A stretch of 64,000 nt of DNA from Paraburkholderia sp. FT54 (GTDB lineage: Bacteria > Pseudomonadota > Gammaproteobacteria > Burkholderiales > Burkholderiaceae): assembly GCF_031585635.1 (NCBI RefSeq), contig NZ_CP134195.1, positions 1,736,001-1,800,000 on the forward strand. Direction: 5' to 3'. The first letter of the stretch is position 1. Every line of letters begins with the position of its first letter. Below the pieces are notes generated by a model, which did no database searches, had not been told where the DNA came from, and saw nothing but the letters and a program-made list of their open reading frames with translations. A program made the position numbers and the translations under genes. Of this stretch, positions 1-64,000 are shown piece by piece.

Positions 1-1
1 G

Positions 2-481
2 GGCGGCATGCAATTCATGGGCGACTGGGCAAAAGGAGAGTTCGCCAACGCGAACAGGAAGGCGGATGTCGACTATATTTGCGCGGCCGCGCCCGGTACG
101 TCGAATGCTTATACGTACACAGCGGACGCGTTCGTGTTCTTTCAGCAGCAGGGCAAAAAGGAGGCGACGCCGGGACAGCTTGCGCTTGCCAAAACGATCA
201 TGTCCGTTGATTTCCAGCAGCAGTTCAGTCTCTACAAAGGTTCGATTCCCGTCCGGCTGGATGTGCCCATGGACAAGTTCGATAGCTGCGCGAAGAAATC
301 ACGCGCGGATGAGCAGGCCACGATTAAATCGGGTGGATTTCTGCCTTCGTTGGCCTTCGGCGAGCTTCAGTCCTCGGTTACCGCCGGCGCGATGACCGAC
401 GTCGTCACGAACTTCATGAACTCGAATGAGGATCCGAAAGAGGGCGTGCGCAAGCTTGCCGCCGCCGCGAGAGTCAAGTGA
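2..481 (+). CDS. Sugar ABC transporter substrate-binding protein, C-terminal part
   Basis: This is the 3' end of a gene that begins left of the window; the frame is open from base 2 to a TGA at 479-481, giving about 159 residues. The text starts with GGMQFMGDWAKGEF, which resembles the conserved MGDW region of family-1 extracellular solute-binding proteins of glucose/mannose type. The tail contains alternating helices and no transmembrane segment, as expected for a periplasmic protein that delivers sugar to a membrane permease. The partner genes are not visible to the right, where an aldo/keto reductase follows after 58 bases, so the rest of the importer must lie upstream. The sugar cannot be told from this fragment. 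Confidence 0.75.
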   Translation, partial: GGMQFMGDWAKGEFANANRKADVDYICAAAPGTSNAYTYTADAFVFFQQQGKKEATPGQLALAKTIMSVDFQQQFSLYKGSIPVRLDVPMDKFDSCAKKSRADEQATIKSGGFLPSLAFGELQSSVTAGAMTDVVTNFMNSNEDPKEGVRKLAAAARVK

Positions 482-539
482 GCCGCTTCGTGTCAGCCCA
501 CTACGAAACGCGCAACTTCACTAATGAAAGGGGATGGAG

Positions 540-1553
540 ATGGATCCTGTAGCAAAGCGTAAATGGCCTCGTTCAGGATTCGAGACAACCGTAATGGGTT
601 TCGGCGCTGCGCCGATCGGCAACATCTTCAGGCCGATCAGTGAAGAGGATTCGGCGGCCTTGATCAAGGCCGCGTGGGACGCGGGCGTACGCTACTTCGA
701 CACCGCCCCGATGTACGGGCACGGGTTGAGCGAGGCGCGCTGTGGGCAGGGGCTGCGCTGGTATCCGCGCGACGAATATGTGCTGTCGACTAAGGTCGGG
801 CGTATTCTGAAGCCACGCAGGCGCGCCGAGATCAATTTCGAGCCCTGGGTCGACGGGTTGCCGTTCGAACTCGTTTTCGACTACAGCTACGACGGCACGA
901 TGCGTTCGATCGAAGATAGCCTGCAGCGTCTCGCGCTGGAGCACATCGACATCGCGCTGATTCACGACATCGATGTCTTTACTCACGGCAAGTGTCAACC
1001 TGAGATGTTCGAGACGGCGATGACGGGTGCGTCGAAAGCACTGCTGAAGTTGCGAGACGAAGGTGTCGTGAAAGCGGTGGGCATTGGTGTCAACGAGTGG
1101 CAGGTCGCGCACGAAGCGATTCGCCGGCAGGATTTTGACTGCCTGCTGCTGGCTGGCCGCTACACGCTGCTCGAGCAGGACGCACTGGACGGTTTTTTGC
1201 CGCTGTGCGAAGAGCAGCAGGTGTCGGTCATTCTCGGCGGCGGGTACAACAGCGGCATTCTGGCGACGGGCGCGGTGCATGGGGCGAAATACAACTATGC
1301 GCCCGCGCCTGAGCCGATCCTCGAGCGCGTGCGCAAGATCGAGACGGTATGTCAGGAATACTCGGTGCCGCTCAAAGCGGCGGCGCTGCAATTCGTGCTC
1401 GGCCATCCCGCGATCCCGACCAGCATTCCCGGCGTGCGTACGGTTGCCCAGCTGGAAGATAACCTGCAAACCTTCCGGGCTGATATTCCACCGGCATTCT
1501 GGGCCGAACTGAAGGAGCGTGAGCTGATCCGCCAGGACGCGCCCACCCCTTGA
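540..1553 (+). CDS. Aldo/keto reductase, aldose (L-fucose-type) dehydrogenase-like
   Basis: A 337-residue aldo/keto reductase expected to oxidise or reduce a sugar or aldehyde with NAD(P). The family's catalytic residues are readable: Asp in DTAPMYG (with the Tyr of MYG), Lys in LSTKVGR, and His in ALIHDID. The C-terminal TSIPGVR stretch matches the cofactor-binding region. It resembles the D-threo-aldose/L-fucose and pyridoxal 4-dehydrogenase branch. Two ATGs compete: 534 directly abuts the AAAGGGG Shine-Dalgarno sequence (527-533), while 540 has proper spacing, so 540 is chosen. It sits between pieces of two sugar ABC transporters, which supports a role in sugar catabolism; the substrate is inferred, not shown. 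Confidence 0.85.
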   Translation: MDPVAKRKWPRSGFETTVMGFGAAPIGNIFRPISEEDSAALIKAAWDAGVRYFDTAPMYGHGLSEARCGQGLRWYPRDEYVLSTKVGRILKPRRRAEINFEPWVDGLPFELVFDYSYDGTMRSIEDSLQRLALEHIDIALIHDIDVFTHGKCQPEMFETAMTGASKALLKLRDEGVVKAVGIGVNEWQVAHEAIRRQDFDCLLLAGRYTLLEQDALDGFLPLCEEQQVSVILGGGYNSGILATGAVHGAKYNYAPAPEPILERVRKIETVCQEYSVPLKAAALQFVLGHPAIPTSIPGVRTVAQLEDNLQTFRADIPPAFWAELKERELIRQDAPTP

Positions 1554-1622
1554 TAGCGCCGGGTTCCAGACGGCACCGGCTCGATTGTGGGCAATTGTTG
1601 GGCGCCGGTTGAAACGCCGGCA

Positions 1623-2468
1623 CTATCTGTCATCGAATGCAGACAGCGCTGTATCCGAGGCGAGGTGCCGGCATGCCAGATCCAATGCGTGGCTCCGCCA
1701 GCGGTTATGCGCAACGTAGCGTGGATGACTTGTCCGGTAGCAGACCGTGCGACCAAGCCGGAATTGCCAGAGGCACTTCGGTTCGATGACCGTACTTTCC
1801 GTCCGGTCAGGAAAACAGTCGCGTAAATACGCGTCATAGGCTGCCCCGGTCGTGAAGAGGATCACGTCAGGATCAACAACTTTGATCTGGGCGCGAAGCA
1901 AGCTCGCGGATAGGACTTTGATCGCAGCAAACGTAGGTGTCCTGGTCGGCGTTTTGCCAGCATCGCTCACGCAAAACAGGTTCGCCCAAACGACAGCAAC
2001 TTCGCTCTCAGGAAGTCGCGCGCGGGTAAGCTTCTTAACCTGGTTTAAAAACTGGAGAAATCTATGGCGGCCCGCGGGTCTGTCAAAACATCGACTATGA
2101 ACGGCCATCGATTCGATGACTTTCTGGAGTGTATTGACCTCCCCGTTCTTGAACGGACAGGACTTATCGCGCCATTGCTTCGTCTCCATTCCAACGACCA
2201 TCAGGCGATGGGTAGCGTCGCTGAATTGCGAGGGAACACTTGAAAGAAAAAGCCCGGATAAGTCAGGCGCCCCGTTGAAAATCTCCTTGAGATCATGTGC
2301 CGACAGAATGTCCAGATAGCTGCGGGCAAGCTCGAGTGTTGTCTGGTCGTGCGTTGTGTTCGTCGACGGCGTCACAAGTTCTATTCTCTCTAAAGCAATC
2401 TGAAAGTCGCGCACATACCGTTTCACGCGCTTGTTATAAATCGCCACGCACCCCGGCGAGGCGTTCAA
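1623..2468 (-). CDS. Uracil-DNA-glycosylase-superfamily-like hypothetical protein
   Basis: About 281 residues, not recognised as a named gene. Several stretches recall the UDG fold: LMVVGMETKQW resembles the first UDG motif (G-[EQ]-x-P/x region), VDPDVILFTTGAAYDAYLRD resembles the central strand seen in UDG-like hypothetical proteins, and the late TSHPRYV resembles the His-containing motif near the C terminus. The start is uncertain: the longest reading uses TTG at 2468 and overlaps the upstream receiver gene by 35 bases; GTG codons at 2447 and 2426 are alternatives. Base composition is visibly less GC-rich than in neighbours. It is probably co-transcribed with the receiver-like gene. DNA glycosylase activity is inference only. 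Confidence 0.6.
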   Translation of the reverse strand: MNASPGCVAIYNKRVKRYVRDFQIALERIELVTPSTNTTHDQTTLELARSYLDILSAHDLKEIFNGAPDLSGLFLSSVPSQFSDATHRLMVVGMETKQWRDKSCPFKNGEVNTLQKVIESMAVHSRCFDRPAGRHRFLQFLNQVKKLTRARLPESEVAVVWANLFCVSDAGKTPTRTPTFAAIKVLSASLLRAQIKVVDPDVILFTTGAAYDAYLRDCFPDRTESTVIEPKCLWQFRLGRTVCYRTSHPRYVAHNRWRSHALDLACRHLASDTALSAFDDR

Positions 2469-2739
2469 TTGCTTCGACTCCAGCGCGCATCTTTTGGGCA
2501 GCGGACGCGTTCGCTGAGTGTATGGTAATTTTGGGCGGTTTGAATCCCCGCAAAGCCACGGCTTCCTCTATCCAGACGATGACGTCATATCCCGTGCCCC
2601 GTGCATCGTCTCCAAGGTCGTGGTCGAGACTCAGCTCCGTGACATCTCCCGTTTCCAGCAAACGGATAGCGTCGGCAGGCCAGTAGACTCGGTGCCACCC
2701 CTCCGGGGTCTGACGTTCGTCGTCGAGAAACAGTCTCAT
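2434..2739 (-). CDS. Receiver-like (cREC-type) small protein
   Basis: A 101-residue single-domain protein beginning MRLFLDDERQTPEGW, followed by LSLDHDLGDDARGTGYDVIVW. This DDER...LDHDLG...GTGYDV pattern matches the cREC family, a receiver-like domain proposed in comparative genomics to process cyclic phosphates and often linked to nucleic-acid or nucleotide signalling systems. The acidic pair at residues 6-7 and the central Asp correspond to the phosphoacceptor pocket of response regulators. There is no output domain. It starts at ATG 2739 without a clear Shine-Dalgarno sequence and overlaps the UDG-like gene downstream, suggesting translational coupling. The biochemical role is not established. 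Confidence 0.65.
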   Translation of the reverse strand: MRLFLDDERQTPEGWHRVYWPADAIRLLETGDVTELSLDHDLGDDARGTGYDVIVWIEEAVALRGFKPPKITIHSANASAAQKMRAGVEAIERLAGVRGDL

Positions 2740-3103
2740 TGCGTTATGCCGCCGGCTATTGAATATGGCGATCCTACCAAACGCAGCTGTCGCTCAAGGC
2801 GGATTCCCGGCTGTGGAGTCGGCCCATTGACGGTAACGCCGCGTCAATTTGCGCGTGCGGATCTGGTCGATCATGAGACTGTAGAGCGGCGGGCAACAGC
2901 GCCGCGGATGGCCGCCCGCGGACTGCGAGACCGGGCAATTCAGGACTCTCGGCGCAATTATGCGCAAAAGATGCTGGAAAACACCAAGGTCGCCGCTGAC
3001 GCCCGTCAGTATACTGGCCAACTGCCGGGCGCCGTCACTTCGTGAAGGTCAGAACGAGTCAGGTCGGGCGCCGTTCGTCGGACTCAACAGGAGGAAGACA
3101 AAA
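2740..3103. other. Intergenic region between the reverse-strand cassette and sugar ABC genes
   Basis: These 364 bases should hold divergent promoters for the receiver-like gene (leftward) and the sugar-binding protein (rightward). No convincing gene was found; the longer open frames lack family-like sequence. The only clear signal is AGGAGG at 3089-3094 before the ATG at 3104. Confidence 0.5.
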
Positions 3104-4084
3104 ATGAAGCGCATCGTTTCCCACTATCTGATTGCACTTGCAACGATCGTCGGCTGTTCGCTCACGGGACCGGCGCACGCCGATGCCGCGCATCCAGTCG
3201 TCGCGTTGCTGCCGGGCGTCACCGATCCTTTCTATTTCACGATGCATCGCGGCGCGGAGCGGGCCGCGAACGAAGAACACGTCCAGTTGTTATTCCAGGT
3301 GCCGAAGGCATGGAACACCACCGAGCAGGTGCCGATCCTCAAGGCGTTTATCGCCAAACACCCGGATGTACTGCTGGTTTCACCGGTCGACAAGCAGCAA
3401 TTGATCGGACCGCTGAAGGAAGCGGCCGACGCCGGCATCAAGGTCATCACGGTCGACACGTATATCGGCGACGGCCACTATCAGACCGGCAAGGGCGACG
3501 CGGATTTCCCACTGTCGTACATTGCTTCGGATAACCTGGAAGGCGGCCGCGTTGCGGCGCGATCGCTCGCGAAGGCCATCGGCGACAAGGGCACCGTCTA
3601 TTGCGAAAACAACAAGCCCGGCATCTCGAGTACCGATGCGCGCGCCGAGGGTTTCCTGGACGAGATGAAGAAGCATCCGAACATCAAGGTGCTACAGACG
3701 CAATATAACGAGGACGATGCGAACCGCGCTGCATCGCACGTTGCCGCGGTGCTCGCGCGCAATCCGGACCTCGCCGGCGTGTTCGGCGCCAATACGTTTT
3801 CTGGCAGCGGCGCCGCCCAAGGCGTCAAGGCGGCCGGCAAGCAGGGTGTCGTCAAGGTCGTGGTGTTCGACGCCGTGCCTGGCATCGACCAGCAGATCAG
3901 AAGCGGCCTCGTGGACATCGCGATCGCGCAGCGCCCGGATGAGATCGGCTATTACGGCGTGAAGTTCGCGGCAGACGTGATTCGCGGCAAGAAGATTCCG
4001 CCATTCAGGAGCACCGGCTTCGTGGTGCTCGACAAGACGAACATCGACCAGCCGGACATGAAACAGTACATCTATTCGAACTAG
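3104..4084 (+). CDS. Sugar ABC transporter periplasmic binding protein (RbsB-like)
   Basis: A 326-residue periplasmic binding protein that would capture a sugar and present it to the permease encoded next. It begins with a typical signal peptide, MKRIVSHYLIALATIVGCS followed by an AHA cleavage site. The mature part has the RbsB-type pattern: binding-loop PGVTDPFYFTMHRGAE, the ribose/galactose-family LLVSPVD...LIGPLKEAADAGIKVITVDT, and NLEGGRVAARSLA. The start at 3104 is preceded by AGGAGG with good spacing; longer upstream reading is not needed. It leads a binding protein, permease, ATPase set ending at 5910. The sugar is unknown; fructose, ribose and deoxysugar importers share this architecture. 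Confidence 0.88.
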   Translation: MKRIVSHYLIALATIVGCSLTGPAHADAAHPVVALLPGVTDPFYFTMHRGAERAANEEHVQLLFQVPKAWNTTEQVPILKAFIAKHPDVLLVSPVDKQQLIGPLKEAADAGIKVITVDTYIGDGHYQTGKGDADFPLSYIASDNLEGGRVAARSLAKAIGDKGTVYCENNKPGISSTDARAEGFLDEMKKHPNIKVLQTQYNEDDANRAASHVAAVLARNPDLAGVFGANTFSGSGAAQGVKAAGKQGVVKVVVFDAVPGIDQQIRSGLVDIAIAQRPDEIGYYGVKFAADVIRGKKIPPFRSTGFVVLDKTNIDQPDMKQYIYSN

Positions 4085-4165
4085 GCACGCGCTGTCGAAC
4101 GAGGCCATATCCCCGCGTGCGTCGACGCGCACGCGCACGCCACTTCCGATTTCCGGGACGACTCG

Positions 4166-5140
4166 ATGGACGACTCACGGCTCGACAGGCTCGCACTGAT
4201 CAGCAGGCTCTGGCCCTGGCTTTTCCTGTGTGCGCTACTGGTGTTTTTCGAAGTGTGGGCGCGGATATCGGATCATCGCTCGTTCGTCTTCAATGCCTAC
4301 AATCTGCAGTCGATCGGACTCGCGGCCAGCGCGCCGCTACTGCTCGCGATCGGTCAGACGTTCGTGATCATCACGGCGGGCATCGATCTGTCGGTGGGAT
4401 TCGTGATGGGACTGGCCGCCGTGTGTGTCGCCCAATTCACGATATTGGGTGGCGGCTCGCCGTGGAGCCTGCTGTTCTCCATTCCACTGACCGTCGGGGT
4501 ATGCGCGATTCCGGGGCTCGTCAATGGCGTGCTGATCGCGCGGCTCGGGGTACCCGCCTTCATTGGCACGCTCGGCATGTATGGCGTCGCACGAGGCGTG
4601 GGCTTTCTGGCGGCGGGAAGCGGCATGACCGTGGCGGTGGACAATGCCGGCCTCGCCTGGCTCGGGCGCGGCTGGACCCCAGTGGCGCTGACGGCCATTT
4701 TGCTGGTCGTCATGCATGTCGTGCTATCAAAGACGCGCTTCGGCCAGTACACCTATGCAATCGGCGGCAATCCACAGTCGGCGATCCGCGCCGGCATCAA
4801 TGTCAGGCGTCATTTGCTGGTGATCTATCTGATCGCCGCTGCGTTTGCCGCTATTGGCGGCATCGTCTATACGGCGCGCTTTGCCGCGGGCGCCGCCAAC
4901 GCCGGGGAGCCGATGCTTCTCGACTCGATTGCGGCGGTCGTGATCGGCGGGGCGAGTCTGTTCGGCGGGACCGGCAATGTCATCGGCACGCTGATTGGCG
5001 CGCTGATCATCGCGGTGATCGAGTTCGGACTGGTATTCATCGACGTCAACGCGTTCTGGCAGTTTATCGTGGTCGGCATTGTCATCATCATGTCAGTGCT
5101 GATCGACCAGTACAAGGAACGTCTCGGAGGCGCCCAATGA
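4166..5140 (+). CDS. Sugar ABC transporter permease (RbsC-like)
   Basis: A 324-residue integral membrane protein with about eight to ten hydrophobic segments. It carries landmarks of the RbsC/BPD_transp_2 family: GQTFVIITAGIDLSVG near residues 63-78, GTLGMYGVARG, and FGQYTYAIGGNPQSAIRAGINV in the cytoplasmic loop that touches the ATPase. The C terminus has the usual GGASLFGGTGNVIGTLIGALII. It forms the membrane channel for the sugar carried by the upstream binding protein. Its stop codon overlaps the ATG of the ATPase gene (ATGA at 5137-5140), which indicates translational coupling. Confidence 0.92.
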   Translation: MDDSRLDRLALISRLWPWLFLCALLVFFEVWARISDHRSFVFNAYNLQSIGLAASAPLLLAIGQTFVIITAGIDLSVGFVMGLAAVCVAQFTILGGGSPWSLLFSIPLTVGVCAIPGLVNGVLIARLGVPAFIGTLGMYGVARGVGFLAAGSGMTVAVDNAGLAWLGRGWTPVALTAILLVVMHVVLSKTRFGQYTYAIGGNPQSAIRAGINVRRHLLVIYLIAAAFAAIGGIVYTARFAAGAANAGEPMLLDSIAAVVIGGASLFGGTGNVIGTLIGALIIAVIEFGLVFIDVNAFWQFIVVGIVIIMSVLIDQYKERLGGAQ

Positions 5141-5910
5141 GCACCCCGATCCTCGAGGCGCGCGACATCTCGATCCGCTTCGGCGGCGTGGAGGCGCTAC
5201 GGCGCGTTTCGCTGCGACTGATGGCGGGCGAAGTGCTGGCGCTCGCCGGCGACAATGGCGCCGGCAAGTCGACCCTCATCAAGATCCTCTCCGGTGTCTA
5301 CCACGCCGACGCGGGCCACTTGCTGTTCAACGGCACATCCTTGCAGTTGCGCGATCCACAGGACGCCCGCGCTCAGGGGATCGAGACGATCTACCAGGAT
5401 CTCGCGCTTGCCGACAATCTCGATGTCGGAAGCAACATCTTCCTCGGACGCGAGCCGACGCGACGGCAATTCGGGCTTCAGGTGATCGACCGGCCGCGCA
5501 TGGCGGAGGTCGCGCGCGAAGTGCTCGAGCGTCTCGATATCGTGATTCCCGAGCGCAAGCTCAGCGGTCCGGTGAAGATGCTCTCCGGCGGCCAGCGGCA
5601 GGCGATTGCGATTGGCCGTGCGATTTACTGGAACGCGCGTGTGCTGATCATGGACGAGCCGACTGCCGCGCTCGGCGTACCCGAACAACGCAAGGTCATG
5701 GAATTGATCACCGCGCTAAAAGCCCAGGGCGTGTCCGTGATTCTGATCTCGCATAACCTTCACGATATCTTTGCCATTGCCGATCGCATCGTCGTGCTGC
5801 GGCGCGGTGAGGTCGCCGGCGAACGCCTCGTGGCCGCAACTAATGGCGACGAGATCGTGCACCTGATTGTCGGCGACACGTACGCGAACGGACGCGGATC
5901 GGGCCACTGA
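5137..5910 (+). CDS. Sugar ABC transporter ATPase, single-domain (FrcA-like)
   Basis: A 257-residue ATPase powering the importer encoded upstream. Walker A is GDNGAGKST, the signature is LSGGQRQ, Walker B is LIMDEPTAAL, and the switch His is in ISHNL. It has only one nucleotide-binding domain, unlike the roughly 500-residue double-domain RbsA/XylG proteins, and thus resembles the FrcA type that works as a homodimer. The start ATG at 5137 overlaps the permease stop. A long open frame extends upstream through the permease gene in another frame but has no family similarity and is not part of this protein. Confidence 0.92.
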   Translation: MSTPILEARDISIRFGGVEALRRVSLRLMAGEVLALAGDNGAGKSTLIKILSGVYHADAGHLLFNGTSLQLRDPQDARAQGIETIYQDLALADNLDVGSNIFLGREPTRRQFGLQVIDRPRMAEVAREVLERLDIVIPERKLSGPVKMLSGGQRQAIAIGRAIYWNARVLIMDEPTAALGVPEQRKVMELITALKAQGVSVILISHNLHDIFAIADRIVVLRRGEVAGERLVAATNGDEIVHLIVGDTYANGRGSGH

Positions 5911-6381
5911 GCGCTGCATCCGGTTGGGTCCGCCTATTTATATTTCTATAATAAAAAAACCATTCCGATTGAGAATTAATTTTTCACGGAAGGTTGCGTT
6001 ATTAGAAAATATTGAACAAAAAAGCACATGACATTGCTTTGTTATCGTTTTCATACCCCGTGAAGATCGAAGAGTTTGCGCGCCGGTCGGCGGCGTCCCG
6101 CGGCGACTCTATTCCACCGACGATTTAATACGCACATAACAGGCGCAATGTAATCCATATATCCTCATACTATACGACCGTTCTTTTTTATTTCGGCAAA
6201 AACAATAAACTTTTTGCGAGGTTTGTCGTTATAGCGTTGAGCGACCTAAAAACGGCCGGCCGTCACTTTATTTGGAAAAGCCAGAAATCGTGCTGGTGTC
6301 GTCAAGTGTGCTGCCGAAACGTCCTGATCATTCAGGCGCACTGAGAGACTTGCGTTGGCCTATGCAGTGTGAAAATGAACC
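5911..6381. other. AT-rich intergenic region
   Basis: A 471-base stretch of strikingly low GC for this genome, with runs such as TAATAAAAAAACC and TTCTTTTTTATTTC. No coding frame is supported. It presumably carries the promoter of the diguanylate cyclase to its right. A 12-base perfect palindrome, ACGGCCGGCCGT, lies at 6252-6263 beside a short T-rich run; it could be a weak hairpin or a regulator site. Confidence 0.5.
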
Positions 6382-7863
6382 ATGGATCGAACAACCTACG
6401 CCACGAACAGCATCCGATCGTCCCGCCACGCGTTGGTACTGGTGCCTGCGCTAACCGTTCTGGTCCTCGGCATATTGTGGGTAACCATACTGTTGCGCCT
6501 GCAGGTCGAGAAGTCGGCAGTGATGCGCGACACACGTGTGGCCGCGCGCACGCTGGCCGACGCCCTGGAAACCCATACGTTGAAGACCGTTCACGATGTC
6601 GACGAAATTGCGTTGCTGGTCAAATACGGATACGAACGTACGCCGCAAAGCTTCGATCTTGCGGCCTATCGGGCATACGGGCTGATTACTGCGGACACGG
6701 CACTACAGGTCACCATTGCGGGTGCCGACGGCCGCGTGATCGCATCGACTTTGCCATTTTCGGGTATGGTCGATCTCAAGGACCGGGAGCATTTCCGAGT
6801 CCACCTTTCCCCTGCGGACATCGGACTGTTCATCAGCCAGCCCGTGATTGGACGTATTTCCGGGCAGTGGTCTGTTCAGGCAACCCGCCGCATCGACCGC
6901 CCCGATGGCCGTTTTGGTGGGGTGGTGATCGTCTCGGAAGATCCCGCTTATTTGACCGATGGTTTCTACAACAATGCTGCGCTGGGTCAGCGCGGCATGA
7001 TTGCCGTTATATCCGGTCGCGGGTTCATGTTGTCGCGTCGTGCCGGCAATTCGCCGAGCCGGTCTGGCGAGGCGCTGCCGAGCAACTATGTCCCACTCGG
7101 CAAGACGGTGCTGGCCGACTTCTCCGATCCGATCGATCATGTCGATCGTGTGGTGGCAAGCCGCCATCTCGAGAAGTATGGTTTGACCGTCGTCGCCGGT
7201 CTTTCCGTCGATGAGGCGCTGGACGATTACTTCAGGATGCGTCGCGTGTATGTGACGATGGCCGCGACCATCACGGTGATGCTCGCGGCACTATCGGCCT
7301 GGATTACTGCTCTGATCGTCAAACTCCTCAACGGTAAAGAGGAACTACGGCGTCTGTCCCAAACAGACCGACTGACGGATTTGCCCAACCGCGGCAACAT
7401 CGTGGAGCTGCTTGACGAGGCGATCGCGGCCCCGGGTGCGGTCGGACGAGTCGCCGTCATTTTTGTCGATCTGGACAGCTTCAAGGAACTCAACGATACG
7501 TACGGCCACCAGTGCGGCGACGAAGTTCTTGTTCTGGTGGCGGCGCGCCTGCGGGCTACGGTAAAGCAGCGTGGTGCGGTAGGGCGCCTTGGCGGCGACG
7601 AGTTCCTTATTGTGCTCAAGGCAGACGCTATAACCGGCGTAGTCGAACAGATGGTCACCGAATTGACGGCTGCTCTAAAGGTTCCGCTGAATTCACACTG
7701 GGGGGTCGAGAGGGTCGGCGCGAGCTTCGGCCTTGCTATTCTGCAAGCCGGCGAGGATTCGAGCGAACTCATCAGGAAGGCCGACTTCGCGATGTACGAA
7801 GCCAAAAATCGGGATCTCGCTTATCGACTGGAGCTGGATACAGACCGCATTTTTGCGAGGTGA
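6382..7863 (+). CDS. Membrane-anchored sensor diguanylate cyclase (GGDEF)
   Basis: A 493-residue protein expected to make cyclic di-GMP in response to an extracellular cue. An N-terminal transmembrane helix (about residues 15-37) is followed by a periplasmic Cache-like sensory region (about 40-285), a second transmembrane helix (VTMAATITVMLAALSAWITALIV) and a C-terminal GGDEF domain starting near LTDLPNRGN. The active-site motif RLGGDEF is intact, as is FVDLDSFKELND. The RxxD inhibitory site that usually lies just before GGDEF is replaced by KQRG, so product feedback at that site is not expected. The gene stands alone after a long AT-rich leader. Confidence 0.9.
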   Translation: MDRTTYATNSIRSSRHALVLVPALTVLVLGILWVTILLRLQVEKSAVMRDTRVAARTLADALETHTLKTVHDVDEIALLVKYGYERTPQSFDLAAYRAYGLITADTALQVTIAGADGRVIASTLPFSGMVDLKDREHFRVHLSPADIGLFISQPVIGRISGQWSVQATRRIDRPDGRFGGVVIVSEDPAYLTDGFYNNAALGQRGMIAVISGRGFMLSRRAGNSPSRSGEALPSNYVPLGKTVLADFSDPIDHVDRVVASRHLEKYGLTVVAGLSVDEALDDYFRMRRVYVTMAATITVMLAALSAWITALIVKLLNGKEELRRLSQTDRLTDLPNRGNIVELLDEAIAAPGAVGRVAVIFVDLDSFKELNDTYGHQCGDEVLVLVAARLRATVKQRGAVGRLGGDEFLIVLKADAITGVVEQMVTELTAALKVPLNSHWGVERVGASFGLAILQAGEDSSELIRKADFAMYEAKNRDLAYRLELDTDRIFAR

Positions 7864-8018
7864 GTCTTCTACCAGGCGGGCAAGGGGCGCTAACTGCGCT
7901 CATTTCGTTATGCCAGGTGGAAATTGCCGTGATTCAGGCGGTCACGCCCCGTCGTTGGCCAGAGTTCGCTTTCGGTTCAGTCACGTTCCGCGCATCGTTG
8001 TTTTCCCGCGCTCCTGCG

Positions 8019-8738
8019 TTACGCCAGCGAACTCGCCAGAGCGCGCAGAGTCTGGGCCGGATCGTCTTCGATGGGCGAACCGTGCGACACGAGAATGCGC
8101 TTGAGCGACTCAATGTCTGCCCACTGCAGAAGCTGAGCGCGCAGCGCCTCTTTATCCGCGATCAGAACCAGCTTCACCGGCTTCGGAATATGCGGCTCGT
8201 TCCCCGCGAATCCCATCATGCGCAGCAACCAGCCACCGAAACCGGATTCATGGCGGATGTTGCCGACCAGATCGTTCAGAACCAGCGTCGTGCCGTTGGG
8301 CGTGCGTATGACGAGCGCCGCCTCATGCCCACGCGTTCCAGGCACGGTCACGAACTGCACGTTCGGATCGCCGAAGCTGGGGGCCGTCGTGTCGACGTGC
8401 ACCGCTTCTTCCACCTTGGTTCGCGAGCCTTCGGGCGCAACGACCTGCATAGACGGGTAACGCTCTTTCCAGATTTTTGCGTCTAGCCGATGATGGTCGT
8501 TGGGCACCACCAGAAAGGCAGGGCGCCCGTAATCTTCGAGCGCTTGCATCTCGATCTCATCGAGCGCGATTGCGCTGAATATGACCAGTCGCGAGTCGTT
8601 CAGACGCGCCACGGTCATGCGTCGCGGGAGGTCGGTGAGCGGCATATGGAGTTCGCCGGTCACCGTGAGGATGTTTTCGTCGACTTCCGTGAGCTTGCCG
8701 TGCGGCAAGACTTTCCACTGCTGAAAAGGCTTGGTCAT
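8019..8738 (-). CDS. DUF4336-like / metallo-beta-lactamase-fold-related protein
   Basis: A 239-residue protein starting MTKPFQQWKVLPHGKLTEVDENI, chosen because this ATG at 8738 has GGGAGC upstream and a longer reading adds unrelated sequence. The body recalls the DUF4336 family, a relative of the metallo-beta-lactamase fold: RMTVARLNDSRLVIFSAIAL, then VVPNDHHRLDAKIWKERYPSMQVVAPEG, then VTVPGTRGHEAALVIRT and VLNDLVGN. The classical HxHxDH zinc motif is not seen; HH in NDHHRLD occupies the comparable place. Enzymatic activity is unknown. No operon partner is evident. Confidence 0.7.
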   Translation of the reverse strand: MTKPFQQWKVLPHGKLTEVDENILTVTGELHMPLTDLPRRMTVARLNDSRLVIFSAIALDEIEMQALEDYGRPAFLVVPNDHHRLDAKIWKERYPSMQVVAPEGSRTKVEEAVHVDTTAPSFGDPNVQFVTVPGTRGHEAALVIRTPNGTTLVLNDLVGNIRHESGFGGWLLRMMGFAGNEPHIPKPVKLVLIADKEALRAQLLQWADIESLKRILVSHGSPIEDDPAQTLRALASSLA

Positions 8739-9111
8739 CGTTGAGCTCCCTGATTTGGGCCGGTCACTGTAAATATGCAGTGTGCGCGCAAATAGAGGAC
8801 CGTCAAGCGGTTGATTTGAATGACGCGAGCGCCCCTCGCGTACATCGCAGTCAAGTTCCAGGCCGAACGTACTCTGTATCAACATCGTCACCCTTGCAGC
8901 CCACCGCGACGAACCGGGAGCGGCCGCGATGGAGTGACCAGCCGTTCGAAGCGACTCCCCCAGCCTGGTCAGGACGGCACACTCTTCGGCCCTGATAGGG
9001 CGACTGGAACTATTCGGAAATTCCTTTCGTCGCCACGCTGCAAGTGCGATGTACACTTTCCTGCAGGGGCATTCCACGGTCTCAGGGCCGGGTTGATCAC
9101 GCAGGATCATC
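8739..9111. other. Intergenic region, no gene seen
   Basis: 373 bases between divergent small genes. Open frames here have no family-like features. Likely holds the two promoters; none could be assigned with confidence. Confidence 0.4.
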
Positions 9112-9384
9112 ATGAAAAGAATCTACGGGTACAAGGGCTTTGAGGTCACCGTGGAACTAGAACCGGTGTGGGAGACCACCGGCAGCGTGACGCTGTTGCC
9201 TCCGCGTGGCTTCGTTGCCGTCGTGCAAATCAGAACGATGGGCGCGGTGGGCGGTACGCGCCCCGTGGTCGCGCCGATCCGCCTCGGGGCGACCATCCAT
9301 CAACCGTTCCCGACGCAAGCCGAGGCACTCATGGCGGGCTATAGCGCCGGGCAGCGCGTGGTGGACGACAGGTTCGCGCGATGA
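9112..9384 (+). CDS. Small conserved-looking hypothetical protein
   Basis: A 90-residue soluble protein, MKRIYGYKGFEVTVELEPVWE onward, ending VVDDRFAR. It has a beta-rich N terminus and the phrase PTQAEALMAGYSAGQRVVD that looks like a small alpha/beta domain. The frame has GC-rich third positions typical of real genes here. No Shine-Dalgarno sequence stands out except GGATCATC just upstream. Its shape, with an aromatic GYKGF start, is similar in style to the protein encoded at 9754-10041 on the other strand, but I do not recognise a family. Confidence 0.6.
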   Translation: MKRIYGYKGFEVTVELEPVWETTGSVTLLPPRGFVAVVQIRTMGAVGGTRPVVAPIRLGATIHQPFPTQAEALMAGYSAGQRVVDDRFAR

Positions 9385-9753
9385 CAACAGCTTCGTTACT
9401 GTATAGCTCTGATGATTGGATCGTCCCTGCGCCGGCCGTTTGTAGCGCTGGAATTATCAGTACGCCGCCGTCAAGGCCATTGGAAGGCCCGAGCAGATAC
9501 TGAAGAATTTCTGAACAAAAAAAAGCCGCAGACATCGCTGCGGCCCGAACACACACGCCGCGCCTTGGGGCGCTGACGTTGGTTCCATCCTACACATCCG
9601 CGTTTCTGAAGCAATCGGGTGTCTTGTCTGAATATTGTCGAGCCCTCGCATTCCCGCGTCTACCGTGGGCGGGTTTGCGTCGTCGCTCACGCGGGCGTTG
9701 CGCAATGGCCACAGGGACCGTCGTCCGGCATCAGGATCAAGATATCCGGACTT
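9385..9753. other. Intergenic region containing a terminator
   Basis: 369 bases between two convergent small genes. Apart from the reverse-strand terminator at 9517-9544 no feature was identified. Confidence 0.45.
9517..9544 (-). terminator. Rho-independent terminator for reverse-strand small gene
   Basis: A perfect 7-base stem, GCCGCAG at 9525-9531 and CTGCGGC at 9538-9544, is followed on the reverse strand by eight T residues (A-run 9517-9524). It lies about 210 bases past the end of the hypothetical gene at 9754-10041. Confidence 0.75.
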
Positions 9754-10041
9754 TCATCTGGCCGGGGCTTTCGCCGGTCTATGGTTTTGCCGGCTCGATG
9801 CATGAGCCTCGGTAATGACGAGGTTATCATCGCGCGCGTCGATCCACTCAATCGCCCATTGCCGAGCGGCCTCGATTGCCTCGTCTTCGGTTTCGAACCA
9901 GGCAAGATTGCGCTCGACATGCATTTCAGTGTCCACATCGTCGTCAGGTGACGCCCGGATGATCCGCGCATGCGCGAAGAACTGACCAAGCGAAAAATCC
10001 GGGGTTGCGTCGATGACCCAGCCGCCGTACTCGTACTTCAT
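9754..10041 (-). CDS. Small hypothetical protein
   Basis: A 95-residue soluble protein, MKYEYGGWVIDATPDFSLGQFFAHARI onward. The central part, VERNLAWFETEDEAIEAARQWAIEWIDA, has the look of a compact beta-hairpin plus helix domain common among small Burkholderia proteins of unknown function. The start codon at 10041 is preceded by GGAGGCAAC, a good ribosome-binding site. A reverse-strand terminator lies downstream. The C-terminal SSRQNHRPAKAPAR is basic and probably disordered. No function is proposed. Confidence 0.65.
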   Translation of the reverse strand: MKYEYGGWVIDATPDFSLGQFFAHARIIRASPDDDVDTEMHVERNLAWFETEDEAIEAARQWAIEWIDARDDNLVITEAHASSRQNHRPAKAPAR

Positions 10042-10351
10042 GTTGCCTCCGATACCTGGCTAATCGAGATTCGAACAGACAAAGCATGGATTGATCAGGC
10101 TGTATTCGCTAAACCTCCAGAGGTGAATTGCCGACTTCGGGGCCGGCTGTTCGGACAGCACGCTGCCCGTCGACTCCGCGACGCCATGTTGTTGGAGATC
10201 ATTCGCGGTCGAACTGGCCGGGCGGAGCAGGGACCGGCGTTGTGCACAAGGCTATTCCTGAGACTTGTCAGCGGTGCCTCCGGTTCTGGAAAAGACGCCG
10301 CGTTCGCAAAAAAATCAGGCCGGGCGGCGTCAAGCTAAACGCGCAGGTGGC
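10042..10351. other. Intergenic region, no gene seen
   Basis: 310 bases. A forward frame spanning 9970-10338 exists but overlaps the hypothetical gene on the other strand and has no recognisable protein character, so it is not called. Confidence 0.4.
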
Positions 10352-10543
10352 TCAATTGTCGTCCGACCTGCTCGGTAGATGCTCGTGCGGCGCCGGCTCC
10401 GCTTCCGCGGCGTCAGGAACATCGACCGTAGTGCCTGGCGCAGGTTTAGGCCTCGACGACCGGGTGCCCGGCGTAACGCCGTGGACGGGGTGGTCCGGAA
10501 TTCCTGGCCGGTGGATCGGTGGGGTGTTTGGGGTTGAGGGCAT
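10352..10543 (-). CDS. Small proline-rich hypothetical protein
   Basis: A 63-residue protein rich in Pro, His and Thr, starting MPSTPNTPPIHRPGIPDHP. The start at 10543 is supported by a strong AGGAGGA ribosome-binding site a few bases upstream; a longer frame starting at 10573 would place that site inside the gene. It has no transmembrane segment and looks disordered. Function unknown. The good Shine-Dalgarno sequence is the main reason for calling it. Confidence 0.55.
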   Translation of the reverse strand: MPSTPNTPPIHRPGIPDHPVHGVTPGTRSSRPKPAPGTTVDVPDAAEAEPAPHEHLPSRSDDN

Positions 10544-11052
10544 GATTTCCTCCTGCGCTGACGTGACCAGCAATAATCATCATACCTCTGTCGGAGAAGC
10601 AGAGCATTACCGCAGCGAAGCCAATATGCGCGTTGTAATAAATATTTCGCAATTTTGCGTTAATGATAACAATCGGCTTGGCGTCTATAAATACGATATT
10701 CACATATAAATCAGCCAATAGGTTCGCCGCGGATTGGTCTCGTTAAGTAAGTTAACTATTAAAACATTATTGCGGAATTTTATGGGTATAGGCCGCGCTG
10801 GCTGGGCTTCGCGGCGTGTCATGCTGGACTGCACAAGTAGTAGTTGCCGTCAAATATAAAAAGAAAACCGAGAGGCGTAAAAAAGGCATTTCAGATATTG
10901 CGTTCAAAAATTGAGCGGTTATGATGGCGTCTCCGTGATTCGATTTCTCGCATGATTGCTTCACGGAGGGGGCGGCAGAAATATTTGCCGGCATGCGCGC
11001 AGGAGAGGTAATTAATGCTCTCCGCGCAGAGAGACTAAATCGAGGAGACGAT
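10544..11052. other. AT-rich intergenic region with an inverted repeat
   Basis: 509 bases of unusually low GC with no supported gene. CTCCGTGA at 10931-10938 and TCACGGAG at 10961-10968 form an 8-base inverted repeat with a 22-base loop, just upstream of the small gene at 11053; it could be a regulator site or an mRNA hairpin. Confidence 0.45.
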
Positions 11053-11250
11053 ATGTTGAGTCCCCATGAATTCGCTACCCTGATGCTCATCAAGGACGCG
11101 CCGGACCAGATCGAACTGGGCCGCGCCGAACTCAATACGTTGCTGGAGCGGCAACTCATATCTCTGGAAAACTTTGCCTCAGGACGCCCGCGCGCTCATA
11201 TCACGAGCGACGGCGATTCCATCCTCAAGGCCGTCGCCCGGATGCGCTAG
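11053..11250 (+). CDS. Small hypothetical protein
   Basis: A 65-residue soluble protein, MLSPHEFATLMLIKDAPDQIELGR to AVARMR. Start at ATG 11053 is preceded by GAGGAG at 11042-11047; the longer frame from 10993 lacks a comparable site. The sequence LGRAELNTLLERQLISLE...RAHITSDGDSILKAVARMR resembles a winged-helix-like fragment of small Burkholderia hypothetical proteins, but this is only an impression. It precedes the phasin gene by 235 bases and is probably a separate unit. Confidence 0.65.
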   Translation: MLSPHEFATLMLIKDAPDQIELGRAELNTLLERQLISLENFASGRPRAHITSDGDSILKAVARMR

Positions 11251-11485
11251 ACATCCTCGGGCGCGCACGTCCAGCCAGCGCGCCGAAGACATAGTCATGA
11301 ACGAAACGTCTCAGTTGCGGGTTAGTTTGTAGTGCCTGTTGATGTAACGAACGTCGAAGTTCTCGCGACGCATTCTGCCTGACAGGCGTCCTTGCGCTTT
11401 GATCTATCCACCATCGCGATCCGTCGCAACACTCTCGTCCGAGCGGGGGTTTCGTGCACCGGACCGAATCTTGAGGAATTCAACC

Positions 11486-12055
11486 ATGGCTCTATCGAGT
11501 CCCGAGCAAGCCGCTGCCGTGAAGGCCAGCCTCGACGCATTTTTCGGGTTGACCGGGAAGATCTTTGAAGGCGCCGAAAAACTGGCCGCGCTGAACCTGC
11601 AGGTCTTCAGGTCCACGCTCACCGAGGCGCAGGAAAATATGACGAAGGCGTCCGGCACGCCGGACCCGCTGCAATGGTTCTCGCTGCAAGCAGGTTTCAC
11701 TGCGCCTTTCGCGGAAAAAACGCTGTCATACGGCCGGCAGGTGTTCGACATCGCATCGACTACGCAGGCTGAGGTCACCCAATTCACACAGACGCAATAC
11801 GAGCGATATAACGCACGCGTGCAGGCATTCGTCGAAGAAGCGGCGAAGAACGGGCCGGCAGGTTCCGAAGCAGCGATCGCTGCATGGAAATCCGCGATCG
11901 GCGCCAGCACGACCCTGTACGAAACGCTGCAGAAGACGGGGCAACAGGCCGTGCAGGTCGCAGGGAGTAATTTCGATGCAGTCACCGCCACGGCGTCAAA
12001 GGCCGCGCGACGCAGTGCCGAGCAGGCTACCGTAGCCGCTGGCGCGAAAGGATAA
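11486..12055 (+). CDS. phaP: Phasin family protein
   Basis: A 189-residue phasin, the amphipathic protein that coats polyhydroxybutyrate granules and controls their size and number. The text MALSSPEQAAAVKASLDAFFGLTGKIFEGAEKLAALNLQVFRSTL is typical of the Burkholderia/Cupriavidus phasin domain, followed by a long Ala-rich helical tail. The ATG at 11486 has GAGGA upstream; the frame open from 11399 is an extension without support. The acetoacetyl-CoA reductase gene follows 155 bases later, consistent with a PHB-related locus. Several PhaP paralogues are usual in these genomes, so this need not be the principal one. Confidence 0.88.
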   Translation: MALSSPEQAAAVKASLDAFFGLTGKIFEGAEKLAALNLQVFRSTLTEAQENMTKASGTPDPLQWFSLQAGFTAPFAEKTLSYGRQVFDIASTTQAEVTQFTQTQYERYNARVQAFVEEAAKNGPAGSEAAIAAWKSAIGASTTLYETLQKTGQQAVQVAGSNFDAVTATASKAARRSAEQATVAAGAKG

Positions 12056-12210
12056 GGCCGAGGCGGGAAGCGATGCCCGCGTCGCCGTTCCCAATCCATA
12101 GGAAGGAATACTTAGGAGCGGCGGAACGCTGCTCCAACACATCCAGTTCTTGACTGAATGCAGTGTTGCTCCAGATGTCTACGAGACCGATTTTTTGCGA
12201 GGACGATTCG

Positions 12211-12954
12211 ATGGCAAAGCAGATCGCGGTGGTGACGGGTGGAATGGGCGGACTTGGCGAGGCGATCAGCATCAAGCTGCACGATGCCGGATATGCGGTC
12301 GTGGTCACGTGTTCGCCGGCCAACACTGGTGCAAACGAGTGGCTCGCACGGATGGAAGAGCAGGGAAGACAGTTCCGCGCGTACGCGGTCGACGTCGCCG
12401 ACTACGACTCGTGTGAAAGGTGCGCGGCGCAAATCAAAGCCGAAGTCGGGCCGGTCGACATTCTCATCAACAACGCCGGCATTACGCGCGACGCGAGCTT
12501 CAAAAAGCTGGACAAGGTCAATTGGGACGCGGTAATCCGAACCAATCTCGATTCGGTGTTCAACATGACGAAGCCGGTGTGCGACAGCATGGTCGAGCGC
12601 GGCTGGGGCCGCATCATCAATGTGTCGTCGATCATCGGCTCCAAGGGCGGCTTCGGTCAGACCAACTATGCGGCGGCGAAGGCCGGCATGCATGGCTTCA
12701 CGAAATCCCTGGCGCTCGAGGTGGCGAAGAAAGGCGTCACTGTCAACACTATCTCGCCCGGCTACATCGCGACGAAGATGGTGATGGCGGTACCCGAGGA
12801 CATCCGCGAGACGAAGATAATTCCCCAGATTCCGGTCGGCCGGCTCGGACATCCGGACGAAGTCGCCGCGCTCGTGGTGTACCTGTGCTCGCGCGAGGCG
12901 GGTTTCCTGACGGGAGCCAATATTGCAATCAACGGCGGGCAACACCTGCAATGA
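12211..12954 (+). CDS. phaB: Acetoacetyl-CoA reductase
   Basis: A 247-residue short-chain dehydrogenase that reduces acetoacetyl-CoA to (R)-3-hydroxybutyryl-CoA with NADPH, the second step of polyhydroxybutyrate synthesis. The cofactor motif is TGGMGGLGEA, followed by NNAGITRD; the catalytic Ser lies in INVSSIIGSKGGFGQ and the Tyr and Lys in TNYAAAKAG. The FGQTNY stretch is characteristic of PhaB rather than FabG. The start at 12211 follows GCGAGGA; an upstream ATG at 12163 would add 16 residues with no homology. It is not next to phaA or phaC, so it is likely a second copy. Confidence 0.88.
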   Translation: MAKQIAVVTGGMGGLGEAISIKLHDAGYAVVVTCSPANTGANEWLARMEEQGRQFRAYAVDVADYDSCERCAAQIKAEVGPVDILINNAGITRDASFKKLDKVNWDAVIRTNLDSVFNMTKPVCDSMVERGWGRIINVSSIIGSKGGFGQTNYAAAKAGMHGFTKSLALEVAKKGVTVNTISPGYIATKMVMAVPEDIRETKIIPQIPVGRLGHPDEVAALVVYLCSREAGFLTGANIAINGGQHLQ

Positions 12955-12982
12955 AGCGGACAGGTCAGCAACGGGGGTTCCC

Positions 12983-13141
12983 ATGAGCGAAGCAGTAGCA
13001 ATCGTCGTAGGTTCATTCGTGATGGCGACGGCAGCCGTGTTCGTCGCCGCTCACTATCATCTGGAGCAAATGCGTCGAAAAAGACTCAGACAGATGGGGC
13101 ATCATCCCTACTGGCGGGACTGGAGCAACGCCCGCCATTGA
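12983..13141 (+). CDS. Small single-pass membrane protein
   Basis: A 52-residue protein with one transmembrane helix near its start (VAIVVGSFVMATAAVFVAAHY) followed by a basic, aromatic tail, RRKRLRQMGHHPYWRDW. It begins 28 bases after phaB, close enough to share the transcript. GGGGG precedes the ATG. No family is recognised; the positive tail suggests an N-out, C-in anchor. Called on position, start context and membrane character. Confidence 0.5.
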   Translation: MSEAVAIVVGSFVMATAAVFVAAHYHLEQMRRKRLRQMGHHPYWRDWSNARH

Positions 13142-13222
13142 GCCTCTACGCTCGCAGGCGCAGTCGCCGCGCCCGGATTCTGCTGGTCCTCCCGGCCAGC
13201 AGAACTCCCTACGCCAGGGCAT

Positions 13223-13531
13223 TTAATGCCAGCTTGCCTTGGTAAAGCGACACGCCTGCGGCTCATCCTTCCAATCGCACCATTCGGCCGGATGCGCCTC
13301 CCATAGCAGTTCACCGCCACGAATGTGGGCGTGGTACGCGTTCCGCTCGCATCTGACGGGCTTATCCAGCGTGACGCGGCGCACAGCGTGGCTGATTTTT
13401 TCGCTTGCCACAGGTTTCGCGCTCGCGACGGCGGCGCTCCGCGCGTGGCTCGCGAAAGCACATGATCTCCCGCCGGTCCTGGCCGCCTGCAGCGCAGTCG
13501 CGATTCTGCTATTCGTCTGTTCGCGCGGCAT
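13223..13531 (-). CDS. Small hypothetical protein, uncertain
   Basis: A frame of up to 102 residues. Its C-terminal half, RCERNAYHAHIRGGELLWEAHPAEWCDWKDEPQACRF, has a protein-like composition with GC-rich third codon positions and four Trp residues; its N-terminal half is less convincing. The start is uncertain: AGGAGG abuts the ATG at 13531 too closely to be ideal. A forward-strand frame over the same DNA (13239-13550) with a hydrophobic segment is a rival reading. Function unknown. Confidence 0.35.
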   Translation of the reverse strand: MPREQTNSRIATALQAARTGGRSCAFASHARSAAVASAKPVASEKISHAVRRVTLDKPVRCERNAYHAHIRGGELLWEAHPAEWCDWKDEPQACRFTKASWH

Positions 13532-13921
13532 CCTCCTACATATCCACTAGCACGTTTACCAAGGTAGCCGAGCGTCGTGATCGCAGCGTGACGAGATACA
13601 TGCGCAAGCGAGCTTGAGGCACGTCAGTTGCTGATTCCCAGGAGGGGAAGATCGCCCGCGCAACTTGCACGCGAGCCTCGAACGCCTGCGAAATCCACAA
13701 CGCCGCAGATGACTGCCGGAGCGACGCGGGCGGCAACGAAAGAGAGAATCCTGAAGCAGAACTTAAGGGGGGCGCGGCGCATCGATGAATGAGCGATATC
13801 AATGAGCGATGTATGAGTCGACAAGCAAAGACCGGCCCGAATAATTTGCATCTACCATGGTTATGTAGGGTTAAGCAGCCCCCGGGACAGCGAGCCGCTA
13901 TAGAACGAGGGGAGAATCACA
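13532..13921. other. Intergenic region, no gene seen
   Basis: 390 bases upstream of pcm. Short open frames on both strands have no recognisable features. The pcm promoter probably lies in the last 100 bases, where GAGGGGAGAATCA provides the ribosome-binding site. Confidence 0.4.
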
Positions 13922-14587
13922 GTGCACGAAGATCTGGCGGAGTCGCGCGACACAATGGTCGAGCGGCAACTGGTTGCACGCGGCATCGCCGAGCCGCGCA
14001 TTCTCGACGCGATGCGGCGCGTGCCGCGCGAGGCATTTCTGAGTCCCGAACTGCGTGAATGGGCTTATGCGGACGCAGCCCTTCCGATCGAAGCCGGCCA
14101 GACCATCACGCAGCCGTTCATGGTCGCGCGCATGCTGCAGGCCGCGCGGCTCAAGCCGGGCGACCGTGTACTGGAGATCGGTACGGGTTCCGGCTACGCG
14201 GCGGCCGTGCTTGCGGAAATGGTTGCACACGTCGATACGGTCGAGCGTCATCCGCAACTGGCTGAGAGCGCCATGGAACGGCTCAACGCGCTCGGCTACG
14301 GCAACGTGAACGTCTATACGGCGGACGGCACACTCGGGCTGCCGGCGTGTGCGCCGTTCGATGCAATCGTCGCCACCGCGTCCGGCCCAAGCGTGCCGCC
14401 CGCGTGGCGCGCGCAACTCGAGATAGGCGGCCGGCTCGTGATGCCGGTGGGTCCGGATCCGGATCATCAACGGCTGATCCGGCTGACTCGCGACAGCAGC
14501 ACGACATACCACGAGGAAAGGCTCGACCTTGTGCGTTTTGTACCGTTGATCGGTGCGCAGGGCTGGGGCGACATCGCAGAGCGATAA
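13922..14587 (+). CDS. pcm: Protein-L-isoaspartate O-methyltransferase
   Basis: A 221-residue repair enzyme that methylates isoaspartyl residues in damaged proteins using S-adenosylmethionine. The SAM-binding motif is VLEIGTGSGYAAAVLAEM, preceded by the family signature ITQPFMVARMLQAARLKPGD. The N terminus, MVERQLVARGIAEPRILDAMRRVPREAFL, is diagnostic of Pcm. The start is GTG at 13922 behind GAGGGGAGAATCA. Length is normal for the family. It stands alone here, unlike genomes where it sits by surE and rpoS. Confidence 0.92.
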   Translation: MHEDLAESRDTMVERQLVARGIAEPRILDAMRRVPREAFLSPELREWAYADAALPIEAGQTITQPFMVARMLQAARLKPGDRVLEIGTGSGYAAAVLAEMVAHVDTVERHPQLAESAMERLNALGYGNVNVYTADGTLGLPACAPFDAIVATASGPSVPPAWRAQLEIGGRLVMPVGPDPDHQRLIRLTRDSSTTYHEERLDLVRFVPLIGAQGWGDIAER

Positions 14588-14744
14588 GGGCAGACACGGG
14601 GAAGACGCGGGGAGACGCGGACATCATTTGAGGCACGCGGGAACGGTTCACCTGATGCATCTGTCCGTGAGCAGGCCGCGACGGCCGCACAGGTCGAGGA
14701 GCCGCACGCACGATAGCGTGCGCGCCATGCGAGTGGAGATCACA

Positions 14745-15026
14745 ATGGTCAGCACATTGACGAAGATTCTTCTCATCGTTGTCATTGCCGCTTCGTGTGG
14801 CGGATGCTCGCGCAAGGACGACAGCGGAATCGCTATTCCGGGTGGGCGCAACAGCAACGGCAACGGTGCATCATCGCCGAGGGCGGGCATGGAGTTCAGG
14901 AAGCTGGAGGTTCTAACGCCTGAGGCAATGCGCACGGACAAAAGTACGCGTCGAGCGCCCACGGCAGCGCGATCAGACGGCCCACCATCGTCGCGAGCGC
15001 ATCCGGCGATACCGCGGCGAACGTAA
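14745..15026 (+). CDS. Small putative lipoprotein
   Basis: A 93-residue protein beginning with a clear export signal, MVSTLTKILLIVVIAASCGGCS, in which SCGGC could serve as a lipobox, followed by a charged RKDDSG region. ATG 14745 is preceded by GGAG; ATG 14727 is an alternative. The last 40 residues overlap the ACT-like gene on the opposite strand and are of low complexity, so the true end of the functional part is uncertain. No function is proposed. Confidence 0.5.
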   Translation: MVSTLTKILLIVVIAASCGGCSRKDDSGIAIPGGRNSNGNGASSPRAGMEFRKLEVLTPEAMRTDKSTRRAPTAARSDGPPSSRAHPAIPRRT

Positions 15027-15258
15027 TGGTCATTTCTTCGTAGCAGTGACGGCGGTCTACGCGGATCCGAACATGGTCCGCCTGGGGTGCCTCGCAACCG
15101 AGCACCTGCCAGGCGGCAACGACCCTCAGGTTGCCTGCTTTTGCACGCACGGTGAGCCGGTAACGATCGTGCCGGACCGGTGTGCTGTCCTGAGCCGTCA
15201 TCCCCCTCATGGCGGGATCGTCCGGTGACGTTTCGATTTGCTCGTCGGTCGATTGCAT
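14896..15258 (-). CDS. ACT-domain-like small protein
   Basis: A 120-residue protein. The core, RYRLTVRAKAGNLRVVAAWQVLG...HVRIRVDRRHCYEEMTITFAAVSPDALATMVGRLIALPWAL, has the beta-alpha-beta-beta-alpha-beta rhythm of an ACT regulatory domain similar to that of small acetolactate-synthase subunits, though no ligand motif is identified. Start ATG 15258 follows a CGGAG ribosome-binding site; the longer frame to 15507 lacks support. Its end overlaps the lipoprotein gene on the other strand. Function unknown. Confidence 0.6.
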   Translation of the reverse strand: MQSTDEQIETSPDDPAMRGMTAQDSTPVRHDRYRLTVRAKAGNLRVVAAWQVLGCEAPQADHVRIRVDRRHCYEEMTITFAAVSPDALATMVGRLIALPWALDAYFCPCALPQALEPPAS

Positions 15259-15824
15259 TCTGAACTCCGGATGGCCAGTCTTGCGTCGCAGGAGCCGGAG
15301 CCGATCGGCCGCTCGCAGCACGTCCGCTTCATGAGTATCGTTATAGTCCGTGCGATTATCGAACGTTAGGACAGCGGGTAAAAATTGACGGCGTTGTACG
15401 TATCGAGGCCCGCTCAGCCGGTCGCCAGTGCGGGGTGGCGTGTGCTTGCCAGGCTGCGGCTCCGTCACAGAGAAGGTAACTCGCCATTCTCGTTGGTTCA
15501 ATCCCATAGTGGCTTATAGAAGAAACACGCGTACCGGCGATTTTTTCGCTGCATTGCAACTTCAGCAAGACACCGTATGCCGCGCGAAAACCGCATCTTC
15601 TCGACGCATCCGACGGCATGTTTATTGCGGCCTAGCGGAGGGCGCTCATTCAGGGCTGCTCTTGATGCCATCCAGCCAGACCCGTTGCTGCTGTCACGCG
15701 GCGCGCGCCAGTGGTCACGCGGCGACAGCGCGCCGTCGATGCCAGCCTTGGGGCGTGGGAATGCACGAACGCATCGCACGTTGCCACGCGTACATTCACG
15801 CGCACATCTATGGAGAAACGCAGC
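15259..15824. other. Long intergenic region, no gene seen
   Basis: 566 bases with mixed composition. Frames on both strands were read and none looks like a protein. It may carry the upstream parts of both flanking small genes' promoters. Confidence 0.4.
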
Positions 15825-16094
15825 ATGGACAACGATCTCGAAGCCCGCATTCGCACGCGGGCGTATCAACTCTGGGAAAACGACCCGTCGCCGGACGGCA
15901 GTGCGGAAAAGCACTGGGAGGAAGCGTGCCGGCAGATCGAAGCCGAGGGCAATGATACGCAGGGCAATCCCGAACCCAACGTCGATCAGTCGGCGGACCG
16001 CGAGCGGGGCGGCCGGCTCGCGCCAGAGGAGCAATTGCAGGACGTGCCTGGCCGCGATGCGGATGTGGATGCTGACGCTCGCAAACGACGGTAG
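15825..16094 (+). CDS. DUF2934 domain protein
   Basis: An 89-residue protein whose first half, ARIRTRAYQLWENDPSPDGSAEKHWEEACRQIEAE, is the DUF2934 signature (short helix-turn-helix-like segment with invariant Trp). The rest is acidic and disordered. Start ATG 15825 has GGAGAAA upstream; an ATG at 15810 would add five residues. DUF2934 proteins are common small stress-associated-looking genes in rhizobia and Burkholderia, but no molecular function is known to me. Confidence 0.8.
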   Translation: MDNDLEARIRTRAYQLWENDPSPDGSAEKHWEEACRQIEAEGNDTQGNPEPNVDQSADRERGGRLAPEEQLQDVPGRDADVDADARKRR

Positions 16095-16179
16095 CGTTGA
16101 TGCCGCTCACGCGTCAAGAAGCTGACAGCGGACACTAGCGGCCCCGAATGTCGAGAATCGCCGGTCGGGTTTTTGGTCG

Positions 16180-17097
16180 TCAATGCGCTGCGCTCATGCG
16201 AGCTTTGACGTCCGCGGGGTCACCGTCGTTCGGCGTTTGACACAGCGACGCACTGACCTCCGCGCCGAAAAGAAAAACGACGGCGCAAAAATATAACCAC
16301 ATCATCAGCACAGCGAGCGAGCCGGCTGCGCCGAACGCGCCCGCCGTTCCGGCATGCGCAAGATACAAACCGAACAAGTGCCTGCCCACGGTGAACAGCA
16401 GCGCAGCGACGGCCCCGCCGATCAACGCCGAACGGAAGTTGACTCGCGTGTCAGGTAGCCATTTGATCAGTGCGCCAAGTCCGAAAGCGAGTATCACGAG
16501 GCTAAAAATCGACTGCGCGACATCGGCGACAACGCTAAGCGTCGAACTACCGAAAACAGCACTGCCGGCTGTCTGTATCGCGGCGTCGAGCACTAGCGAG
16601 ACCACCAGCAGAAAGCTGAGTCCCATGAGCAGGCCAAGCGAGACGAGTCGCGCCCGTATCACCCATGCCAGACCGGCGAGTCCTTTAGGCGATTTCGCCG
16701 CAAAGACCACGTCGAGTGCCGTATTCAGGCAAGAAAACGTTGCCGAGGCTCCGACGAGAACCAGCACCACAGAAAACGCCGCCGCCACGCCACCACCGCT
16801 CGAATGATGCGCGTGCTCGACGACAGCCTGCATGGCTGCGGCGGCATCGTTGCCCAATAGCTGCCTGATCTGGCCGAAGAACTGCCCTTGCGCGATGTCG
16901 CGGCCGACGAACCAGCCTGTGATCGCGAAGACGATCAGTAAAGTCGGCGCCAGCGAAAACGCAGAGTAAAAACCGATGCTCGCGCCCATCATCGCGCATC
17001 GGTCCGACGAAAACCGTTCTACGGCGTCCCTCACGACGGTCACCGCATTGCCTGACCGTCCGGATCGGGAGCCCACTTGGCGTCGCTGGTTTTCCAT
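16180..17097 (-). CDS. YihY/virulence factor BrkB family membrane protein
   Basis: A 305-residue inner-membrane protein with six transmembrane segments. Hallmarks of the YihY/BrkB family (formerly misnamed ribonuclease BN) are visible: MMGASIGFYSAFSLAPTLLIVFAITGWFVG near residues 35-64, the conserved VLVLVGASATFSCLNTALDVVF, IKWLPDTRVNFRSALIGGAVAALLF and AGSLAVLMMWLYFCAVVFLFGAEV. The start at 17097 is backed by GGGAGAA. The biochemical role is unknown. It is transcribed in the same direction as the next three genes on the right but with gaps over 100 bases. Confidence 0.85.
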   Translation of the reverse strand: MENQRRQVGSRSGRSGNAVTVVRDAVERFSSDRCAMMGASIGFYSAFSLAPTLLIVFAITGWFVGRDIAQGQFFGQIRQLLGNDAAAAMQAVVEHAHHSSGGGVAAAFSVVLVLVGASATFSCLNTALDVVFAAKSPKGLAGLAWVIRARLVSLGLLMGLSFLLVVSLVLDAAIQTAGSAVFGSSTLSVVADVAQSIFSLVILAFGLGALIKWLPDTRVNFRSALIGGAVAALLFTVGRHLFGLYLAHAGTAGAFGAAGSLAVLMMWLYFCAVVFLFGAEVSASLCQTPNDGDPADVKARMSAAH

Positions 17098-17236
17098 GCT
17101 GTTCTCCCGTCCGCTCGTTGTCTCTAGTGTGTCGAGTGGCGAGCAATTTCCAGGCCGCCGGGACGCGAGGCGCTCTGTCTTCGTCGAGGCGCCGCGCACC
17201 ATGACAGCGATGAACAAGGCGTTCGCTATGGACGGT

Positions 17237-18109
17237 TCAATGCAATTCGAGCCACATCGGCTGATGATCCGACGACTGGCTGTGCGGGTCCACCTCACAG
17301 GCCGCAATCCGCGCTGTCAGATCGTCCGTCACAAAGATGAAGTCGCAGGCGAATGGACCATCCGGCCACTGCTCGTGATCGTATAGCCCCACGGTCGGGG
17401 CTCGCGGCGCGCGAGGGTGCGCGCTGGCCCACGCATCGACAAAGCGCGGGGCATCGGCAATGGGTTCAAGCATCCGGCAATATGCGCTGCTTTCGTACGC
17501 ACTGTTAAAGTCGCCACAGACAATCGCGCTCACAGGCCGCGCCGTGTCGGAAAACGGGCTGTCGATTTTTTCCGCCTTCGCGGGCGCTCGCGCGTGGTCG
17601 CATGCTTCCCTGTGCAGTTCCCGCAACCTGGCGAGTTGCGCGAGGCGCTGCGTCTCCGAATAAAACTCGAGATGCGTGGAGACCACCCGTATCGCGCCGA
17701 TATCGGTTTCGAGCACGGCTTCGAGCGCCACCCTCATCATCGACGGTTTGGCGGGATCCGCAGGCCAGGGCAGGGAGTGGCGCAGCACCTGCCTGACGGG
17801 TAGCCGCGTCACGATCGCATTGCCGAACTGACGCCGATGGCGGCTCGCCCCGAGCGCCGGGAGATCCGAGCCCACTGCGTCGAGTACCGTGAATGCCGGA
17901 AGCAACGCGGCCAGTTCGGCGAATTGATCGGCGGATGGCCCGCCGGCCAAACCGCCCGACGCCGGATCCTCATGAAAACCGCGCGTGACTTCCTGCATGC
18001 ACATGACGTCGAAATCGGACAGCGCGCGCGCTTCGTGCACGATTCGTGTGAGGTCGACGCGGCCGTCCACGCCGCGTCCCCACTGAACATTCCAGTCGAT
18101 GAGTTTCAT
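17237..18109 (-). CDS. Endonuclease/exonuclease/phosphatase family protein
   Basis: A 290-residue EEP-fold hydrolase, the superfamily of AP endonucleases, DNase I and phosphodiesterases. Catalytic landmarks are present: MKLIDWNVQWGRG (Asn), MCMQEV (Glu, metal), VVSTHLEFYS (His), VCGDFNSAY (Asp, Asn), and the terminal SDHQPMWLEL (Asp, His). There is no signal peptide, so it acts in the cytoplasm. It could act on nucleic acid or on a small phosphodiester; the sequence does not decide. Its surroundings include several DNA-repair-like genes. Confidence 0.85.
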   Translation of the reverse strand: MKLIDWNVQWGRGVDGRVDLTRIVHEARALSDFDVMCMQEVTRGFHEDPASGGLAGGPSADQFAELAALLPAFTVLDAVGSDLPALGASRHRRQFGNAIVTRLPVRQVLRHSLPWPADPAKPSMMRVALEAVLETDIGAIRVVSTHLEFYSETQRLAQLARLRELHREACDHARAPAKAEKIDSPFSDTARPVSAIVCGDFNSAYESSAYCRMLEPIADAPRFVDAWASAHPRAPRAPTVGLYDHEQWPDGPFACDFIFVTDDLTARIAACEVDPHSQSSDHQPMWLELH

Positions 18110-18273
18110 GATGCTTGCTTATCCACCTCGCTCATTCAGGTTAACCGGCACAAGGGATTGAGATGAGCCACTACAACGGCGAAAAGCAGCGTGCGCGCCG
18201 GACATCGCCTTTCGAACCTCGCGCGCGCCACGGCCATCCGACGACACCGGCGCGCCGTGTCGAGCGCGATGGC

Positions 18274-18867
18274 TCAGTCCGCGGGACCCAGATAGCCCGG
18301 CAGTCCCAGCGCCGCCTTGCTCTTTGCCAGCCTGAGCCCTTCGTCCAGTAGCGCTGCGAACTTCTTGTCGCTGTCTGGCCGCGGCAGATTCGAGCGAAAG
18401 AAATCGGCCCATCGGAATTCTTCCAGAGGGACACTGGTTTTTTCGTAGCCGCCGGCATCGCGGACCGCTGCCGCGAGACTGCGATACTCGTCATCCGGCA
18501 GAGCCCAGATGTGTTCCGGCAAATCGGAAAACGGCCGGCGTCGGCCTTCAGCGTCATACGGGAAAGTCCACCGTTCGTTTTCCATGCTCAGCCAGAAAGC
18601 AGCCGGCGAGTAAGTCGACAGATCCCTGACCAGGACGATCGGCACAGACTTGATGCCCACATGCCAGAGCGCGGCGGCCACGTGATGATGATCGATCGCA
18701 AACGGCGCGCCGTTCGGTCCGTAGACGACGGGTATCGGTTTCTCAGCGATGGCCATCTCCAGATCGTGCCCGCTCAGCGCTTCGTATTGTTTGATTTTTT
18801 CGCGCACTTCCCGCGCGCCGTGTGTCAGTTGGGTGGGACGCAGCTGGTCGATTTTTAGTGTAGTCAT
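18274..18867 (-). CDS. ParB-like (ParBc_2) protein
   Basis: A 197-residue protein of the ParB/sulfiredoxin-like group. The diagnostic part is LRPTQLTHGAREVREKIKQYEAL... IPVVYGPNGAPFAIDHHHVAAALWHVGIKSVPIVLVRDLS, where IDHHH parallels the GHRR/GxxR nucleotide-binding box of the ParB fold. The C-terminal half is an extra domain with aromatic residues. Start ATG 18867 is preceded by AGGAGACAGG. Stand-alone ParBc_2 proteins are not plasmid-partition proteins as far as is known; their enzymatic role is uncharacterised. Confidence 0.75.
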   Translation of the reverse strand: MTTLKIDQLRPTQLTHGAREVREKIKQYEALSGHDLEMAIAEKPIPVVYGPNGAPFAIDHHHVAAALWHVGIKSVPIVLVRDLSTYSPAAFWLSMENERWTFPYDAEGRRRPFSDLPEHIWALPDDEYRSLAAAVRDAGGYEKTSVPLEEFRWADFFRSNLPRPDSDKKFAALLDEGLRLAKSKAALGLPGYLGPAD

Positions 18868-19219
18868 GCCTGTCTCCTATCCGCGAACATCGTTACCGCG
18901 TCGAGCGTTACCGCGTCGAACGCGGATGCGGCGCCCGCGAATCATGCCGTTCGCGCGATGCCTGATCTGATCCCTGCCGCAAGATGCGTGCCGTCGGAGG
19001 CAAGGCCGGCGTGTGGCGACGAGCCGGACCTGGAGCGGCGCAATCGCGGTGGACTGTCACGGCCGGCCCGGCGCTCCCGAGGCGTCGACAGCGGGGAAGA
19101 TCAGGCTCACCCGGGCCTGCGTCTTGCGTCGAGTCAAGCCATAACGGCACGTAATCAGTTAGCAGGCGTTGCATCCTCCGACACGCCGCGCAACGTTTTG
19201 CGGCGCACCGAAACCGACC
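18868..19219. other. Intergenic region with a short direct repeat
   Basis: 352 bases between the divergent ParB-like gene and udgX. CGTTACCGCGTCGA occurs twice in tandem (18891-18904 and 18906-18919). No gene is supported. Confidence 0.4.
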
Positions 19220-19879
19220 ATGGCCGACGACAAACTCAAGCGCCGAACGCGCGGCAGCACGCAGTCCGATCCGGATGTCGAACGCGACCAGCAACCGGCG
19301 ACGTTGGACGAATGCCGCCGCTGCGCGCTGTGGTGCAATGCGACACAGCCGGTGCCCGGCGAAGGGCCGAAGCACGCGGCCATCATGTTGATCGGCGAGC
19401 AGCCGGGGGATGCTGAAGACTTGCAGGGCAGACCGTTCGTCGGACCGGCGGGAGCACTGCTCGACAAAGCGCTCGACGAAGCCGGGCTGGAACGCAAGGA
19501 AGTCTATGTCACGAACGCCGTCAAACATTTCAAGTGGACGCCGCGTGGCAAGCGTCGCATGCACAAGACGCCGGGACAGCGAGAGATCGAAGCATGCGGA
19601 TACTGGCTTGAACAGGAACTCCGGACCACAGGGGCGCACGTGATCGTTGCGTTAGGCGCCACCGCGCTAAAGGCGGTACTGGACGATTCGCACGCCCGGT
19701 TGCAGGACGCGCTCTGCAAAACGATCGAACACGACGAGCGGACGGTGGTTGCGACCTATCATCCGTCGTTCGCATTGCGCGCGCCCGATCCCGCGACGCG
19801 GCAACGCGTGTATGACACGATTGTCGCGGCCCTTCAGGCCGCGCACGAGTTGAGCCGTCAGCGCAAACTGTCCAACTGA
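19220..19879 (+). CDS. udgX: UdgX, heme-like cross-linking uracil-DNA binding protein
   Basis: A 219-residue member of the UdgX branch of the uracil-DNA glycosylase superfamily. The active-site segment GEQPGDAEDLQGRPFVGPAG (residues 59-78) and the defining KRRMH (111-115) are present; in studied UdgX proteins the His of this KRRIH-type loop bonds covalently to the abasic deoxyribose after uracil removal. Cys32, Cys35 and later Cys residues can hold the iron-sulfur cluster. Late HPSF is the usual C-terminal motif. Start ATG 19220 replaces a weaker upstream start at 19169. A second UdgX is fused to DUF4130 at 25489-26964. Confidence 0.9.
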   Translation: MADDKLKRRTRGSTQSDPDVERDQQPATLDECRRCALWCNATQPVPGEGPKHAAIMLIGEQPGDAEDLQGRPFVGPAGALLDKALDEAGLERKEVYVTNAVKHFKWTPRGKRRMHKTPGQREIEACGYWLEQELRTTGAHVIVALGATALKAVLDDSHARLQDALCKTIEHDERTVVATYHPSFALRAPDPATRQRVYDTIVAALQAAHELSRQRKLSN

Positions 19880-19911
19880 TGCGGTGTTCCGCGCTGGAAG
19901 GCGTCTTGCCG

Positions 19912-20817
19912 TTATGCCGCCGAATGCGCTGCTTGCAGGCCAAGTCGTTGCATCAGCCGCTGCGCGTCGAAGGGCGCGTGTGTTTTGGCATCGTTGTCGA
20001 AATAGCAGTAGACGTCCCGTCGCGCCCGCGCGGGTGGATGAAGATGCGGCGCGATCAGCCGCGCGTGGGTGGGCTGCGAACCGCGGCGCCATGCGTCGAT
20101 CCGGGCGGCCCAGTCGTCCAGAGCGTCGTCAGCGTAGGCGCCGGCGTACCGCGATTCGGTGCCATGCATCCGAATGTAGACGAAGTCAGCGGTAAGGTCT
20201 TCGGCCAGCGGCCACGGTTCGGTGGAATCGGAAACTACCAGTGCGACTTCGTATTGCCTGAGCATCTCGACGAAGGCGGGGTCCAGAAAACTGGCGTGGC
20301 GTATTTCGACGGCATGGCGCAGTGTCCGCTTGCGGTCCACCGAGGCATATGGCGTCTTGACACGCTCATCGTGTTGCGTTGCCAAAGAGAGCGCGGCCGC
20401 GGTGTCGCGGGGCAGAAAACGTAAAAAGCGTTCCATCGCCGCGGGCTCGAAGCCAAACGAGGGCGGGAACTGCCACAGTATGGGTCCCAGTTTTTCGTTC
20501 AGGGCAAGCAGCCCCTGCGCGAAAAAGTTGGCGCTGGCAACTCGCGCGCTGTCGTCGCGGAAACGCAATAGATGGGTCAGATATCGCGCGCCTTTCACAC
20601 TGAAGACAAAGTCGGCAGGGGTCTCGGCGTACCAATGCCGCCAACTGTCGAGCGACTGAAGGCTGTAATGCGTACCATTGATCTCGATGGTCTGAAAAAG
20701 CGAGGACGCAAACTGCAATTCGGCGGCCTGTCGCAGCCCATGGGGATAGAAACTATCTCTCCATCCCTTGTAGCGCCAACCAGAAATGCCGATGCGTACG
20801 TCGCCAACCTGTTTCAT
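19912..20817 (-). CDS. DUF72 family protein
   Basis: A 301-residue TIM-barrel-like protein of the DUF72 family. Typical motifs are IGISGWRYKGWRDSFYP at the N terminus, FQTIEINGTHYSLQ, FVFSVKGARYLTHLLR, LGPILWQFPPSF and DFVYIRMHG. Length is normal. The family's activity is not established; iron-sulfur binding has been suggested for some members. It converges on udgX with 32 bases between stops, so the two are not in one operon. Confidence 0.88.
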   Translation of the reverse strand: MKQVGDVRIGISGWRYKGWRDSFYPHGLRQAAELQFASSLFQTIEINGTHYSLQSLDSWRHWYAETPADFVFSVKGARYLTHLLRFRDDSARVASANFFAQGLLALNEKLGPILWQFPPSFGFEPAAMERFLRFLPRDTAAALSLATQHDERVKTPYASVDRKRTLRHAVEIRHASFLDPAFVEMLRQYEVALVVSDSTEPWPLAEDLTADFVYIRMHGTESRYAGAYADDALDDWAARIDAWRRGSQPTHARLIAPHLHPPARARRDVYCYFDNDAKTHAPFDAQRLMQRLGLQAAHSAA

Positions 20818-21032
20818 GGATATTCGCGCGATTGCATGCGTAGACTGAATTCAGATGAAGTCAGCAACGCCTGTTCCCATGAGCGCCGGGACACGATGAT
20901 GGCGTCGGTAGTGGATTGGGCTTCAGCGCCGAATGCCGGTCGGCAGTCGTGATAGGCTGGCGCTGGTCCACGAGGTATGGGCCGTGTGACTGCCCGGCGA
21001 TAAGCAGCGGGACCATCAAGGAGTAAGAACTC

Positions 21033-21539
21033 GTGCCGAAAGCGTCTCCATCAACTCCGTTTGGAATTTTCGAGCGGGTGGTCGTCAGCCTCTATGACGG
21101 CGGCGTCCTGTCGCCGGCGGTGCTCGAGCGGATCATTGGCGCGTTCGCGCAAGCGGACGTCGACTGGCATGGCACCTCCGCGAGCCGTTCCGTCGATGGC
21201 CGCTCGCTGCATGAAATCGTCGTACAGACGATGTTGCCAGGCGATGACCTGCAGTCGGCTTCAACTTCGTTCATCACGGTGGTCGAACACATCGCCGGCG
21301 CCGCGCTGTCAGCTAGCGCTGTAAGTGAAACTGCCAAAGAGGCTGAACCGCGACGCGGCAGAAGCAGAAAAACGGCCGGCGCCGACGAAGACACGGGTAC
21401 GGATGAACTGCTTGCGCAGTTGTCCGGCAGTGCGCAACCGGGCAAGCGCCGCCGCTCGAACAAAGTCGCTACGCCGGCCAGTTCGGGCAGCTTCAATCCG
21501 TTTCTGAATGCAGCGCTGCCGCGTGCGAGGAAGTCGTGA
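21033..21539 (+). CDS. Hypothetical protein with basic disordered tail
   Basis: A 168-residue protein. The first 95 residues look folded (FERVVVSLYDGGVLSPAVLERIIGAFAQADVDW...LHEIVVQTMLPG); the remainder is a charged, Ala/Ser/Arg-rich tail ending NPFLNAALPRARKS. The start is GTG 21033 behind AAGGAGTAAG, a good ribosome-binding site. I do not recognise a family. Codon use fits the host. It is preceded by a promoter-length gap and not obviously co-transcribed with the sigma factor gene. Confidence 0.65.
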   Translation: MPKASPSTPFGIFERVVVSLYDGGVLSPAVLERIIGAFAQADVDWHGTSASRSVDGRSLHEIVVQTMLPGDDLQSASTSFITVVEHIAGAALSASAVSETAKEAEPRRGRSRKTAGADEDTGTDELLAQLSGSAQPGKRRRSNKVATPASSGSFNPFLNAALPRARKS

Positions 21540-21827
21540 CAGCCGCTCGGGCTAAGAGGTGGCGCGACACGGCGTGGAGATCTGCCGGCGCGCCAGTGTC
21601 GGGGGAGTACGGACAGTGCTTGATAAGTTTCGCCGCTGCGGGAGCGGCTGACTCAGAAGTGTGACGCAGACATCACAGCCGATCGTCGGGCCATCTCATG
21701 CGCATGTGCATGCTGTGTCGTAAGGGCAATGCCGGGCGTTCGAGCGTTGCGCCTTCGGGTCAATATCTCGCTGGCGGCAATCCGTTCGGGCCGCGTTTGT
21801 GCTTTCAACCTAAGAGGAAGTCTGTGC

Positions 21828-22709
21828 ATGGACGACGACGTACGTGCCTTTAACGGGCTGCGCCCGCGACTGCAGAAGATTGCGTATCGAATGCTGGGAT
21901 CGGTTGCCGAGGCCGAAGATATCGTGCAGGACGTTTGGCTGCGTTGGCATGCGACAGCCCGTGAAGCCATCGATAACGCCGAGGCGTGGCTGGTCGCGGT
22001 CACGACGCGGATGTCCATCGACCGTCTGCGCGCGGCGAAGATTCAACGCGAACACTACGCGGGCATCTGGTTGCCCGAACCGCAGATGACGGACTTCCCG
22101 GCTACGCCGGAGGAGGCCACGGAGCGCGCCGACGACGTCTCCGTGGCTTTTCTGATGCTGCTCGAACGGCTGACGCCGGAAGCACGCGCGGCGTTCCTGC
22201 TGCGCGAAGTATTCGACGCCAACTATGACGAAGTCGCACAAGCCATCGGCAAGACGGAGGCGGCGTGCCGTCAGTTGGTGAGCCGTGCAAAAACGCAGCT
22301 GCGCGACGAACGTCCACGTCATGTGGTACCGCGCGAGACGCATCTGCGCCTGCTGCGAACCTTCGCGCACGCGCTGGAGCGCGCCGATTTCCCCGCGATC
22401 AACGCATTGCTGGCCGAAGACGCGATGCTGATCGGCGACGGTGGCGGCAAAGTGCAGAGCTTCCCGAAACCGATGGCGGGCGGCCGGCGCATCGCGCAGC
22501 TTTTCTACGCATCGTCGCGGCGTTATGGCAGCGGCCTGAGCGTCAAGCTCGTGGCGCTCAACGGTCAATGGGCGCTGTTGCGCTTTATCGAAGGCAAACT
22601 CGAATCGGCACAGTCGTTCGAAACGGATGGCGAGCGCATCGTTCGGATCCATGTGCAGCGCAACCCTGACAAGCTCGCCCGCATCGCGGCGGCATATGCC
22701 GACGACTGA
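21828..22709 (+). CDS. ECF41-type RNA polymerase sigma factor
   Basis: A 293-residue extracytoplasmic-function sigma factor with a fused SnoaL-like C-terminal domain. Sigma region 2 (MLGSVAEAEDIVQDVWLRW, residues 22-40) and region 4 (ANYDEVAQAIGKTEAACRQLVSRAK) flank the linker motif WLPEP at 81-85; DGGGK at 204-208 lies in the C-terminal extension. These WLPEP and DGGGR/K motifs define group ECF41, in which the extension substitutes for an anti-sigma factor. The ATG at 21828 has AAGAGGAAG upstream. No anti-sigma gene is next to it. A consensus ECF41 promoter lies 124 bases downstream of its stop. Confidence 0.9.
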   Translation: MDDDVRAFNGLRPRLQKIAYRMLGSVAEAEDIVQDVWLRWHATAREAIDNAEAWLVAVTTRMSIDRLRAAKIQREHYAGIWLPEPQMTDFPATPEEATERADDVSVAFLMLLERLTPEARAAFLLREVFDANYDEVAQAIGKTEAACRQLVSRAKTQLRDERPRHVVPRETHLRLLRTFAHALERADFPAINALLAEDAMLIGDGGGKVQSFPKPMAGGRRIAQLFYASSRRYGSGLSVKLVALNGQWALLRFIEGKLESAQSFETDGERIVRIHVQRNPDKLARIAAAYADD

Positions 22710-22832
22710 ACGCCGATCTCTCGCCGGCTGTGGATTCTGTCTGGACATGCACGTAAAGGACGCGCGAATGCGCGGCGAGCGCGCGCCGCATCATTCAGGG
22801 ACGCACTACCATGCTTTAAAAACGGTGGACCC

Positions 22833-22859
22833 TGTCACAAATGGCAGCGCAGATACGTC
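22833..22859 (+). promoter_or_regulatory. Putative ECF41 sigma-factor promoter
   Basis: TGTCACA at 22833-22839 and CGTC at 22856-22859 are separated by exactly 16 bases, which is the consensus I recall for ECF41 target promoters. It points toward the LysR gene and lies between that gene and the ECF41 gene. With the -10 element at 22856, transcription would start near 22865, favouring the ATG at 22892 as the LysR start. Confidence 0.65.
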
Positions 22860-22891
22860 TAGTCGCTATGGACTTCACGACTCGCGCTTCC

Positions 22892-23893
22892 ATGTCAGAC
22901 TACCCACCACGCCGCCCCATCGCCAGCGCCGCCGATCCGTTCGCATGCAGCTTTGCGACCAGCTACGCCGGCGTCGTTTCCTTTCTCGCCGTTGCCAACG
23001 AAGGCAGCTTTGCCCGTGCGGGCGATCGTCTCGGGATCGCGCGTTCCTCCGTTAGCCGCAATGTGCAGAAACTCGAGGCTCAGCTCGACGCGCGCCTGTT
23101 CCTGCGCACGACCCGCAGCACGTCGTTGACGCGCGAGGGGGAACTCTTCTACGAGAACTGTCAGCCTGGCATAGAGCGCATCGCCCAGGCGCTGGAAGAC
23201 ATGCGGGAACTGCGCAACGGGCCGCCGCGCGGCCATCTGCGCATCGTCTCGACACCGGGCTTCGGCCGCAAGATCGTCGCGCCGCTGCTGCGGGGCTTTC
23301 ATTCGCGCTATCCCGAGATCGCCCTCGAATTGCTGCTGAACGACCGGCCCGCCGACTTTACCGCCGATCGCGTCGACGTTGCGTTTCGCGACGGGCGCAT
23401 GGAAGACAGCGGGATCGTGGCGCGCCAGCTGATTCCGATGCAGATGCTCGTCTGCGCGTCGCCCGGTTATGCGCGAAGACACGGATTACCGCGGCACGTC
23501 GATGAACTGGCGGATCATCGCTGCATCAATTTCCTGACCGCGTCCGGGCGCATCAGTGAGTGGGAGTTCAAGGTCGACGGTCTGCCGCAGCGGCGCCAGC
23601 CCGTCGCGCAGCACACATTCAACGACCCGGATCTGATCGTGCAGGCAGTGCTCGACGGGCTGGGCATCGCGCAGTTGCCTGCGCATCAGGTTTGCGATCT
23701 GCTGGGCGACGGGCAGCTGGTCAGTTGTCTCGCGCAGCACGCACCGGAAGACAGCGGCCACTACATCTGCTATCTCAGCCGCAAACAACTTCCTGCCCGG
23801 GTCCGCGTGTTCATCGACTATATGACCGAGCACACGAGAGCGCTCGACCTGCAGTGTCTGACGACGATGACGGCGTTACCGACGCTCGAGTGA
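22892..23893 (+). CDS. LysR-family transcriptional regulator
   Basis: A roughly 333-residue LysR regulator. The helix-turn-helix is FLAVANEGSFARAGDRLGIARSSVSRNVQKLEAQLDARLFLRTTRSTSLT, followed by the effector-binding domain with HLRIVSTPGFGRKIVAPLLRGF and DGLGIAQLPAHQV. The frame is open from 22841, but starts at 22841 and 22868 lie within or right at the putative ECF41 promoter, so ATG 22892 is preferred. It may therefore be produced under ECF41 control and could regulate the SDR-like and Ohr genes that follow on the same strand 238 bases later. Confidence 0.85.
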   Translation: MSDYPPRRPIASAADPFACSFATSYAGVVSFLAVANEGSFARAGDRLGIARSSVSRNVQKLEAQLDARLFLRTTRSTSLTREGELFYENCQPGIERIAQALEDMRELRNGPPRGHLRIVSTPGFGRKIVAPLLRGFHSRYPEIALELLLNDRPADFTADRVDVAFRDGRMEDSGIVARQLIPMQMLVCASPGYARRHGLPRHVDELADHRCINFLTASGRISEWEFKVDGLPQRRQPVAQHTFNDPDLIVQAVLDGLGIAQLPAHQVCDLLGDGQLVSCLAQHAPEDSGHYICYLSRKQLPARVRVFIDYMTEHTRALDLQCLTTMTALPTLE

Positions 23894-24131
23894 CGGCACC
23901 CGAACTACCGTGCGTCGATTGGTGCTCCTCATGCAACACGGTGCGTCCCTTTGCGGCCCTACCGCATGACGCAGTGCATGCCTACGATGCTTCCTGTACG
24001 GAGGGCACGCGAATCGCGGCTAGTCCGGCAAAGCACCGGCAAACCCATCCGCACCGTCCGCTATGCGATGCCAAGCCGGAGTCGAAAAACAGGCGGTGCG
24101 GGAGCCGCTCACAAGCTCTTGGAGAGACATC

Positions 24132-24887
24132 ATGAAAATCGTCGTGATCGGTGGTACGGGACTCATCGGCAGTAAAGTCGTCAAGAATCTTCGCGCGCGC
24201 GGTCATGCCGTCGTTGCCGCATCGCCCGCATCGGGCGTGAACACAATCACGGGCGAAGGGCTGAAGGAGGCGTTGACGGGCGCGAATGTCGTGGTCGATC
24301 TGGCCAATTCCCCATCGTTCGAAGATGCCGCCGTGCTCGAATTCTTCGAGACGGCCGGACGCAATCTGTTTGCGGCGGAGCTTGCCGCGGGCGTACAGCA
24401 TCACGTCGCGCTCTCCGTCGTCGGCACCGACAGGCTCGCGGCAAGCGGCTATTTCCGCGGCAAGATCGCGCAGGAGAAGCTGATCCGCGAATCGGGCGTG
24501 CCGTACACAATCGTCCATTCGACCCAGTTCTTCGAATTTCTTGGCGGCATTGCGCAATCGGGTGGCGACGGCCAGGACATCCGGCTGTCTCCCGCATTGT
24601 TCCAGCCGATTGCATCGGATGATGTGGCGGCAGCCGTCGCGGACTTTGCCGTCGGCGAACCGCGCAACGGTATCGCGGAGATCGCGGGTCCGGAGCGCGT
24701 GCGGCTGGCCGACATGGTGCGGCGATTCCTGTTGGCGAGCCACGATTCGCGCAAAGTCGTTGCAGACCCACGCGCCCGCTATTTCGGCGCCGAGTTGCAG
24801 GACGACACCCTTGTCCCGGGCGCAAACCCGCGTCTCGGTACGATCAACTTCGACGCGTGGTTCGCCCAGATGCAAGCCGCGACATAA
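24132..24887 (+). CDS. NAD(P)-binding NmrA/epimerase-like protein
   Basis: A 251-residue atypical short-chain dehydrogenase. It starts with the dinucleotide-binding motif VIGGTGLIGSKVV and has VVDLANSPS, HHVALSVVGTDRL and YFRGKIAQEKLIRESGVPYTIVHSTQFFEF, the pattern of NmrA-like and epimerase-like proteins. The ATG at 24132 has GGAGAG upstream. ECF41 sigma factors are typically encoded beside a carboxymuconolactone decarboxylase, oxidoreductase or epimerase (COE) gene, and this protein fits that role. It is followed 23 bases later by the Ohr gene, so the two probably form one transcript. Confidence 0.85.
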   Translation: MKIVVIGGTGLIGSKVVKNLRARGHAVVAASPASGVNTITGEGLKEALTGANVVVDLANSPSFEDAAVLEFFETAGRNLFAAELAAGVQHHVALSVVGTDRLAASGYFRGKIAQEKLIRESGVPYTIVHSTQFFEFLGGIAQSGGDGQDIRLSPALFQPIASDDVAAAVADFAVGEPRNGIAEIAGPERVRLADMVRRFLLASHDSRKVVADPRARYFGAELQDDTLVPGANPRLGTINFDAWFAQMQAAT

Positions 24888-24910
24888 GGCACGAGCCGAC
24901 GAGGCGCGCC

Positions 24911-25426
24911 ATGCCCACATTGCGTCCACCGCCGCTGACGCTGCTCGACAGGTATCACGGGCGAGACCCTCAAACGCTGTATTCGACCACCGTCACCGTA
25001 ACAGGCGGCGACGCGGGTCATGGGCGCGCGTCGGGCATTGCCCGTTCTGACGACGGCAATCTCACAGTTCACCTGCGATTGCCGAAGGCGCTGGGCGGTC
25101 CCGGCGGCGGCACCAATCCCGAGCAGCTCTTCGCGGCGGGTTACGCGGCCTGCTTTCATGGTGCACTGAGTCTGCTTGCGGCACGGGCAAGCATTCCGAT
25201 TCCCGGCGCTTCGGTGGAGGTCACCGTCGATTTCAGCCGCGATCCCATGGACGGCCTGTTCATCCTGACCGCGCAGACCCGTATTCGATTGCCCGGTGTC
25301 GAGCGTGTCGTGGCCGAGGAACTGGTCCGCAACACGGAACGCTTTTGCCCTTATACCAAGATGGCACGGCAGGGGATCGGGAATGTCGTCGCGCTTGTGC
25401 AGCAGGACGACGCCGGCAGATCGTGA
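24911..25426 (+). CDS. Organic hydroperoxide resistance (Ohr/OsmC) family protein
   Basis: A 171-residue OsmC-fold thiol peroxidase. The two redox Cys residues occur in GTNPEQLFAAGYAACFHGAL and ERFCPYTK, the classic Ohr arrangement that reduces organic and lipid hydroperoxides. The N-terminal LYSTTVTVTGGDAGHGRASG is also Ohr-like. It is slightly longer than canonical 140-residue Ohr because of an N-terminal segment of about 20 residues. It is the second gene of a likely operon with the NmrA-like protein, suggesting an oxidative-stress module linked to the ECF41 factor. Confidence 0.85.
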   Translation: MPTLRPPPLTLLDRYHGRDPQTLYSTTVTVTGGDAGHGRASGIARSDDGNLTVHLRLPKALGGPGGGTNPEQLFAAGYAACFHGALSLLAARASIPIPGASVEVTVDFSRDPMDGLFILTAQTRIRLPGVERVVAEELVRNTERFCPYTKMARQGIGNVVALVQQDDAGRS

Positions 25427-25488
25427 CGCTGCGTGAAGATTCTCTCGGAAGTTGATGTTCTACAGAGTGCGCAAAAAAGGGGCTCTGT

Positions 25489-26964
25489 TCACTGCTGCCG
25501 TTTCGTGACAGCCGCCGTGACGGATTCCGCCAACTCACGCGCCCGGATGAGGGCACTGCTGATCTCGGCCAATAGCTTCTCGCAGTCCGCGTCGTTCTGC
25601 TGCCGTAACGCGAACGACGGATGATAGGTCGCGATGCCCCAGCCGCCTGCCACTCTGAACGGCGCATCGACATAGTCTCTCAGACTGACTTTCCCGCGCA
25701 GCAACGCCGTGAGCGCCGTCGCGCCAAGCGCGACGACCACCGCCGGCCGCACTGCATTCAACTCCCGCTCGAGCCAGTAAGAACACGCTTCGATCTCACG
25801 CTGCCCGGGCGTTTTGTGCAGCCTGCGCTTGCCGCGCGGCTCCCATTTGAAATGCTTCACCGCGTTGGTCAGATAAACCTGCGCGCGCGACAGTCCGGCG
25901 CGCGTGATCGCGGTCTCCAGCAATTGCCCCGCTGGCCCGACAAATGGCTGACCGCTCAGATCTTCCTGATCGCCGGGCTGCTCGCCGATCAGCATGATGC
26001 GCGCGTCGCCTGGCCCTGAACTCCCCACAGCTTGCGTTGCGTTGCGCCACAGGTTGCAACGCCGGCAAGTATCGAGCGACGAGGGCTGCTCGCGGGCGGG
26101 TTGCGCCATCTCCGCTTCGATCGGAATGGTCTTGCCGCCCAGCGCACCGACGCCGCTCGCCTGCGCCACGCGGCGCGCGCCGGTTTTCGCTTCACTGATC
26201 ATCGCGGGAATCAGATGGCCTTCCGGCAGGCCTTTCCAGAAACGTACCGGCATGTGCTGTTCGAGCGCCGCTTCGTTCAGCCGCGCCGGATTGAACGTGC
26301 TGCGGTAGTAGGCGAGCCATAGCGTCCCGGCTTCGTCCGCTGTATCGCCACGATGATCGGCGGGCAGGGCGCGGCGTTGCTCCAGGTGCAGTTGCCGACC
26401 GTCCCAGAAGGCGGCGCCGCGCGGCGTCGTGATCATCCACGTCGAGCGTCCCATGCGCTGCGCAAAGTGTTCCGCAGCCCACGCCAGGACATCATGTTCG
26501 GGCTCGTACCAGGCGACGTATTCGGGCGTCTGCACAGCCGACGCCGACGTCTGCCTGCGAAAGCGCACATAAGCGATCATGTCGTGCCTGGCACGTCGTA
26601 CGCTCCTCGCCATACGATGGAGCCGGGCGCCATCCGCATCTGCCGGCGAGGCAACCGCGCGGTCGCCATGTTGCCAGCGCCACAGCGCCTTGTATAAAAA
26701 CGCCCAGCGATCTGACTCGCGGTATGACGCAGCGTCTCGCAATAGTGTCGCCAGTTCCTTGGAAACATGCACGGTCGCGGCAGTGGGTCGAGGTGCCGCG
26801 CCTGCGGATGTCGCGCCGTAGTCGAACAGCGTCCGGCCTTGCGATGACTCGCGTTCCTGCCCGACACGCCATTCGATCGTCTCGGGCGCGAGGCCTTCGT
26901 CTAAAGCGCCCAGCGACGCGGCGCGCCACGCGGCGAAATGGTCTTCGATAACGATGGAACGCAT
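25489..26964 (-). CDS. DUF4130-UdgX fusion protein
   Basis: A 491-residue two-domain protein. Residues about 85-250 match the DUF4130 domain that accompanies radical-SAM DNA-repair genes (AFLYKALWRW...HDMIAYVRFR...WMITTPRGAAFWDG). Residues about 285-491 are a UdgX domain with CRRCNLW, GEQPGDQEDLSGQPFVGPAG and KRRLH at 379-383, whose His is expected to bond to abasic DNA. The gene lies nine bases downstream of the radical-SAM gene on the same strand and is expected to share its LexA-controlled transcript. It likely recognises or processes damaged DNA bases; the substrate is unknown. Confidence 0.9.
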   Translation of the reverse strand: MRSIVIEDHFAAWRAASLGALDEGLAPETIEWRVGQERESSQGRTLFDYGATSAGAAPRPTAATVHVSKELATLLRDAASYRESDRWAFLYKALWRWQHGDRAVASPADADGARLHRMARSVRRARHDMIAYVRFRRQTSASAVQTPEYVAWYEPEHDVLAWAAEHFAQRMGRSTWMITTPRGAAFWDGRQLHLEQRRALPADHRGDTADEAGTLWLAYYRSTFNPARLNEAALEQHMPVRFWKGLPEGHLIPAMISEAKTGARRVAQASGVGALGGKTIPIEAEMAQPAREQPSSLDTCRRCNLWRNATQAVGSSGPGDARIMLIGEQPGDQEDLSGQPFVGPAGQLLETAITRAGLSRAQVYLTNAVKHFKWEPRGKRRLHKTPGQREIEACSYWLERELNAVRPAVVVALGATALTALLRGKVSLRDYVDAPFRVAGGWGIATYHPSFALRQQNDADCEKLLAEISSALIRARELAESVTAAVTKRQQ

Positions 26965-26973
26965 CGCGAGACT

Positions 26974-28182
26974 TCACAGCAGAGCCAGTTGCACCGGCGG
27001 CGCCAGCACCCGGCGCAATCGCGCCGACGACGCGTCATGCAGCGCCGCGCGATAGTCTTGCGTCACGACAAACGGCTTGATCTTCTCCAGCGGACAACGC
27101 AACCGCACGAGGTCCTCGTAGCGTACACGGCGCGAACGCCGTAACTCGACCAGGCGTTTCGCGTTGCGCATGCCGATGCCCGGCACGCGCGCGATCATGC
27201 GCAGCGGCGCGCGGTTCAGGTCGACGGGAAACTGGTCGCGATGCGCCAACGCCCATGCGAGCTTCGGGTCGATGTCGAGCGAGAGATTGCCAGGTTGTTC
27301 GAACAGGTCCTCCGCACTGAAGCCGTAACCGCGCATCAGGAAATCGGCCTGATACAGCCGATGTTCGCGTAACAACGGCGGCGCCTGAGCCGGCAACGCG
27401 GAAGGACTGTCGGGAATCGGGCTGAAGGCGGAGTAGTACACGCGCTTCAGCTTGTACGCTCCGTACAGCGCCGCGGCGGTCTGCAAGATCGTGCTGTCGT
27501 TCGTCTGATCCGCGCCGACGATCATCTGCGTGCTCTGGCCCGCGGGCGTGAACTTCGGCGCGCTGGCGTCGCTATGCGCCTCTTCCTGCGCGAGACGGAT
27601 CGAGCCCATGGCGAGTTTGATGGTGCGGACGTTTTTCTCCGGTGCGAGCCGCGCGAGGCTGCCCTCGGTGGGCAATTCGATGTTCACGCTCAAACGGTCG
27701 GCATAGCGGCCGGCTTGTGCAATCAACTGCGGATCGGCGTCGGGGATTGTCTTCAGATGAAGATAGCCGCGAAACTGGTGATCCTCACGCAACGACTGAG
27801 CGACGCGCACGAGCTGTTCCATCGTGTAGTTCGATGACCGAATGATTCCGGAACTCAGAAACAGTCCGTCGATGTAGTTGCGCCGGTAGAAATCGAGCGT
27901 CAGTTCGACGACTTCCTCGGGCGTAAAGCGCGCGCGTGGCACGTTACTCGAACGCCGGTTGACACAGTATTGACAGTCGTACAAACAGAAATTGGTGAGC
28001 AGAATTTTCAGCAGCGAGACGCAGCGCCCGTCCGGCGTGAAACTGTGGCAAATGCCTGCGCCGGTGCTGGCGCCCAGTCCGGCAATGCCGCGAGAGCCGC
28101 GCTTGGGCGCGCCACTGCTCGCGCACGACGCATCGTACTTCGCGGCGTCGGCCAATATTTCCAGCTTTCTGAGCAATTCCAC
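26974..28182 (-). CDS. Radical SAM protein of putative DNA modification/repair type
   Basis: A 402-residue radical-SAM enzyme. The cluster motif is FCLYDCQYC (Cys66, Cys70, Cys73), and the start ELLRKLEILADAAKYDASCASSG is characteristic of the family that travels with DUF4130/UdgX. The C-terminal IARVPGIGMRNAKRLVELRRS is a helix-hairpin-helix DNA-binding motif. The start codon is GTG at 28182. A LexA-like box lies 12 bases upstream. The family is named for presumed DNA modification or repair; the reaction is not known. It is first in an operon with the UdgX fusion. Confidence 0.9.
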   Translation of the reverse strand: MELLRKLEILADAAKYDASCASSGAPKRGSRGIAGLGASTGAGICHSFTPDGRCVSLLKILLTNFCLYDCQYCVNRRSSNVPRARFTPEEVVELTLDFYRRNYIDGLFLSSGIIRSSNYTMEQLVRVAQSLREDHQFRGYLHLKTIPDADPQLIAQAGRYADRLSVNIELPTEGSLARLAPEKNVRTIKLAMGSIRLAQEEAHSDASAPKFTPAGQSTQMIVGADQTNDSTILQTAAALYGAYKLKRVYYSAFSPIPDSPSALPAQAPPLLREHRLYQADFLMRGYGFSAEDLFEQPGNLSLDIDPKLAWALAHRDQFPVDLNRAPLRMIARVPGIGMRNAKRLVELRRSRRVRYEDLVRLRCPLEKIKPFVVTQDYRAALHDASSARLRRVLAPPVQLALL

Positions 28183-28512
28183 GTTGCCGCCAGTACTGTA
28201 TGGATGTACAGTATTGTACGTGGGCAGGCGGTCACTGCAAGCGGTTTTTTGAGTGGAGCGGGGTCATTTATGGAGCGTGGCTGGCGAACAGGAATGTCGG
28301 GGCAGAAGCGATCTAACGGGAGTTGAGCTTGTCCGATTGGCGCAGCGTTTGCTCGCAGTCGGACTATAGCTTTGAAAATTTCAATGGCTTTAGAACAAGG
28401 TTGATGTGGAACCTCGCGCAGTCGGGTGGTCTGAACAGATCAGGTACGCGGGTGAGCCCGCACAATGAACGGAGATTCATCTACATGCCGGCTTTATCCG
28501 GTCAGGAACGCC
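28183..28512. other. Divergent intergenic region with SOS box
   Basis: 330 bases between the radical-SAM operon and the 2H phosphoesterase gene. Apart from the LexA-like site at 28194-28213 it holds only short frames; none is supported as a gene. Confidence 0.45.
28194..28213 (-). promoter_or_regulatory. LexA-binding SOS box
   Basis: TACTGTATGGATGTACAGTA matches the CTG-N10-CAG rule of proteobacterial LexA and both outer halves (TACTGTAT and ACAGTA) of the Escherichia coli consensus. It lies 12 bases upstream of the radical-SAM start codon on the reverse strand, so bound LexA would block the promoter of the radical-SAM/UdgX operon. Confidence 0.85.
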
Positions 28513-29118
28513 ATGCCTGAACAACTCTGGTTGCCTGGGCTCGAGGCGCCGCCAACGCCGACAGACGGCCTGTTCTTCGCCGTCTTTCCCGATGCCACGA
28601 CAGCGGCCAGCATCTCGAAGCTCGCGCAACAGCTTTGCGCAGAGACGCGCGCGCGGAGCAAACCGCTTGCGGCGGCCCGTCTGCATGTCACCTTGCTGCA
28701 CTTGGGCAATTTCGCGGGTGGTTTGCCACAGGAGCGAGTCGATGCGGCGATGAAAGCGGCTGCGTCGGTCGCCATGGAGCCGTTCAGCGTCGAATTCGAC
28801 ACTGCCGTCAGCTTCGCGTCGAAGCCGCGACCGGGACCGTTGGTACTGGGCGGAGGCGAGGGCGTCGCTGGCCTGCACAGGCTGCACGACGCCTTGGGCC
28901 TTGCGTTGCGAAATGCCGGTTTGGGGGACCACGCGGCTTCATCCGCGGCGCACTACACGCCGCACGTCACACTGGCGTACGGCATGCCGTGGGCCGCGGC
29001 ACGTCCCGTCGAACCGGTATGCTGGAACGTGCGTGAGTTTGCGTTGATGCACAGTTTGCTTGGGCGTACGCGCCATGTTGCGCTGGCTCGATGGACTTTC
29101 ACGGGCGCGGGTTCATAG
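28513..29118 (+). CDS. thpR: 2'-5' RNA ligase-like 2H phosphoesterase
   Basis: A 201-residue member of the 2H phosphoesterase family, which opens 2',3'-cyclic phosphates or joins RNA ends through 2'-5' bonds. Two HxT motifs are visible: LHVTLLHLG near residue 57 and the second, PHVTLAYG, near residue 155. The start ATG 28513 follows CAGGAA; the upstream ATG at 28465 adds 16 residues without similarity. Length is typical of bacterial ThpR. It is divergent from the SOS operon and could share its control region, but no LexA site oriented to it was found. Confidence 0.85.
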   Translation: MPEQLWLPGLEAPPTPTDGLFFAVFPDATTAASISKLAQQLCAETRARSKPLAAARLHVTLLHLGNFAGGLPQERVDAAMKAAASVAMEPFSVEFDTAVSFASKPRPGPLVLGGGEGVAGLHRLHDALGLALRNAGLGDHAASSAAHYTPHVTLAYGMPWAAARPVEPVCWNVREFALMHSLLGRTRHVALARWTFTGAGS

Positions 29119-29162
29119 CGCGCGTCGCCCCAGGTGACGCCGGGTTGTCGAAGGGCGCCGGA

Positions 29163-29396
29163 TTAGAACCGCATGCCGGTCGCACAACCGCCGGCGAAGC
29201 CGCCTCCGCTGCCGCCCGCGCCGCCACAGAACACGCCACAACCCGAAAGGGCGAGCGACATGGTCAAGGCGGCTAGCATTGCGCGCGGCCACGATTTGAG
29301 AATGCGTTTGCCCAGGTGCGAAGCATGTGCAGCGCGTTGGAGACGGGTGCCGGCGTCGAAAGTGACGGTGGCGTGGTTACGGCTCGAGTGAATCAT
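29163..29396 (-). CDS. Small Gly-rich lipoprotein
   Basis: A 77-residue protein with a basic N-region (HLGKRILKSWPR), a hydrophobic core (MLAALTMSLALSGC) and a lipobox LSGC, followed by a short Gly/Cys-rich mature part, GVFCGGAGGSGGGFAGG, ending ATGMRF. The mature protein would be only about 25 residues. Starts at 29396 and 29408 are both possible; CAGGAATG precedes the first. It converges on the 2H phosphoesterase gene. Function unknown. Confidence 0.55.
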   Translation of the reverse strand: MIHSSRNHATVTFDAGTRLQRAAHASHLGKRILKSWPRAMLAALTMSLALSGCGVFCGGAGGSGGGFAGGCATGMRF

Positions 29397-29657
29397 TCCT
29401 GATTGCATGATGTCGGTGGCTTTGAGGGGCGGCGAGCAATGGCGCGTACGGCATCGTTCGCTGAAAGTATGTTGTCGGTTTTTCGGCGGAGAAGGGCGGC
29501 ACACGCGGCGCGGCCGCGAATCCCCCAGCGTAGCGCACGACCCTATGCCCCTCAAATACGCAGAATCTGAAAACGTAGGGGATTTCGTCGGTTGGAGAAG
29601 CGGAACGATCGTGCGCTCCCTGATAGAATGCTTGGGCCGCAACGTAGTGGATTGCAG

Positions 29658-30059
29658 ATGAAATTGCTTGATGCGTTAGTCGAACAGCGTATTGCCGCCG
29701 CCGCCGCGCGAGGTGAGTTCGACGAGTTACCGGGCGCGGGCGCGCCGCTGTCTCTGGACGACGATGCTCTGGTCCCGGAAGAAGTGCGCGTCGCCAACCG
29801 GATTTTGAAGAATGCGGGCTTCGTGCCGCCCGCTGTCGAGCAGTTGCGCGCGTTGCGCGACCTGCAAGCGGAGTTGAATGCCGTGAGCGACCGGGCTACC
29901 CGTTGCCGTCTCCAGGCGCGCATGCTGGCGCTCGATATGGCACTTGAATCGTTGCGTGGCGGCCCGCTGGTTCTGCCGCGCGAATACTGCCGGCGCATTG
30001 CCGAGCGGCTGAGCGAGCGCGCCGGCAACCTCAATATGGCAGACGCGGGTTCGCAGTGA
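29658..30059 (+). CDS. DUF1992 (DnaJ-homologue C28-like) protein
   Basis: A 133-residue protein of the DUF1992 family, named after human DNAJC28. The signature ALVEQRIAAAAARGEFDELPGAGAPLSLDDDALVPEEVRVANRILKNAGFVPP is complete and is followed by a helical region. No J domain is present. The ATG at 29658 starts the conserved MKLLDALVE. The stop overlaps the GTG start of tadA (GTGA at 30056-30059), implying translational coupling of the two. Confidence 0.88.
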   Translation: MKLLDALVEQRIAAAAARGEFDELPGAGAPLSLDDDALVPEEVRVANRILKNAGFVPPAVEQLRALRDLQAELNAVSDRATRCRLQARMLALDMALESLRGGPLVLPREYCRRIAERLSERAGNLNMADAGSQ

Positions 30060-30790
30060 GCGAGCCGCTTGTCCACGCCGCCGTGCCGGATTCGGATTCT
30101 GTCGAATCTCACGAAGCGCAGCATATGCTGGGTTCTCAAGCCTCGGCCAGCGGTGTCGCCGAATCGGCTACGACCGATTCGGGTGCCGCCGCCGCTTCGG
30201 CGAATACAGATCCCACGCCTGGCGGGCCGCCCCCATTTTCCGCTGTCCCCGAGGTTTCCGCGCGCGATCGCCGCTTCATGGCGCTGGCGCAAGCCGCCGC
30301 CGAAGAGGCGCGCGCAGCCGGCGAAGTGCCCGTCGGCGCGGTCCTCGTGCGCGGCGACGAAGTCATCGCCAAAGGTTTCAATCATCCGATCGGCGGGCAC
30401 GACCCGTCGGCGCATGCGGAAATGGCCGCGTTGCGCGCCGCGGCGCAAGCCATGGAAAATTACCGTCTGCCGGGCTGCGAACTCTACGTGACCCTCGAGC
30501 CGTGCCTGATGTGCGCGGGGGCCATCATGCACGCGCGTATCGCCCGTGTCGTGTTCGGGGCGCGCGATCCGAAAACCGGCGCGTGCGGCAGTGTCGTCGA
30601 CGCCTTCGCGAACCCGCAGTTGAATCATCACACCACGGTGATCGGCGGCGTGCTCGAAAGCGAATGCGGTGCCGCGCTCAAATCGTTCTTTGCCGAACGG
30701 CGGCGCGCGAGCCGAGCAGCCCGTGCGGTGGCTCGCGCCGACGCGGTTAGCGAGCCCGGCACCAAACCGGGCCCGGCTGAGGCGCTCTAA
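30056..30790 (+). CDS. tadA: tRNA-specific adenosine deaminase with N-terminal extension
   Basis: A 244-residue deaminase that converts A34 of tRNA-Arg(ACG) to inosine. The zinc site is seen in HAEMAAL and PCLMCAGAIMHARI. The catalytic core begins near residue 72 (FMALAQAAAEEARAAGEVPVGAVLV); the first 70 residues are Ser/Ala-rich and have no counterpart in Escherichia coli TadA, and a C-terminal tail of about 35 residues is basic then Pro-rich. The GTG at 30056 overlaps the preceding stop. An internal ATG at 30278 region would give a standard-length protein, so the start needs protein-level evidence. Confidence 0.88.
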   Translation: MSEPLVHAAVPDSDSVESHEAQHMLGSQASASGVAESATTDSGAAAASANTDPTPGGPPPFSAVPEVSARDRRFMALAQAAAEEARAAGEVPVGAVLVRGDEVIAKGFNHPIGGHDPSAHAEMAALRAAAQAMENYRLPGCELYVTLEPCLMCAGAIMHARIARVVFGARDPKTGACGSVVDAFANPQLNHHTTVIGGVLESECGAALKSFFAERRRASRAARAVARADAVSEPGTKPGPAEAL

Positions 30791-30818
30791 AACAACAACG
30801 TCCAACAAGGTCCTGCCA

Positions 30819-31745
30819 ATGACCGTCCATCGCACCATCGAACTGATCGCGCCGTCCGGGTATCCGCATGACCCCGAGGTGCTGCGTCGCGCGTTGCAGC
30901 GCTTGCATGCGCAGGGGCATCACGTTGAGGGCGTGGAGGCGGCGAGGCGCCGCTATCAGCGCTTCGCCGGCACCGACGGCGAACGCGCAGCCGAACTGAA
31001 CCGGCTCGCCGACCCGTCGCGTGAGTTGCCGGACATCGTGCTGGCCGTGCGCGGCGGCTATGGCGCGGTGCGTATCCTGCATGGGCTCGACTACGAAGGG
31101 TTGCAACGGCGGCTGACCGATCAGCCGATCGCGCTGGTGGGACACAGCGATTTCACCGCGATCCAGCTTGCGCTGCTGGCGCGCGCCGGCGTGAAAACCT
31201 TCGGTGGGCCGATGGTGATGAGCGACTTCGGCGCGGAAGAACTGAGCGAATTCACCATGCAGCACTTCTGGTCGGCGTTGACAAAGCCAACCATGACGGT
31301 CTCGAGCAACACGCCGCAAGCGCAACCGGTCGATGTCTCGGGCATGTTGTGGGGCGGCAATCTGGCAGTGGTGGCATCGCTGATCGGCACGCCGTACATG
31401 CCGCCGGTGCAGGGCGGCATTCTGTTTCTCGAGGACGTCAACGAGCAACCGTTCCGGGTCGAGCGGATGATCTACCAACTGCACTTGTCCGGCATTCTCG
31501 CGCAGCAACAGGCGCTCGTGCTGGGCGATTTCTCCGGCGCCAAATCCTACGACTACGACAACGGCTACGACCTGCACGCCATGATCGAGCAGGTGAGGTC
31601 GGTGATCGGCATTCCGGTCGTCACCGGCCTGCAATTCGGGCATGTCCGCAACATGCTGACGCTGCCGGTGGGCGCGGACGCGCATCTCGTCGCCGACGCA
31701 CGCGGGTTCAAACTGAGTTTGTCCGGCTATCCGTACCTCGTCTGA
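30819..31745 (+). CDS. ldcA: Muramoyltetrapeptide (LD-) carboxypeptidase
   Basis: A 308-residue S66-family serine peptidase that trims the terminal D-alanine from recycled murein tetrapeptides in the cytoplasm. Family landmarks: LIAPSGYPHD, VLAVRGGYGAVRILHGLDYE, ALVGHSDFTAIQLAL (catalytic Ser), the internal GMLWGGNLAVVASLIGTPYMP, and LFLEDVNEQPFRVERMIYQLHLSGIL (Glu). The start ATG 30819 follows tadA by 28 bases, so DUF1992, tadA and ldcA may share a transcript. A terminator follows directly. Confidence 0.92.
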   Translation: MTVHRTIELIAPSGYPHDPEVLRRALQRLHAQGHHVEGVEAARRRYQRFAGTDGERAAELNRLADPSRELPDIVLAVRGGYGAVRILHGLDYEGLQRRLTDQPIALVGHSDFTAIQLALLARAGVKTFGGPMVMSDFGAEELSEFTMQHFWSALTKPTMTVSSNTPQAQPVDVSGMLWGGNLAVVASLIGTPYMPPVQGGILFLEDVNEQPFRVERMIYQLHLSGILAQQQALVLGDFSGAKSYDYDNGYDLHAMIEQVRSVIGIPVVTGLQFGHVRNMLTLPVGADAHLVADARGFKLSLSGYPYLV

Positions 31746-31759
31746 AGCAGCGGGGGAGG

Positions 31760-31787
31760 AAAGCGGGTAGTTGCCCGCTTTCTTTTT
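31760..31787 (+). terminator. Rho-independent terminator of ldcA
   Basis: AAAGCGGG (31760-31767) and CCCGCTTT (31774-31781) form a perfect 8-base stem with a six-base loop, followed by TTTCTTTTTA. Confidence 0.8.
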
Positions 31788-31859
31788 AGTCTATCAATGC
31801 AACTAACGGTCAGTTTCACCAACCCACCGCCGACAGAGCGGCCCGTGAAGGCCTTCTGA

Positions 31860-31873
31860 TTTTGTTGACAAAA
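31860..31873. promoter_or_regulatory. Upstream copy of putative GntR operator
   Basis: TTTTGTTGACAAAA is an inverted repeat (TTTTGT-TG-ACAAAA) whose ten-base core TTGTTGACAA recurs at 31998-32017. It lies 138 bases further upstream of the same gntR gene. Confidence 0.55.
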
Positions 31874-31997
31874 CCCGCCATCAATAGACGGCACCCGCCC
31901 TACCTAATTAAACTCGTACTGAGACTGCGCTGGGCACTCAAGCCGCCCAGCTGCCCGCCAGCTCAGGCTTAGCGTGAAGATTGTCGAAATTCGAAGC

Positions 31998-32033
31998 AAA
32001 AATTGTTGACAATTTTTATGTCCATCCTATGAT
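31998..32033 (+). promoter_or_regulatory. gntR promoter overlapped by operator palindrome
   Basis: AAAAATTGT and ACAATTTTT form a perfect nine-base inverted repeat around TG at 31998-32017. Inside it is a perfect -35 box, TTGACA (32006-32011), with TATGAT (32028-32033) 16 bases later. A repressor on the palindrome would cover the -35 box, as expected for autoregulation by the FadR-type protein encoded at 32058. Confidence 0.75.
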
Positions 32034-32057
32034 GACCAACATACCGAGACGAACATC

Positions 32058-32798
32058 ATGTCCGACACAGAGTCCGCCGCCGCGAATAGTTCGAAGCCCG
32101 AAGCGATCGCCGAGCGCATCCGCGCGGCGATCCTCGAGCATCGGCTCGCGCCGGGCGCCAAGCTGACAGAAGCGCAGTTATGCGAAGTATTCGGTGTCAA
32201 GCGCGGCCCGATCCGGCAAGCGCTGGCGCAGTTGGCCACTGACCACCTGGTCGATCTCGAACCGAATCGCGGGGCATTCGTGGCAAGCCCGTCGCTGCAG
32301 GAAGTGCACGAAGTGTTCGAGATGCGTCGCATCATCGAGCTGGCGGTGGTGGAGAAGATTTGCGGTGGTCACGGCATGCGGCGTTTGAAGAGCATTGCCA
32401 GCATGATCGGCAGGGAACGCAAAGCGTTCGAAACACGTGATTTTCCGGCGTGGATTCGTCTGTCGGGCGAGTTTCACACCGAGTTGGCGGGACTCACCGG
32501 CAACGCCGTGCTGTGCGACTGCCTGAACGGCCTGGTGGCGCGCTCCACACTGATTTCCGCGCTGTACGAGTCGCTTGGACGCAGCCCATGCTCGTTCGAG
32601 GACCACGAAGCCATTCTCGCCGCACTCGACGCCGGCGATGCAAAAGAGGCGGCGGCATTAATGTCGCGCCATCTGCAAAGTGTCGAGTTGAAGATGCTGG
32701 ATCGCCCCGCACGTGGCGCGGCCGATCTGCACGAAGTGTTCGGCGCACTCAACGGTGCGCCTGGAGATTCATCAAGAACAAAGTCCGCGCCGGGCTGA
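32058..32798 (+). CDS. GntR-family regulator with FCD domain
   Basis: A 246-residue FadR-subfamily regulator. The winged helix spans about residues 14-80 (AERIRAAILEHRLAPGAKLTEAQLCEVFGVKRGPIRQALAQLATDHLVDLEPNRGAFV), and the all-helical FCD effector domain follows, with HTELAGLTGN and a metal/effector-type His pattern in EDHEAILAAL and MSRHL. It is encoded just before the allantoin/urate genes on the same strand, so control of purine degradation by a pathway intermediate is the natural inference. A palindrome overlapping its own promoter suggests autoregulation. Confidence 0.88.
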   Translation: MSDTESAAANSSKPEAIAERIRAAILEHRLAPGAKLTEAQLCEVFGVKRGPIRQALAQLATDHLVDLEPNRGAFVASPSLQEVHEVFEMRRIIELAVVEKICGGHGMRRLKSIASMIGRERKAFETRDFPAWIRLSGEFHTELAGLTGNAVLCDCLNGLVARSTLISALYESLGRSPCSFEDHEAILAALDAGDAKEAAALMSRHLQSVELKMLDRPARGAADLHEVFGALNGAPGDSSRTKSAPG

Positions 32799-33133
32799 GG
32801 CAGGCGGCCGGCGTGCGCCCTTTACCGGTGCGCGCCGCACTGAATTGAACTGAACGAATCAAGCGTTGCAAGGCGGCTCGGCGTGAGCGCTGCCGGCTTG
32901 TGCACGCGTGTCCGCCGCCGGGCGACGGGCTTTGAGCAGTAACGCATCGCCGGGAATTCGCGGCGGCTGGCGATGCGATAACCACAAGTACTTCAAGTAC
33001 GGAGACATCCGCGGCACGGCCGAACAGGCGCGTCAAGACCCTTCGTCCCACACGGACGAGGCGGGCGCGACTGGCATGGCCGATGCAACGTCCTTCGATT
33101 CGCTATCGACGGTCCCTATTCCAAGGAGGAATC
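32799..33133. other. Intergenic region before the permease gene
   Basis: 335 bases with no supported gene. No copy of the TTGTTGACAA palindrome was found here. AAGGAGGA at 33123-33130 is the ribosome-binding site of the permease gene. Confidence 0.45.
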
Positions 33134-34615
33134 ATGGCTCAGTTCAGTGCAGCGCCCGGCAATCCCGCCATTCCCACTTACGCAGACGACGGCGCGCCCA
33201 GCGAACCGTCGATGCCCGCAGGCTACAGCGACCGGCTCTACAACGCGGATCTCGCGCCGTTGCGGCATCAAACCTGGGGCGCTTACAACATCTTTGCGTT
33301 CTGGATGTCGGACGTGCACAGCGTCGGCGGCTATGTGTTCGCGGGCAGTCTGTTCGCGCTCGGCCTGACTAGCTGGCAGGTGCTGATCGCGCTGCTGGTC
33401 GGCATCACTATCGTCAACCTGTTGTGCAACCTGATCGCCAAGCCGAGCCAGGCGAACGGCGTGCCGTATCCGGTGGCGTGCCGCGCGACTTTCGGCGTGC
33501 TCGGCGCAAATATTCCCGCGGTGATTCGCGGCCTGATCGCGGTCGCGTGGTACGGGATTCAGACCTATCTGGCGTCGAGCGCGCTGGTGATCGTGGTGTT
33601 GAAGTTCGTTCCGCAATTGCTGCCTTACGCCGACGTTCATCATCATGGCTTCATGGGACTCTCGACGCTCGGCTGGACCGGTTTCATGCTGCTGTGGGTG
33701 TTGCAGGCCCTGGTGTTCTGGCATGGCATGGAGACCATCAAGAAGTTTATCGACTTCGCCGGTCCCGCGGTCTACGTGGTGATGTTCATCCTCGCGGGCT
33801 ACATGGTGTATCGCGCGGGATGGCGCAACATCGGCATCAACCTGGGCGGCGTCAAATATCACGGTATGCAAGTCGTGCCGGTGATGATCACGGCGATCTC
33901 GCTGGTGGTGTCGTACTTCTCCGGACCGATGCTGAATTTCGGCGACTTCTCGCGCTACGGCAAGAGCTTTCGCAGCGTGCAGCGCGGCAACTTCTGGGGA
34001 CTGCCGGTCAACTTCCTGGCCTTCTCGCTGGTGACGGTGATCACGACCGCGGCCACACTGCCGGTGTTCGGTGAGCTGATCACGGATCCGGTCGAGACCG
34101 TGGGCCGTATCGATTATCCGACCGCGGTGATTCTCGGCGCGCTGACCTTTACGATAGCGACCATCGGCATCAACATCGTCGCCAATTTCGTCTCGCCGGC
34201 TTTCGACTTTTCCAACGTCGCGCCGCGCCTCATTAGCTGGCGCATGGGCGGTATGCTCGCAGCGGTCGCGTCGATCTTCATCACGCCGTGGAATCTGTTC
34301 AACAACCCGGCCGTGATCCACTACACGCTCGACGTCCTCGGCAGCTTCATTGGACCTTTGTACGGCGTACTGATCATTGACTACTATTTGGTCAAGCGTC
34401 AGAAAATTGTGCTCGACGATCTGTACACGGTCGCGCCCACTGGCTCGTACTGGTATCGCAACGGCGTCAACTATCGTGCTGTCGCCGCGTTGTTGCCGGC
34501 GGCGGTGATCGCAGTGATCTGCGTGATGGTGCCGGCGCTCGACAGCCTGGCGAATTTCTCGTGGTTCATCGGCGCAGGCCTTGCTGCGCTGTTCTATCGC
34601 GTTCTCGCACGCTGA
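33134..34615 (+). CDS. NCS1-family nucleobase/allantoin:cation symporter
   Basis: A 493-residue membrane transporter with twelve hydrophobic segments. The N-terminal DLAPLRHQTWGAYNIFAFWMSDVHSVGGYVFAGSLF and the later PGNWFNNPAVIHYTLDVLGSFIGPLYGVLIIDYYLVKRQKI-type end (here TPWNLFNNPAVIHYTLD) are typical of NCS1 carriers such as Mhp1 and the allantoin permeases. It should import allantoin, uracil, hydantoin or a related ring with sodium or protons. It leads the rightward gene run racemase, puuE, uraD, alc, allA, which points to allantoin. Confidence 0.88.
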   Translation: MAQFSAAPGNPAIPTYADDGAPSEPSMPAGYSDRLYNADLAPLRHQTWGAYNIFAFWMSDVHSVGGYVFAGSLFALGLTSWQVLIALLVGITIVNLLCNLIAKPSQANGVPYPVACRATFGVLGANIPAVIRGLIAVAWYGIQTYLASSALVIVVLKFVPQLLPYADVHHHGFMGLSTLGWTGFMLLWVLQALVFWHGMETIKKFIDFAGPAVYVVMFILAGYMVYRAGWRNIGINLGGVKYHGMQVVPVMITAISLVVSYFSGPMLNFGDFSRYGKSFRSVQRGNFWGLPVNFLAFSLVTVITTAATLPVFGELITDPVETVGRIDYPTAVILGALTFTIATIGINIVANFVSPAFDFSNVAPRLISWRMGGMLAAVASIFITPWNLFNNPAVIHYTLDVLGSFIGPLYGVLIIDYYLVKRQKIVLDDLYTVAPTGSYWYRNGVNYRAVAALLPAAVIAVICVMVPALDSLANFSWFIGAGLAALFYRVLAR

Positions 34616-34641
34616 ATTTCGCGGACGCAACAGGAGTCGAT

Positions 34642-35508
34642 ATGCGCATCAAACTGATCAACCCGAATACGACCCAACGCATGACGCAAGCAATGGGCCG
34701 CTGCGCGCGCGAAGTCGCCGCGCCGGGCACGGAAGTCATCGCGGTGAATCCGACCATGGGGCCGCCGTCGATCGAAGGCTATTACGACGAAGCGCTCGCG
34801 ACACCGGGTTTGCTGGCTGAAGTCGCGGCCGGCGAGCGCGAGGGCTGCGACGGTTACGTGATCGCCTGCTTTGGCGATCCGGGTCTGTACGCCGCGCGTG
34901 AGCTGGCGCGCGGTCCAGTGATCGGCATTGCCGAGGCGGCGATGCACGCGGCCAGCGTGCTGGCGCCGGGCTTCTCGGTGGTGACCACGCTGGCGCGCAC
35001 GTGCGGCATGGCGTGGCATCTCGCCGAGCGTTACGGCATGAAGCGGTTTTGCCGCAACGTTCGCGCCACCGACGTCGCCGTGCTCGACCTCGACAAGCCA
35101 GGCTCGGCGGCGCGTCGCATCATCCTCGACGAATGCCGGCGTGCGCTCGCGGAAGACGGTTCGGACGCGATCGTGCTCGGCTGCGCGGGCATGGCCGAGT
35201 TGTGCGCGGAGATCGAAGACGCGCTCGGCGCGCCGGTGATCGAAGGCGTGACAGCGGCCGTGAAATGGACCGAGGCGCTGGTCGCGCTACGTCTTTCGAC
35301 GGCCAAACGCGGCGACTACGCGCGGCCGCTGGCCAAGCGCTACGACGGTGCATTGGAGTCCTTCAGCCCGACCAACGCCGATCCGAATCCGCCTACGCCG
35401 CGCGGTTCTGCCGTCATCTGCGCCGCCAATACGCCGGAGAACCCGGGAACGGCCGATTTGCTGCGGGTAAACACTACAGAGCCGGGGCCGCACATACATT
35501 CAGTCTGA
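34642..35508 (+). CDS. Asp/Glu/hydantoin racemase-family protein, likely allantoin racemase
   Basis: A 288-residue member of the aspartate/glutamate/hydantoin racemase family. Start MRIKLINPNTTQRMTQAM is the family hallmark, and the two catalytic Cys are in VIACFGDPGLYAARE and IVLGCAGMAELC. In a cluster with urate and allantoin enzymes, interconversion of allantoin enantiomers (HpxA-type activity) is the best inference. The last 45 residues, from about 243 on, are Pro/Asn/Thr-rich and extend beyond the normal family length, so they may be disordered. CAGGAG precedes ATG 34642. Confidence 0.8.
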   Translation: MRIKLINPNTTQRMTQAMGRCAREVAAPGTEVIAVNPTMGPPSIEGYYDEALATPGLLAEVAAGEREGCDGYVIACFGDPGLYAARELARGPVIGIAEAAMHAASVLAPGFSVVTTLARTCGMAWHLAERYGMKRFCRNVRATDVAVLDLDKPGSAARRIILDECRRALAEDGSDAIVLGCAGMAELCAEIEDALGAPVIEGVTAAVKWTEALVALRLSTAKRGDYARPLAKRYDGALESFSPTNADPNPPTPRGSAVICAANTPENPGTADLLRVNTTEPGPHIHSV

Positions 35509-35745
35509 CACGCACTATCTGCCCGGGTGTATGGGCGCACCCGGGCGTTTTCGCTACACTGGTCCAACTCGGCGCGGGCTGTCTGAAAGGTTTTATTCTG
35601 CGGCTTTCGGTACTGCTTCCGGTTTTTTCCATCCGCGCCTGTGTGAGTTGTTTGCACCCGTCACGCAAGCTCATGCCAACCTCACGTGCATGCCACGTGA
35701 ATTCCAAGCGAATTTTACGTACCGTCACCACGCATTCGTCAAACC

Positions 35746-36720
35746 ATGCCACTCGACCCGAACTACCCACGCGATCTGATCGGCTACGGCCGCCACCCGG
35801 TGCAGGCAAACTGGCCGGGTCGAGCGCGTGTCGCGGTGCAATTCGTCCTGAACTACGAAGAGGGCGGTGAAAATTGCGTGCTGCACGGCGATCCTGGCTC
35901 GGAGCAGTTTCTGTCGGAGATCGTCGGCGCCGCGGCTTTTCCGGCTCGTCACATGAGCATGGAGTCGATCTACGAATACGGCTCGCGCGCGGGCGTCTGG
36001 CGCATCCTGCGTGAATTCGAAAAACGCGGCCTGCCGCTTACCGTGTTCGGTGTCGGCATGGCGGTCGAACGGCATCCGGAACTGGCGCGCGCGTTCGTCG
36101 AACTCGGGCATGAGATTGCTTGCCACGGGTATCGCTGGATTCACTATCAGGACATGGCGCCGGAGAAAGAAGCGGAACACATGCGCCTCGGCATGGAAGC
36201 GATTGAACGCGTGACGGGCGAGCGTCCGCTCGGCTGGTACACCGGCCGCGATAGTCCCAACACGCGGCGTCTCGTCGCCGAATATGGCGGTTTCCTGTAC
36301 GACTCGGATTACTACGGCGACGATCTGCCATTCTGGATGGACGTGGACGTGGACGTGGACGTGGACGTGGACGTGACTGGCGGCGCGACAGTGCCGCAAC
36401 TGATCGTGCCGTACACGCTCGACACCAACGACATGCGCTTTGCGAGCCCGCAAGGCTTCAACACGGCGGATCACTTCTTCACCTATCTGCGCGACGCGTT
36501 CGACGTGCTCTACGAAGAAGGCGACGAAGCGCCGAAGATGCTCTCCATCGGCATGCACTGCCGTCTGCTCGGACGCCCTGGGCGCTTCCGCGCGCTGCAA
36601 CGTTTTCTCGACCATATCGAACAGCACGATCGCGTGTGGGTCACGCGGCGCGTCGATATTGCGCGCCACTGGCGCGAACATCATCCTTACCAACAAGACA
36701 ACCGCGGGGCTGCGGCATGA
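35746..36720 (+). CDS. puuE: Allantoinase of the polysaccharide-deacetylase fold
   Basis: A 324-residue PuuE-type allantoinase (metal-independent, unrelated to AllB) that opens allantoin to allantoate. Diagnostic segments are YPRDLIGYGRHPVQANWPGRARVAVQFVLNYEEGGE, HMSMESIYEYGSRAGVWR, EIACHGYRWIHYQ, GWYTGRDSPNTRRLV and the late FNTADHFFTYLRDAFDVLYEEGDEAPKMLSIGMHCRLLGRPGR. An in-frame expansion of six GACGTG units (36340-36375) inserts six Asp-Val pairs between YYGDDLPFWM and the VPYTLDTNDMRF core. Its stop overlaps the uraD start. Confidence 0.93.
   Translation: MPLDPNYPRDLIGYGRHPVQANWPGRARVAVQFVLNYEEGGENCVLHGDPGSEQFLSEIVGAAAFPARHMSMESIYEYGSRAGVWRILREFEKRGLPLTVFGVGMAVERHPELARAFVELGHEIACHGYRWIHYQDMAPEKEAEHMRLGMEAIERVTGERPLGWYTGRDSPNTRRLVAEYGGFLYDSDYYGDDLPFWMDVDVDVDVDVDVTGGATVPQLIVPYTLDTNDMRFASPQGFNTADHFFTYLRDAFDVLYEEGDEAPKMLSIGMHCRLLGRPGRFRALQRFLDHIEQHDRVWVTRRVDIARHWREHHPYQQDNRGAAA
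36340..36375 (+). repeat. Hexanucleotide repeat (GACGTG)x6 inside puuE
   Basis: Six perfect tandem copies of GACGTG encode alternating Asp-Val. Because the unit is two codons, gain or loss of copies alters protein length without shifting the frame. Confidence 0.95.
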
Positions 36721-37238
36721 AGGCGATGCAATACACTCTGGACCAACTCAACAGCACCTCGACCGACGCGTTCGTGGCAGCGCTGTCGGGCATTTTCGAG
36801 CACTCGCCGTGGGTCGCGGAAATCGCCGCGCTGCAACGGCCTTTCGGCAGCATCGACGAGTTGCATCGCAAGATGTCGAACATCGTCGAGACCGCCGGCG
36901 AAGAGAAACAACTGGCATTGATCAACGCCCACCCGGAACTCGCCGGCAAGGCCGCCGTACGCGGCGAACTGACCGCCGAATCCACGCGTGAGCAGAGCGG
37001 CGCCGGCCTCGCGCAGTGCACGCAGGAAGAATTCGACAAATTGCTCGCGCTGAACGCCGCGTATCGCGAGAAGTTCGGCTTTCCGTTCATCCTCGCCGTG
37101 CGCGGGTATGACCGTCACGGCATCATCGCGAACTTCGAGGCGCGTGTGAACAACAGCCGCACCGACGAACTGCGCGCGAGCCTCGATCAGATCTACCGCA
37201 TCGCACGTTTCCGGCTCGACGACCTGATCGACGCGTAA
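36717..37238 (+). CDS. uraD: OHCU decarboxylase
   Basis: A 173-residue enzyme that decarboxylates 2-oxo-4-hydroxy-4-carboxy-5-ureidoimidazoline to (S)-allantoin, the step after 5-hydroxyisourate hydrolysis. The catalytic region ALINAHPELAGKAAV contains the essential His and the later SGAGLAQCTQEEFDKLLALNAAYREKFGFPFILAVRG is the family signature. The ATG at 36717 overlaps the puuE stop (ATGA), indicating coupling. Length is normal. It precedes allantoicase by 72 bases. Confidence 0.93.
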   Translation: MKAMQYTLDQLNSTSTDAFVAALSGIFEHSPWVAEIAALQRPFGSIDELHRKMSNIVETAGEEKQLALINAHPELAGKAAVRGELTAESTREQSGAGLAQCTQEEFDKLLALNAAYREKFGFPFILAVRGYDRHGIIANFEARVNNSRTDELRASLDQIYRIARFRLDDLIDA

Positions 37239-37310
37239 GGTTTTACCGCGCGTCGCGGACCTCGAACCGAAGCGTTTTTTCAGCACTGACCAACACTAAG
37301 GAAGACAAAG

Positions 37311-38324
37311 ATGGCACTCCCGACTCTCGACCCCAACGCACCGGAATTCACGCGCCGCTATGTGAATCTGGCGGACCCGCGCCTGGGCGCGCAGGCGCTC
37401 GAGGCCAGCGACGATTTCTTCGCACCGAAGGAACGCATGCTGAACCCGGAGCCCGCCGTCTTCATTCCGGGCAAATACGACGACAACGGCAAGTGGATGG
37501 ACGGCTGGGAAACGCGCCGCAAGCGCGTCAGCGGCTATGACTGGTGCATCGTGAAACTGGCGCGTCCGGGCGTGATCAAGGGTCTCGATCTCGACACCAG
37601 CCACTTCACGGGCAACTTCCCGCCGGCGGCTTCGGTGGAAGCCGCACGCGTAGTGGACGGCGCACCGAACCAGTCGACGCAATGGACCGAAATCGTGCCG
37701 TCGACCACGTTGCAAGGCAATAGCCATCACTATCACGAAGTCAGCGACGCGAACGCGTACACGCATCTGCGCGTGAACATCTATCCGGACGGCGGCATCG
37801 CGCGTCTGCGCGTGTATGGTCAACCGCAAGTCGACTGGGCCGGCGCGAGCCGCACCGAGCAGTTCGATCTGGCGGCGATGGAAAACGGCGCGTATCTGGT
37901 CGCGGCGAACAATCAGCACTTCGGCGCTGCGTCGACGATCCTGATGCCAGGCCGTGGCGTGAACATGGGCGACGGCTGGGAAACGCGCCGCCGTCGCGAG
38001 CCGGGCAACGACTGGGCAATCGTCGCACTGGCGCAGCCGGGTGTGATCAAGAAGATCGAAGTCGATACGGCGCACTTCAAGGGCAACTTTCCGGACCGCT
38101 GCTCGATTCAGGCGGCGTACGTGACGGGCGGCACGGACAGCTCGCTGGTCACGCAAGCCATGTTCTGGCCGGTGCTGCTCGGCGAACAGAAGCTGAAGAT
38201 GGACAACCAGCACTATTTCGAAAGCGAAATTGCGGCGCTGGGTCCGGTGACGCACGTGCGCTTTAACATCATTCCGGACGGTGGCGTGTCGCGTCTGCAT
38301 CTGTGGGGCACGCTCGCATCATGA
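37311..38324 (+). CDS. alc: Allantoicase
   Basis: A 337-residue enzyme that hydrolyses allantoate to ureidoglycolate and urea. It shows the tandem duplication typical of allantoicase: [42 protein letters not shown] in the first half and [41 protein letters not shown] in the second, each followed by a THxRxNIxPDGGxxRL segment. AAGGAAG lies before the ATG. Its last codon overlaps the allA start (ATGA). Confidence 0.93.
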
Positions 38325-38833
38325 AAACGCTCGCGATCGAACCGTTGACGAAGGAAGCGTTCGCCGCATTCGGCGACGTGATCGAACTCGAAGGCGCGAA
38401 GCAGATTCCGATCAACCTCGGCACGACGATCCGCTTTCACGATCTCGCGAAAGTGGACGTTACCGACGAGAACGGCCGCACGCTCGTGAACCTGTTTCGC
38501 GGGCAGCCGCGCACGCTGCCGTTCGAAGTGAAGATGCTCGAGCGACATCCGCTCGGCAGTCAGGCGTTCGTGCCGCTGAACGACAAGCCGTATCTGGTGG
38601 TCGTGGCGCCGGCGGGCGAACTGGACGCGTCGAAGATTCGCGCGTTCGTGACGAGCGGCTGGCAGGGCGTGAACTATGCGAAGGGCGTGTGGCACCATCC
38701 GCTGATCGCTTTAGGCGACGTGAGCGACTTTATCGTCGTCGACCGTGGCGGGGATGGGCTCAATCTCAATGAGCAGGATCTTCTGGAGTCGTTGTGGCTC
38801 ACGGAAGATGCGTTGAGCGCGGTGGCGGTTTGA
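38321..38833 (+). CDS. allA: Ureidoglycolate lyase
   Basis: A 170-residue cupin-like enzyme that splits ureidoglycolate into glyoxylate and urea, ending the pathway. Signature text: [48 protein letters not shown] and [10 protein letters not shown], where HH belongs to the metal-binding region. The start ATG 38321 overlaps the allantoicase stop. It is followed 37 bases later by a strong terminator, so it closes the rightward permease-to-allA run. Confidence 0.92.
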
Positions 38834-38870
38834 GTTTTATCGCCTTGACGTAGTGAGCAGGTTGACTTGG

Positions 38871-38906
38871 AAAACCCGCAGCAGCAGTGCTGTGGGTTTT
38901 TTGTTT
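38871..38906 (+). terminator. Rho-independent terminator after allA
   Basis: AAAACCCGCAGCA (38871-38883) pairs with TGCTGTGGGTTTT (38888-38900) with one G-U wobble, followed by TTTTTTGTTTT. Confidence 0.85.
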
Positions 38907-38946
38907 TGGCGACGAATCACAATGGCAAGAAGCGGCGAATGCCCGA

Positions 38947-39195
38947 TCACCTCGCGCGCGCGTTCCGCCGGTTCCGGCGCGGAAAACCCCGCGGGCTCGA
39001 TCGCCGGTTTGAGTCTCTTGAATTGCAGGCTCTTCTTGGGGGAGCGCAAGGATGCCATGCCTCTTCGCGAACCGGCATGGTCAGACTGACGAAGTCCGCC
39101 GCGTTCGCGTCGCGGTTGTATTTGAGGACGTAGTCGTCGCGCTCGCGAAATAGCGTGGCGACGTTCTTGCCCAGTACCTGAACGTCGAGCCTCAT
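38947..39195 (-). pseudogene. Truncated hipA-like kinase toxin gene
   Basis: The start matches the N terminus of HipA serine/threonine-kinase toxins: MRLDVQVLGKNVATLFRERDDYVLKYNRDANAADFVSLTMPVREEAW. After about 47 residues the similarity stops abruptly and the frame runs on as meaningless Arg/Pro-rich sequence. The kinase domain, normally some 350 further residues, is absent; the DNA beyond leads straight to the allA terminator. A deletion probably removed most of the gene. The ATG overlaps the stop of the HipB-like gene (ATGA at 39192-39195), the usual hipBA layout. Confidence 0.75.
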
Positions 39196-39458
39196 GAGTT
39201 CGCGTCCGGACTGCGTTGTCCAGCGAGGATGTCTTCGAGCGTGCGGCCGTGCCCATGCGCGACGAACTTGAGGTCGTAGCCTGCCGCTTCGAGCAGGCGC
39301 ACGAGCACGGACACGCTCATGTCATTTTTGGCGAGCGTTTCCATACGCGCGACGATGGTGCGGGCGACGCCAGCCCGGTGCGCCAACTCTTGCTGCGACA
39401 GATTGCTTTCGCGCCGCACGGCCTTCAGCATGTCCGATACGTCGGCGAGATTAGTCAT
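39192..39458 (-). CDS. HipB-like XRE-family antitoxin regulator
   Basis: An 88-residue helix-turn-helix protein, MTNLADVSDMLKAVRRESNLSQQELAHRAGVARTIVARMETLAKNDMSVSVLVRLLEAAGYDLKFVAHG onward. The Cro/C1-type HTH (QQELAHRAGVARTIVARME) is intact, as is the usual C-terminal beta strand region. Start ATG 39458 is chosen; a longer frame to 39497 adds 13 residues without a good start context. The gene is complete while its partner hipA is truncated, leaving an orphan antitoxin that may still bind the inverted repeats upstream. Confidence 0.8.
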   Translation of the reverse strand: MTNLADVSDMLKAVRRESNLSQQELAHRAGVARTIVARMETLAKNDMSVSVLVRLLEAAGYDLKFVAHGHGRTLEDILAGQRSPDANS

Positions 39459-39500
39459 TTGTAGCCCCAAGGCGTCAATTTTCACGAATTTACGCATTGT

Positions 39501-39606
39501 TGTAGCCCATGAGACACAAAATTGACGATGAAAATTTGTGGCTCATGGGCTACATGATGAACAGAATACGGCTGTTTGTAGCCCAAGAGATACAAAATAG
39601 CCGTAT
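39501..39606. repeat. Inverted-repeat array upstream of hipB-like gene
   Basis: Two large imperfect palindromes. The first pairs TGTAGCCCATGAGACACAAA (from 39501) with its near inverse TTTGTGGCTCATGGGCTACA (39534-39553). The second pairs ATACGGCTGTTTGTA (39566-39580) with TACAAAATAGCCGTAT (39591-39606). A further half-copy, TTTGTAGCCCCAAG, lies at 39458-39471 over the start codon. The shared TTTGTAGCCCA-type words suggest several binding sites for the HipB-like regulator. Confidence 0.7.
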
Positions 39607-39640
39607 CCCGCCTAGAGAAGCCGACAGCGGCCGCGCCGCC

Positions 39641-39682
39641 AAAGAAAAAGCGGGCTTCCCGCTCGCGCGAAAAGCCCGCTTT
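39641..39682 (-). terminator. Rho-independent terminator of puuD
   Basis: AAAGCGGGCTT (39647-39657) and AAGCCCGCTTT (39672-39682) form an eleven-base stem; on the reverse strand it is followed by TTTTTCTTT. It ends the puuD transcript. Confidence 0.8.
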
Positions 39683-39734
39683 ACATTGCTTCATCCACGC
39701 CACGCCGGGCGGCATGCCCGGCCCGGTCCGTCAG

Positions 39735-40928
39735 TTACTTCACTGCGCCACCTTCGAACCATGCGGCAATCTTCATGCGTTCGTCGTCGGTCATGTGCGT
39801 CACGTTGCCGAGCGGCATCGCCTTCAGCGTCACGGCTTGCTGGTAGATCCGCTGCGCATTCTGCGAGATTTCATCCGGCGTATCCAGCAGCACGCCGGCC
39901 GGCGCGCTGCCCATCATCGTTGGATGCGCGGAATGGCAAGCCACGCAGCGCTGTTGCAGCACCGGTGCGATATCGGCCACTTTGACCGTCGGCGCGTTCG
40001 CCGCTTGCGCTTGCGGCACGATCGGCTTCGGCATGGTCCAGAAGAGGGCGCCGAACATCAGCGCAATGCCAGCGAGGGGCAGATACCACAGCACCTGGCC
40101 ACGGTGACGCATCACGAAAAACTGACGGATCAGCGCGCCGGCCAGCATGATGACTACCAGCACGGCCCAGTTGTACGGATGCGTGTAGGTCATCGCGTAG
40201 TGGTTCGACAGCATCGCGAACACCACCGGCAACGTGAAATACGTGTTGTGCACCGAGCGTTGCTTGCCGCGCTTGCCGTAGATCGGGTTCGGCGTGTCGC
40301 CCTTGAGCATTGCGTCGACCATCTTGCGCTGGCCCGGAATGATCACGAAGAACACGTTGGCCGACATGATGGTCGCCAGCATCGCGCCCATGATCAGGTA
40401 AGCCGCGCGGCCCGCGAAGATATGGCACGCGAGCCACGCCGCGATCAGCACGTACACGCCGACGCAGATGCCGAGCACCTTGTCCTTGTTGCCGAGAATG
40501 CGGCACAGCGAGTCGTACACGATCCAGCCGGCGGCGAGGAAACCGAGCGCCGACGCGACAGCGACCACCGGGCCCATATCCAGCACGTTCTTGTCGATCA
40601 GGTAAGTGCTCGGCGAGAACAGATACAGGACGGTGAAGAGACCGAAGCCCGACAGCCACGTCGTGTACGACGGCCACTTCGACCAGTGCAGATCGTCCGG
40701 CATTTCCGGCGGCGCGACAGTGTACTTCTGCATGTTGTAGAAGCCGCCGCCGTGCACGTGCCACAGTTCGCCGAACACGCCGCGCTTGCGCTGGTTGGGG
40801 TCTGTCGGCGGTTTGAGGCTGTTGTCGAGCGCGACGAAATAGAACGATTCGCCGATCCATGCAATCGCGGCGATGACGTGGAACCAGCGAATCGCCAGAT
40901 TCAACCAGTCTGTAATAAAGCCTTCCAT
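39735..40928 (-). CDS. puuD: Membrane urate hydroxylase with cytochrome c tail
   Basis: A 397-residue integral membrane enzyme that converts urate to 5-hydroxyisourate. About eight transmembrane segments make the first 300 residues, beginning MEGFITDWLNLAIRWFHVIAAIAWIGESFYFVALDNSL and containing GELWHVHGGGFYNMQKY. A heme-binding CVACH motif at 328-332 lies in a C-terminal cytochrome c domain, which should pass electrons to the respiratory chain instead of making hydrogen peroxide. ATG 40928 has GGAGGAG upstream. It is on the opposite strand to the alc/allA run, 326 bases past uraH. Confidence 0.93.
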   Translation of the reverse strand: MEGFITDWLNLAIRWFHVIAAIAWIGESFYFVALDNSLKPPTDPNQRKRGVFGELWHVHGGGFYNMQKYTVAPPEMPDDLHWSKWPSYTTWLSGFGLFTVLYLFSPSTYLIDKNVLDMGPVVAVASALGFLAAGWIVYDSLCRILGNKDKVLGICVGVYVLIAAWLACHIFAGRAAYLIMGAMLATIMSANVFFVIIPGQRKMVDAMLKGDTPNPIYGKRGKQRSVHNTYFTLPVVFAMLSNHYAMTYTHPYNWAVLVVIMLAGALIRQFFVMRHRGQVLWYLPLAGIALMFGALFWTMPKPIVPQAQAANAPTVKVADIAPVLQQRCVACHSAHPTMMGSAPAGVLLDTPDEISQNAQRIYQQAVTLKAMPLGNVTHMTDDERMKIAAWFEGGAVK

Positions 40929-41254
40929 GAAACTCCTCCACTTCTGATTCGTTGTACACGCAGTGACGTTATGTGCCTTCTGGAGCCCGGCTGACGGGTC
41001 GTTGGCAGGGCAGCACGTCACTGCGCAGACTGCGGGGTGAAGACGCGATGCGCTCAGTTCGCACGGCGCCGTTCTTTATTTGGCTCGTCGGCTTGGGTCG
41101 CGTTTGGATCAACCGGGATCGAGCCGCGTGCGTCCGATTGCGTTTCGCGGGTGCTCGCTCGTGTCTCCGTGAGCATCTGCGCAATGCAATCGAGCGCGGT
41201 CGTGTGCGGCGCGAACCGGCCTCGATTTCCCAGCACCTCGCGGCAGATGTCTCC
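40929..41254. other. Gap between uraH and puuD
   Basis: 326 bases with no supported gene, on the path from uraH to puuD (both reverse strand). The size suggests that puuD may have its own promoter. Confidence 0.4.
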
Positions 41255-41608
41255 TTAGCTGCCGCGATACGTGCTGTACGACCACGGCGACACCAGCAGC
41301 GGCACGTGATAGTGCGCGCCGGCATCGGCCACGCCGAAGCGCAACACGACGCGATCGACGAAGCGCGGCTCCGGCACCTTCGTGCCGATCGACGCGAAGT
41401 AGTCGCCGGCGCCGAACACGAGTTCGTATTCGCCCGCGACCAGCGCTTCGCCTTCGAGCAGCGGCTGGTCGCAACGGCCGTCGTCATTCGTGAGGGTTGT
41501 TTTGAGCGCGCGGCGCGTATCGCCTGAGAGCGCGAAGAGTTCGACCTTGATGCCCGCGCCGGGACGGCCGTTCGCGGTGTCGAGCACATGGGTAGTGAGC
41601 TTTCCCAT
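41255..41608 (-). CDS. uraH: 5-Hydroxyisourate hydrolase
   Basis: A 117-residue transthyretin-like enzyme that hydrolyses 5-hydroxyisourate to OHCU. The N-terminal MGKLTTHVLDTANGRPGAGIKVEL contains the first active-site His, and the C-terminal HYHVPLLVSPWSYSTYRGS has the invariant YRGS tail that distinguishes the enzyme from transthyretin. ATG 41608 is preferred over the TTG six bases upstream because AAGGAAAA precedes it. It links puuD to uraD in the pathway. Confidence 0.95.
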   Translation of the reverse strand: MGKLTTHVLDTANGRPGAGIKVELFALSGDTRRALKTTLTNDDGRCDQPLLEGEALVAGEYELVFGAGDYFASIGTKVPEPRFVDRVVLRFGVADAGAHYHVPLLVSPWSYSTYRGS

Positions 41609-42143
41609 TCGCAATTTTCCTTATGTGAATGCGAGGTTTCGGCGGCAGCCCGATCCAGATACGTTTGCGGCGGATCGAGGCTCCACGTCAGTGGCTACAT
41701 ACCCGTCGGCGAATTGAAGCGAGCGCCGTGGCAGCCATTGTAAAAAGGTTGTTCCGCTCAGCGCGCGCGAGATAGGAAAGATAATAGCTGGCGCATGACG
41801 GACAGCCTGCTGAAAGCCGCAACGACTCGATTCCTTCGACTATTACAGCGCATTTGCCTCACCGGCGGATCGTATCGGGCCAAAAAAGACCCACTATATC
41901 GACGGCGTGAAGTTGGGTATCGCATTGGCGTGAGTTGCCAGCATTATTTTGGCCGTCGAAGGTTACGTCCGTGCGTTGCAGCAAACGCGAATCGACGACG
42001 ATTCAGCCGCGGCGCACACCCGAAGACGGCGGATACACGCTGGGTAACCGGGCCAACGGCGTTCGACGGGACGCGGCGGCGCGGCAGCGCCGTCACATCG
42101 CGTTCGAACGGCTTTGCACGGAAGCAATGAAGCGGAGAAACGA
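41609..42143. other. Divergent intergenic region, no gene seen
   Basis: 535 bases between uraH (leftward) and 8-oxoguanine deaminase (rightward). Frames on both strands were read and none looks like a protein. It should carry both promoters; GCGGAGAAA at 42132 region serves the deaminase. Confidence 0.45.
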
Positions 42144-43541
42144 ATGACGATGGAACAAGCGGCCAATCAAACGAATAAGCCCAAGAAAACGATGCTGGTC
42201 AAGCACGCGGACGTGCTGGTCACGATGGACGGCGCCCGGCGCGAACTGCGCGACGGTGGCCTGTATATCGAGGACAACCGCATCGTCGCGGTCGGCCCGA
42301 CGGCGGAATTGCCGCAAACCGCCGACGAAGTGCTGGACATGCGTGGACATCTGGTGATTCCGGGTCTCGTGAACACGCACCACCACATGTATCAGAGCCT
42401 GACGCGCGCGATTCCCGCCGCGCAGAACGCCGAATTGTTCGGCTGGCTGACCAGCCTCTACAAGGTGTGGGCGAACCTCACGCCGGAGATGATCGAGGTC
42501 TCGACGCTGACGGCAATGGCCGAGCTGTTGCTGTCCGGCTGCACGACGTCGAGCGACCATTTGTATATCTATCCGAACGGCAGCCGGCTCGATGACAGCA
42601 TCGCCGCGGCGCGCCGCATCGGCATGCGTTTTCATGCGGCGCGCGGCAGCATGAGCGTGGGGCAGAAAGACGGTGGCTTGCCGCCGGATTCGGTGGTCGA
42701 ACGTGAAGCGGACATTCTGCAGGACACGCAGCGCCTGATCGAGACGTACCACGACGAAGGGCGTTACGCGCTGCTGCGCGTGGTGGTCGCGCCGTGCTCG
42801 CCGTTCTCGGTGAGCCGCGATCTGATGCGTGAATCGGCGGTCATGGCGCGGCAGTATGGCGTGTCGATGCATACGCACCTGGCGGAGAACGTCAACGACA
42901 TCGCGTATAGCCGCGAGAAGTTCGGCATGACGCCGGCGGAGTACGCGGAAGACCTCGGCTGGGTCGGTCACGACGTGTGGCATGCGCACTGCGTGCAACT
43001 CGACGACGCGGGCATCGACCTGTTCGCGCGCACCGGCACGGGCGTCGCGCATTGTCCGTGTTCGAACATGCGGCTCGCCTCGGGTATTGCGCCGGTCAGG
43101 CGCATGCGTCTGGCGGGCGTGCCGGTGGGGCTGGGCGTCGACGGATCGGCGTCGAACGACGGCGCGCAAATGGTCGCCGAGGTGCGTCAGGCGTTGCTGT
43201 TGCAGCGAGTCGGCTTCGGACCCGATGCGATGACCGCGCGTGAAGCATTGGAAATCGCGACGCTCGGCGGCGCGAAGGTGCTCAATCGCGACGACATCGG
43301 CGCGCTGGCGCCCGGCAAGGCGGCGGATTTCGTGTCGTTCGATTTGCGTCAGCCGCTCTTCGCGGGCGCTTTGCATGACCCGGTCGCGGCGCTCGTGTTC
43401 TGCGCGCCGTCGCAAGTGAGTTATAGCGTGATCGGCGGCAAGGTGATCGTGAAGGAAGGGCAGTTGACCACGCTGGAACTCGGACCGGTCATCGAGCAGC
43501 ACAACCGGTTGGCGAAGACGCTTTACGAAGCAGCGGCGTAG
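42144..43541 (+). CDS. 8-Oxoguanine deaminase (amidohydrolase family)
   Basis: A 465-residue zinc amidohydrolase expected to turn 8-oxoguanine into urate, feeding PuuD directly; guanine or a related ring is an alternative substrate. Metal ligands are in GLVNTHHHMYQS, MHTHLAEN, WHAHCV and GVDGSASND. The start ATG 42144 follows GCGGAGAAA; the upstream reading uses TTG. Length fits the 8-oxoguanine/atrazine-chlorohydrolase subgroup. It is divergent from uraH and followed by an oppositely oriented LysR gene. Confidence 0.87.
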   Translation: MTMEQAANQTNKPKKTMLVKHADVLVTMDGARRELRDGGLYIEDNRIVAVGPTAELPQTADEVLDMRGHLVIPGLVNTHHHMYQSLTRAIPAAQNAELFGWLTSLYKVWANLTPEMIEVSTLTAMAELLLSGCTTSSDHLYIYPNGSRLDDSIAAARRIGMRFHAARGSMSVGQKDGGLPPDSVVEREADILQDTQRLIETYHDEGRYALLRVVVAPCSPFSVSRDLMRESAVMARQYGVSMHTHLAENVNDIAYSREKFGMTPAEYAEDLGWVGHDVWHAHCVQLDDAGIDLFARTGTGVAHCPCSNMRLASGIAPVRRMRLAGVPVGLGVDGSASNDGAQMVAEVRQALLLQRVGFGPDAMTAREALEIATLGGAKVLNRDDIGALAPGKAADFVSFDLRQPLFAGALHDPVAALVFCAPSQVSYSVIGGKVIVKEGQLTTLELGPVIEQHNRLAKTLYEAAA

Positions 43542-43616
43542 CGGAAAAGACCGGGGCTATCGGTGGCCATGCACGCAGCCAAGCAGCGGCCGCCGATAAG
43601 CCGTCAACGCAAAAAC

Positions 43617-44549
43617 TCAAGGCTTGTCGATCAACGTCTTGGTCGCTTCGGCGACCAGGCTGCGCAACCAGCGCACTTCATCGGAGTAATGCACTCGCTC
43701 GTGCCACAGCTGGTAGTACTGCATCGGCGGGAAATCGAGCGGCGCCGGCACGACGGTGAGCGGTAGGAACTTGGCGTAGTAATCGGCAAAAAGGCGCGTC
43801 GTCGTGAAGATCAGATCGGACTTGATGAGCACGTACGGCGCCAGATTGAAGTACGGCAATGTCACGACCACGTGACGCTTTAACCGCTCGCGCGCGAGAT
43901 GCACGTCGATCGCGCCGCGCTGGCCCACCGAATAAGGAGTAGGCGCGAGATGCGGCGCATTCAGGTACTGGTCGAGCGTGAGCCCGCCGCGTTTGGCGAA
44001 CGGATGCGTGTTGCTCATCAGGCAAACGATCTGATCGACGAACAGGTTCGACAGGTGCAACTGCTCCGGCGGCTCCGGCCAGTTGCCGACCACGATGTCG
44101 AGCTTGCCGTCCTCGAGCGCGAGTTCGTAGTCGAAGGCCGGTCCCAGCGAGTGAAACTCGAGCGTCGCGTTCGGCGCGGCCTGGCGAAAGCGTTCGACCA
44201 CCGTCGGCACGAACAGCACGTTCAGGTAGTCCGGGCAGCCGATCCGGTAGCAACGGATCGACGTGGCCGGATCGAAGTTGTGCTGCTGGAACTTGATGCG
44301 TTCGATCTCGCGCAGCGCGTTCTGCACCGGTTCGAGCAGGCGCAGGCCGTATTCCGTCGGCACCATGCCGGATTTGCCGCGCACCAGCAGCGGGTCGCCG
44401 GTGATGTCGCGCAAACGGCGCAGCGCCGCGCTGATAGCGGGTTGCGATTGATTCAGTTTGACGGCCGCGCGGGTGACGCTGCGTTCCATCAACAGGGTGT
44501 GCAAGACGCGTAATAGATACGTATCGATCGCCTCGCGTTGCTGACTCAT
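43617..44549 (-). CDS. LysR-family transcriptional regulator
   Basis: A 310-residue LysR protein with the helix-turn-helix LLMERSVTRAAVKLNQSQPAISAALRRLRDITGDPLLVR near its start and an effector domain containing YRIGCPDYLNVLFVPTVVERFRQAAPNATLEF and LEDGKLDIVVGNWPEPP. This N-terminal style (DTYLLRVLHTLLMERSVTRAA) is that of the NodD/PecT-like subgroup. It is divergent from the nucleoside ABC importer with a 250-base intergenic region, so it most likely controls that operon, with a purine or nucleoside as effector. Confidence 0.85.
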   Translation of the reverse strand: MSQQREAIDTYLLRVLHTLLMERSVTRAAVKLNQSQPAISAALRRLRDITGDPLLVRGKSGMVPTEYGLRLLEPVQNALREIERIKFQQHNFDPATSIRCYRIGCPDYLNVLFVPTVVERFRQAAPNATLEFHSLGPAFDYELALEDGKLDIVVGNWPEPPEQLHLSNLFVDQIVCLMSNTHPFAKRGGLTLDQYLNAPHLAPTPYSVGQRGAIDVHLARERLKRHVVVTLPYFNLAPYVLIKSDLIFTTTRLFADYYAKFLPLTVVPAPLDFPPMQYYQLWHERVHYSDEVRWLRSLVAEATKTLIDKP

Positions 44550-44799
44550 GACTTCTCCGAAATATATGTTCTGGCTGATCGAACGGGCATGGGGGTATAT
44601 GACTTTTAATATGAACGAAAAGCCGCGTCAAGAGTGGGATACCCGCAGAGCGCGCTGCGACGCGGGTTTGCGGGGAATTTTGGCGGCTCGACTGACCGGG
44701 TCGAATTAGGTATTGTCATCCGATTGTGGTGACGGATCGCCTGCCGGCAAGGTGGACGAACGCGCTGTAACCGGCAGTCACGACGTACTACGGAATCAC

Positions 44800-46401
44800 A
44801 TGAGCGACTCTTCTTATAGCGACGGCGCCGCCGCGCAGCCGGCAAACAGGCCGGAACAGGCGGCGCCCCGGTTGATGCTTCAGGGCATCACCAAACAGTA
44901 TCCGGCCGTGCGGGCGAACGACGACGTCACATTGATCGTCGCGCCGGGCGAAATCCATGCCGTGCTCGGCGAGAATGGCGCCGGCAAAAGCACGCTGATG
45001 AAAATCATCTACGGCGCGGTGCGGCCCGACGCCGGCGAGATCCGCTGGGAAGGCCAGACGGTCGAGATCGCCAGCCCGGCGGCGGCGCGCAAGCTGGGCA
45101 TCGGTATGGTGTTCCAGCACTTTTCGCTGTTCGAGACGCTCACGGTCGGCGAAAACATCGCGCTCGCGCTCGACGAACCCTTCGATCTGAAAACGCTGTC
45201 GAAGCGCATCCGCGAAGTCTCGGCCGACTACGGCCTCGACATCGATCCGCAGCGCCACGTGCACAGCCTGACGGTGGGCGAGCGGCAACGCGTCGAGATC
45301 GTGCGTTGCCTGCTGCAGAACCCGCGTCTGCTGATCATGGACGAGCCGACCTCGGTGCTGACACCGCAAGCGGTCCGCAAGCTGTTCGAGACGCTGCGGC
45401 GGCTGGCCGCCGAAGGCTGCAGCATTCTCTACATCAGCCACAAGCTCGATGAGATTCAGGAACTGTGCGACACCGCGACGGTGATGCGCGGCGGCCGCGT
45501 GACCGGTCATGTGAAGCCGAAGGGCGAAACCCACGCATCGCTCGCGCAATTGATGGTCGGCCATTCGCTGCCGGATTACACGCGGCGCGAACACAACCCG
45601 GGCGCGGTACTGCTCGACGTGAAGCAACTCTCGGTGCAAAGCGACGACCCGTTCGGCACGTCGCTGCGTGACGTGTCATTCGGCGTGCATGCGGGCGAGA
45701 TTTTCGGCATCGCGGGCGTCTCGGGTAACGGACAGGCGGAACTGCTGTCGGCGCTGTCGGGCGAAAAGCGCGGCGTGCGTGCCGACGCGGTCACGATTTG
45801 CGGCAAGGCGGCCGGACGCCTCGGCGCGGGCGGGCGGCGTGCGCTCGGCTTTGGCTTCGTGCCGGAAGAGCGCCTCGGCCGCGGCGCGGTGCCGGCCATG
45901 ACGCTGTCGGAAAACGCGCTGCTCACCGCGCATCGTCAGCAGATGGTGAACTCGGGCTGGATCAAGGCCGGCGTGATGCGCGCGTTCGCGAAGCGCTGCA
46001 TCGAGGCTTTCGACGTGCGCTGCGGCGGTCCCGAAGCGCTCGCGCAAAGTCTGTCGGGCGGCAATCTGCAGAAATACATCATGGGACGCGAGATTCTCCA
46101 GGCGCCCAAGGTGCTGGTGGTCGCGCAGCCCACGTGGGGCGTCGACGTCGGCGCGGCGGCGTTCATTCGCCAGCAGTTGCTCGATCTGTCCGCGCGCGGC
46201 GTGGCGATTCTGGTGATCTCGGAGGAGTTGGAAGAGTTGTTCGACATCTGCGATCGCATCGCGGTGCTCGCGGGCGGCAGACTCTCGCCGGTGCGCGCCA
46301 CGGGGGCGACGAATGCCGAGGAAATTGGCCGCTGGATGGCGGGCCTGTTTGGCGATCGCGAGGGCGCGGCGCCATCGGCGGAACAGCCGGCGCATGCCTG
46401 A
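44800..46401 (+). CDS. Nucleoside-type ABC transporter ATPase (double domain)
   Basis: A 533-residue ATPase with two nucleotide-binding domains, for the BMP-type importer encoded downstream. Domain one: Walker A GENGAGKST, signature LTVGERQR, Walker B LLIMDEPTSVL. Domain two is degenerate: GVSGNGQAE in place of Walker A, but an intact signature LSGGNLQK, and VVAQPTWGVD where a Walker B Glu would be expected. Such asymmetry is normal in this family, where only one site hydrolyses ATP. ATG 44800 replaces a weaker upstream start. It begins an ATPase, permease, permease, binding-protein operon. Confidence 0.88.
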   Translation: MSDSSYSDGAAAQPANRPEQAAPRLMLQGITKQYPAVRANDDVTLIVAPGEIHAVLGENGAGKSTLMKIIYGAVRPDAGEIRWEGQTVEIASPAAARKLGIGMVFQHFSLFETLTVGENIALALDEPFDLKTLSKRIREVSADYGLDIDPQRHVHSLTVGERQRVEIVRCLLQNPRLLIMDEPTSVLTPQAVRKLFETLRRLAAEGCSILYISHKLDEIQELCDTATVMRGGRVTGHVKPKGETHASLAQLMVGHSLPDYTRREHNPGAVLLDVKQLSVQSDDPFGTSLRDVSFGVHAGEIFGIAGVSGNGQAELLSALSGEKRGVRADAVTICGKAAGRLGAGGRRALGFGFVPEERLGRGAVPAMTLSENALLTAHRQQMVNSGWIKAGVMRAFAKRCIEAFDVRCGGPEALAQSLSGGNLQKYIMGREILQAPKVLVVAQPTWGVDVGAAAFIRQQLLDLSARGVAILVISEELEELFDICDRIAVLAGGRLSPVRATGATNAEEIGRWMAGLFGDREGAAPSAEQPAHA

Positions 46402-46442
46402 ACGGAAGTCCGCGCGCCAATACGCGTGACATCGCCCGGCAT

Positions 46443-46466
46443 CAGAACCAGAACCAGAACCAGAAC
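46443..46466 (+). repeat. Hexanucleotide repeat (CAGAAC)x4
   Basis: Four perfect tandem copies of CAGAAC lie in the 86-base gap between the ATPase stop and the permease start at 46488, ending 22 bases before the ATG. No clear Shine-Dalgarno sequence is visible between repeat and start. Confidence 0.9.
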
Positions 46467-46487
46467 CACATAAATCCCACGCTACCC

Positions 46488-47594
46488 ATGATTCTTCCGT
46501 ATCGACTCGAAGCACGCACGACGCCCTCGCGCACCATGCAGCTCGCCGTGCCGCTGATCGCCGCGTTGCTCACGCTCGCGATCGGCTTTCTGATCTTCAG
46601 CCTCGTCGGCCGCGATCCGCTGCAGGCGATGCACGCGTTTTTCATCGAGCCGCTGTCCAGCGTGAACGGCTGGTCCGAACTGCTGCTGAAGGCGTCGCCG
46701 TTGTGCCTGATCGGCCTCGGCCTCGCCATCGGCTATCGCGCCAATGTCTGGAACATCGGCGCCGAAGGGCAAATGCTGCTCGGCGGCATCGCCGCGAGCG
46801 GCGTCGCGATCTATTTCGATCAGGCCACCGGCTGGTGGATTCTGCCGACCATGATGATCGCCGGTGTACTCGGCGGCATGGCGTGGGCGGCGATTCCGGC
46901 GCTGCTCAAGAGCCGCTTCAACACCAACGAGATTCTCGTCAGCCTCATGCTCACGTATGTGGCGACGCAACTGCTGATCTACCTGGTGAGCGGCCCGTGG
47001 CGCGATCCGCAGGGCATGAACTTCCCGCTCTCGGAGATGTTCAGCGGCGACGCGCTCTATCCGACCTTTTCCGGCGACTGGCACTGGAAATGGCTGCGCG
47101 GCACGCGTCTGAATGCATCGGTGTTCGTCACGCTGATCGCGATTCCGCTCGTGTGGGTCTTCATGCGCAAGAGCTTCGCGGGCTACCGCATGAACGTGGG
47201 CGGACTCGCGCCGCTCGCCGCGCGTTACGCCGGCTTCTCCGACAAGAAAACCATCTGGACTTCGCTGCTCATCAGCGGCGGACTCGCGGGCCTTGCCGGC
47301 ATGGGCGAGATCGCCGGTCCGATCGGCCAGTTGCAGGCTACGTGGTCGCCGGGTTACGGCTTTACAGCGATCATCGTCGTGTTCGTGGGGCGGCTGCATC
47401 CGCTCGGCATCGTGCTTGCGAGCCTGCTGATGGCGCTGCTCTATCTCGGCGGCGAAGCCGTGCAGACCTCGATGCAATTGCCGCAGGCGCTTTCCGGCGT
47501 GTTCCAGGGGCTGTTGCTGTTCTGCCTGCTGGGCGCCGACCTGTTCGTGAACTACCGTGTGCGCCGCCGAACGCTGGCCGCCCAGGCTCACTGA
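46488..47594 (+). CDS. Nucleoside-type ABC transporter permease 1
   Basis: A 368-residue membrane protein of the BPD_transp_2 family in the BMP-type importers. Conserved text: LIGLGLAIGYRANVWNIGAEGQMLLGGIAASG, FNTNEILVSLMLTYVATQLLIYLVSGPWRDP and GYGFTAIIVVFVGRLHPLGIVLASLLMALLYLGGEAVQ. About nine hydrophobic segments. It pairs with permease 2 (47639-48568) to form the membrane channel for nucleosides or purine bases. The CAGAAC repeat just upstream takes the place of a clear ribosome-binding site. Confidence 0.9.
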   Translation: MILPYRLEARTTPSRTMQLAVPLIAALLTLAIGFLIFSLVGRDPLQAMHAFFIEPLSSVNGWSELLLKASPLCLIGLGLAIGYRANVWNIGAEGQMLLGGIAASGVAIYFDQATGWWILPTMMIAGVLGGMAWAAIPALLKSRFNTNEILVSLMLTYVATQLLIYLVSGPWRDPQGMNFPLSEMFSGDALYPTFSGDWHWKWLRGTRLNASVFVTLIAIPLVWVFMRKSFAGYRMNVGGLAPLAARYAGFSDKKTIWTSLLISGGLAGLAGMGEIAGPIGQLQATWSPGYGFTAIIVVFVGRLHPLGIVLASLLMALLYLGGEAVQTSMQLPQALSGVFQGLLLFCLLGADLFVNYRVRRRTLAAQAH

Positions 47595-47638
47595 CTCGCC
47601 CACTGCTTATCGTTCACTGATTTTTGCGCCGGATCCAC

Positions 47639-48568
47639 ATGGACATTCAACAAGCCAGCTCGCTCACGTCGAGCGCCGTCACCGCCGCGATTCCGCTGAT
47701 GTTCGCGGGCGCGGGCGAACTCGTCACCGAAAAATCGGGCGTCCTCAACCTCGGCGTCGAAGGCATGATGCTGATGGGCGCGGTGACCGGCTACGCGGTC
47801 ACCGCGATCACCGGCAGTCCGTGGCTCGGCGTGCTCGCCGCGATCGGCGCCGGTCTTGCCATGTCGCTGCTGTTCGCGTTTCTCACGCTCACCATGCTCG
47901 CCAACCAGGTCGCCACCGGTCTCTCGCTGACGATCTTCGGCATCGGCCTCTCGGCGTATGTCGGCAAGCCGTACACGTCGGCGGCGGTGCGCGCGACCAT
48001 CGACACGTGGACGATTCCCGGCCTCTCGAAGATTCCGGTGTTGGGTCCCGCGTTCTTCAGCCTCACGCCGCTCGATTACCTTGCGTTCCTGATGTTCGCG
48101 GTGATCGGCTGGTTCCTGTACCGCACGCGCGCGGGACTCGTGCTGCGCTCGGTCGGCGAATCGCCGCAGGTGGCGCACTCGGTCGGCTTTCCGGTGATCG
48201 GTGTGCGCTACGGCGCGGTGGCGTTCGGCGGCGGCATGGCCGGGCTCGCGGGCGGCTATTACTCGATCGTGAATCTGCACCTATGGCAGGAACAGCTCAC
48301 CTCGGGCCGCGGCTGGATCGCGCTCGCGCTGGTCGTGTTCGCGACGTGGCGCCCGGGGCGCCTGCTGATCGGCGCGCTGCTGTTCGGCGCCGTGACGGGC
48401 TTGCAGTTTTACGCGCAGGCGATCGGCGTGCCGGTGCCGACGCAATTCCTCGCGATGCTGCCGTACGTTGCGACAGTCGTCGTGCTGGTGCTGATCTCGC
48501 GCAATCCGAACACGATCCGTCTGAATGCGCCGGCCTCGCTGGGCAAGCCGTTTTTCTCGGCGGGCTGA
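47639..48568 (+). CDS. Nucleoside-type ABC transporter permease 2
   Basis: A 309-residue second permease of the same importer, with [37 protein letters not shown] at the N terminus and [19 protein letters not shown] and [30 protein letters not shown] later. About eight transmembrane segments. It begins 44 bases after permease 1; ATG 47639 is chosen because the alternative at 47624 uses TTG. It should be co-transcribed with its neighbours. Confidence 0.9.
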
Positions 48569-48637
48569 TTGGCCAACCCGTTGACCGACCATCGACCATA
48601 CGTTTCACATCATTCGATAAACACGACAGGAGAAAAC

Positions 48638-49732
48638 ATGAAGAGAAGAAATCTGCTGACCGCGTTCGCCTGGGGCGCGGCCTCGCTGGCGCTCGCCGCG
48701 CCGCTCGCGCAAAGCGCGCAGGCCGCCGATGCGCCGGGCGTCGCGTTCGTCTACCTCGGCAATCCGGGCGACGCCGGCTGGACCTTCGCGCACGATCAGG
48801 GCTCGAAGGAAGCGGAAGCGAAGTTCGGCAGCAAGATCAAGATCACCCGCATCGAAAACGTGCCGGAATCGGCCGACTCCGAGCGCGTGTTCCGCGATCT
48901 GGCGAACAAGGGCAACAAGATCATCATCGGTTCGAGCTTCGGCTATCAGGATTTCGAACTGAAGGTCGCGAAGGATTTCCCGGACACCGTGTTCCTGCAC
49001 GCCACCGGCTACAAGAAAGCGCCGAACTTCGGCACCTATGACGTGCGCATGTACCAGGGCGCGTACCTGGCCGGCGTCGCCGCGGGCTACGTGACGAAGA
49101 CCAACACGCTCGGCTTCGTGGCGTCGGTGCCGATTCCCGAAGTGATCCGCAACATCAACGCGTACACGCTCGGCGCGCGCTCGGTGAATCCGAAGGTGCA
49201 CACCAAGGTGATCTGGATCAACAGCTGGTTCGATCCGGGCAAGGAAAAGCAGGCGGCTGAAACGCTGATCGGCCAGGGCGCCGACGTGCTGCTGCAAAAC
49301 ACCGATTCGAGCGCCACGCTGGCCACGGCGTCGGCCAAGCACGTGCACGCGTTCGGCTGGGACTCGGACATGAAGAAGTTCGGTCCTGACGCGCATCTCG
49401 GCTCGGTGGTCGCGCACTGGGGCGTTTATTACAACGCGGCGATCCAGCAGGTGCTGGACGGCAAGTGGAAGAACGATCCGGTGTGGTGGGGCATTCCGCA
49501 GAAGGCCGTCAATCTCGAGGATCTGAACACGTCCGCGATTTCGGCTGACGCGCAGAAGCAGGTCGCGGCCAGGCGCGACGAACTGGCGGGCGGCAAGTGG
49601 GATGTGTTCACGGGGCCGATCAAGGACCAGTCCGGCGCGGTGAAGGTGCCGGCCGGCAAGACGCTGACCGATCCGGAATTGCAACGCCTGAACTGGTATG
49701 TCGAAGGCGTGGACGGCTCGCTGCCGAAGTAA
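48638..49732 (+). CDS. BMP-family nucleoside/purine-binding lipoprotein-like protein
   Basis: A 364-residue periplasmic binding protein of the BMP (basic membrane protein) family. A signal peptide MKRRNLLTAFAWGAASLALAAPLAQSAQA is followed by APGVAFVYLGNPGDAGWTFAHDQGSKEAE and the family pattern IIIGSSFGYQDFELKVAKDFPDTVFLHATGYK and TLGFVASVPIPEVIRNINAYTLGARSVNP. It should bind a nucleoside or purine base for the two permeases upstream. CAGGAGAAA precedes the ATG and a strong terminator follows, so it closes the operon. Confidence 0.88.
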   Translation: MKRRNLLTAFAWGAASLALAAPLAQSAQAADAPGVAFVYLGNPGDAGWTFAHDQGSKEAEAKFGSKIKITRIENVPESADSERVFRDLANKGNKIIIGSSFGYQDFELKVAKDFPDTVFLHATGYKKAPNFGTYDVRMYQGAYLAGVAAGYVTKTNTLGFVASVPIPEVIRNINAYTLGARSVNPKVHTKVIWINSWFDPGKEKQAAETLIGQGADVLLQNTDSSATLATASAKHVHAFGWDSDMKKFGPDAHLGSVVAHWGVYYNAAIQQVLDGKWKNDPVWWGIPQKAVNLEDLNTSAISADAQKQVAARRDELAGGKWDVFTGPIKDQSGAVKVPAGKTLTDPELQRLNWYVEGVDGSLPK

Positions 49733-49783
49733 CGCCGTCAAATGGTCGACCAGGCGGCGGTTTCAGCAACCGCTGCTTTAAGG

Positions 49784-49815
49784 AGCTGCGTCCCGTACGG
49801 ACGCAGCTTTTTTTT
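49784..49815 (+). terminator. Rho-independent terminator of nucleoside importer operon
   Basis: AGCTGCGTCC (49784-49793) and GGACGCAGCT (49799-49808) form a perfect ten-base stem, followed by TTTTTTTT. Confidence 0.9.
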
Positions 49816-49858
49816 GCCTTGTGGGTTTTAGCGCGCCGACGGCCAGGCTGCTGGCGCG

Positions 49859-50065
49859 TCAGTCGATGCGCAAGCCGACCTTGATGGTCACCTGCCAGTA
49901 AGCCACCTTGTCGTTTTCGATCTGGCCCCGCGTTTCCGTCACTTCGAACCAGTGCAGATTGCGCAGCGTCTTCGACGCTTTCGCGATTGCCGTGCTGATG
50001 GCGTCGTCGATCGATTTGGTCGACGAGCCGGTCAGTTCGATCTGTTTGTAGACGTGTTCGGACAT
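49859..50065 (-). CDS. Dodecin
   Basis: A 68-residue dodecin, a small dodecameric flavin-storage protein. The sequence MSEHVYKQIELTGSSTKSIDDAISTAIAKASKTLRNLHWFEVTETRGQIENDKVAYWQVTIKVGLRID contains the invariant Trp (in HWFEV) and Gln (in YWQVT) that sandwich the flavin. ATG 50065 is preceded by AAGGAGGAAG. Length is exactly that of the family. It stands alone. Confidence 0.93.
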   Translation of the reverse strand: MSEHVYKQIELTGSSTKSIDDAISTAIAKASKTLRNLHWFEVTETRGQIENDKVAYWQVTIKVGLRID

Positions 50066-50237
50066 GGACTTCCTCCTTTGATCTTCGTTGGTGTTCAAAA
50101 AGTATAGGTAACGTAAGCGCCGCGGACGGCCTCGCGTGACCGAGTCATGTCGCACATGCCATGCCCGGCATGCGGTCGCGGGATGCCGCCGTTATCATGT
50201 CCGCGCAACTCAATCTGACATCCGACGAGGTTCAAAA

Positions 50238-51314
50238 GTGGAAATTGGTTTTTGCGGTCCCGGTTTGATGGGCGCGCCGATGATCCGGCATCTGCTGCGC
50301 GCGGGGCATACCGTGCATGTCTGGAATCGCACGCGGGCCAAGGCGGAAGCGCTGCTGGCGGACGGCGCCCAGGTGGTCGACACGCCGCGCGAACTCGCCG
50401 CGCGATGTGAGGCGGTGCTGCTGTGCGTCGCGGACGCGGCGGCGGTGGAAGAGACCGTATTCGGCGCAGCGGGCCTCCTGAGCGCCGCTGCGCCCGTGTC
50501 GGGCCGGTTGCGCTGGATCGTCGATCACTCCAGCATCCCGCCGGCCGCGACGCGCGCGTTCGCGCGGCGCGCGGCGGCGCTGACGGCGGTTCGCGCGGAC
50601 GAAAGTGTGGGCAGGGGCGCAGGTATGGGCACGGACGCAGGTGCGGGCGTGGGCGCAGGCGCGGTTAGGGACGTAGGTACAGCCCCACGTGCAGGTGCAG
50701 ACCCACACGCAAGCGCTCGCGAGAACAAAGGCGCCGGCGTGAACCCGAACGCAGACGAAAGTGCGGTCGCCGCTAGCGTCGGCTGGATCGACGCGCCGGT
50801 TTCAGGCGGCGTGGCCGGCGCGAGGGCCGGCACGCTGGCGGTCATGGCGGGCGGCGCCGCAGCGGACGTCGAGGCCGTCAAACCGCTGCTCGGCGCCTAC
50901 GCCGCGCGTATCACGCACATGGGCGAGGTCGGCGCGGGTCAAACCGCCAAGCTGTGCAACCAGACCATCGTCACCGCGACGCTGGCGGCGATCGCCGAGG
51001 CGGTCAGCCTCGCGCAGCGCAGCGGCCTCGACGCTTCCCGGCTGACCGAAGGTCTGGCCGGCGGCTGGGCCGATTCAGTGCTGCTGCAGACGTTCGTGCC
51101 GCGCATGACCCAAACCGGCCTCGCGCCGATTGGCGCGTTCCGAACCTTTCAGAAGGACATCGACACGGTGGCGGCGGCCGCGTATGAGACCGGCACGCCG
51201 ATGCCGGTATCGACGACGGTCCAGCAATTGCTGCGGCTCGGCGCGGCGATGGGGCTCGGCGAGGCCGATTTGTCGGCCTTCATCGACGTTTTGCAGACGC
51301 CGCGCGGCAGCTAA
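50238..51314 (+). CDS. Beta-hydroxyacid dehydrogenase-like protein with low-complexity insertion
   Basis: A 358-residue NAD(P)-dependent oxidoreductase of the 3-hydroxyisobutyrate/tartronate-semialdehyde reductase family. Cofactor motif IGFCGPGLMGAPM; substrate signature DAPVSGGVAGARAGTL; catalytic Lys in GAGQTAKLCNQTI. About residues 117-178 are an extra Gly/Ala/Asp-rich segment (GRGAGMGTDAGAGVGAGA...), not seen in typical 290-residue members. The ten-base word GACGAAAGTG occurs at both ends of the segment (50598 and 50754), 156 bases apart, suggesting an in-frame duplication or expansion. Start is GTG 50238 after GACGAGG. Confidence 0.85.
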   Translation: MEIGFCGPGLMGAPMIRHLLRAGHTVHVWNRTRAKAEALLADGAQVVDTPRELAARCEAVLLCVADAAAVEETVFGAAGLLSAAAPVSGRLRWIVDHSSIPPAATRAFARRAAALTAVRADESVGRGAGMGTDAGAGVGAGAVRDVGTAPRAGADPHASARENKGAGVNPNADESAVAASVGWIDAPVSGGVAGARAGTLAVMAGGAAADVEAVKPLLGAYAARITHMGEVGAGQTAKLCNQTIVTATLAAIAEAVSLAQRSGLDASRLTEGLAGGWADSVLLQTFVPRMTQTGLAPIGAFRTFQKDIDTVAAAAYETGTPMPVSTTVQQLLRLGAAMGLGEADLSAFIDVLQTPRGS

Positions 51315-51406
51315 AGCCGGCAGCGCGGCGCGCGTGCGGGTTGAATTCGCGATAACCTGCTAAAATATTGGGTTTTTCGCCGATATCACATTCAAAGGGA
51401 CGCGCC

Positions 51407-52999
51407 GTGCTGTCTACCGCCAATATCACCATGCAATTCGGGCCGAAGCCCCTCTTCGAAAACATCTCGGTCAAATTCGGGGAAGGGAACCGCTATGGCC
51501 TGATCGGTGCGAATGGCTGCGGCAAGTCCACCTTCATGAAGATTCTGGGCAGCGATCTGGAGCCGAGCTCGGGCAATGTCATGCTCGAACCGAACATCCG
51601 CCTCGGCAAACTGCGCCAGGATCAGTTCGCGTACGAAGACGTGCGCGTGCTCGACGTCGTGATGATGGGCCACACGGAAATGTGGGCCGCCATGACCGAG
51701 CGCGACGCGATCTACGCGAACCCCGACGCGACCGACGACGACTACATGCACGCCGCCGAACTCGAAGCGAAGTTCGCCGAGTACGACGGCTACACCGCCG
51801 AAGCGCGCGCGGGCGAACTGCTGCTCGGCATCGGCATCGCGATCGAAGACCACAACGGCCCGATGAGCAACGTGGCGCCGGGCTGGAAGCTGCGCGTGCT
51901 GCTCGCGCAGGCGCTGTTCTCGAAGCCGGACGTGCTGCTGCTGGACGAGCCGACCAACAACCTGGACATCAACTCGATCCGTTGGCTGGAAGACGTGCTC
52001 AACCAGTACAACTCGACGATGATCATCATCTCGCACGATCGACACTTCCTGAACCAGGTCTGCACGCACATGGCCGACATGGACTACGGCACGCTGAAGG
52101 TCTATCCAGGCAATTACGACGACTACATGCTGGCGAGCACGCAGGCGCGCGAGCGTCAGCAGAATGCCAACGCGAAGGCGAAGGAACGTGTCGCCGACCT
52201 GCAGGACTTCGTGCGCCGCTTCTCGGCGAACAAGTCGAAGGCGCGTCAGGCCACCAGCCGTCTGAAGATGATCGACAAGATCAAGATCGAGGAATTCAAG
52301 CCGTCGTCGCGGCAGAACCCGTTCATCCGCTTCGAGTACGAGAAGAAGCTGCACAACATCGCAGTGGTGGCGGACAAGATCTCGAAGAAGTACGACCGCA
52401 GCATCTTCAACAACTTCAGCATCAGCGTGCAGCCGGGCGAGCGTATCGCGATCATCGGCGAGAACGGCGCGGGCAAGACCACGCTGCTGCGCTCGCTGCT
52501 GGGCAGACTGGAACTCGATCACGGCACGGTGAAGTGGGCCGAGAACGCGAACGTCGGTTACATGCCGCAGGATACGTACGAAGAGTTTCCGGACGACGTC
52601 ACGCTGATGGACTGGATCGACGGCTATCGCAAGGAGGGCGACGACGAGCAGATGGTGCGCGGCACGCTCGGCCGGCTGCTGTTCAATGCCGACGACATCC
52701 GCAAGTCGGTGAAGGTGCTCTCCGGCGGCGAGAAGGGCCGCATGATCTGGGGCAAGCTGATGCTGGGCCGCCACAACGTGCTGCTGATGGACGAGCCGAC
52801 CAACCACATGGACATGGAATCGATCGAGTCGCTGCAGATCGCGCTCGACAAGTTCGAAGGCACGTTGATTTTCGTGTCGCACGACCGTGAGTTCGTGAGC
52901 GGCCTCGCGAACCGGGTCATCGAAGTGAAGACGAATGGCACGTTGAATGACTTCGGCGGCAACTACGAAGACTTCCTGCTGAGCCAGGGCGTGCAGTAA
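51407..52999 (+). CDS. ybiT: ABC-F family ATP-binding protein (YbiT type)
   Basis: A 530-residue soluble ABC-F protein with two ATPase domains and no membrane partner, expected to act on the ribosome. Start [47 protein letters not shown] matches YbiT. First domain: Walker [10 protein letters not shown], Walker [12 protein letters not shown], and an unusual signature region [12 protein letters not shown]. Second: Walker [10 protein letters not shown], signature LSGGEKGR, Walker [12 protein letters not shown]. The GTG at 51407 has AAAGGGA before it. A long reverse-strand open frame over the same DNA is a shadow. Confidence 0.93.
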
Positions 53000-53037
53000 G
53001 CACGGCTGAACCGCTCGCCGCATCACGTCGCATCGCA

Positions 53038-53068
53038 AAGCCCGCTTCTTCGAAGCGGGCTTTTTTCA
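53038..53068 (+). terminator. Rho-independent terminator of ybiT-like gene
   Basis: AAGCCCGCTTC (53038-53048) and GAAGCGGGCTT (53052-53062) form an eleven-base stem with a three-base loop, followed by TTTTTT. Confidence 0.9.
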
Positions 53069-53151
53069 TGGCGCGCGCGTCGCCACCGGCCTTCTCCAGC
53101 GTGCTGGTTAGAATAGAAGACCATTCCGGAGACACACAGGGACCGACCATC

Positions 53152-54576
53152 ATGAAGACCTACGAGCAACTCTATATCGACGGCAAGTGGATCGCCCCGT
53201 GCGGCACCGGCACGATCGACGTGATCGACTCGGGCACGGAAGAGATCATGGGGCGCATCCCTGAAGGCGTCGAGGCCGATGCCGAAAGCGCGATCGCCGC
53301 CGCCCGCGTGGCCTTCGACGGCTGGGCCGCGACGCCCGCCGCCGTGCGCGGCGAGTATCTGCGCAATATCGCGGCGAACCTGAAAGCGCGCACCGACGAA
53401 CTGGCCGGTTTGATCGCCGGCGAAGTCGGCATGCCGCTGAAACTGGCGCGCGCCATTCAGGTGGGCGGTCCGGTCTACAACTGGGGCGCCTACGCGAAGC
53501 TCGCGAGCGAGTTCCAGTATGAGGAACGGGTCGGCAATTCGCTGGTGGTGCGCGAGCCGGTCGGCGTAGTGGCGGCGATCACGCCGTGGAACTATCCGCT
53601 CAATCAGGTCACGCTGAAGGTCGCGGCGGCGCTCGCCGCGGGTTGCACGGTGGTGCTCAAGCCATCGGAGATCGCGCCGCTGAATGCGTTCGTGCTTGCC
53701 GAGGCGATCCACGAAGCCGGGCTGCCGGCCGGCGTGTTCAATCTCGTGAGCGGTTATGGACCGGTGGTCGGCGAGGTGCTGGCGAGCCATCCGTCAGTCG
53801 ACATGGTCTCGTTCACCGGCTCGACCCGCGCCGGCAAGCGCGTGTCCGAACTGGCTTCGGCGACGGTCAAGCGCGTCGCGCTCGAATTAGGCGGCAAGTC
53901 GGCGTCGGTCATTCTCGACGATGCGGACTTCGCCGCGGCGGTCAAGGGGACGATCAGCGCGTGCTTTCTGAATTCCGGTCAAACGTGCTCGGCGCACACG
54001 CGCATGCTGGTGCCCGAAGCGCGCTACGACGAAGCGCGCGCGTTGGCGAAGCAGGCCGCCGAGGCCTACGTCGCCGGCGATCCGCGTAATGAGACGACCC
54101 GTCTTGGCCCGCTAGCGTCGGCGGCGCAGCAGGCGCGTGTGCAGCAGTACATCGCGAAGGGAATCGAGGAGGGCGCCGAACTCGTGACGGGCGGGGCGGG
54201 CTTGCCTGACGGCGTATCGAAGGGCTTCTTCGTCAAGCCCACCGTATTCGGCCGCGTGCATCCCAAGGCGATGATCGCGCAAGAGGAAATCTTCGGCCCG
54301 GTCCTGTCCATTCTGACCTACAAGGACGAAGAGGAAGCCGTGCGGATCGCCAATGATTCTCCGTATGGCCTCGGCGGCGCGGTATGGGCGGGCAGCGACG
54401 AGCGTGCCGCCGGCGTCGCGCGGCGGATTCGCACCGGCCAGGTCGATATCAACGGCGGCACGTGGAATATGGCCGCGCCGTTCGGCGGCTTCAAGCAGTC
54501 GGGCTTCGGCCGCGAGAACGGAGTTTACGGGCTGGAAGAGTATCTCGAACTCAAGTCCATGCAATTCAAGGTGTGA
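53152..54576 (+). CDS. Aldehyde dehydrogenase
   Basis: A 474-residue NAD(P)-dependent aldehyde dehydrogenase. Key segments: [35 protein letters not shown] (cofactor), [15 protein letters not shown], the Glu in [10 protein letters not shown], and the catalytic Cys in [15 protein letters not shown]. The C terminus has [32 protein letters not shown] 53152 is preceded by CCGGAGACA. The aldehyde is not indicated by the context; the gene is followed 129 bases later by a nitronate-monooxygenase-like gene. Confidence 0.9.
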
Positions 54577-54705
54577 TTCATCTGACCGGCATCAACTGAT
54601 CGACACGCGTGACCAGGACATTCGCCGACTCATTGACCTGAAGCAATGCAGGCTGCGCCCGACCGACGATTATCAACGTTTCGATAATCCGCCATTGGGC
54701 CAGTC

Positions 54706-55896
54706 ATGCTCACCTCTCATTCCTTTCCGCCGCTCGTCGTTCGCGGCCGCTCGTTACTGCCGATCGTGCAAGGCGGCATGGGCGTCGGCATCTCGGCCCA
54801 CCGGCTGGCCGGCAGCGTCGCCCGTGAAGGCGCACTGGGCACCATCGCCAGCATCGATCTGCGGCATCACCATCGCGACCTGATCGAGCGTTGCCGCGAG
54901 TCGCCCGATCGGGCCACGCTCGAGGCGGCCAATCTCACCGCGCTAGCTCGCGAAATCCACTCCGCCAAAGCACTCAGCGAAGGGCGCGGCATGATCGCCG
55001 TCAACGTGATGAAAGCGGTCAGCGCGCAGGCCGACTACGTGCGCGTCGCATGCGAGAGCGGTGCCGATGCGATCGTCATGGGCGCGGGCCTGCCGCTCGA
55101 TCTGCCGGACATGACTCAGGGGCACGACATCGCGCTGATTCCGATCCTGTCGGATAGCCGCGGCGTCGCCCTCGTGCTGAAAAAGTGGATGAAAAAAGGC
55201 CGTTTGCCCGACGCGGTGGTGATCGAACATCCGGCGCATGCGGGCGGCCATCTCGGCGTCAACAACCTTGCCGACCAACACGATCAACGCTTCGATTTTT
55301 TCCGCGTCCTTGAAGAACTCGACACCGTGTTCGCCTCGCTCGGCCTGAAGCGCGCAGACGTGCCGCTGATCGTCGCGGGCGGCATCAATAGTCACGAGGC
55401 CGTGCGTGCGCTGCTGAACGCGGGCGCCAGCGGCGTGCAGCTCGGCACGCCGTTCGCCGTCACCGAGGAAGGCGACGCGCATCCGAACTTCAAGCGCGTG
55501 CTGGCCGAAGCCACCCCGGAAGATATCGTCGAATTCGTCAGCGTGACGGGACTGCCCGCGCGCGCCGTGAAAACGCCGTGGCTGATGCGCTATCTGCGCC
55601 ATGAAACGAAGATCCGCGAGAAAGTCGGGGCGCTCAAACACGTCTGTCCGACGGCGCTCGAATGCCTTAGCGCGTGCGGCTGGCGCGACGGCATCGAGAA
55701 GTTCGGCCACTTCTGCATCGACACGCGGCTCGCGGCGGCATTGCGCGGCGATGTGGCGAACGGTCTGTTCTTCCGCGGCCGCGAAGCGCTGCCGTTCGGC
55801 ACGGCGATTCGCAGTGTGCACGACCTGCTCGAACTGCTGCTCACGGGTGCGACGCGACCGGCTGTCGCAGGGCGATGGGCATTCTCGCTGGGTTGA
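54706..55896 (+). CDS. Nitronate monooxygenase-like flavoprotein
   Basis: A 396-residue FMN enzyme of the nitronate monooxygenase (2-nitropropane dioxygenase) family. Landmarks: LLPIVQGGMGVGISAHRLAG at the N terminus, GADAIVMGAGLPLDLPDMT, EHPAHAGGHLG with the conserved AGGH, VPLIVAGGINSHEAVRALLNAGASGVQLGTPF, and the C-terminal GWRDGIEKFGHFCIDTRLAAALRGDVANGLFFRG. It may detoxify nitroalkanes or propionate-3-nitronate, but many relatives have unknown substrates. It is followed by ompW, 70 bases downstream. Confidence 0.85.
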   Translation: MLTSHSFPPLVVRGRSLLPIVQGGMGVGISAHRLAGSVAREGALGTIASIDLRHHHRDLIERCRESPDRATLEAANLTALAREIHSAKALSEGRGMIAVNVMKAVSAQADYVRVACESGADAIVMGAGLPLDLPDMTQGHDIALIPILSDSRGVALVLKKWMKKGRLPDAVVIEHPAHAGGHLGVNNLADQHDQRFDFFRVLEELDTVFASLGLKRADVPLIVAGGINSHEAVRALLNAGASGVQLGTPFAVTEEGDAHPNFKRVLAEATPEDIVEFVSVTGLPARAVKTPWLMRYLRHETKIREKVGALKHVCPTALECLSACGWRDGIEKFGHFCIDTRLAAALRGDVANGLFFRGREALPFGTAIRSVHDLLELLLTGATRPAVAGRWAFSLG

Positions 55897-55966
55897 TACG
55901 CGTCAACGTGCCGCGCGACGAGAGCTTCGACAATGCCCGCATGCAAACAAACAAGCGGGGAAGCAC

Positions 55967-56623
55967 ATGAAGCATTCGTTAAGGAACAGAATCAAAACCG
56001 CCGTCATCGCATCGAGCCTGCTGTTGGCGGGCGCGCTGGCGCCGCAGGCGCATGCCGCCGGCGACGACACGATGAGCGGCATTCACGCGGGCGACGTGCT
56101 GGTGCGTCTGCGCGCCATCAGCATCATGCCGAACGTAAGCACCACCCAATCGCTGAGCGCGCTGCACGTAGGTGTGAATAACGCTATCGTGCCGGAACTG
56201 GATCTGACTTACATGATTCGCGATGAACTCGGCGTCGAGCTGATTCTCGGCACTTCGCGGCATCAAGTGACTTCGAGTCTCGGTGGTCTCGGCGGCGTGA
56301 ACGTATTGCCGCCCACGCTGCTGCTGCAATATCACTTCAATCACGCGGGACGCATTCGTCCGTATGTCGGCGCGGGTCTCAACTACACGCTGTTCTATAA
56401 CAACGGCCTGAACGCGGGCGGCCAGCCGATCTCGATCACCAATCACAGTTGGGGTCCGGCGTTGCAGGCCGGTGTCGACGTGCAAGTCACCAAGTCGCTA
56501 TTCGTCAACGCGGACATCAAGAAGATCTGGATGCACACGGATGCCTCGCTCGGCGGTCAGGCGCTTGGCCGCTTGAGCATCGATCCGGTGGTGGTCGGTT
56601 TGGGTGTCGGCATGCGGTTCTGA
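55967..56623 (+). CDS. ompW: OmpW family outer membrane protein
   Basis: A 218-residue eight-stranded outer-membrane barrel. Signal peptide MKHSLRNRIKTAVIASSLLLAGALAPQAHA; mature part with GDVLVRLRAISIMPN, TYMIRDELGVELILGTSRHQV, LPPTLLLQYHF, RPYVGAGLNYTLFYNNG, DIKKIWMHTDA and a terminal Phe (VGLGVGMRF), the barrel-export signal. OmpW forms a narrow hydrophobic channel. Start ATG 55967 with GCGGGGAAGC upstream. A terminator shared with the convergent gene follows. Confidence 0.92.
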   Translation: MKHSLRNRIKTAVIASSLLLAGALAPQAHAAGDDTMSGIHAGDVLVRLRAISIMPNVSTTQSLSALHVGVNNAIVPELDLTYMIRDELGVELILGTSRHQVTSSLGGLGGVNVLPPTLLLQYHFNHAGRIRPYVGAGLNYTLFYNNGLNAGGQPISITNHSWGPALQAGVDVQVTKSLFVNADIKKIWMHTDASLGGQALGRLSIDPVVVGLGVGMRF

Positions 56624-56674
56624 CTTTTCTCGCGTCGCGTCGTTTTCGCGCTTAACCAGCCGTAGTCGACATGC

Positions 56675-56713
56675 AAAAAAACGCCGGGGTGCGGTTCAGC
56701 CCCGGCGTTTCTT
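56675..56713. terminator. Bidirectional terminator between ompW and DUF1289 gene
   Basis: AAACGCCGGGG (56679-56689) and CCCCGGCGTTT (56700-56710) form an eleven-base stem with A and T runs on both sides, suiting the two converging genes. Confidence 0.85.
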
Positions 56714-56777
56714 ATTGGGTGTCAACCTTGATCGCCACGTGGCCGCAAGCATGCGACTAGAAGCCGGCCGACCCGGC

Positions 56778-56981
56778 CTACAGCTTGTCGTTCGCAAACC
56801 GCATGGCCGTGCCTTCCTGCTCGATGCGAACCCACACGGCGCGCTTTTCCTCGTCGCTCAGGAAAACCCAGTTGGATACTTCGCCGGCAGTGCGGCCGCA
56901 GCCTTTGCAGACGTCGTCGAACAGCGTGGAACAGACGCCGATGCACGGGCTGTCGGGAAGATCATGAAGATTCGAAGCCAT
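56778..56981 (-). CDS. DUF1289 small Fe-S-like protein
   Basis: A 67-residue protein of the DUF1289 family. The motif SPCIGVCSTLFDDVCKGCGRTAGEVSNW contains four Cys (CxxxC, CxxC) that are thought to bind metal or an iron-sulfur cluster. The helical C terminus follows. ATG 56981 is chosen because it starts the conserved PCIGVC region with a short lead-in. Function unknown. Confidence 0.85.
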   Translation of the reverse strand: MASNLHDLPDSPCIGVCSTLFDDVCKGCGRTAGEVSNWVFLSDEEKRAVWVRIEQEGTAMRFANDKL

Positions 56982-57126
56982 CGAAAACCTTGGGGCGGAG
57001 AAGCGAAGTTCCGCTATGTTAACCGATGCGCGCCGTGTACCCCGCCGCGCGCGAACGGCGTGGCCGCGGTTCGCGCACGCCTGGCAGCATCCGCCGTATG
57101 GTTCGACGCGATAGCGCCCGCTCGCG

Positions 57127-58455
57127 TCAGCGCGCGATGCTGTAGCCGATCCGCGCCATCCAGTGCTGGCGCTTGTTGTAGTCGAGCAGGTCCTCGCCGT
57201 AGCCGTTGAAGTAGCCCACCCAGAGATAGCCGCCCCACGCGCCGCCCAGCAGTTTGGCGAGCGGATAGGTGAATTGCGTATCCACACTGCCGTACCAGTG
57301 CTTGGTGCCTTTGCGCAGCGTGGTCGCCAGTTGCCAGCCGTCCGGGCTGCCGTATTTGATCAACAGGTCGACGTAGCCGCGATAGTCGGCAATATCGGGG
57401 TTACTGCTCGTGCCGACGTAGTAATAGATTTTCGGCGACACAGTCATGTGGTTGGCCGTCAGATCGCCGAATTCCCAGGTCGGCCGGATAAAAGGCATGT
57501 TGATGCTGCGTGAGTCCGCCCCGGCCTTGCCGTTCGATTCGTGCGCAACGCCCGCCGCAAAACCCATGCGCGTGAAGAACGGACTCTGCCAACCGGTGTC
57601 CGGCACGTAGTAGAACAACTGCGGCGAGTAGGTCGTGTCGCGGAACGGGCGTGAATCGGCGGACAGATCCCAGATGGATGTTTGCGTGTACGCAAAGTAC
57701 AGGTTGTCGAGGAAGGCCTTCGAGCGCAAATCGTCCGGTATCAGGATGCGGTATTTGAAGCTCAATTGCAGCCGCGCGTTCGTGTCGCCGTTGTGGCCGA
57801 AGGCGATGTACATCGGATCGTAATAGGAGAGGTGCGAGAGCACGCCGCGTCCTGTGGTCGCGAGCGAGTCGCCGGGCGGCGAGATCGCGTCGCCGGTCGG
57901 GCCGCCGACCAGCGCAGCGGTCGCCGCGGCTTGAGCGGGGTTGGTCGCCTGGCTTTCCGCGCGTTCCGCCTCGGCAATCGCGTCCTGCTGCGGTCCCCGA
58001 TTGATCGCCACGAGCGCCGGCGACGCGTCGAAACCCACTGGGTCGATGCGAATCTCACCGCGTGCCGATTGCGGCCAGGGCGCCGAGAAACGCACTTTGC
58101 GGAACTGGCCCGGCCGCAGATGCAGTATGTCGGGCACGCCGGGTTCGCGCTGCAAATCGAGCGGCTGCGGCGACTGCTCGCCTGCACTCAAGGTCACGCG
58201 AATGGTCGGCGGGACGGTGATGGTCAGGGATTTGGCGTCGTCGGCAGAGTACAGCAGCGTGATTTGCAACGGCTCGTTGGCCGCGACCACGCGAGCGGGT
58301 TGCAGCATCGCGACCGTCGCGCGCGCCTCGCCGGACAGGACTGCGCTGGCGCAGAGCGTGGCGAGCAACGTGGCGCGGCAAAGGCGCGCCACGAGTCGAC
58401 GGGCGTGAGGGAAGGCGTTGCGGGCAAGGCAGTCGATTGAAGCGTCAAAGCGCAT
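57127..58455 (-). CDS. pldA: Outer-membrane phospholipase A1
   Basis: A 442-residue outer-membrane phospholipase A. A signal-peptide-like N terminus (RRLVARLCRATLLATLCASAVLSGEARA) is followed by an unusual 180-residue periplasmic or linker region and then the barrel. The catalytic His-Ser pair is in VAHESNGKAG and the calcium/acyl region in DTQFTYPLAKL and YFNGYGEDLLDYN. The barrel part resembles PldA of about 270 residues, so this protein carries a long N-terminal addition. The start at 58455 is uncertain; ATGs at 58515 and 58644 are alternatives without better ribosome sites. Confidence 0.8.
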   Translation of the reverse strand: MRFDASIDCLARNAFPHARRLVARLCRATLLATLCASAVLSGEARATVAMLQPARVVAANEPLQITLLYSADDAKSLTITVPPTIRVTLSAGEQSPQPLDLQREPGVPDILHLRPGQFRKVRFSAPWPQSARGEIRIDPVGFDASPALVAINRGPQQDAIAEAERAESQATNPAQAAATAALVGGPTGDAISPPGDSLATTGRGVLSHLSYYDPMYIAFGHNGDTNARLQLSFKYRILIPDDLRSKAFLDNLYFAYTQTSIWDLSADSRPFRDTTYSPQLFYYVPDTGWQSPFFTRMGFAAGVAHESNGKAGADSRSINMPFIRPTWEFGDLTANHMTVSPKIYYYVGTSSNPDIADYRGYVDLLIKYGSPDGWQLATTLRKGTKHWYGSVDTQFTYPLAKLLGGAWGGYLWVGYFNGYGEDLLDYNKRQHWMARIGYSIAR

Positions 58456-58729
58456 GGGGCTGTCGTCCAGGGAGCAGGGGCAGCGAGCGATACGGGGAGG
58501 CAGGCGTCGAAACATGACGTGCGGGGCGCACCGGATCGATCGCGCGGAAGCGCCGATGGGCGCAGGAATGGGCACAAAAACGGCTGCCGCAAGAAACCCG
58601 GCAGCCGAGGTGAAACAGGCCGCACAACCGGCGCGCCGCAGCAATGGACAGCGTCGCCAGTCATGGCGAGATACTCAGAGAATGCTTACAAAATCACTTC
58701 ATTTACAGTCCAGGCGAAAAAACGGCCTC

Positions 58730-60034
58730 TCAACTACCGAACGCCAGTTGCCACAACAACGCGCCATTGAGCATGATGATGAACGCGGCGCACAGCCACG
58801 CGAGCACGAGCGGCACGCCGCGCACGCGCCAGCCACGCATCAGCGTGGCGTCCGAGGTGAAGCGGATCAGCGGCACGACCGCGAGCGGCAATTGCAGGCT
58901 CAGCACCACCTGGCTTGCCACCAGCAACTGATTGGAGCCGTGCTGGCCGAACAGCGCGACCGCGAAGAGCGCCGGCCCGATCGCCAGCGCGCGGGTCAGC
59001 AGGGCGCGCTTCCAGCGCGGCAGGCGGATGCGCAGAAAGCCTTCCATGACCGCCTGGCCCGCCAGTGTGCCGGTGACGGTCGCGCTCAGTCCGCAGGCGA
59101 GCAGCGCCGCCGCGAACAGGATGCCGGCCCAGCGTGTGCCGACGAGCGGCGCGATCAGGCGGTGGGCATCCGCGAGATCGGTCACGTCACGGTGGCCGCT
59201 CACATAGAACACGGCCGCGGCCACGATCAGCAGCGCCGCGTTGATCACGAAAGCAAACGAAAGCGAGCCGAAGGTATCGAGATTGACGACGTGCAACGCC
59301 ACCTTGATCTGGGCGTCGCTGCCGTCCGGCGCGTGATGCTTGACGAGCGCCGAGTGCAGATAGAGGTTGTGCGGCATGACCGTCGCGCCGACGATGCCCG
59401 CCGCGAGCCACACCATGCCCGCATTGCGCAGCAACTCGACGCTCGGCACGGTGCCGGCGAGCGCCGCATGCCAGTCCGGCCGCGCCAGCGCGAGCTGAAC
59501 CACGAAGCACAGGCCGACGAAGCCGATCAGCGCCGCGATCACCGCTTCCAGTTTGCGGCCGCCTTTCTGCTGGAGCGCGAGCAACGCGAAGGTGCAGACC
59601 GCCGACATCAGCACTCCGACCGTGAGCGACACGCCGAGTAGCAATTGCAAGGCGACGGCGCTGCCGACCACCTCCGCGACGTCGCAGGCGATGATCGCGA
59701 CCTCGCTGGTCAGCCACAAGAAGAGGGTGCCGCGGCGGCCCGTGCGTTCGCGGCAGACCTGCGCGAGATCACGCCCGGTCACGACGCCCAGGCGCGACGA
59801 CAGCCATTGCAGCAGCATGGCCATCAGGCTCGACAGCAGCACCATGCCGAGCAGGCGGTAGCCGTAGCCCGCGCCGGCGCCGAGCGCGGTCGCCCAGTTG
59901 CCCGGATCGATATAGCCGACCGCGATCAAGGCGCCCGCGCCGACGAACGAGAACCAGTGCGGCGGACGTGCCGGCCCGTCGTCAGGCAGCCGCCGGCGGC
60001 GGTTGGGTCGCAATGCGAACGGATTGGTGTTCAT
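58730..60034 (-). CDS. mntH: Nramp-family divalent metal transporter
   Basis: A 434-residue proton-coupled manganese/iron importer with about eleven transmembrane segments. The metal-binding DPGN motif is at residues 43-46 (GYIDPGNWATALGAGAGYGYRLLG), and the second ligand helix contains GATVMPHNLYLHS. The CTFALLALQ and ALLACGLSATVTGTLAGQAVMEGFL segments are standard. ATG 60034 is chosen over upstream in-frame starts for lack of homology there. No riboswitch or Fur/MntR box was confidently found in the 512-base upstream region. Confidence 0.92.
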   Translation of the reverse strand: MNTNPFALRPNRRRRLPDDGPARPPHWFSFVGAGALIAVGYIDPGNWATALGAGAGYGYRLLGMVLLSSLMAMLLQWLSSRLGVVTGRDLAQVCRERTGRRGTLFLWLTSEVAIIACDVAEVVGSAVALQLLLGVSLTVGVLMSAVCTFALLALQQKGGRKLEAVIAALIGFVGLCFVVQLALARPDWHAALAGTVPSVELLRNAGMVWLAAGIVGATVMPHNLYLHSALVKHHAPDGSDAQIKVALHVVNLDTFGSLSFAFVINAALLIVAAAVFYVSGHRDVTDLADAHRLIAPLVGTRWAGILFAAALLACGLSATVTGTLAGQAVMEGFLRIRLPRWKRALLTRALAIGPALFAVALFGQHGSNQLLVASQVVLSLQLPLAVVPLIRFTSDATLMRGWRVRGVPLVLAWLCAAFIIMLNGALLWQLAFGS

Positions 60035-60546
60035 CGATGCCTGGGGTTCAAGACTGCATCTTCTTGCAAGCCACGTGCCCGCTGCGCGCGCGGCGGCCGG
60101 TGCGTCGAGGCCCGCGGGCTGCAACGCGATTCGCGATGCGCTGTCCTTTGGCCTGTCAGAGCTATTGTGCACCGTCGAACGCCCGGCGGCTCGAGGTCTC
60201 TGCGACCCTTAGCCGCCTCGCATGAAAAGTCACGGAAAGCGGCCCTCGGGCGCCATCGCTCGCGCGAACTCGCCGTGCCTTCACTGCGCCAACTTGACAA
60301 CGACATAACAGCAGGGGCGATACAGCTGTGTTTTTCGGCTGGACACGCGCTCATAACCCGCTAAAATTGCGGCCAATTTTCCACCGGTGCGGCTTGCGCT
60401 GTACCGTTTGCGCGACAGCCTGGCATTTTTTTTGGAGCGCGCAATAATTGATGGTACTTTTCGGGTTTTTCAGGGGAGCCGTGGACGCAGTGCCGCGGCG
60501 TAGGTGAGGACGGTCGGCAACGGGTCGGTCAGGATTGGAGAACGAA
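60035..60546. other. Divergent intergenic region
   Basis: 512 bases between mntH (leftward) and potF (rightward). A perfect -35-like TTGACA occurs at 60294-60299 but no well-spaced -10 follows. No gene is supported. Confidence 0.4.
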
Positions 60547-61647
60547 ATGAAAAGACGGGTAGTGGGGCAAGTGGCGGCGCTGGTCTTGTGTGCGACGCCG
60601 TGGTTGACGGCCGCTGCGAAAGACACGCAGCTGAACGTGTATAACTGGTCCGATTACATTGCCAAGGACACCATTCCAAACTTCACCAAGCAGACCGGCG
60701 TTCAGGTCAAATACGACAACTACGACAGCGACGACACGCTGCAAGCCAAGCTCCTCACCGGTAATTCGGGCTACGACATCGTCGTGCCGACCAGCAATTA
60801 CGCCGGCAAGCAGATCGCCGCCGGCATCTTCGCGCCGCTCGACAAATCGAAGCTGCCGAACCTGAAGTACCTCGATCCGTCGTTGATGGCGCTCGTCGCC
60901 GGCGCCGATCCGGGCAACAAGTTCACGGTGCCCTGGGCTTACGGCACGACCGGCCTCGGCTACAACGTCAACAAGGCGCAGCAGATTCTCGGCAAGAACG
61001 TGCCGCTCGACAGCTGGGACGTGCTCTTCAAGCCGGAAAACATTTCGAAGCTGAAGGCTTGCGGCGTGTCCGTGCTCGACGCGCCGGACCAGATGTTCGC
61101 CGCCGCGCTGCACTACATCGGCAAGGATCCGATGAGCACGAATCCGGCCGACTACCGCGCCGCGCTCGAGATGATGAAGAAGATCCGTCCGTACATCACG
61201 CAGTTCAACTCGTCGGGCTATATCAACGACCTGGTCGGCGGCGACGTCTGCTTCGCGTACGGCTGGTCGGGCGACGTCGTGATCGCCAAGCATCGCGCGG
61301 TCGAAGCGAAGAAACCCTATAAAGTCGAGTATTACATTCCGAAGGGCGGCGCGCCGGTGTGGTTCGACGTGATGGCGATTCCGAAGGACGCGAAGAACAA
61401 GGAAGCCGCGCTCGAGTGGATCAACTACATCGAAACGCCGCAGGTTCACGCCGCGATCACCAACGCCGTCTACTACCCGAGCGCCAACCTCGAAGCGCGC
61501 AAATATGTGGACAAGGACGTGGCGAACGATCCGGCCGTGTATCCGCCGCCTGAAGTCATCAAGACCCTGTTCCTGCTGAAGCCGCTGCCGCCGGAAATCC
61601 AGCGGCTGCAAACGCGGCTGTGGACTGAATTCAAGTCCGGCCGCTGA
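60547..61647 (+). CDS. potF: Putrescine-type ABC transporter binding protein
   Basis: A 366-residue periplasmic polyamine-binding protein. Signal peptide MKRRVVGQVAALVLCATPWLTAAA, then KDTQLNVYNWSDYIAKDTIPNFTKQTGVQVKYDNYDSDDTLQAKLLTG, and VPWAYGTTGLGYNV and VVIAKHRAVEAKK, all typical of PotF/SpuD. It should deliver putrescine or spermidine to PotHI. ATG 60547 with GGAG upstream is used; the TTG at 60535 is weaker. It heads a potFGHI operon. Confidence 0.9.
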   Translation: MKRRVVGQVAALVLCATPWLTAAAKDTQLNVYNWSDYIAKDTIPNFTKQTGVQVKYDNYDSDDTLQAKLLTGNSGYDIVVPTSNYAGKQIAAGIFAPLDKSKLPNLKYLDPSLMALVAGADPGNKFTVPWAYGTTGLGYNVNKAQQILGKNVPLDSWDVLFKPENISKLKACGVSVLDAPDQMFAAALHYIGKDPMSTNPADYRAALEMMKKIRPYITQFNSSGYINDLVGGDVCFAYGWSGDVVIAKHRAVEAKKPYKVEYYIPKGGAPVWFDVMAIPKDAKNKEAALEWINYIETPQVHAAITNAVYYPSANLEARKYVDKDVANDPAVYPPPEVIKTLFLLKPLPPEIQRLQTRLWTEFKSGR

Positions 61648-61682
61648 CCCGCGGTCAGAGTGAACGGGTAAGCATCATCATG

Positions 61683-61708
61683 AAGCCCTCGGTGTTCACC
61701 GGGGGCTT
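61683..61708 (+). promoter_or_regulatory. Hairpin between potF and potG
   Basis: AAGCCCTCGGTG (61683-61694) pairs with CACCGGGGGCTT (61697-61708) with one wobble and a two-base loop. The following T run is weak, so it may attenuate rather than stop transcription, setting a higher level of binding protein than of membrane components, as is common in ABC operons. Confidence 0.6.
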
Positions 61709-61739
61709 TGTTCGTCAAACGCCGGAGTCAAGCATTGTG

Positions 61740-62906
61740 ATGAGTAGTGACCAGTCGGGCGCGCTGGCAGGGACGGCTGCGCCGTCCCCGGGCCTGAACG
61801 CCGTTATAGGCGACGCCACGGAGAACTTTGTCCAGGTCGTCGACGTCGTGAAAAAGTTCGGCGAGACCGTGGCGGTCAAAGGCGTCAACCTGTCGGTGAA
61901 GAAAGGCGAGCTGTTCGCGCTGCTCGGCAGTTCCGGTTGCGGCAAGTCCACTTTGCTGCGCATGATGGCCGGGCTCGAAAGCGTGACCTCGGGCAAGATC
62001 CTGATCGACGGTGAGGATCTCGCGCAATTGCCGCCGTACCGCCGGCCGGTCAACATGATGTTCCAGTCGTACGCGCTGTTTCCGCACATGACCGTGGAAG
62101 GCAACGTCGCCTTCGGTCTGAAGCAGGAAGGCGTGCCCAAGGCCGAGCTGAAGGATCGCGTGCAAAGCGCGCTCGAACTCGTGCAGATGGGGCGCTTTGC
62201 GAAGCGCAAGCCGAATCAGCTGTCCGGCGGTCAGCAGCAGCGCGTGGCGCTGGCGCGTTCGCTGGTCAAGCGGCCCAAGCTGCTGCTGCTCGACGAGCCG
62301 ATGTCCGCGCTCGACAAGCAGATCCGTCAACGTACCCAGATCGAACTGGTCAACATTCTCGACAAGGTCGGCGTGACCTGCATGATGGTGACGCACGATC
62401 AGGAAGAGGCGATGACCATGGCGGGCCGCCTTGCCGTGATGAGCGAAGGCGAGATCGTGCAACTCGGCACGCCGCACGAAGTGTATGAATATCCGAATAG
62501 CCGTTTCTCGGCCGAGTTCATCGGTTCGACGAATCTGTTCGAAGGCCATACGGTTGAAGACGAGCCCGATCACGTGTTCATCGAAACGCCCGACCTGCCG
62601 TGCCAGCTATATGTCAGCCACGGCATTACCGGTCCGCTCGGCATGCCGGTGACGATTTCGGTGCGGCCCGAGCGCATCGCGCTCACGCGCAAACCGCCTG
62701 AGGGCGCGTTCAACTGGGGCAAGGGCGTCGTCACGAATATCGCGTACATGGGCGGCTATTCGCTGTATCACGTGAAGCTCGACGCCGGCAAAACCGTGAT
62801 CGCGAACGTGACGAGTCTTGCGCTAACCGAGATCGATCCGCCCACGTGGGGCGACGAAGTGTACGTGCGCTGGAGCGCGTCGGCCGGTGTGGTGCTCACG
62901 TCATGA
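61740..62906 (+). CDS. potG: Putrescine-type ABC transporter ATPase
   Basis: A 388-residue ATPase of the PotA/PotG type. Walker A GSSGCGKST, Q-loop FQSYALFPHMTV, signature LSGGQQQR, Walker B LLLLDEPMSAL and the switch His in VTHDQEEAM are all present, followed by a C-terminal TOBE-like region with SVRPERIAL. The frame is open from ATG 61680, but that start lies inside the intergenic hairpin, so ATG 61740 is preferred. Its stop overlaps the potH start (ATGA region at 62903-62906). Confidence 0.9.
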   Translation: MSSDQSGALAGTAAPSPGLNAVIGDATENFVQVVDVVKKFGETVAVKGVNLSVKKGELFALLGSSGCGKSTLLRMMAGLESVTSGKILIDGEDLAQLPPYRRPVNMMFQSYALFPHMTVEGNVAFGLKQEGVPKAELKDRVQSALELVQMGRFAKRKPNQLSGGQQQRVALARSLVKRPKLLLLDEPMSALDKQIRQRTQIELVNILDKVGVTCMMVTHDQEEAMTMAGRLAVMSEGEIVQLGTPHEVYEYPNSRFSAEFIGSTNLFEGHTVEDEPDHVFIETPDLPCQLYVSHGITGPLGMPVTISVRPERIALTRKPPEGAFNWGKGVVTNIAYMGGYSLYHVKLDAGKTVIANVTSLALTEIDPPTWGDEVYVRWSASAGVVLTS

Positions 62907-63832
62907 AGCGCTCGTTCAATTCTTTCGCCACCTGGCCGGTGCGGCGCTTCAACCTGACCGGCCGGACCGCGGTGGTGGCCGGTCCGTTCATCTGGCTGCT
63001 GCTGTTTTTCCTCGTGCCGTTCCTGCTGGTCGTCAAGATCAGCTTCGCCGATTTGCAGCTCGGGATTCCGCCCTACACGGAGTTGACCAACTTCGCGGAC
63101 GGCGCGATTCACATCACGCTCGACCTGTCGCATTACGCGTTTCTGCTGACCGACAGTCTGTACTTCGCGACCTACGTGAATTCCGTGGTGGTCGCCGCGA
63201 TCTCGACGCTATTGTGTTTGCTGATCGGCTATCCGATGGCGTATTACATCGCGCGGTCGAATCCGGCCAGCCGCAATCTGCTGATGATGGCCGTGATGCT
63301 GCCGTTCTGGACGTCGTTTCTGATTCGCGTGTATGCGTGGATCGGGATTCTGAAGAACAACGGCCTGCTGAATAACTTTTTGATGTCGATCGGGCTGATT
63401 CATACGCCGATCGAGCTGTATCACACGAATACCGCCGTTTATATCGGCATGGTCTATTCGTATCTGCCGTTCCTTGTCATGCCGCTGTATGCGCATCTGG
63501 TGAAGATGGACATGACGCTGCTGGAAGCCGCTTACGACCTCGGCGCGAAGCCGTGGAAGGCGTTCTGGCAGATCACTTTGCCGCTGTCGAAGAACGGCAT
63601 TATCGCCGGTTGTTTGCTGGTGTTCATTCCGGCGGTGGGCGAGTACGTGATTCCTGAATTGCTGGGCGGCGCGAATACGCTGATGATCGGCCGCGTGATG
63701 TGGAATGAGTTCTTCGACAATGCCGATTGGCCGATGGCGTCCGCCGTGACGTGCGCAATGGTGTTGTTGTTATTGGTGCCGATGGCGTTTTTCCAGTACG
63801 CGCAGGCGAAGGCGATGGAGGAAAGGCGCTGA
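62903..63832 (+). CDS. potH: Putrescine-type ABC transporter permease
   Basis: A 309-residue membrane permease with six transmembrane segments. It has LPFWTSFLIRVYAWIGILKNNGLLNN, typical of PotB/PotH, and the EAA-loop LLEAAYDLGAKPWKAFWQITLPLSKNGIIAGCLLVFIPAVGEYVIPELLGG that contacts the ATPase. It starts at ATG 62903 overlapping the preceding stop. Its own stop overlaps the potI start (TGATG at 63830-63834), showing tight coupling. Confidence 0.92.
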   Translation: MKRSFNSFATWPVRRFNLTGRTAVVAGPFIWLLLFFLVPFLLVVKISFADLQLGIPPYTELTNFADGAIHITLDLSHYAFLLTDSLYFATYVNSVVVAAISTLLCLLIGYPMAYYIARSNPASRNLLMMAVMLPFWTSFLIRVYAWIGILKNNGLLNNFLMSIGLIHTPIELYHTNTAVYIGMVYSYLPFLVMPLYAHLVKMDMTLLEAAYDLGAKPWKAFWQITLPLSKNGIIAGCLLVFIPAVGEYVIPELLGGANTLMIGRVMWNEFFDNADWPMASAVTCAMVLLLLVPMAFFQYAQAKAMEERR

Positions 63833-64000
63833 TGAAGCCGAACCGGATTTTGCAGTTGCTTGCCTTGGGGATCGGGTTTCTGTTTTTATACGTGCCGATT
63901 GTGAGTCTGATTGTGTATTCGTTCAACGAATCGCAACTGGTCACGGTGTGGACGCGGTTTTCGACGCGCTGGTATGCGGCGTTGCTTCAGGATGACGAAC
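63832..64000 (+). CDS. potI: Putrescine-type ABC transporter permease 2, 5' part
   Basis: The first 56 residues of the second permease, MKPNRILQLLALGIGFLFLYVPI onward, cut off by the window end. VPIVSLIVYSFNESQLVTVWTRFSTRWYAALLQDD is typical of PotI/PotC. The start ATG overlaps the potH stop. No defect is seen in the visible part. Confidence 0.88.
   Translation, partial: MKPNRILQLLALGIGFLFLYVPIVSLIVYSFNESQLVTVWTRFSTRWYAALLQDDE

Follow-up and report, generated by a model that had tools for sequence, protein, structure and literature searches.

What an operon pairing a radical-SAM gene with a DUF4130-UdgX fusion does, and whether it answers to the SOS repressor LexA, was the question raised by this locus, which was analysed within a stretch of 64 kb (the window). 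The gene calls of the initial annotation (radical-SAM, DUF4130 and UdgX) were upheld. The radical-SAM protein scored 549.5 bits against TIGR03916, rSAM_link_UDG (cut-off 343.5), while the DUF4130 and UDG parts of the fused protein scored 198.4 bits against TIGR03915 (cut-off 112.25) and 235.6 bits against TIGR03914 (cut-off 189.95), respectively. By both score and gene order the locus is a full member of the TIGR03916 family. In the fused protein, Pfam DUF4130 matched residues 85-248 and Pfam UDG residues 317-462. The GTG start codon of the radical-SAM gene lies at 28182 on the minus strand, and only 9 bases (26965-26973) separate the two genes. An anti-phage defence reading was rejected, as the PADLOC-DB models gave no families for three proteins (E 0.01).

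Features of the radical-SAM/DUF4130-UdgX locus (window coordinates)
Feature	Position	Strand	Basis
Radical-SAM gene, 402 aa, TIGR03916 (COG4277 type)	26974..28182	-	profile score, motifs
Fused DUF4130/TIGR03915 + UdgX-type UDG gene, 491 aa	25489..26964	-	profile scores, motifs
Predicted LexA operator (SOS box) TACTGTATGGATGTACAGTA	28194..28213		sequence match, position kept in relatives
Possible promoter: -10-like, 16-base spacer, -35-like	28213..28240	-	inference

A LexA-type site had been placed 12 bases ahead of the radical-SAM start; the site was found again, but 11 bases (28183-28193) were counted between it and the start codon. The core pattern CTGT-N8-ACAG occurred once in the window, at this box, and was weak by itself, with a shuffle mean of 0.40 and at least one occurrence in 38 of 100 shuffles. 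The complete box was the sole site in the window within three mismatches of TACTGTATATATATACAGTA, and no shuffle out of 100 contained such a site. A -10-like TACAAT (28213-28218) abuts the box, and a weak -35-like TTGCAG (28235-28240) lies on the other side of the spacer; a consensus promoter scan of this segment reported no promoter. The -10-like hexamer, with at least five of six bases matching, was present in 12/12 loci of the same genus having the box and in 0/5 tested loci of other genera, and is confined to the genus.

The 8.65-Mb genome was scanned for TACTGT-N8-ACAGTA with at most one mismatch in the 12 outer bases, a range that excludes sites with two or more mismatches, such as any at recA. 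Fifteen palindromic places were recorded, five of them exact; the reversed pattern, serving as a control, gave six. The radical-SAM box is one of the five exact sites, and others lie ahead of SRAP, AlkB-like and second DUF4130-UdgX genes. One-mismatch sites were recorded ahead of lexA, uvrA and two imuA genes. The genome encodes a full-length LexA, and the box in its own lexA promoter, TACTGTATAAAAATACAGTC, is of the same kind as the one found close to the radical-SAM start codon.

A search of orthologous loci, the check that the initial annotation had proposed, found the exact box in 12 of 13 full-length loci of the genus, the thirteenth being degenerate. Among beta- and gammaproteobacterial radical-SAM genes, CTGT-N8-ACAG was exact upstream of 32/39 (control windows, 6/1134); the remaining seven were five loci of family f55 with one mismatch, one degenerate locus (L027) and one with no box (L035). 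Alphaproteobacterial radical-SAM genes carried exact GAAC/GTTC-N7 repeats upstream in 54/54 cases (control windows, 2/1573). The box type of the opposite lineage was observed in 0/39 beta/gamma and 0/54 alpha loci. Sampled lexA promoters followed the same division: the alpha repeat was exact in 11/11, and CTGT-N8-ACAG was exact in 13/18 beta/gamma promoters and one mismatch away in the other five. In the f26 genomes, which have a divergent LexA, the radical-SAM box is a variant near that of their own lexA. Three genomes (G318, G348 and G428) had neither a full-length LexA nor a radical-SAM box. The box was also absent in four genomes that do have LexA. Three f57 genomes had LexA and, at lexA, a TTAGTA-type box, a type not seen at their radical-SAM gene. 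These operator counts cover 102 of the 103 loci, since L046 is split in two frames; matches below the family cut-off (e.g. L030, L047-L050) were left out of all counts.

A further 80 loci (the named loci) were the best 80 of at least 593, mostly from Bacteroidota, picked by two peptide patterns with a query that leaned to Moraxellaceae, and are no sample of all bacteria. The Bacteroidetes motifs given in PMC8565304 were recovered among these 80, with three GGA-N5-TCC in six loci and CTAA-N5-TTAG in nine; one further locus each had a single GGA site, which is at chance level, and neither motif was present in most of the named loci.

It might be argued that the palindrome arose by chance or serves the 2'-5' RNA ligase-like gene (28465-29118), which is divergent and lies 251 bases past the box, the more so as the support for a LexA box comes from sequence. 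We regard this as very improbable, given the empty shuffles, the conservation of the operator across beta/gamma and alpha loci, and a distance to the radical-SAM start of ~7-13 bases in 17/17 measured loci of families f1 and f8; the box is near the start across families too. LexA (SOS) control of the operon, as originally claimed, is strongly supported by sequence, because the full-length LexA of this genome has a box of the same kind at its own promoter, the operator is kept in the genus, and its type switches with the LexA of the lineage. Relatives in very different bacteria mostly have the box type that fits their own LexA.

The partner of the radical-SAM gene was identified from domain content. 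DUF4130 was encoded downstream of the radical-SAM gene in 101/103 Pseudomonadota loci (L099 was scored as separate frames), and was not found within 1.4 kb in L114 and L119. Among the best 80 of at least 593 named loci it stood beside the radical-SAM gene in 72, and one of the eight without it (L234) lies at a contig end. Arg228 and Glu248 of DUF4130 were kept in 100/101 of the radical-SAM-linked Pseudomonadota copies and in 72/72 and 71/72, respectively, of those from the same named loci. In a Paraburkholderia DUF4130 paralog that is not adjacent to a radical-SAM gene, they were found in 3/14 and 0/14. His127 and Glu154 were invariant in alignment A2 (61 sequences) but present in only 46/72 and 44/72 copies from these named loci, and were left out of the evidence. 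Two fold searches with a model of the fused protein returned match lists filled by the UDG domain and did not reveal the DUF4130 fold.

The UDG domain was fused to DUF4130 in 72/103 Pseudomonadota loci and missing in at least 24/103; 24 of 28 loci with DUF4130 only were clear, and the other four (L040, L112, L113 and L115) reach the end of the fetched stretch. No UDG domain was found in any of the named loci, the best 80 of at least 593. UDG-less operons retained the LexA box (f49, f60 and most of f55), fused and UDG-less states occurred within both f55 and f95, and a fused copy in f55 (L137) had lost both UdgX motifs. A UDG domain as the conserved partner was ruled out by these domain contents. 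The conserved neighbour is DUF4130, whereas the fused UdgX module, on which the initial annotation had laid its emphasis, is optional. The covalent trapping of abasic DNA suggested by the UdgX motifs would therefore be accessory.

The same data bear on an explanation centred on UdgX, namely an SOS-induced system for uracil or abasic sites in which UdgX caps the site and the radical-SAM enzyme prepares the substrate or frees the crosslink. The UdgX motifs are intact here (GEQPG at 327, KRRLH at 379 and HPS at 448), the domain is 42-46 % identical to Mycobacterium smegmatis UdgX in fold matches, and the fusion is frequent. The SRAP family crosslinks abasic sites, and exact boxes precede both the SRAP gene and the second DUF4130-UdgX gene of this genome. 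A UDG base-excision system is also described in the available text of PMC8565304. However, the UDG-less operons that kept their box, the lack of UDG in the best 80 of at least 593 named loci, the mixed states within f55 and f95 and the loss of motifs in L137 make this explanation rather unlikely.

The radical-SAM motif CX3CX2C (Cys66, Cys70 and Cys73) was kept in 65/65 sequences of alignment A1, which was limited to six loci per family. Three extra N-terminal cysteines (Cys20, Cys45 and Cys54) were found in the same 65/65 sequences and in 80/80 of the named loci (best 80 of at least 593), that is, in 145/145 overall. One of the peptide patterns used for picking the named loci spans Cys45 and His46; 28/80 lacked this pattern, yet Cys45 was present. 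The conservation of these residues suggests a second iron-sulphur cluster, the geometry of which is unreadable in the structure model (pLDDT <50 around Cys20 and Cys45). Lipoyl synthase binds its auxiliary cluster through an N-terminal CX4CX5C; the spacing here is different, C20-x24-C45-x8-C54. The barrel is followed by a helix-hairpin-helix-like tail (~317-363). This tail, the helix-hairpin-helix of the initial annotation, has a weak profile likeness to ComEA and RuvA; HHH_3 scored 21.9 bits, below the Pfam cut-off of 27. A PDB profile search gave no relative at E <0.009. The nearest solved folds among the matches listed were lipoyl synthase, HydE and biotin synthase, with 11-17 % identity and no counterpart of the tail. 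No substrate, activity or phenotype was found for the family in a literature search.

The combination of radical SAM, helix-hairpin-helix and LexA control would also suit an enzyme that reverses photoproducts directly and works like spore photoproduct lyase (SplB), with DUF4130 as the recognition subunit. PMC8565304 reports SplB itself as SOS-regulated in several species, and PMC3765255 names the associated radical-SAM proteins SplB-like photolyases. We consider such an enzyme unlikely, since no photoproduct lyase appeared among the 50 fold matches listed, the protein has the extra N-terminal cysteines, and SplB (COG1533) and COG4277 are separate members of one regulon in the same text of PMC8565304. 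SplB gave no match among the fold and profile rows listed, an absence that excludes nothing. An enzyme modifying or repairing tRNA or rRNA, SOS-induced for translation under stress, would be in line with the several radical-SAM enzymes that use RNA and with RlmN and MiaB among the fold matches. Nevertheless, the ComEA/RuvA-like tail, a partner that is fused to a DNA glycosylase, and the regulation by LexA seen across several lineages all favour DNA, and an RNA substrate seems quite improbable.

We proposed, with moderate confidence, that the locus is a LexA-repressed DNA-damage operon with a DNA-binding radical-SAM enzyme and DUF4130 as its core; a repair role is likely. LexA would block transcription by occupying the predicted operator, which separates the promoter region from the start codon. 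Following established SOS logic, damage would lead to RecA filaments, self-cleavage of LexA and production of both proteins. As judged from motifs, fold and regulation, the radical-SAM protein may be anchored on DNA by its tail, form a 5'-deoxyadenosyl radical at the CX3CX2C cluster and alter a damaged DNA base or sugar with the help of a probable second iron-sulphur cluster on Cys20, Cys45 and Cys54. DUF4130 would be its dedicated partner, as synteny and conservation point to, probably gripping a flipped or single-stranded lesion through conserved Arg, Trp, Tyr and Glu residues. The fused UdgX may remove uracil-type bases and then cap the abasic site covalently, a step that many lineages do without.

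More tentatively, a new DNA-repair chemistry may be envisaged, in which a two-cluster, helix-hairpin-helix-anchored radical-SAM enzyme working only with DUF4130 removes or converts a lesion by radical chemistry unlike that of spore photoproduct lyase. SOS control would have persisted while the LexA operator changed repeatedly, and some lineages would have gained UdgX to cap the resulting abasic sites covalently.

LexA control of this operon is not new as such, having been predicted for Clostridium (PMC3828012) and Bacteroidetes (PMC8565304). The Clostridium acetobutylicum pair CAC3343-CAC3344 has the same radical-SAM annotation next to a protein of unknown function; it belongs to a different phylum with a different LexA motif. 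The Bacteroidetes COG1573-COG4277 operon places the same radical-SAM family under SOS-type motifs, and its partner is put in a uracil-DNA glycosylase COG (PMC8565304, text available). Six Bacteroidota partner proteins were scanned, showing DUF4130 and one sub-threshold helical match, with UDG not found; a misassignment of the partner COG is suspected, although the species sets of PMC8565304 and of our scan differ. The same text cites work on LexA control of the radical-SAM operon in Verrucomicrobia and Caulobacter (Alphaproteobacteria). The available part of PMC1839093 names four UDG-family Caulobacter genes and does not mention an SOS box for them, while in that of PMC9380542 Streptomyces vnz_31145 is LexA-bound and annotated 'Radical SAM protein'. 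DUF4130 was already tied to radical-SAM proteins and uracil-DNA glycosylases in the figure legend of PMC3765255. In comparison with M. smegmatis UdgX (PDB 6ail and others), the counterpart here follows DUF4130 within one fused protein, whose gene lies next to that of a radical-SAM enzyme. What is new is how widely LexA control extends, DUF4130 as part of the core, the three additional cysteines and the second LexA-boxed UdgX paralog. That the fixed partner in TIGR03916 is DUF4130 rather than UDG, and that three extra cysteines are invariant, was found in neither case in the parts seen of the literature on this family.

Almost every locus of a broad sample has a LexA operator of the type that is right for its lineage, even though the operator sequence differs completely from one lineage to another; a gene pair of this kind very probably functions in the DNA-damage response. 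The results mark DUF4130, not the UDG domain, as the partner gene to study, and the second cluster predicted from the three conserved cysteines can be tested directly. Should the radical-SAM protein act on DNA, it would join a very small group of radical-SAM enzymes that repair DNA.

The radical-SAM gene and the DUF4130-UdgX fusion gene formed an operon behind a candidate LexA box (table). The TIGR03916, TIGR03915/DUF4130 and TIGR03914/UdgX assignments all exceeded the curated cut-offs in a profile search, the helix-hairpin-helix match of the radical-SAM protein lay below the Pfam cut-off, and a second cluster in this protein was somewhat favoured. The closest relatives of the operon's proteins were from Paraburkholderia. 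A stand-alone UdgX gene was also observed in the window at 19169-19879 (plus strand), about 5.6 kb off the operon (TIGR03914, 247.9 bits; R-loop KRRMH); no CTGT-N8-ACAG was found near it.

Features of the operon and of other loci with LexA-type boxes in the source genome (G000; C, contig; L, locus)
Feature	Location	Strand	Remarks
Candidate LexA box TACTGTATGGATGTACAGTA	window 28194-28213		11 bases ahead of the radical-SAM GTG
Radical-SAM gene, 402 aa	window 26974-28182	minus	GTG start at 28182; TIGR03916
DUF4130-UdgX fusion gene, 491 aa	window 25489-26964		9 bases beyond the radical-SAM gene; TIGR03915/DUF4130-TIGR03914
AlkB-like 2OG-Fe(II) oxygenase gene	L004:849-1535 (G000:C2 near 1427325)		exact box ahead
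122-aa protein	L006:1537-1905 (G000:C2 near 2177749)		exact LexA-type box 17 bases earlier
DUF2471 (PF10616) gene	L012:1544-1942 (G000:C2 near 6874)		LexA-type box CACTGTATATTTGTACAGTA directly ahead
Second DUF4130-UdgX gene	L155:1894-3399 (G000:C2:2163893-2165398)		exact LexA box 55 bases ahead of start

The short core CTGT-N8-ACAG, taken alone, was weak evidence and occurred at least once in 38 of 100 window shuffles; the full consensus was matched equally well in none of the 100. The source genome (8.65 Mb, 5 contigs) contained a single LexA family match exceeding the cut-off. A pattern search for TACTGT-N8-ACAGTA with at most one mismatch returned 15 places, 5 of them exact, and since the reversed pattern yielded 6 places, part of the one-mismatch sites was attributed to chance. 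The exact sites preceded genes for an SRAP protein, the radical-SAM operon, the AlkB-like oxygenase, the second DUF4130-UdgX and a 122-aa orphan, and one-mismatch sites preceded lexA, uvrA, two imuA genes and the DUF2471 gene. No evident SOS gene accompanied four of the 15 sites (L007, L013, L014 and L015), and another (L008) was close to a response-regulator-like frame; these five may be due to chance. The box at the AlkB-like gene suggests LexA control of alkylation repair, and the DUF2471 gene is a candidate SOS gene. The 122-aa protein had no match in Pfam or NCBIfam. In L002, a small frame (1173-1544, minus strand) that diverges from the SRAP gene resembled this protein by eye.

The box on which the initial annotation based SOS control was conserved. 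TIGR03916 exceeded its cut-off in 13/58 genomes of the genus, 18/300 of the order and 84/398 of the phylum. Within the genus, 12 of the 13 loci carried an exact CTGT-N8-ACAG box at the radical-SAM gene. The remaining one (L027, G008:C4) combined a degenerate half-site with a DUF4130 frame interrupted by a stop, and a 14th genome (L030, G025:C80) retained the box before a mere radical-SAM gene fragment; both are decaying operon copies.

The Pseudomonadota set comprised 103 loci from distinct genomes, and operators were examined in 102, within 125 bases upstream. The exact CTGT-N8-ACAG was present in 32/39 beta/gamma loci versus 6/1134 control windows and the exact alphaproteobacterial repeat in 54/54 alpha loci versus 2/1573, counts that are not independent trials, the loci being kin to one another. 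The other group's operator type was found in 0/39 beta/gamma and 0/54 alpha loci. Operator positions were comparable, mostly 25-60 bases ahead of the match start (about -103 in family f88). The lexA genes of sampled genomes had the operator type of their group: the alpha repeat was exact in 11/11, and the CTGT type was exact in 13/18 sampled beta/gamma genomes and had one mismatch in 5. At the radical-SAM gene, the exceptions were five f55 loci with one mismatch, and L027 and L035, in which no exact box was present. Three f26 genomes with divergent LexA (98-100 bits) had a radical-SAM box variant close to their own lexA box, and G318, G348 and G428 had neither full-length LexA nor box. A further exception was that in three f57 genomes a TTAGTA-type box was present at lexA and absent at the radical-SAM gene. 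The f57 operons L116, L117 and L121 (radical-SAM/DUF4130-UdgX) had an inverted repeat, GGTCTCATCCAATGAGACC, upstream in its place.

Outside this set, the best 80 of at least 593 loci (Bacteroidota, Moraxellaceae and a few others) were inspected for GGA-N5-TCC and CTAA-N5-TTAG, which a section of PMC8565304 defines for the non-canonical LexA of Bacteroidetes. Three copies of the former lay upstream in 6/80 loci (single-copy control, 85/3420 windows) and the latter in 9/80 (control, 4/3420); neither was seen upstream in most of the 80. The same section lists COG1573-COG4277 among predicted LexA targets in Bacteroidetes, citing Verrucomicrobia and Caulobacter work, and a passage of PMC3828012 predicts LexA control of CAC3343-CAC3344. 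In PMC3765255 a figure legend connects DUF4130 to UDG and to radical-SAM proteins, and an excerpt of PMC13130816 records that a gene with radical-SAM annotation was upregulated when Acinetobacter Tol 5 was dried. Going by titles and abstracts, none of the papers listed in the literature search dealt with this operon in Burkholderiales.

The initial annotation had proposed that the UdgX bonds covalently to abasic DNA. This chemistry is an optional addition, because DUF4130 was the near-constant partner and UDG was not found in many loci. DUF4130 adjoined the radical-SAM gene in 101/103 Pseudomonadota loci; the UDG domain was fused in 72, in a separate frame in 1 and not found in 28, including 4 that ended at the stretch edge. 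Operons with DUF4130 alone occurred in f26, f44, f49, f52, f55, f60 and f95; of these families, f49, f60 and f95 had exact boxes, as did part of f55. Among the best 80 of at least 593 other loci, DUF4130 was detected in 72 and UDG in none. Pfam scans of partner proteins, six from Bacteroidota and one from Psychrobacter, gave DUF4130 in all and UDG in none. GEQPG and the R-loop histidine were both kept in 41 of 61 aligned partner proteins and both missing in 19, in nearly all of these because the protein has no UDG domain; where the domain was present, its motifs were mostly intact.

Arg134, Arg170, Trp216, Arg228, Trp243 and Glu248 of DUF4130 were each kept in at least 99/101 Pseudomonadota and at least 71/72 other radical-SAM-linked copies. 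With identity of at least 68 % required and a split match in G025 included, the second DUF4130-UdgX gene was present in 14/58 genus genomes, and a CTGT-N8-ACAG box lay upstream in 14/14 loci. No radical-SAM gene adjoined it in the loci read, and in 9 of the 14 genomes a TIGR03916 match was absent altogether. The source-genome copy kept GEQPG, with QQRVH as R-loop and a degenerate DUF4130. Arg134 was lost in 12/14 copies, Arg228 in 11/14 and Glu248 in 14/14; at positions 228 and 248, part of the gaps may be an alignment effect. Most simply, the DUF4130 site would be retained for joint action with the radical-SAM protein.

The operator, its conservation, the operon, its domain content and the conserved residues were established at the level of sequence. 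LexA binding to the operator and induction of the operon were both inferred to be almost certain. UdgX would probably serve as an accessory cap, DUF4130 is very likely the obligate partner, and the radical-SAM/DUF4130 system very likely acts on DNA.
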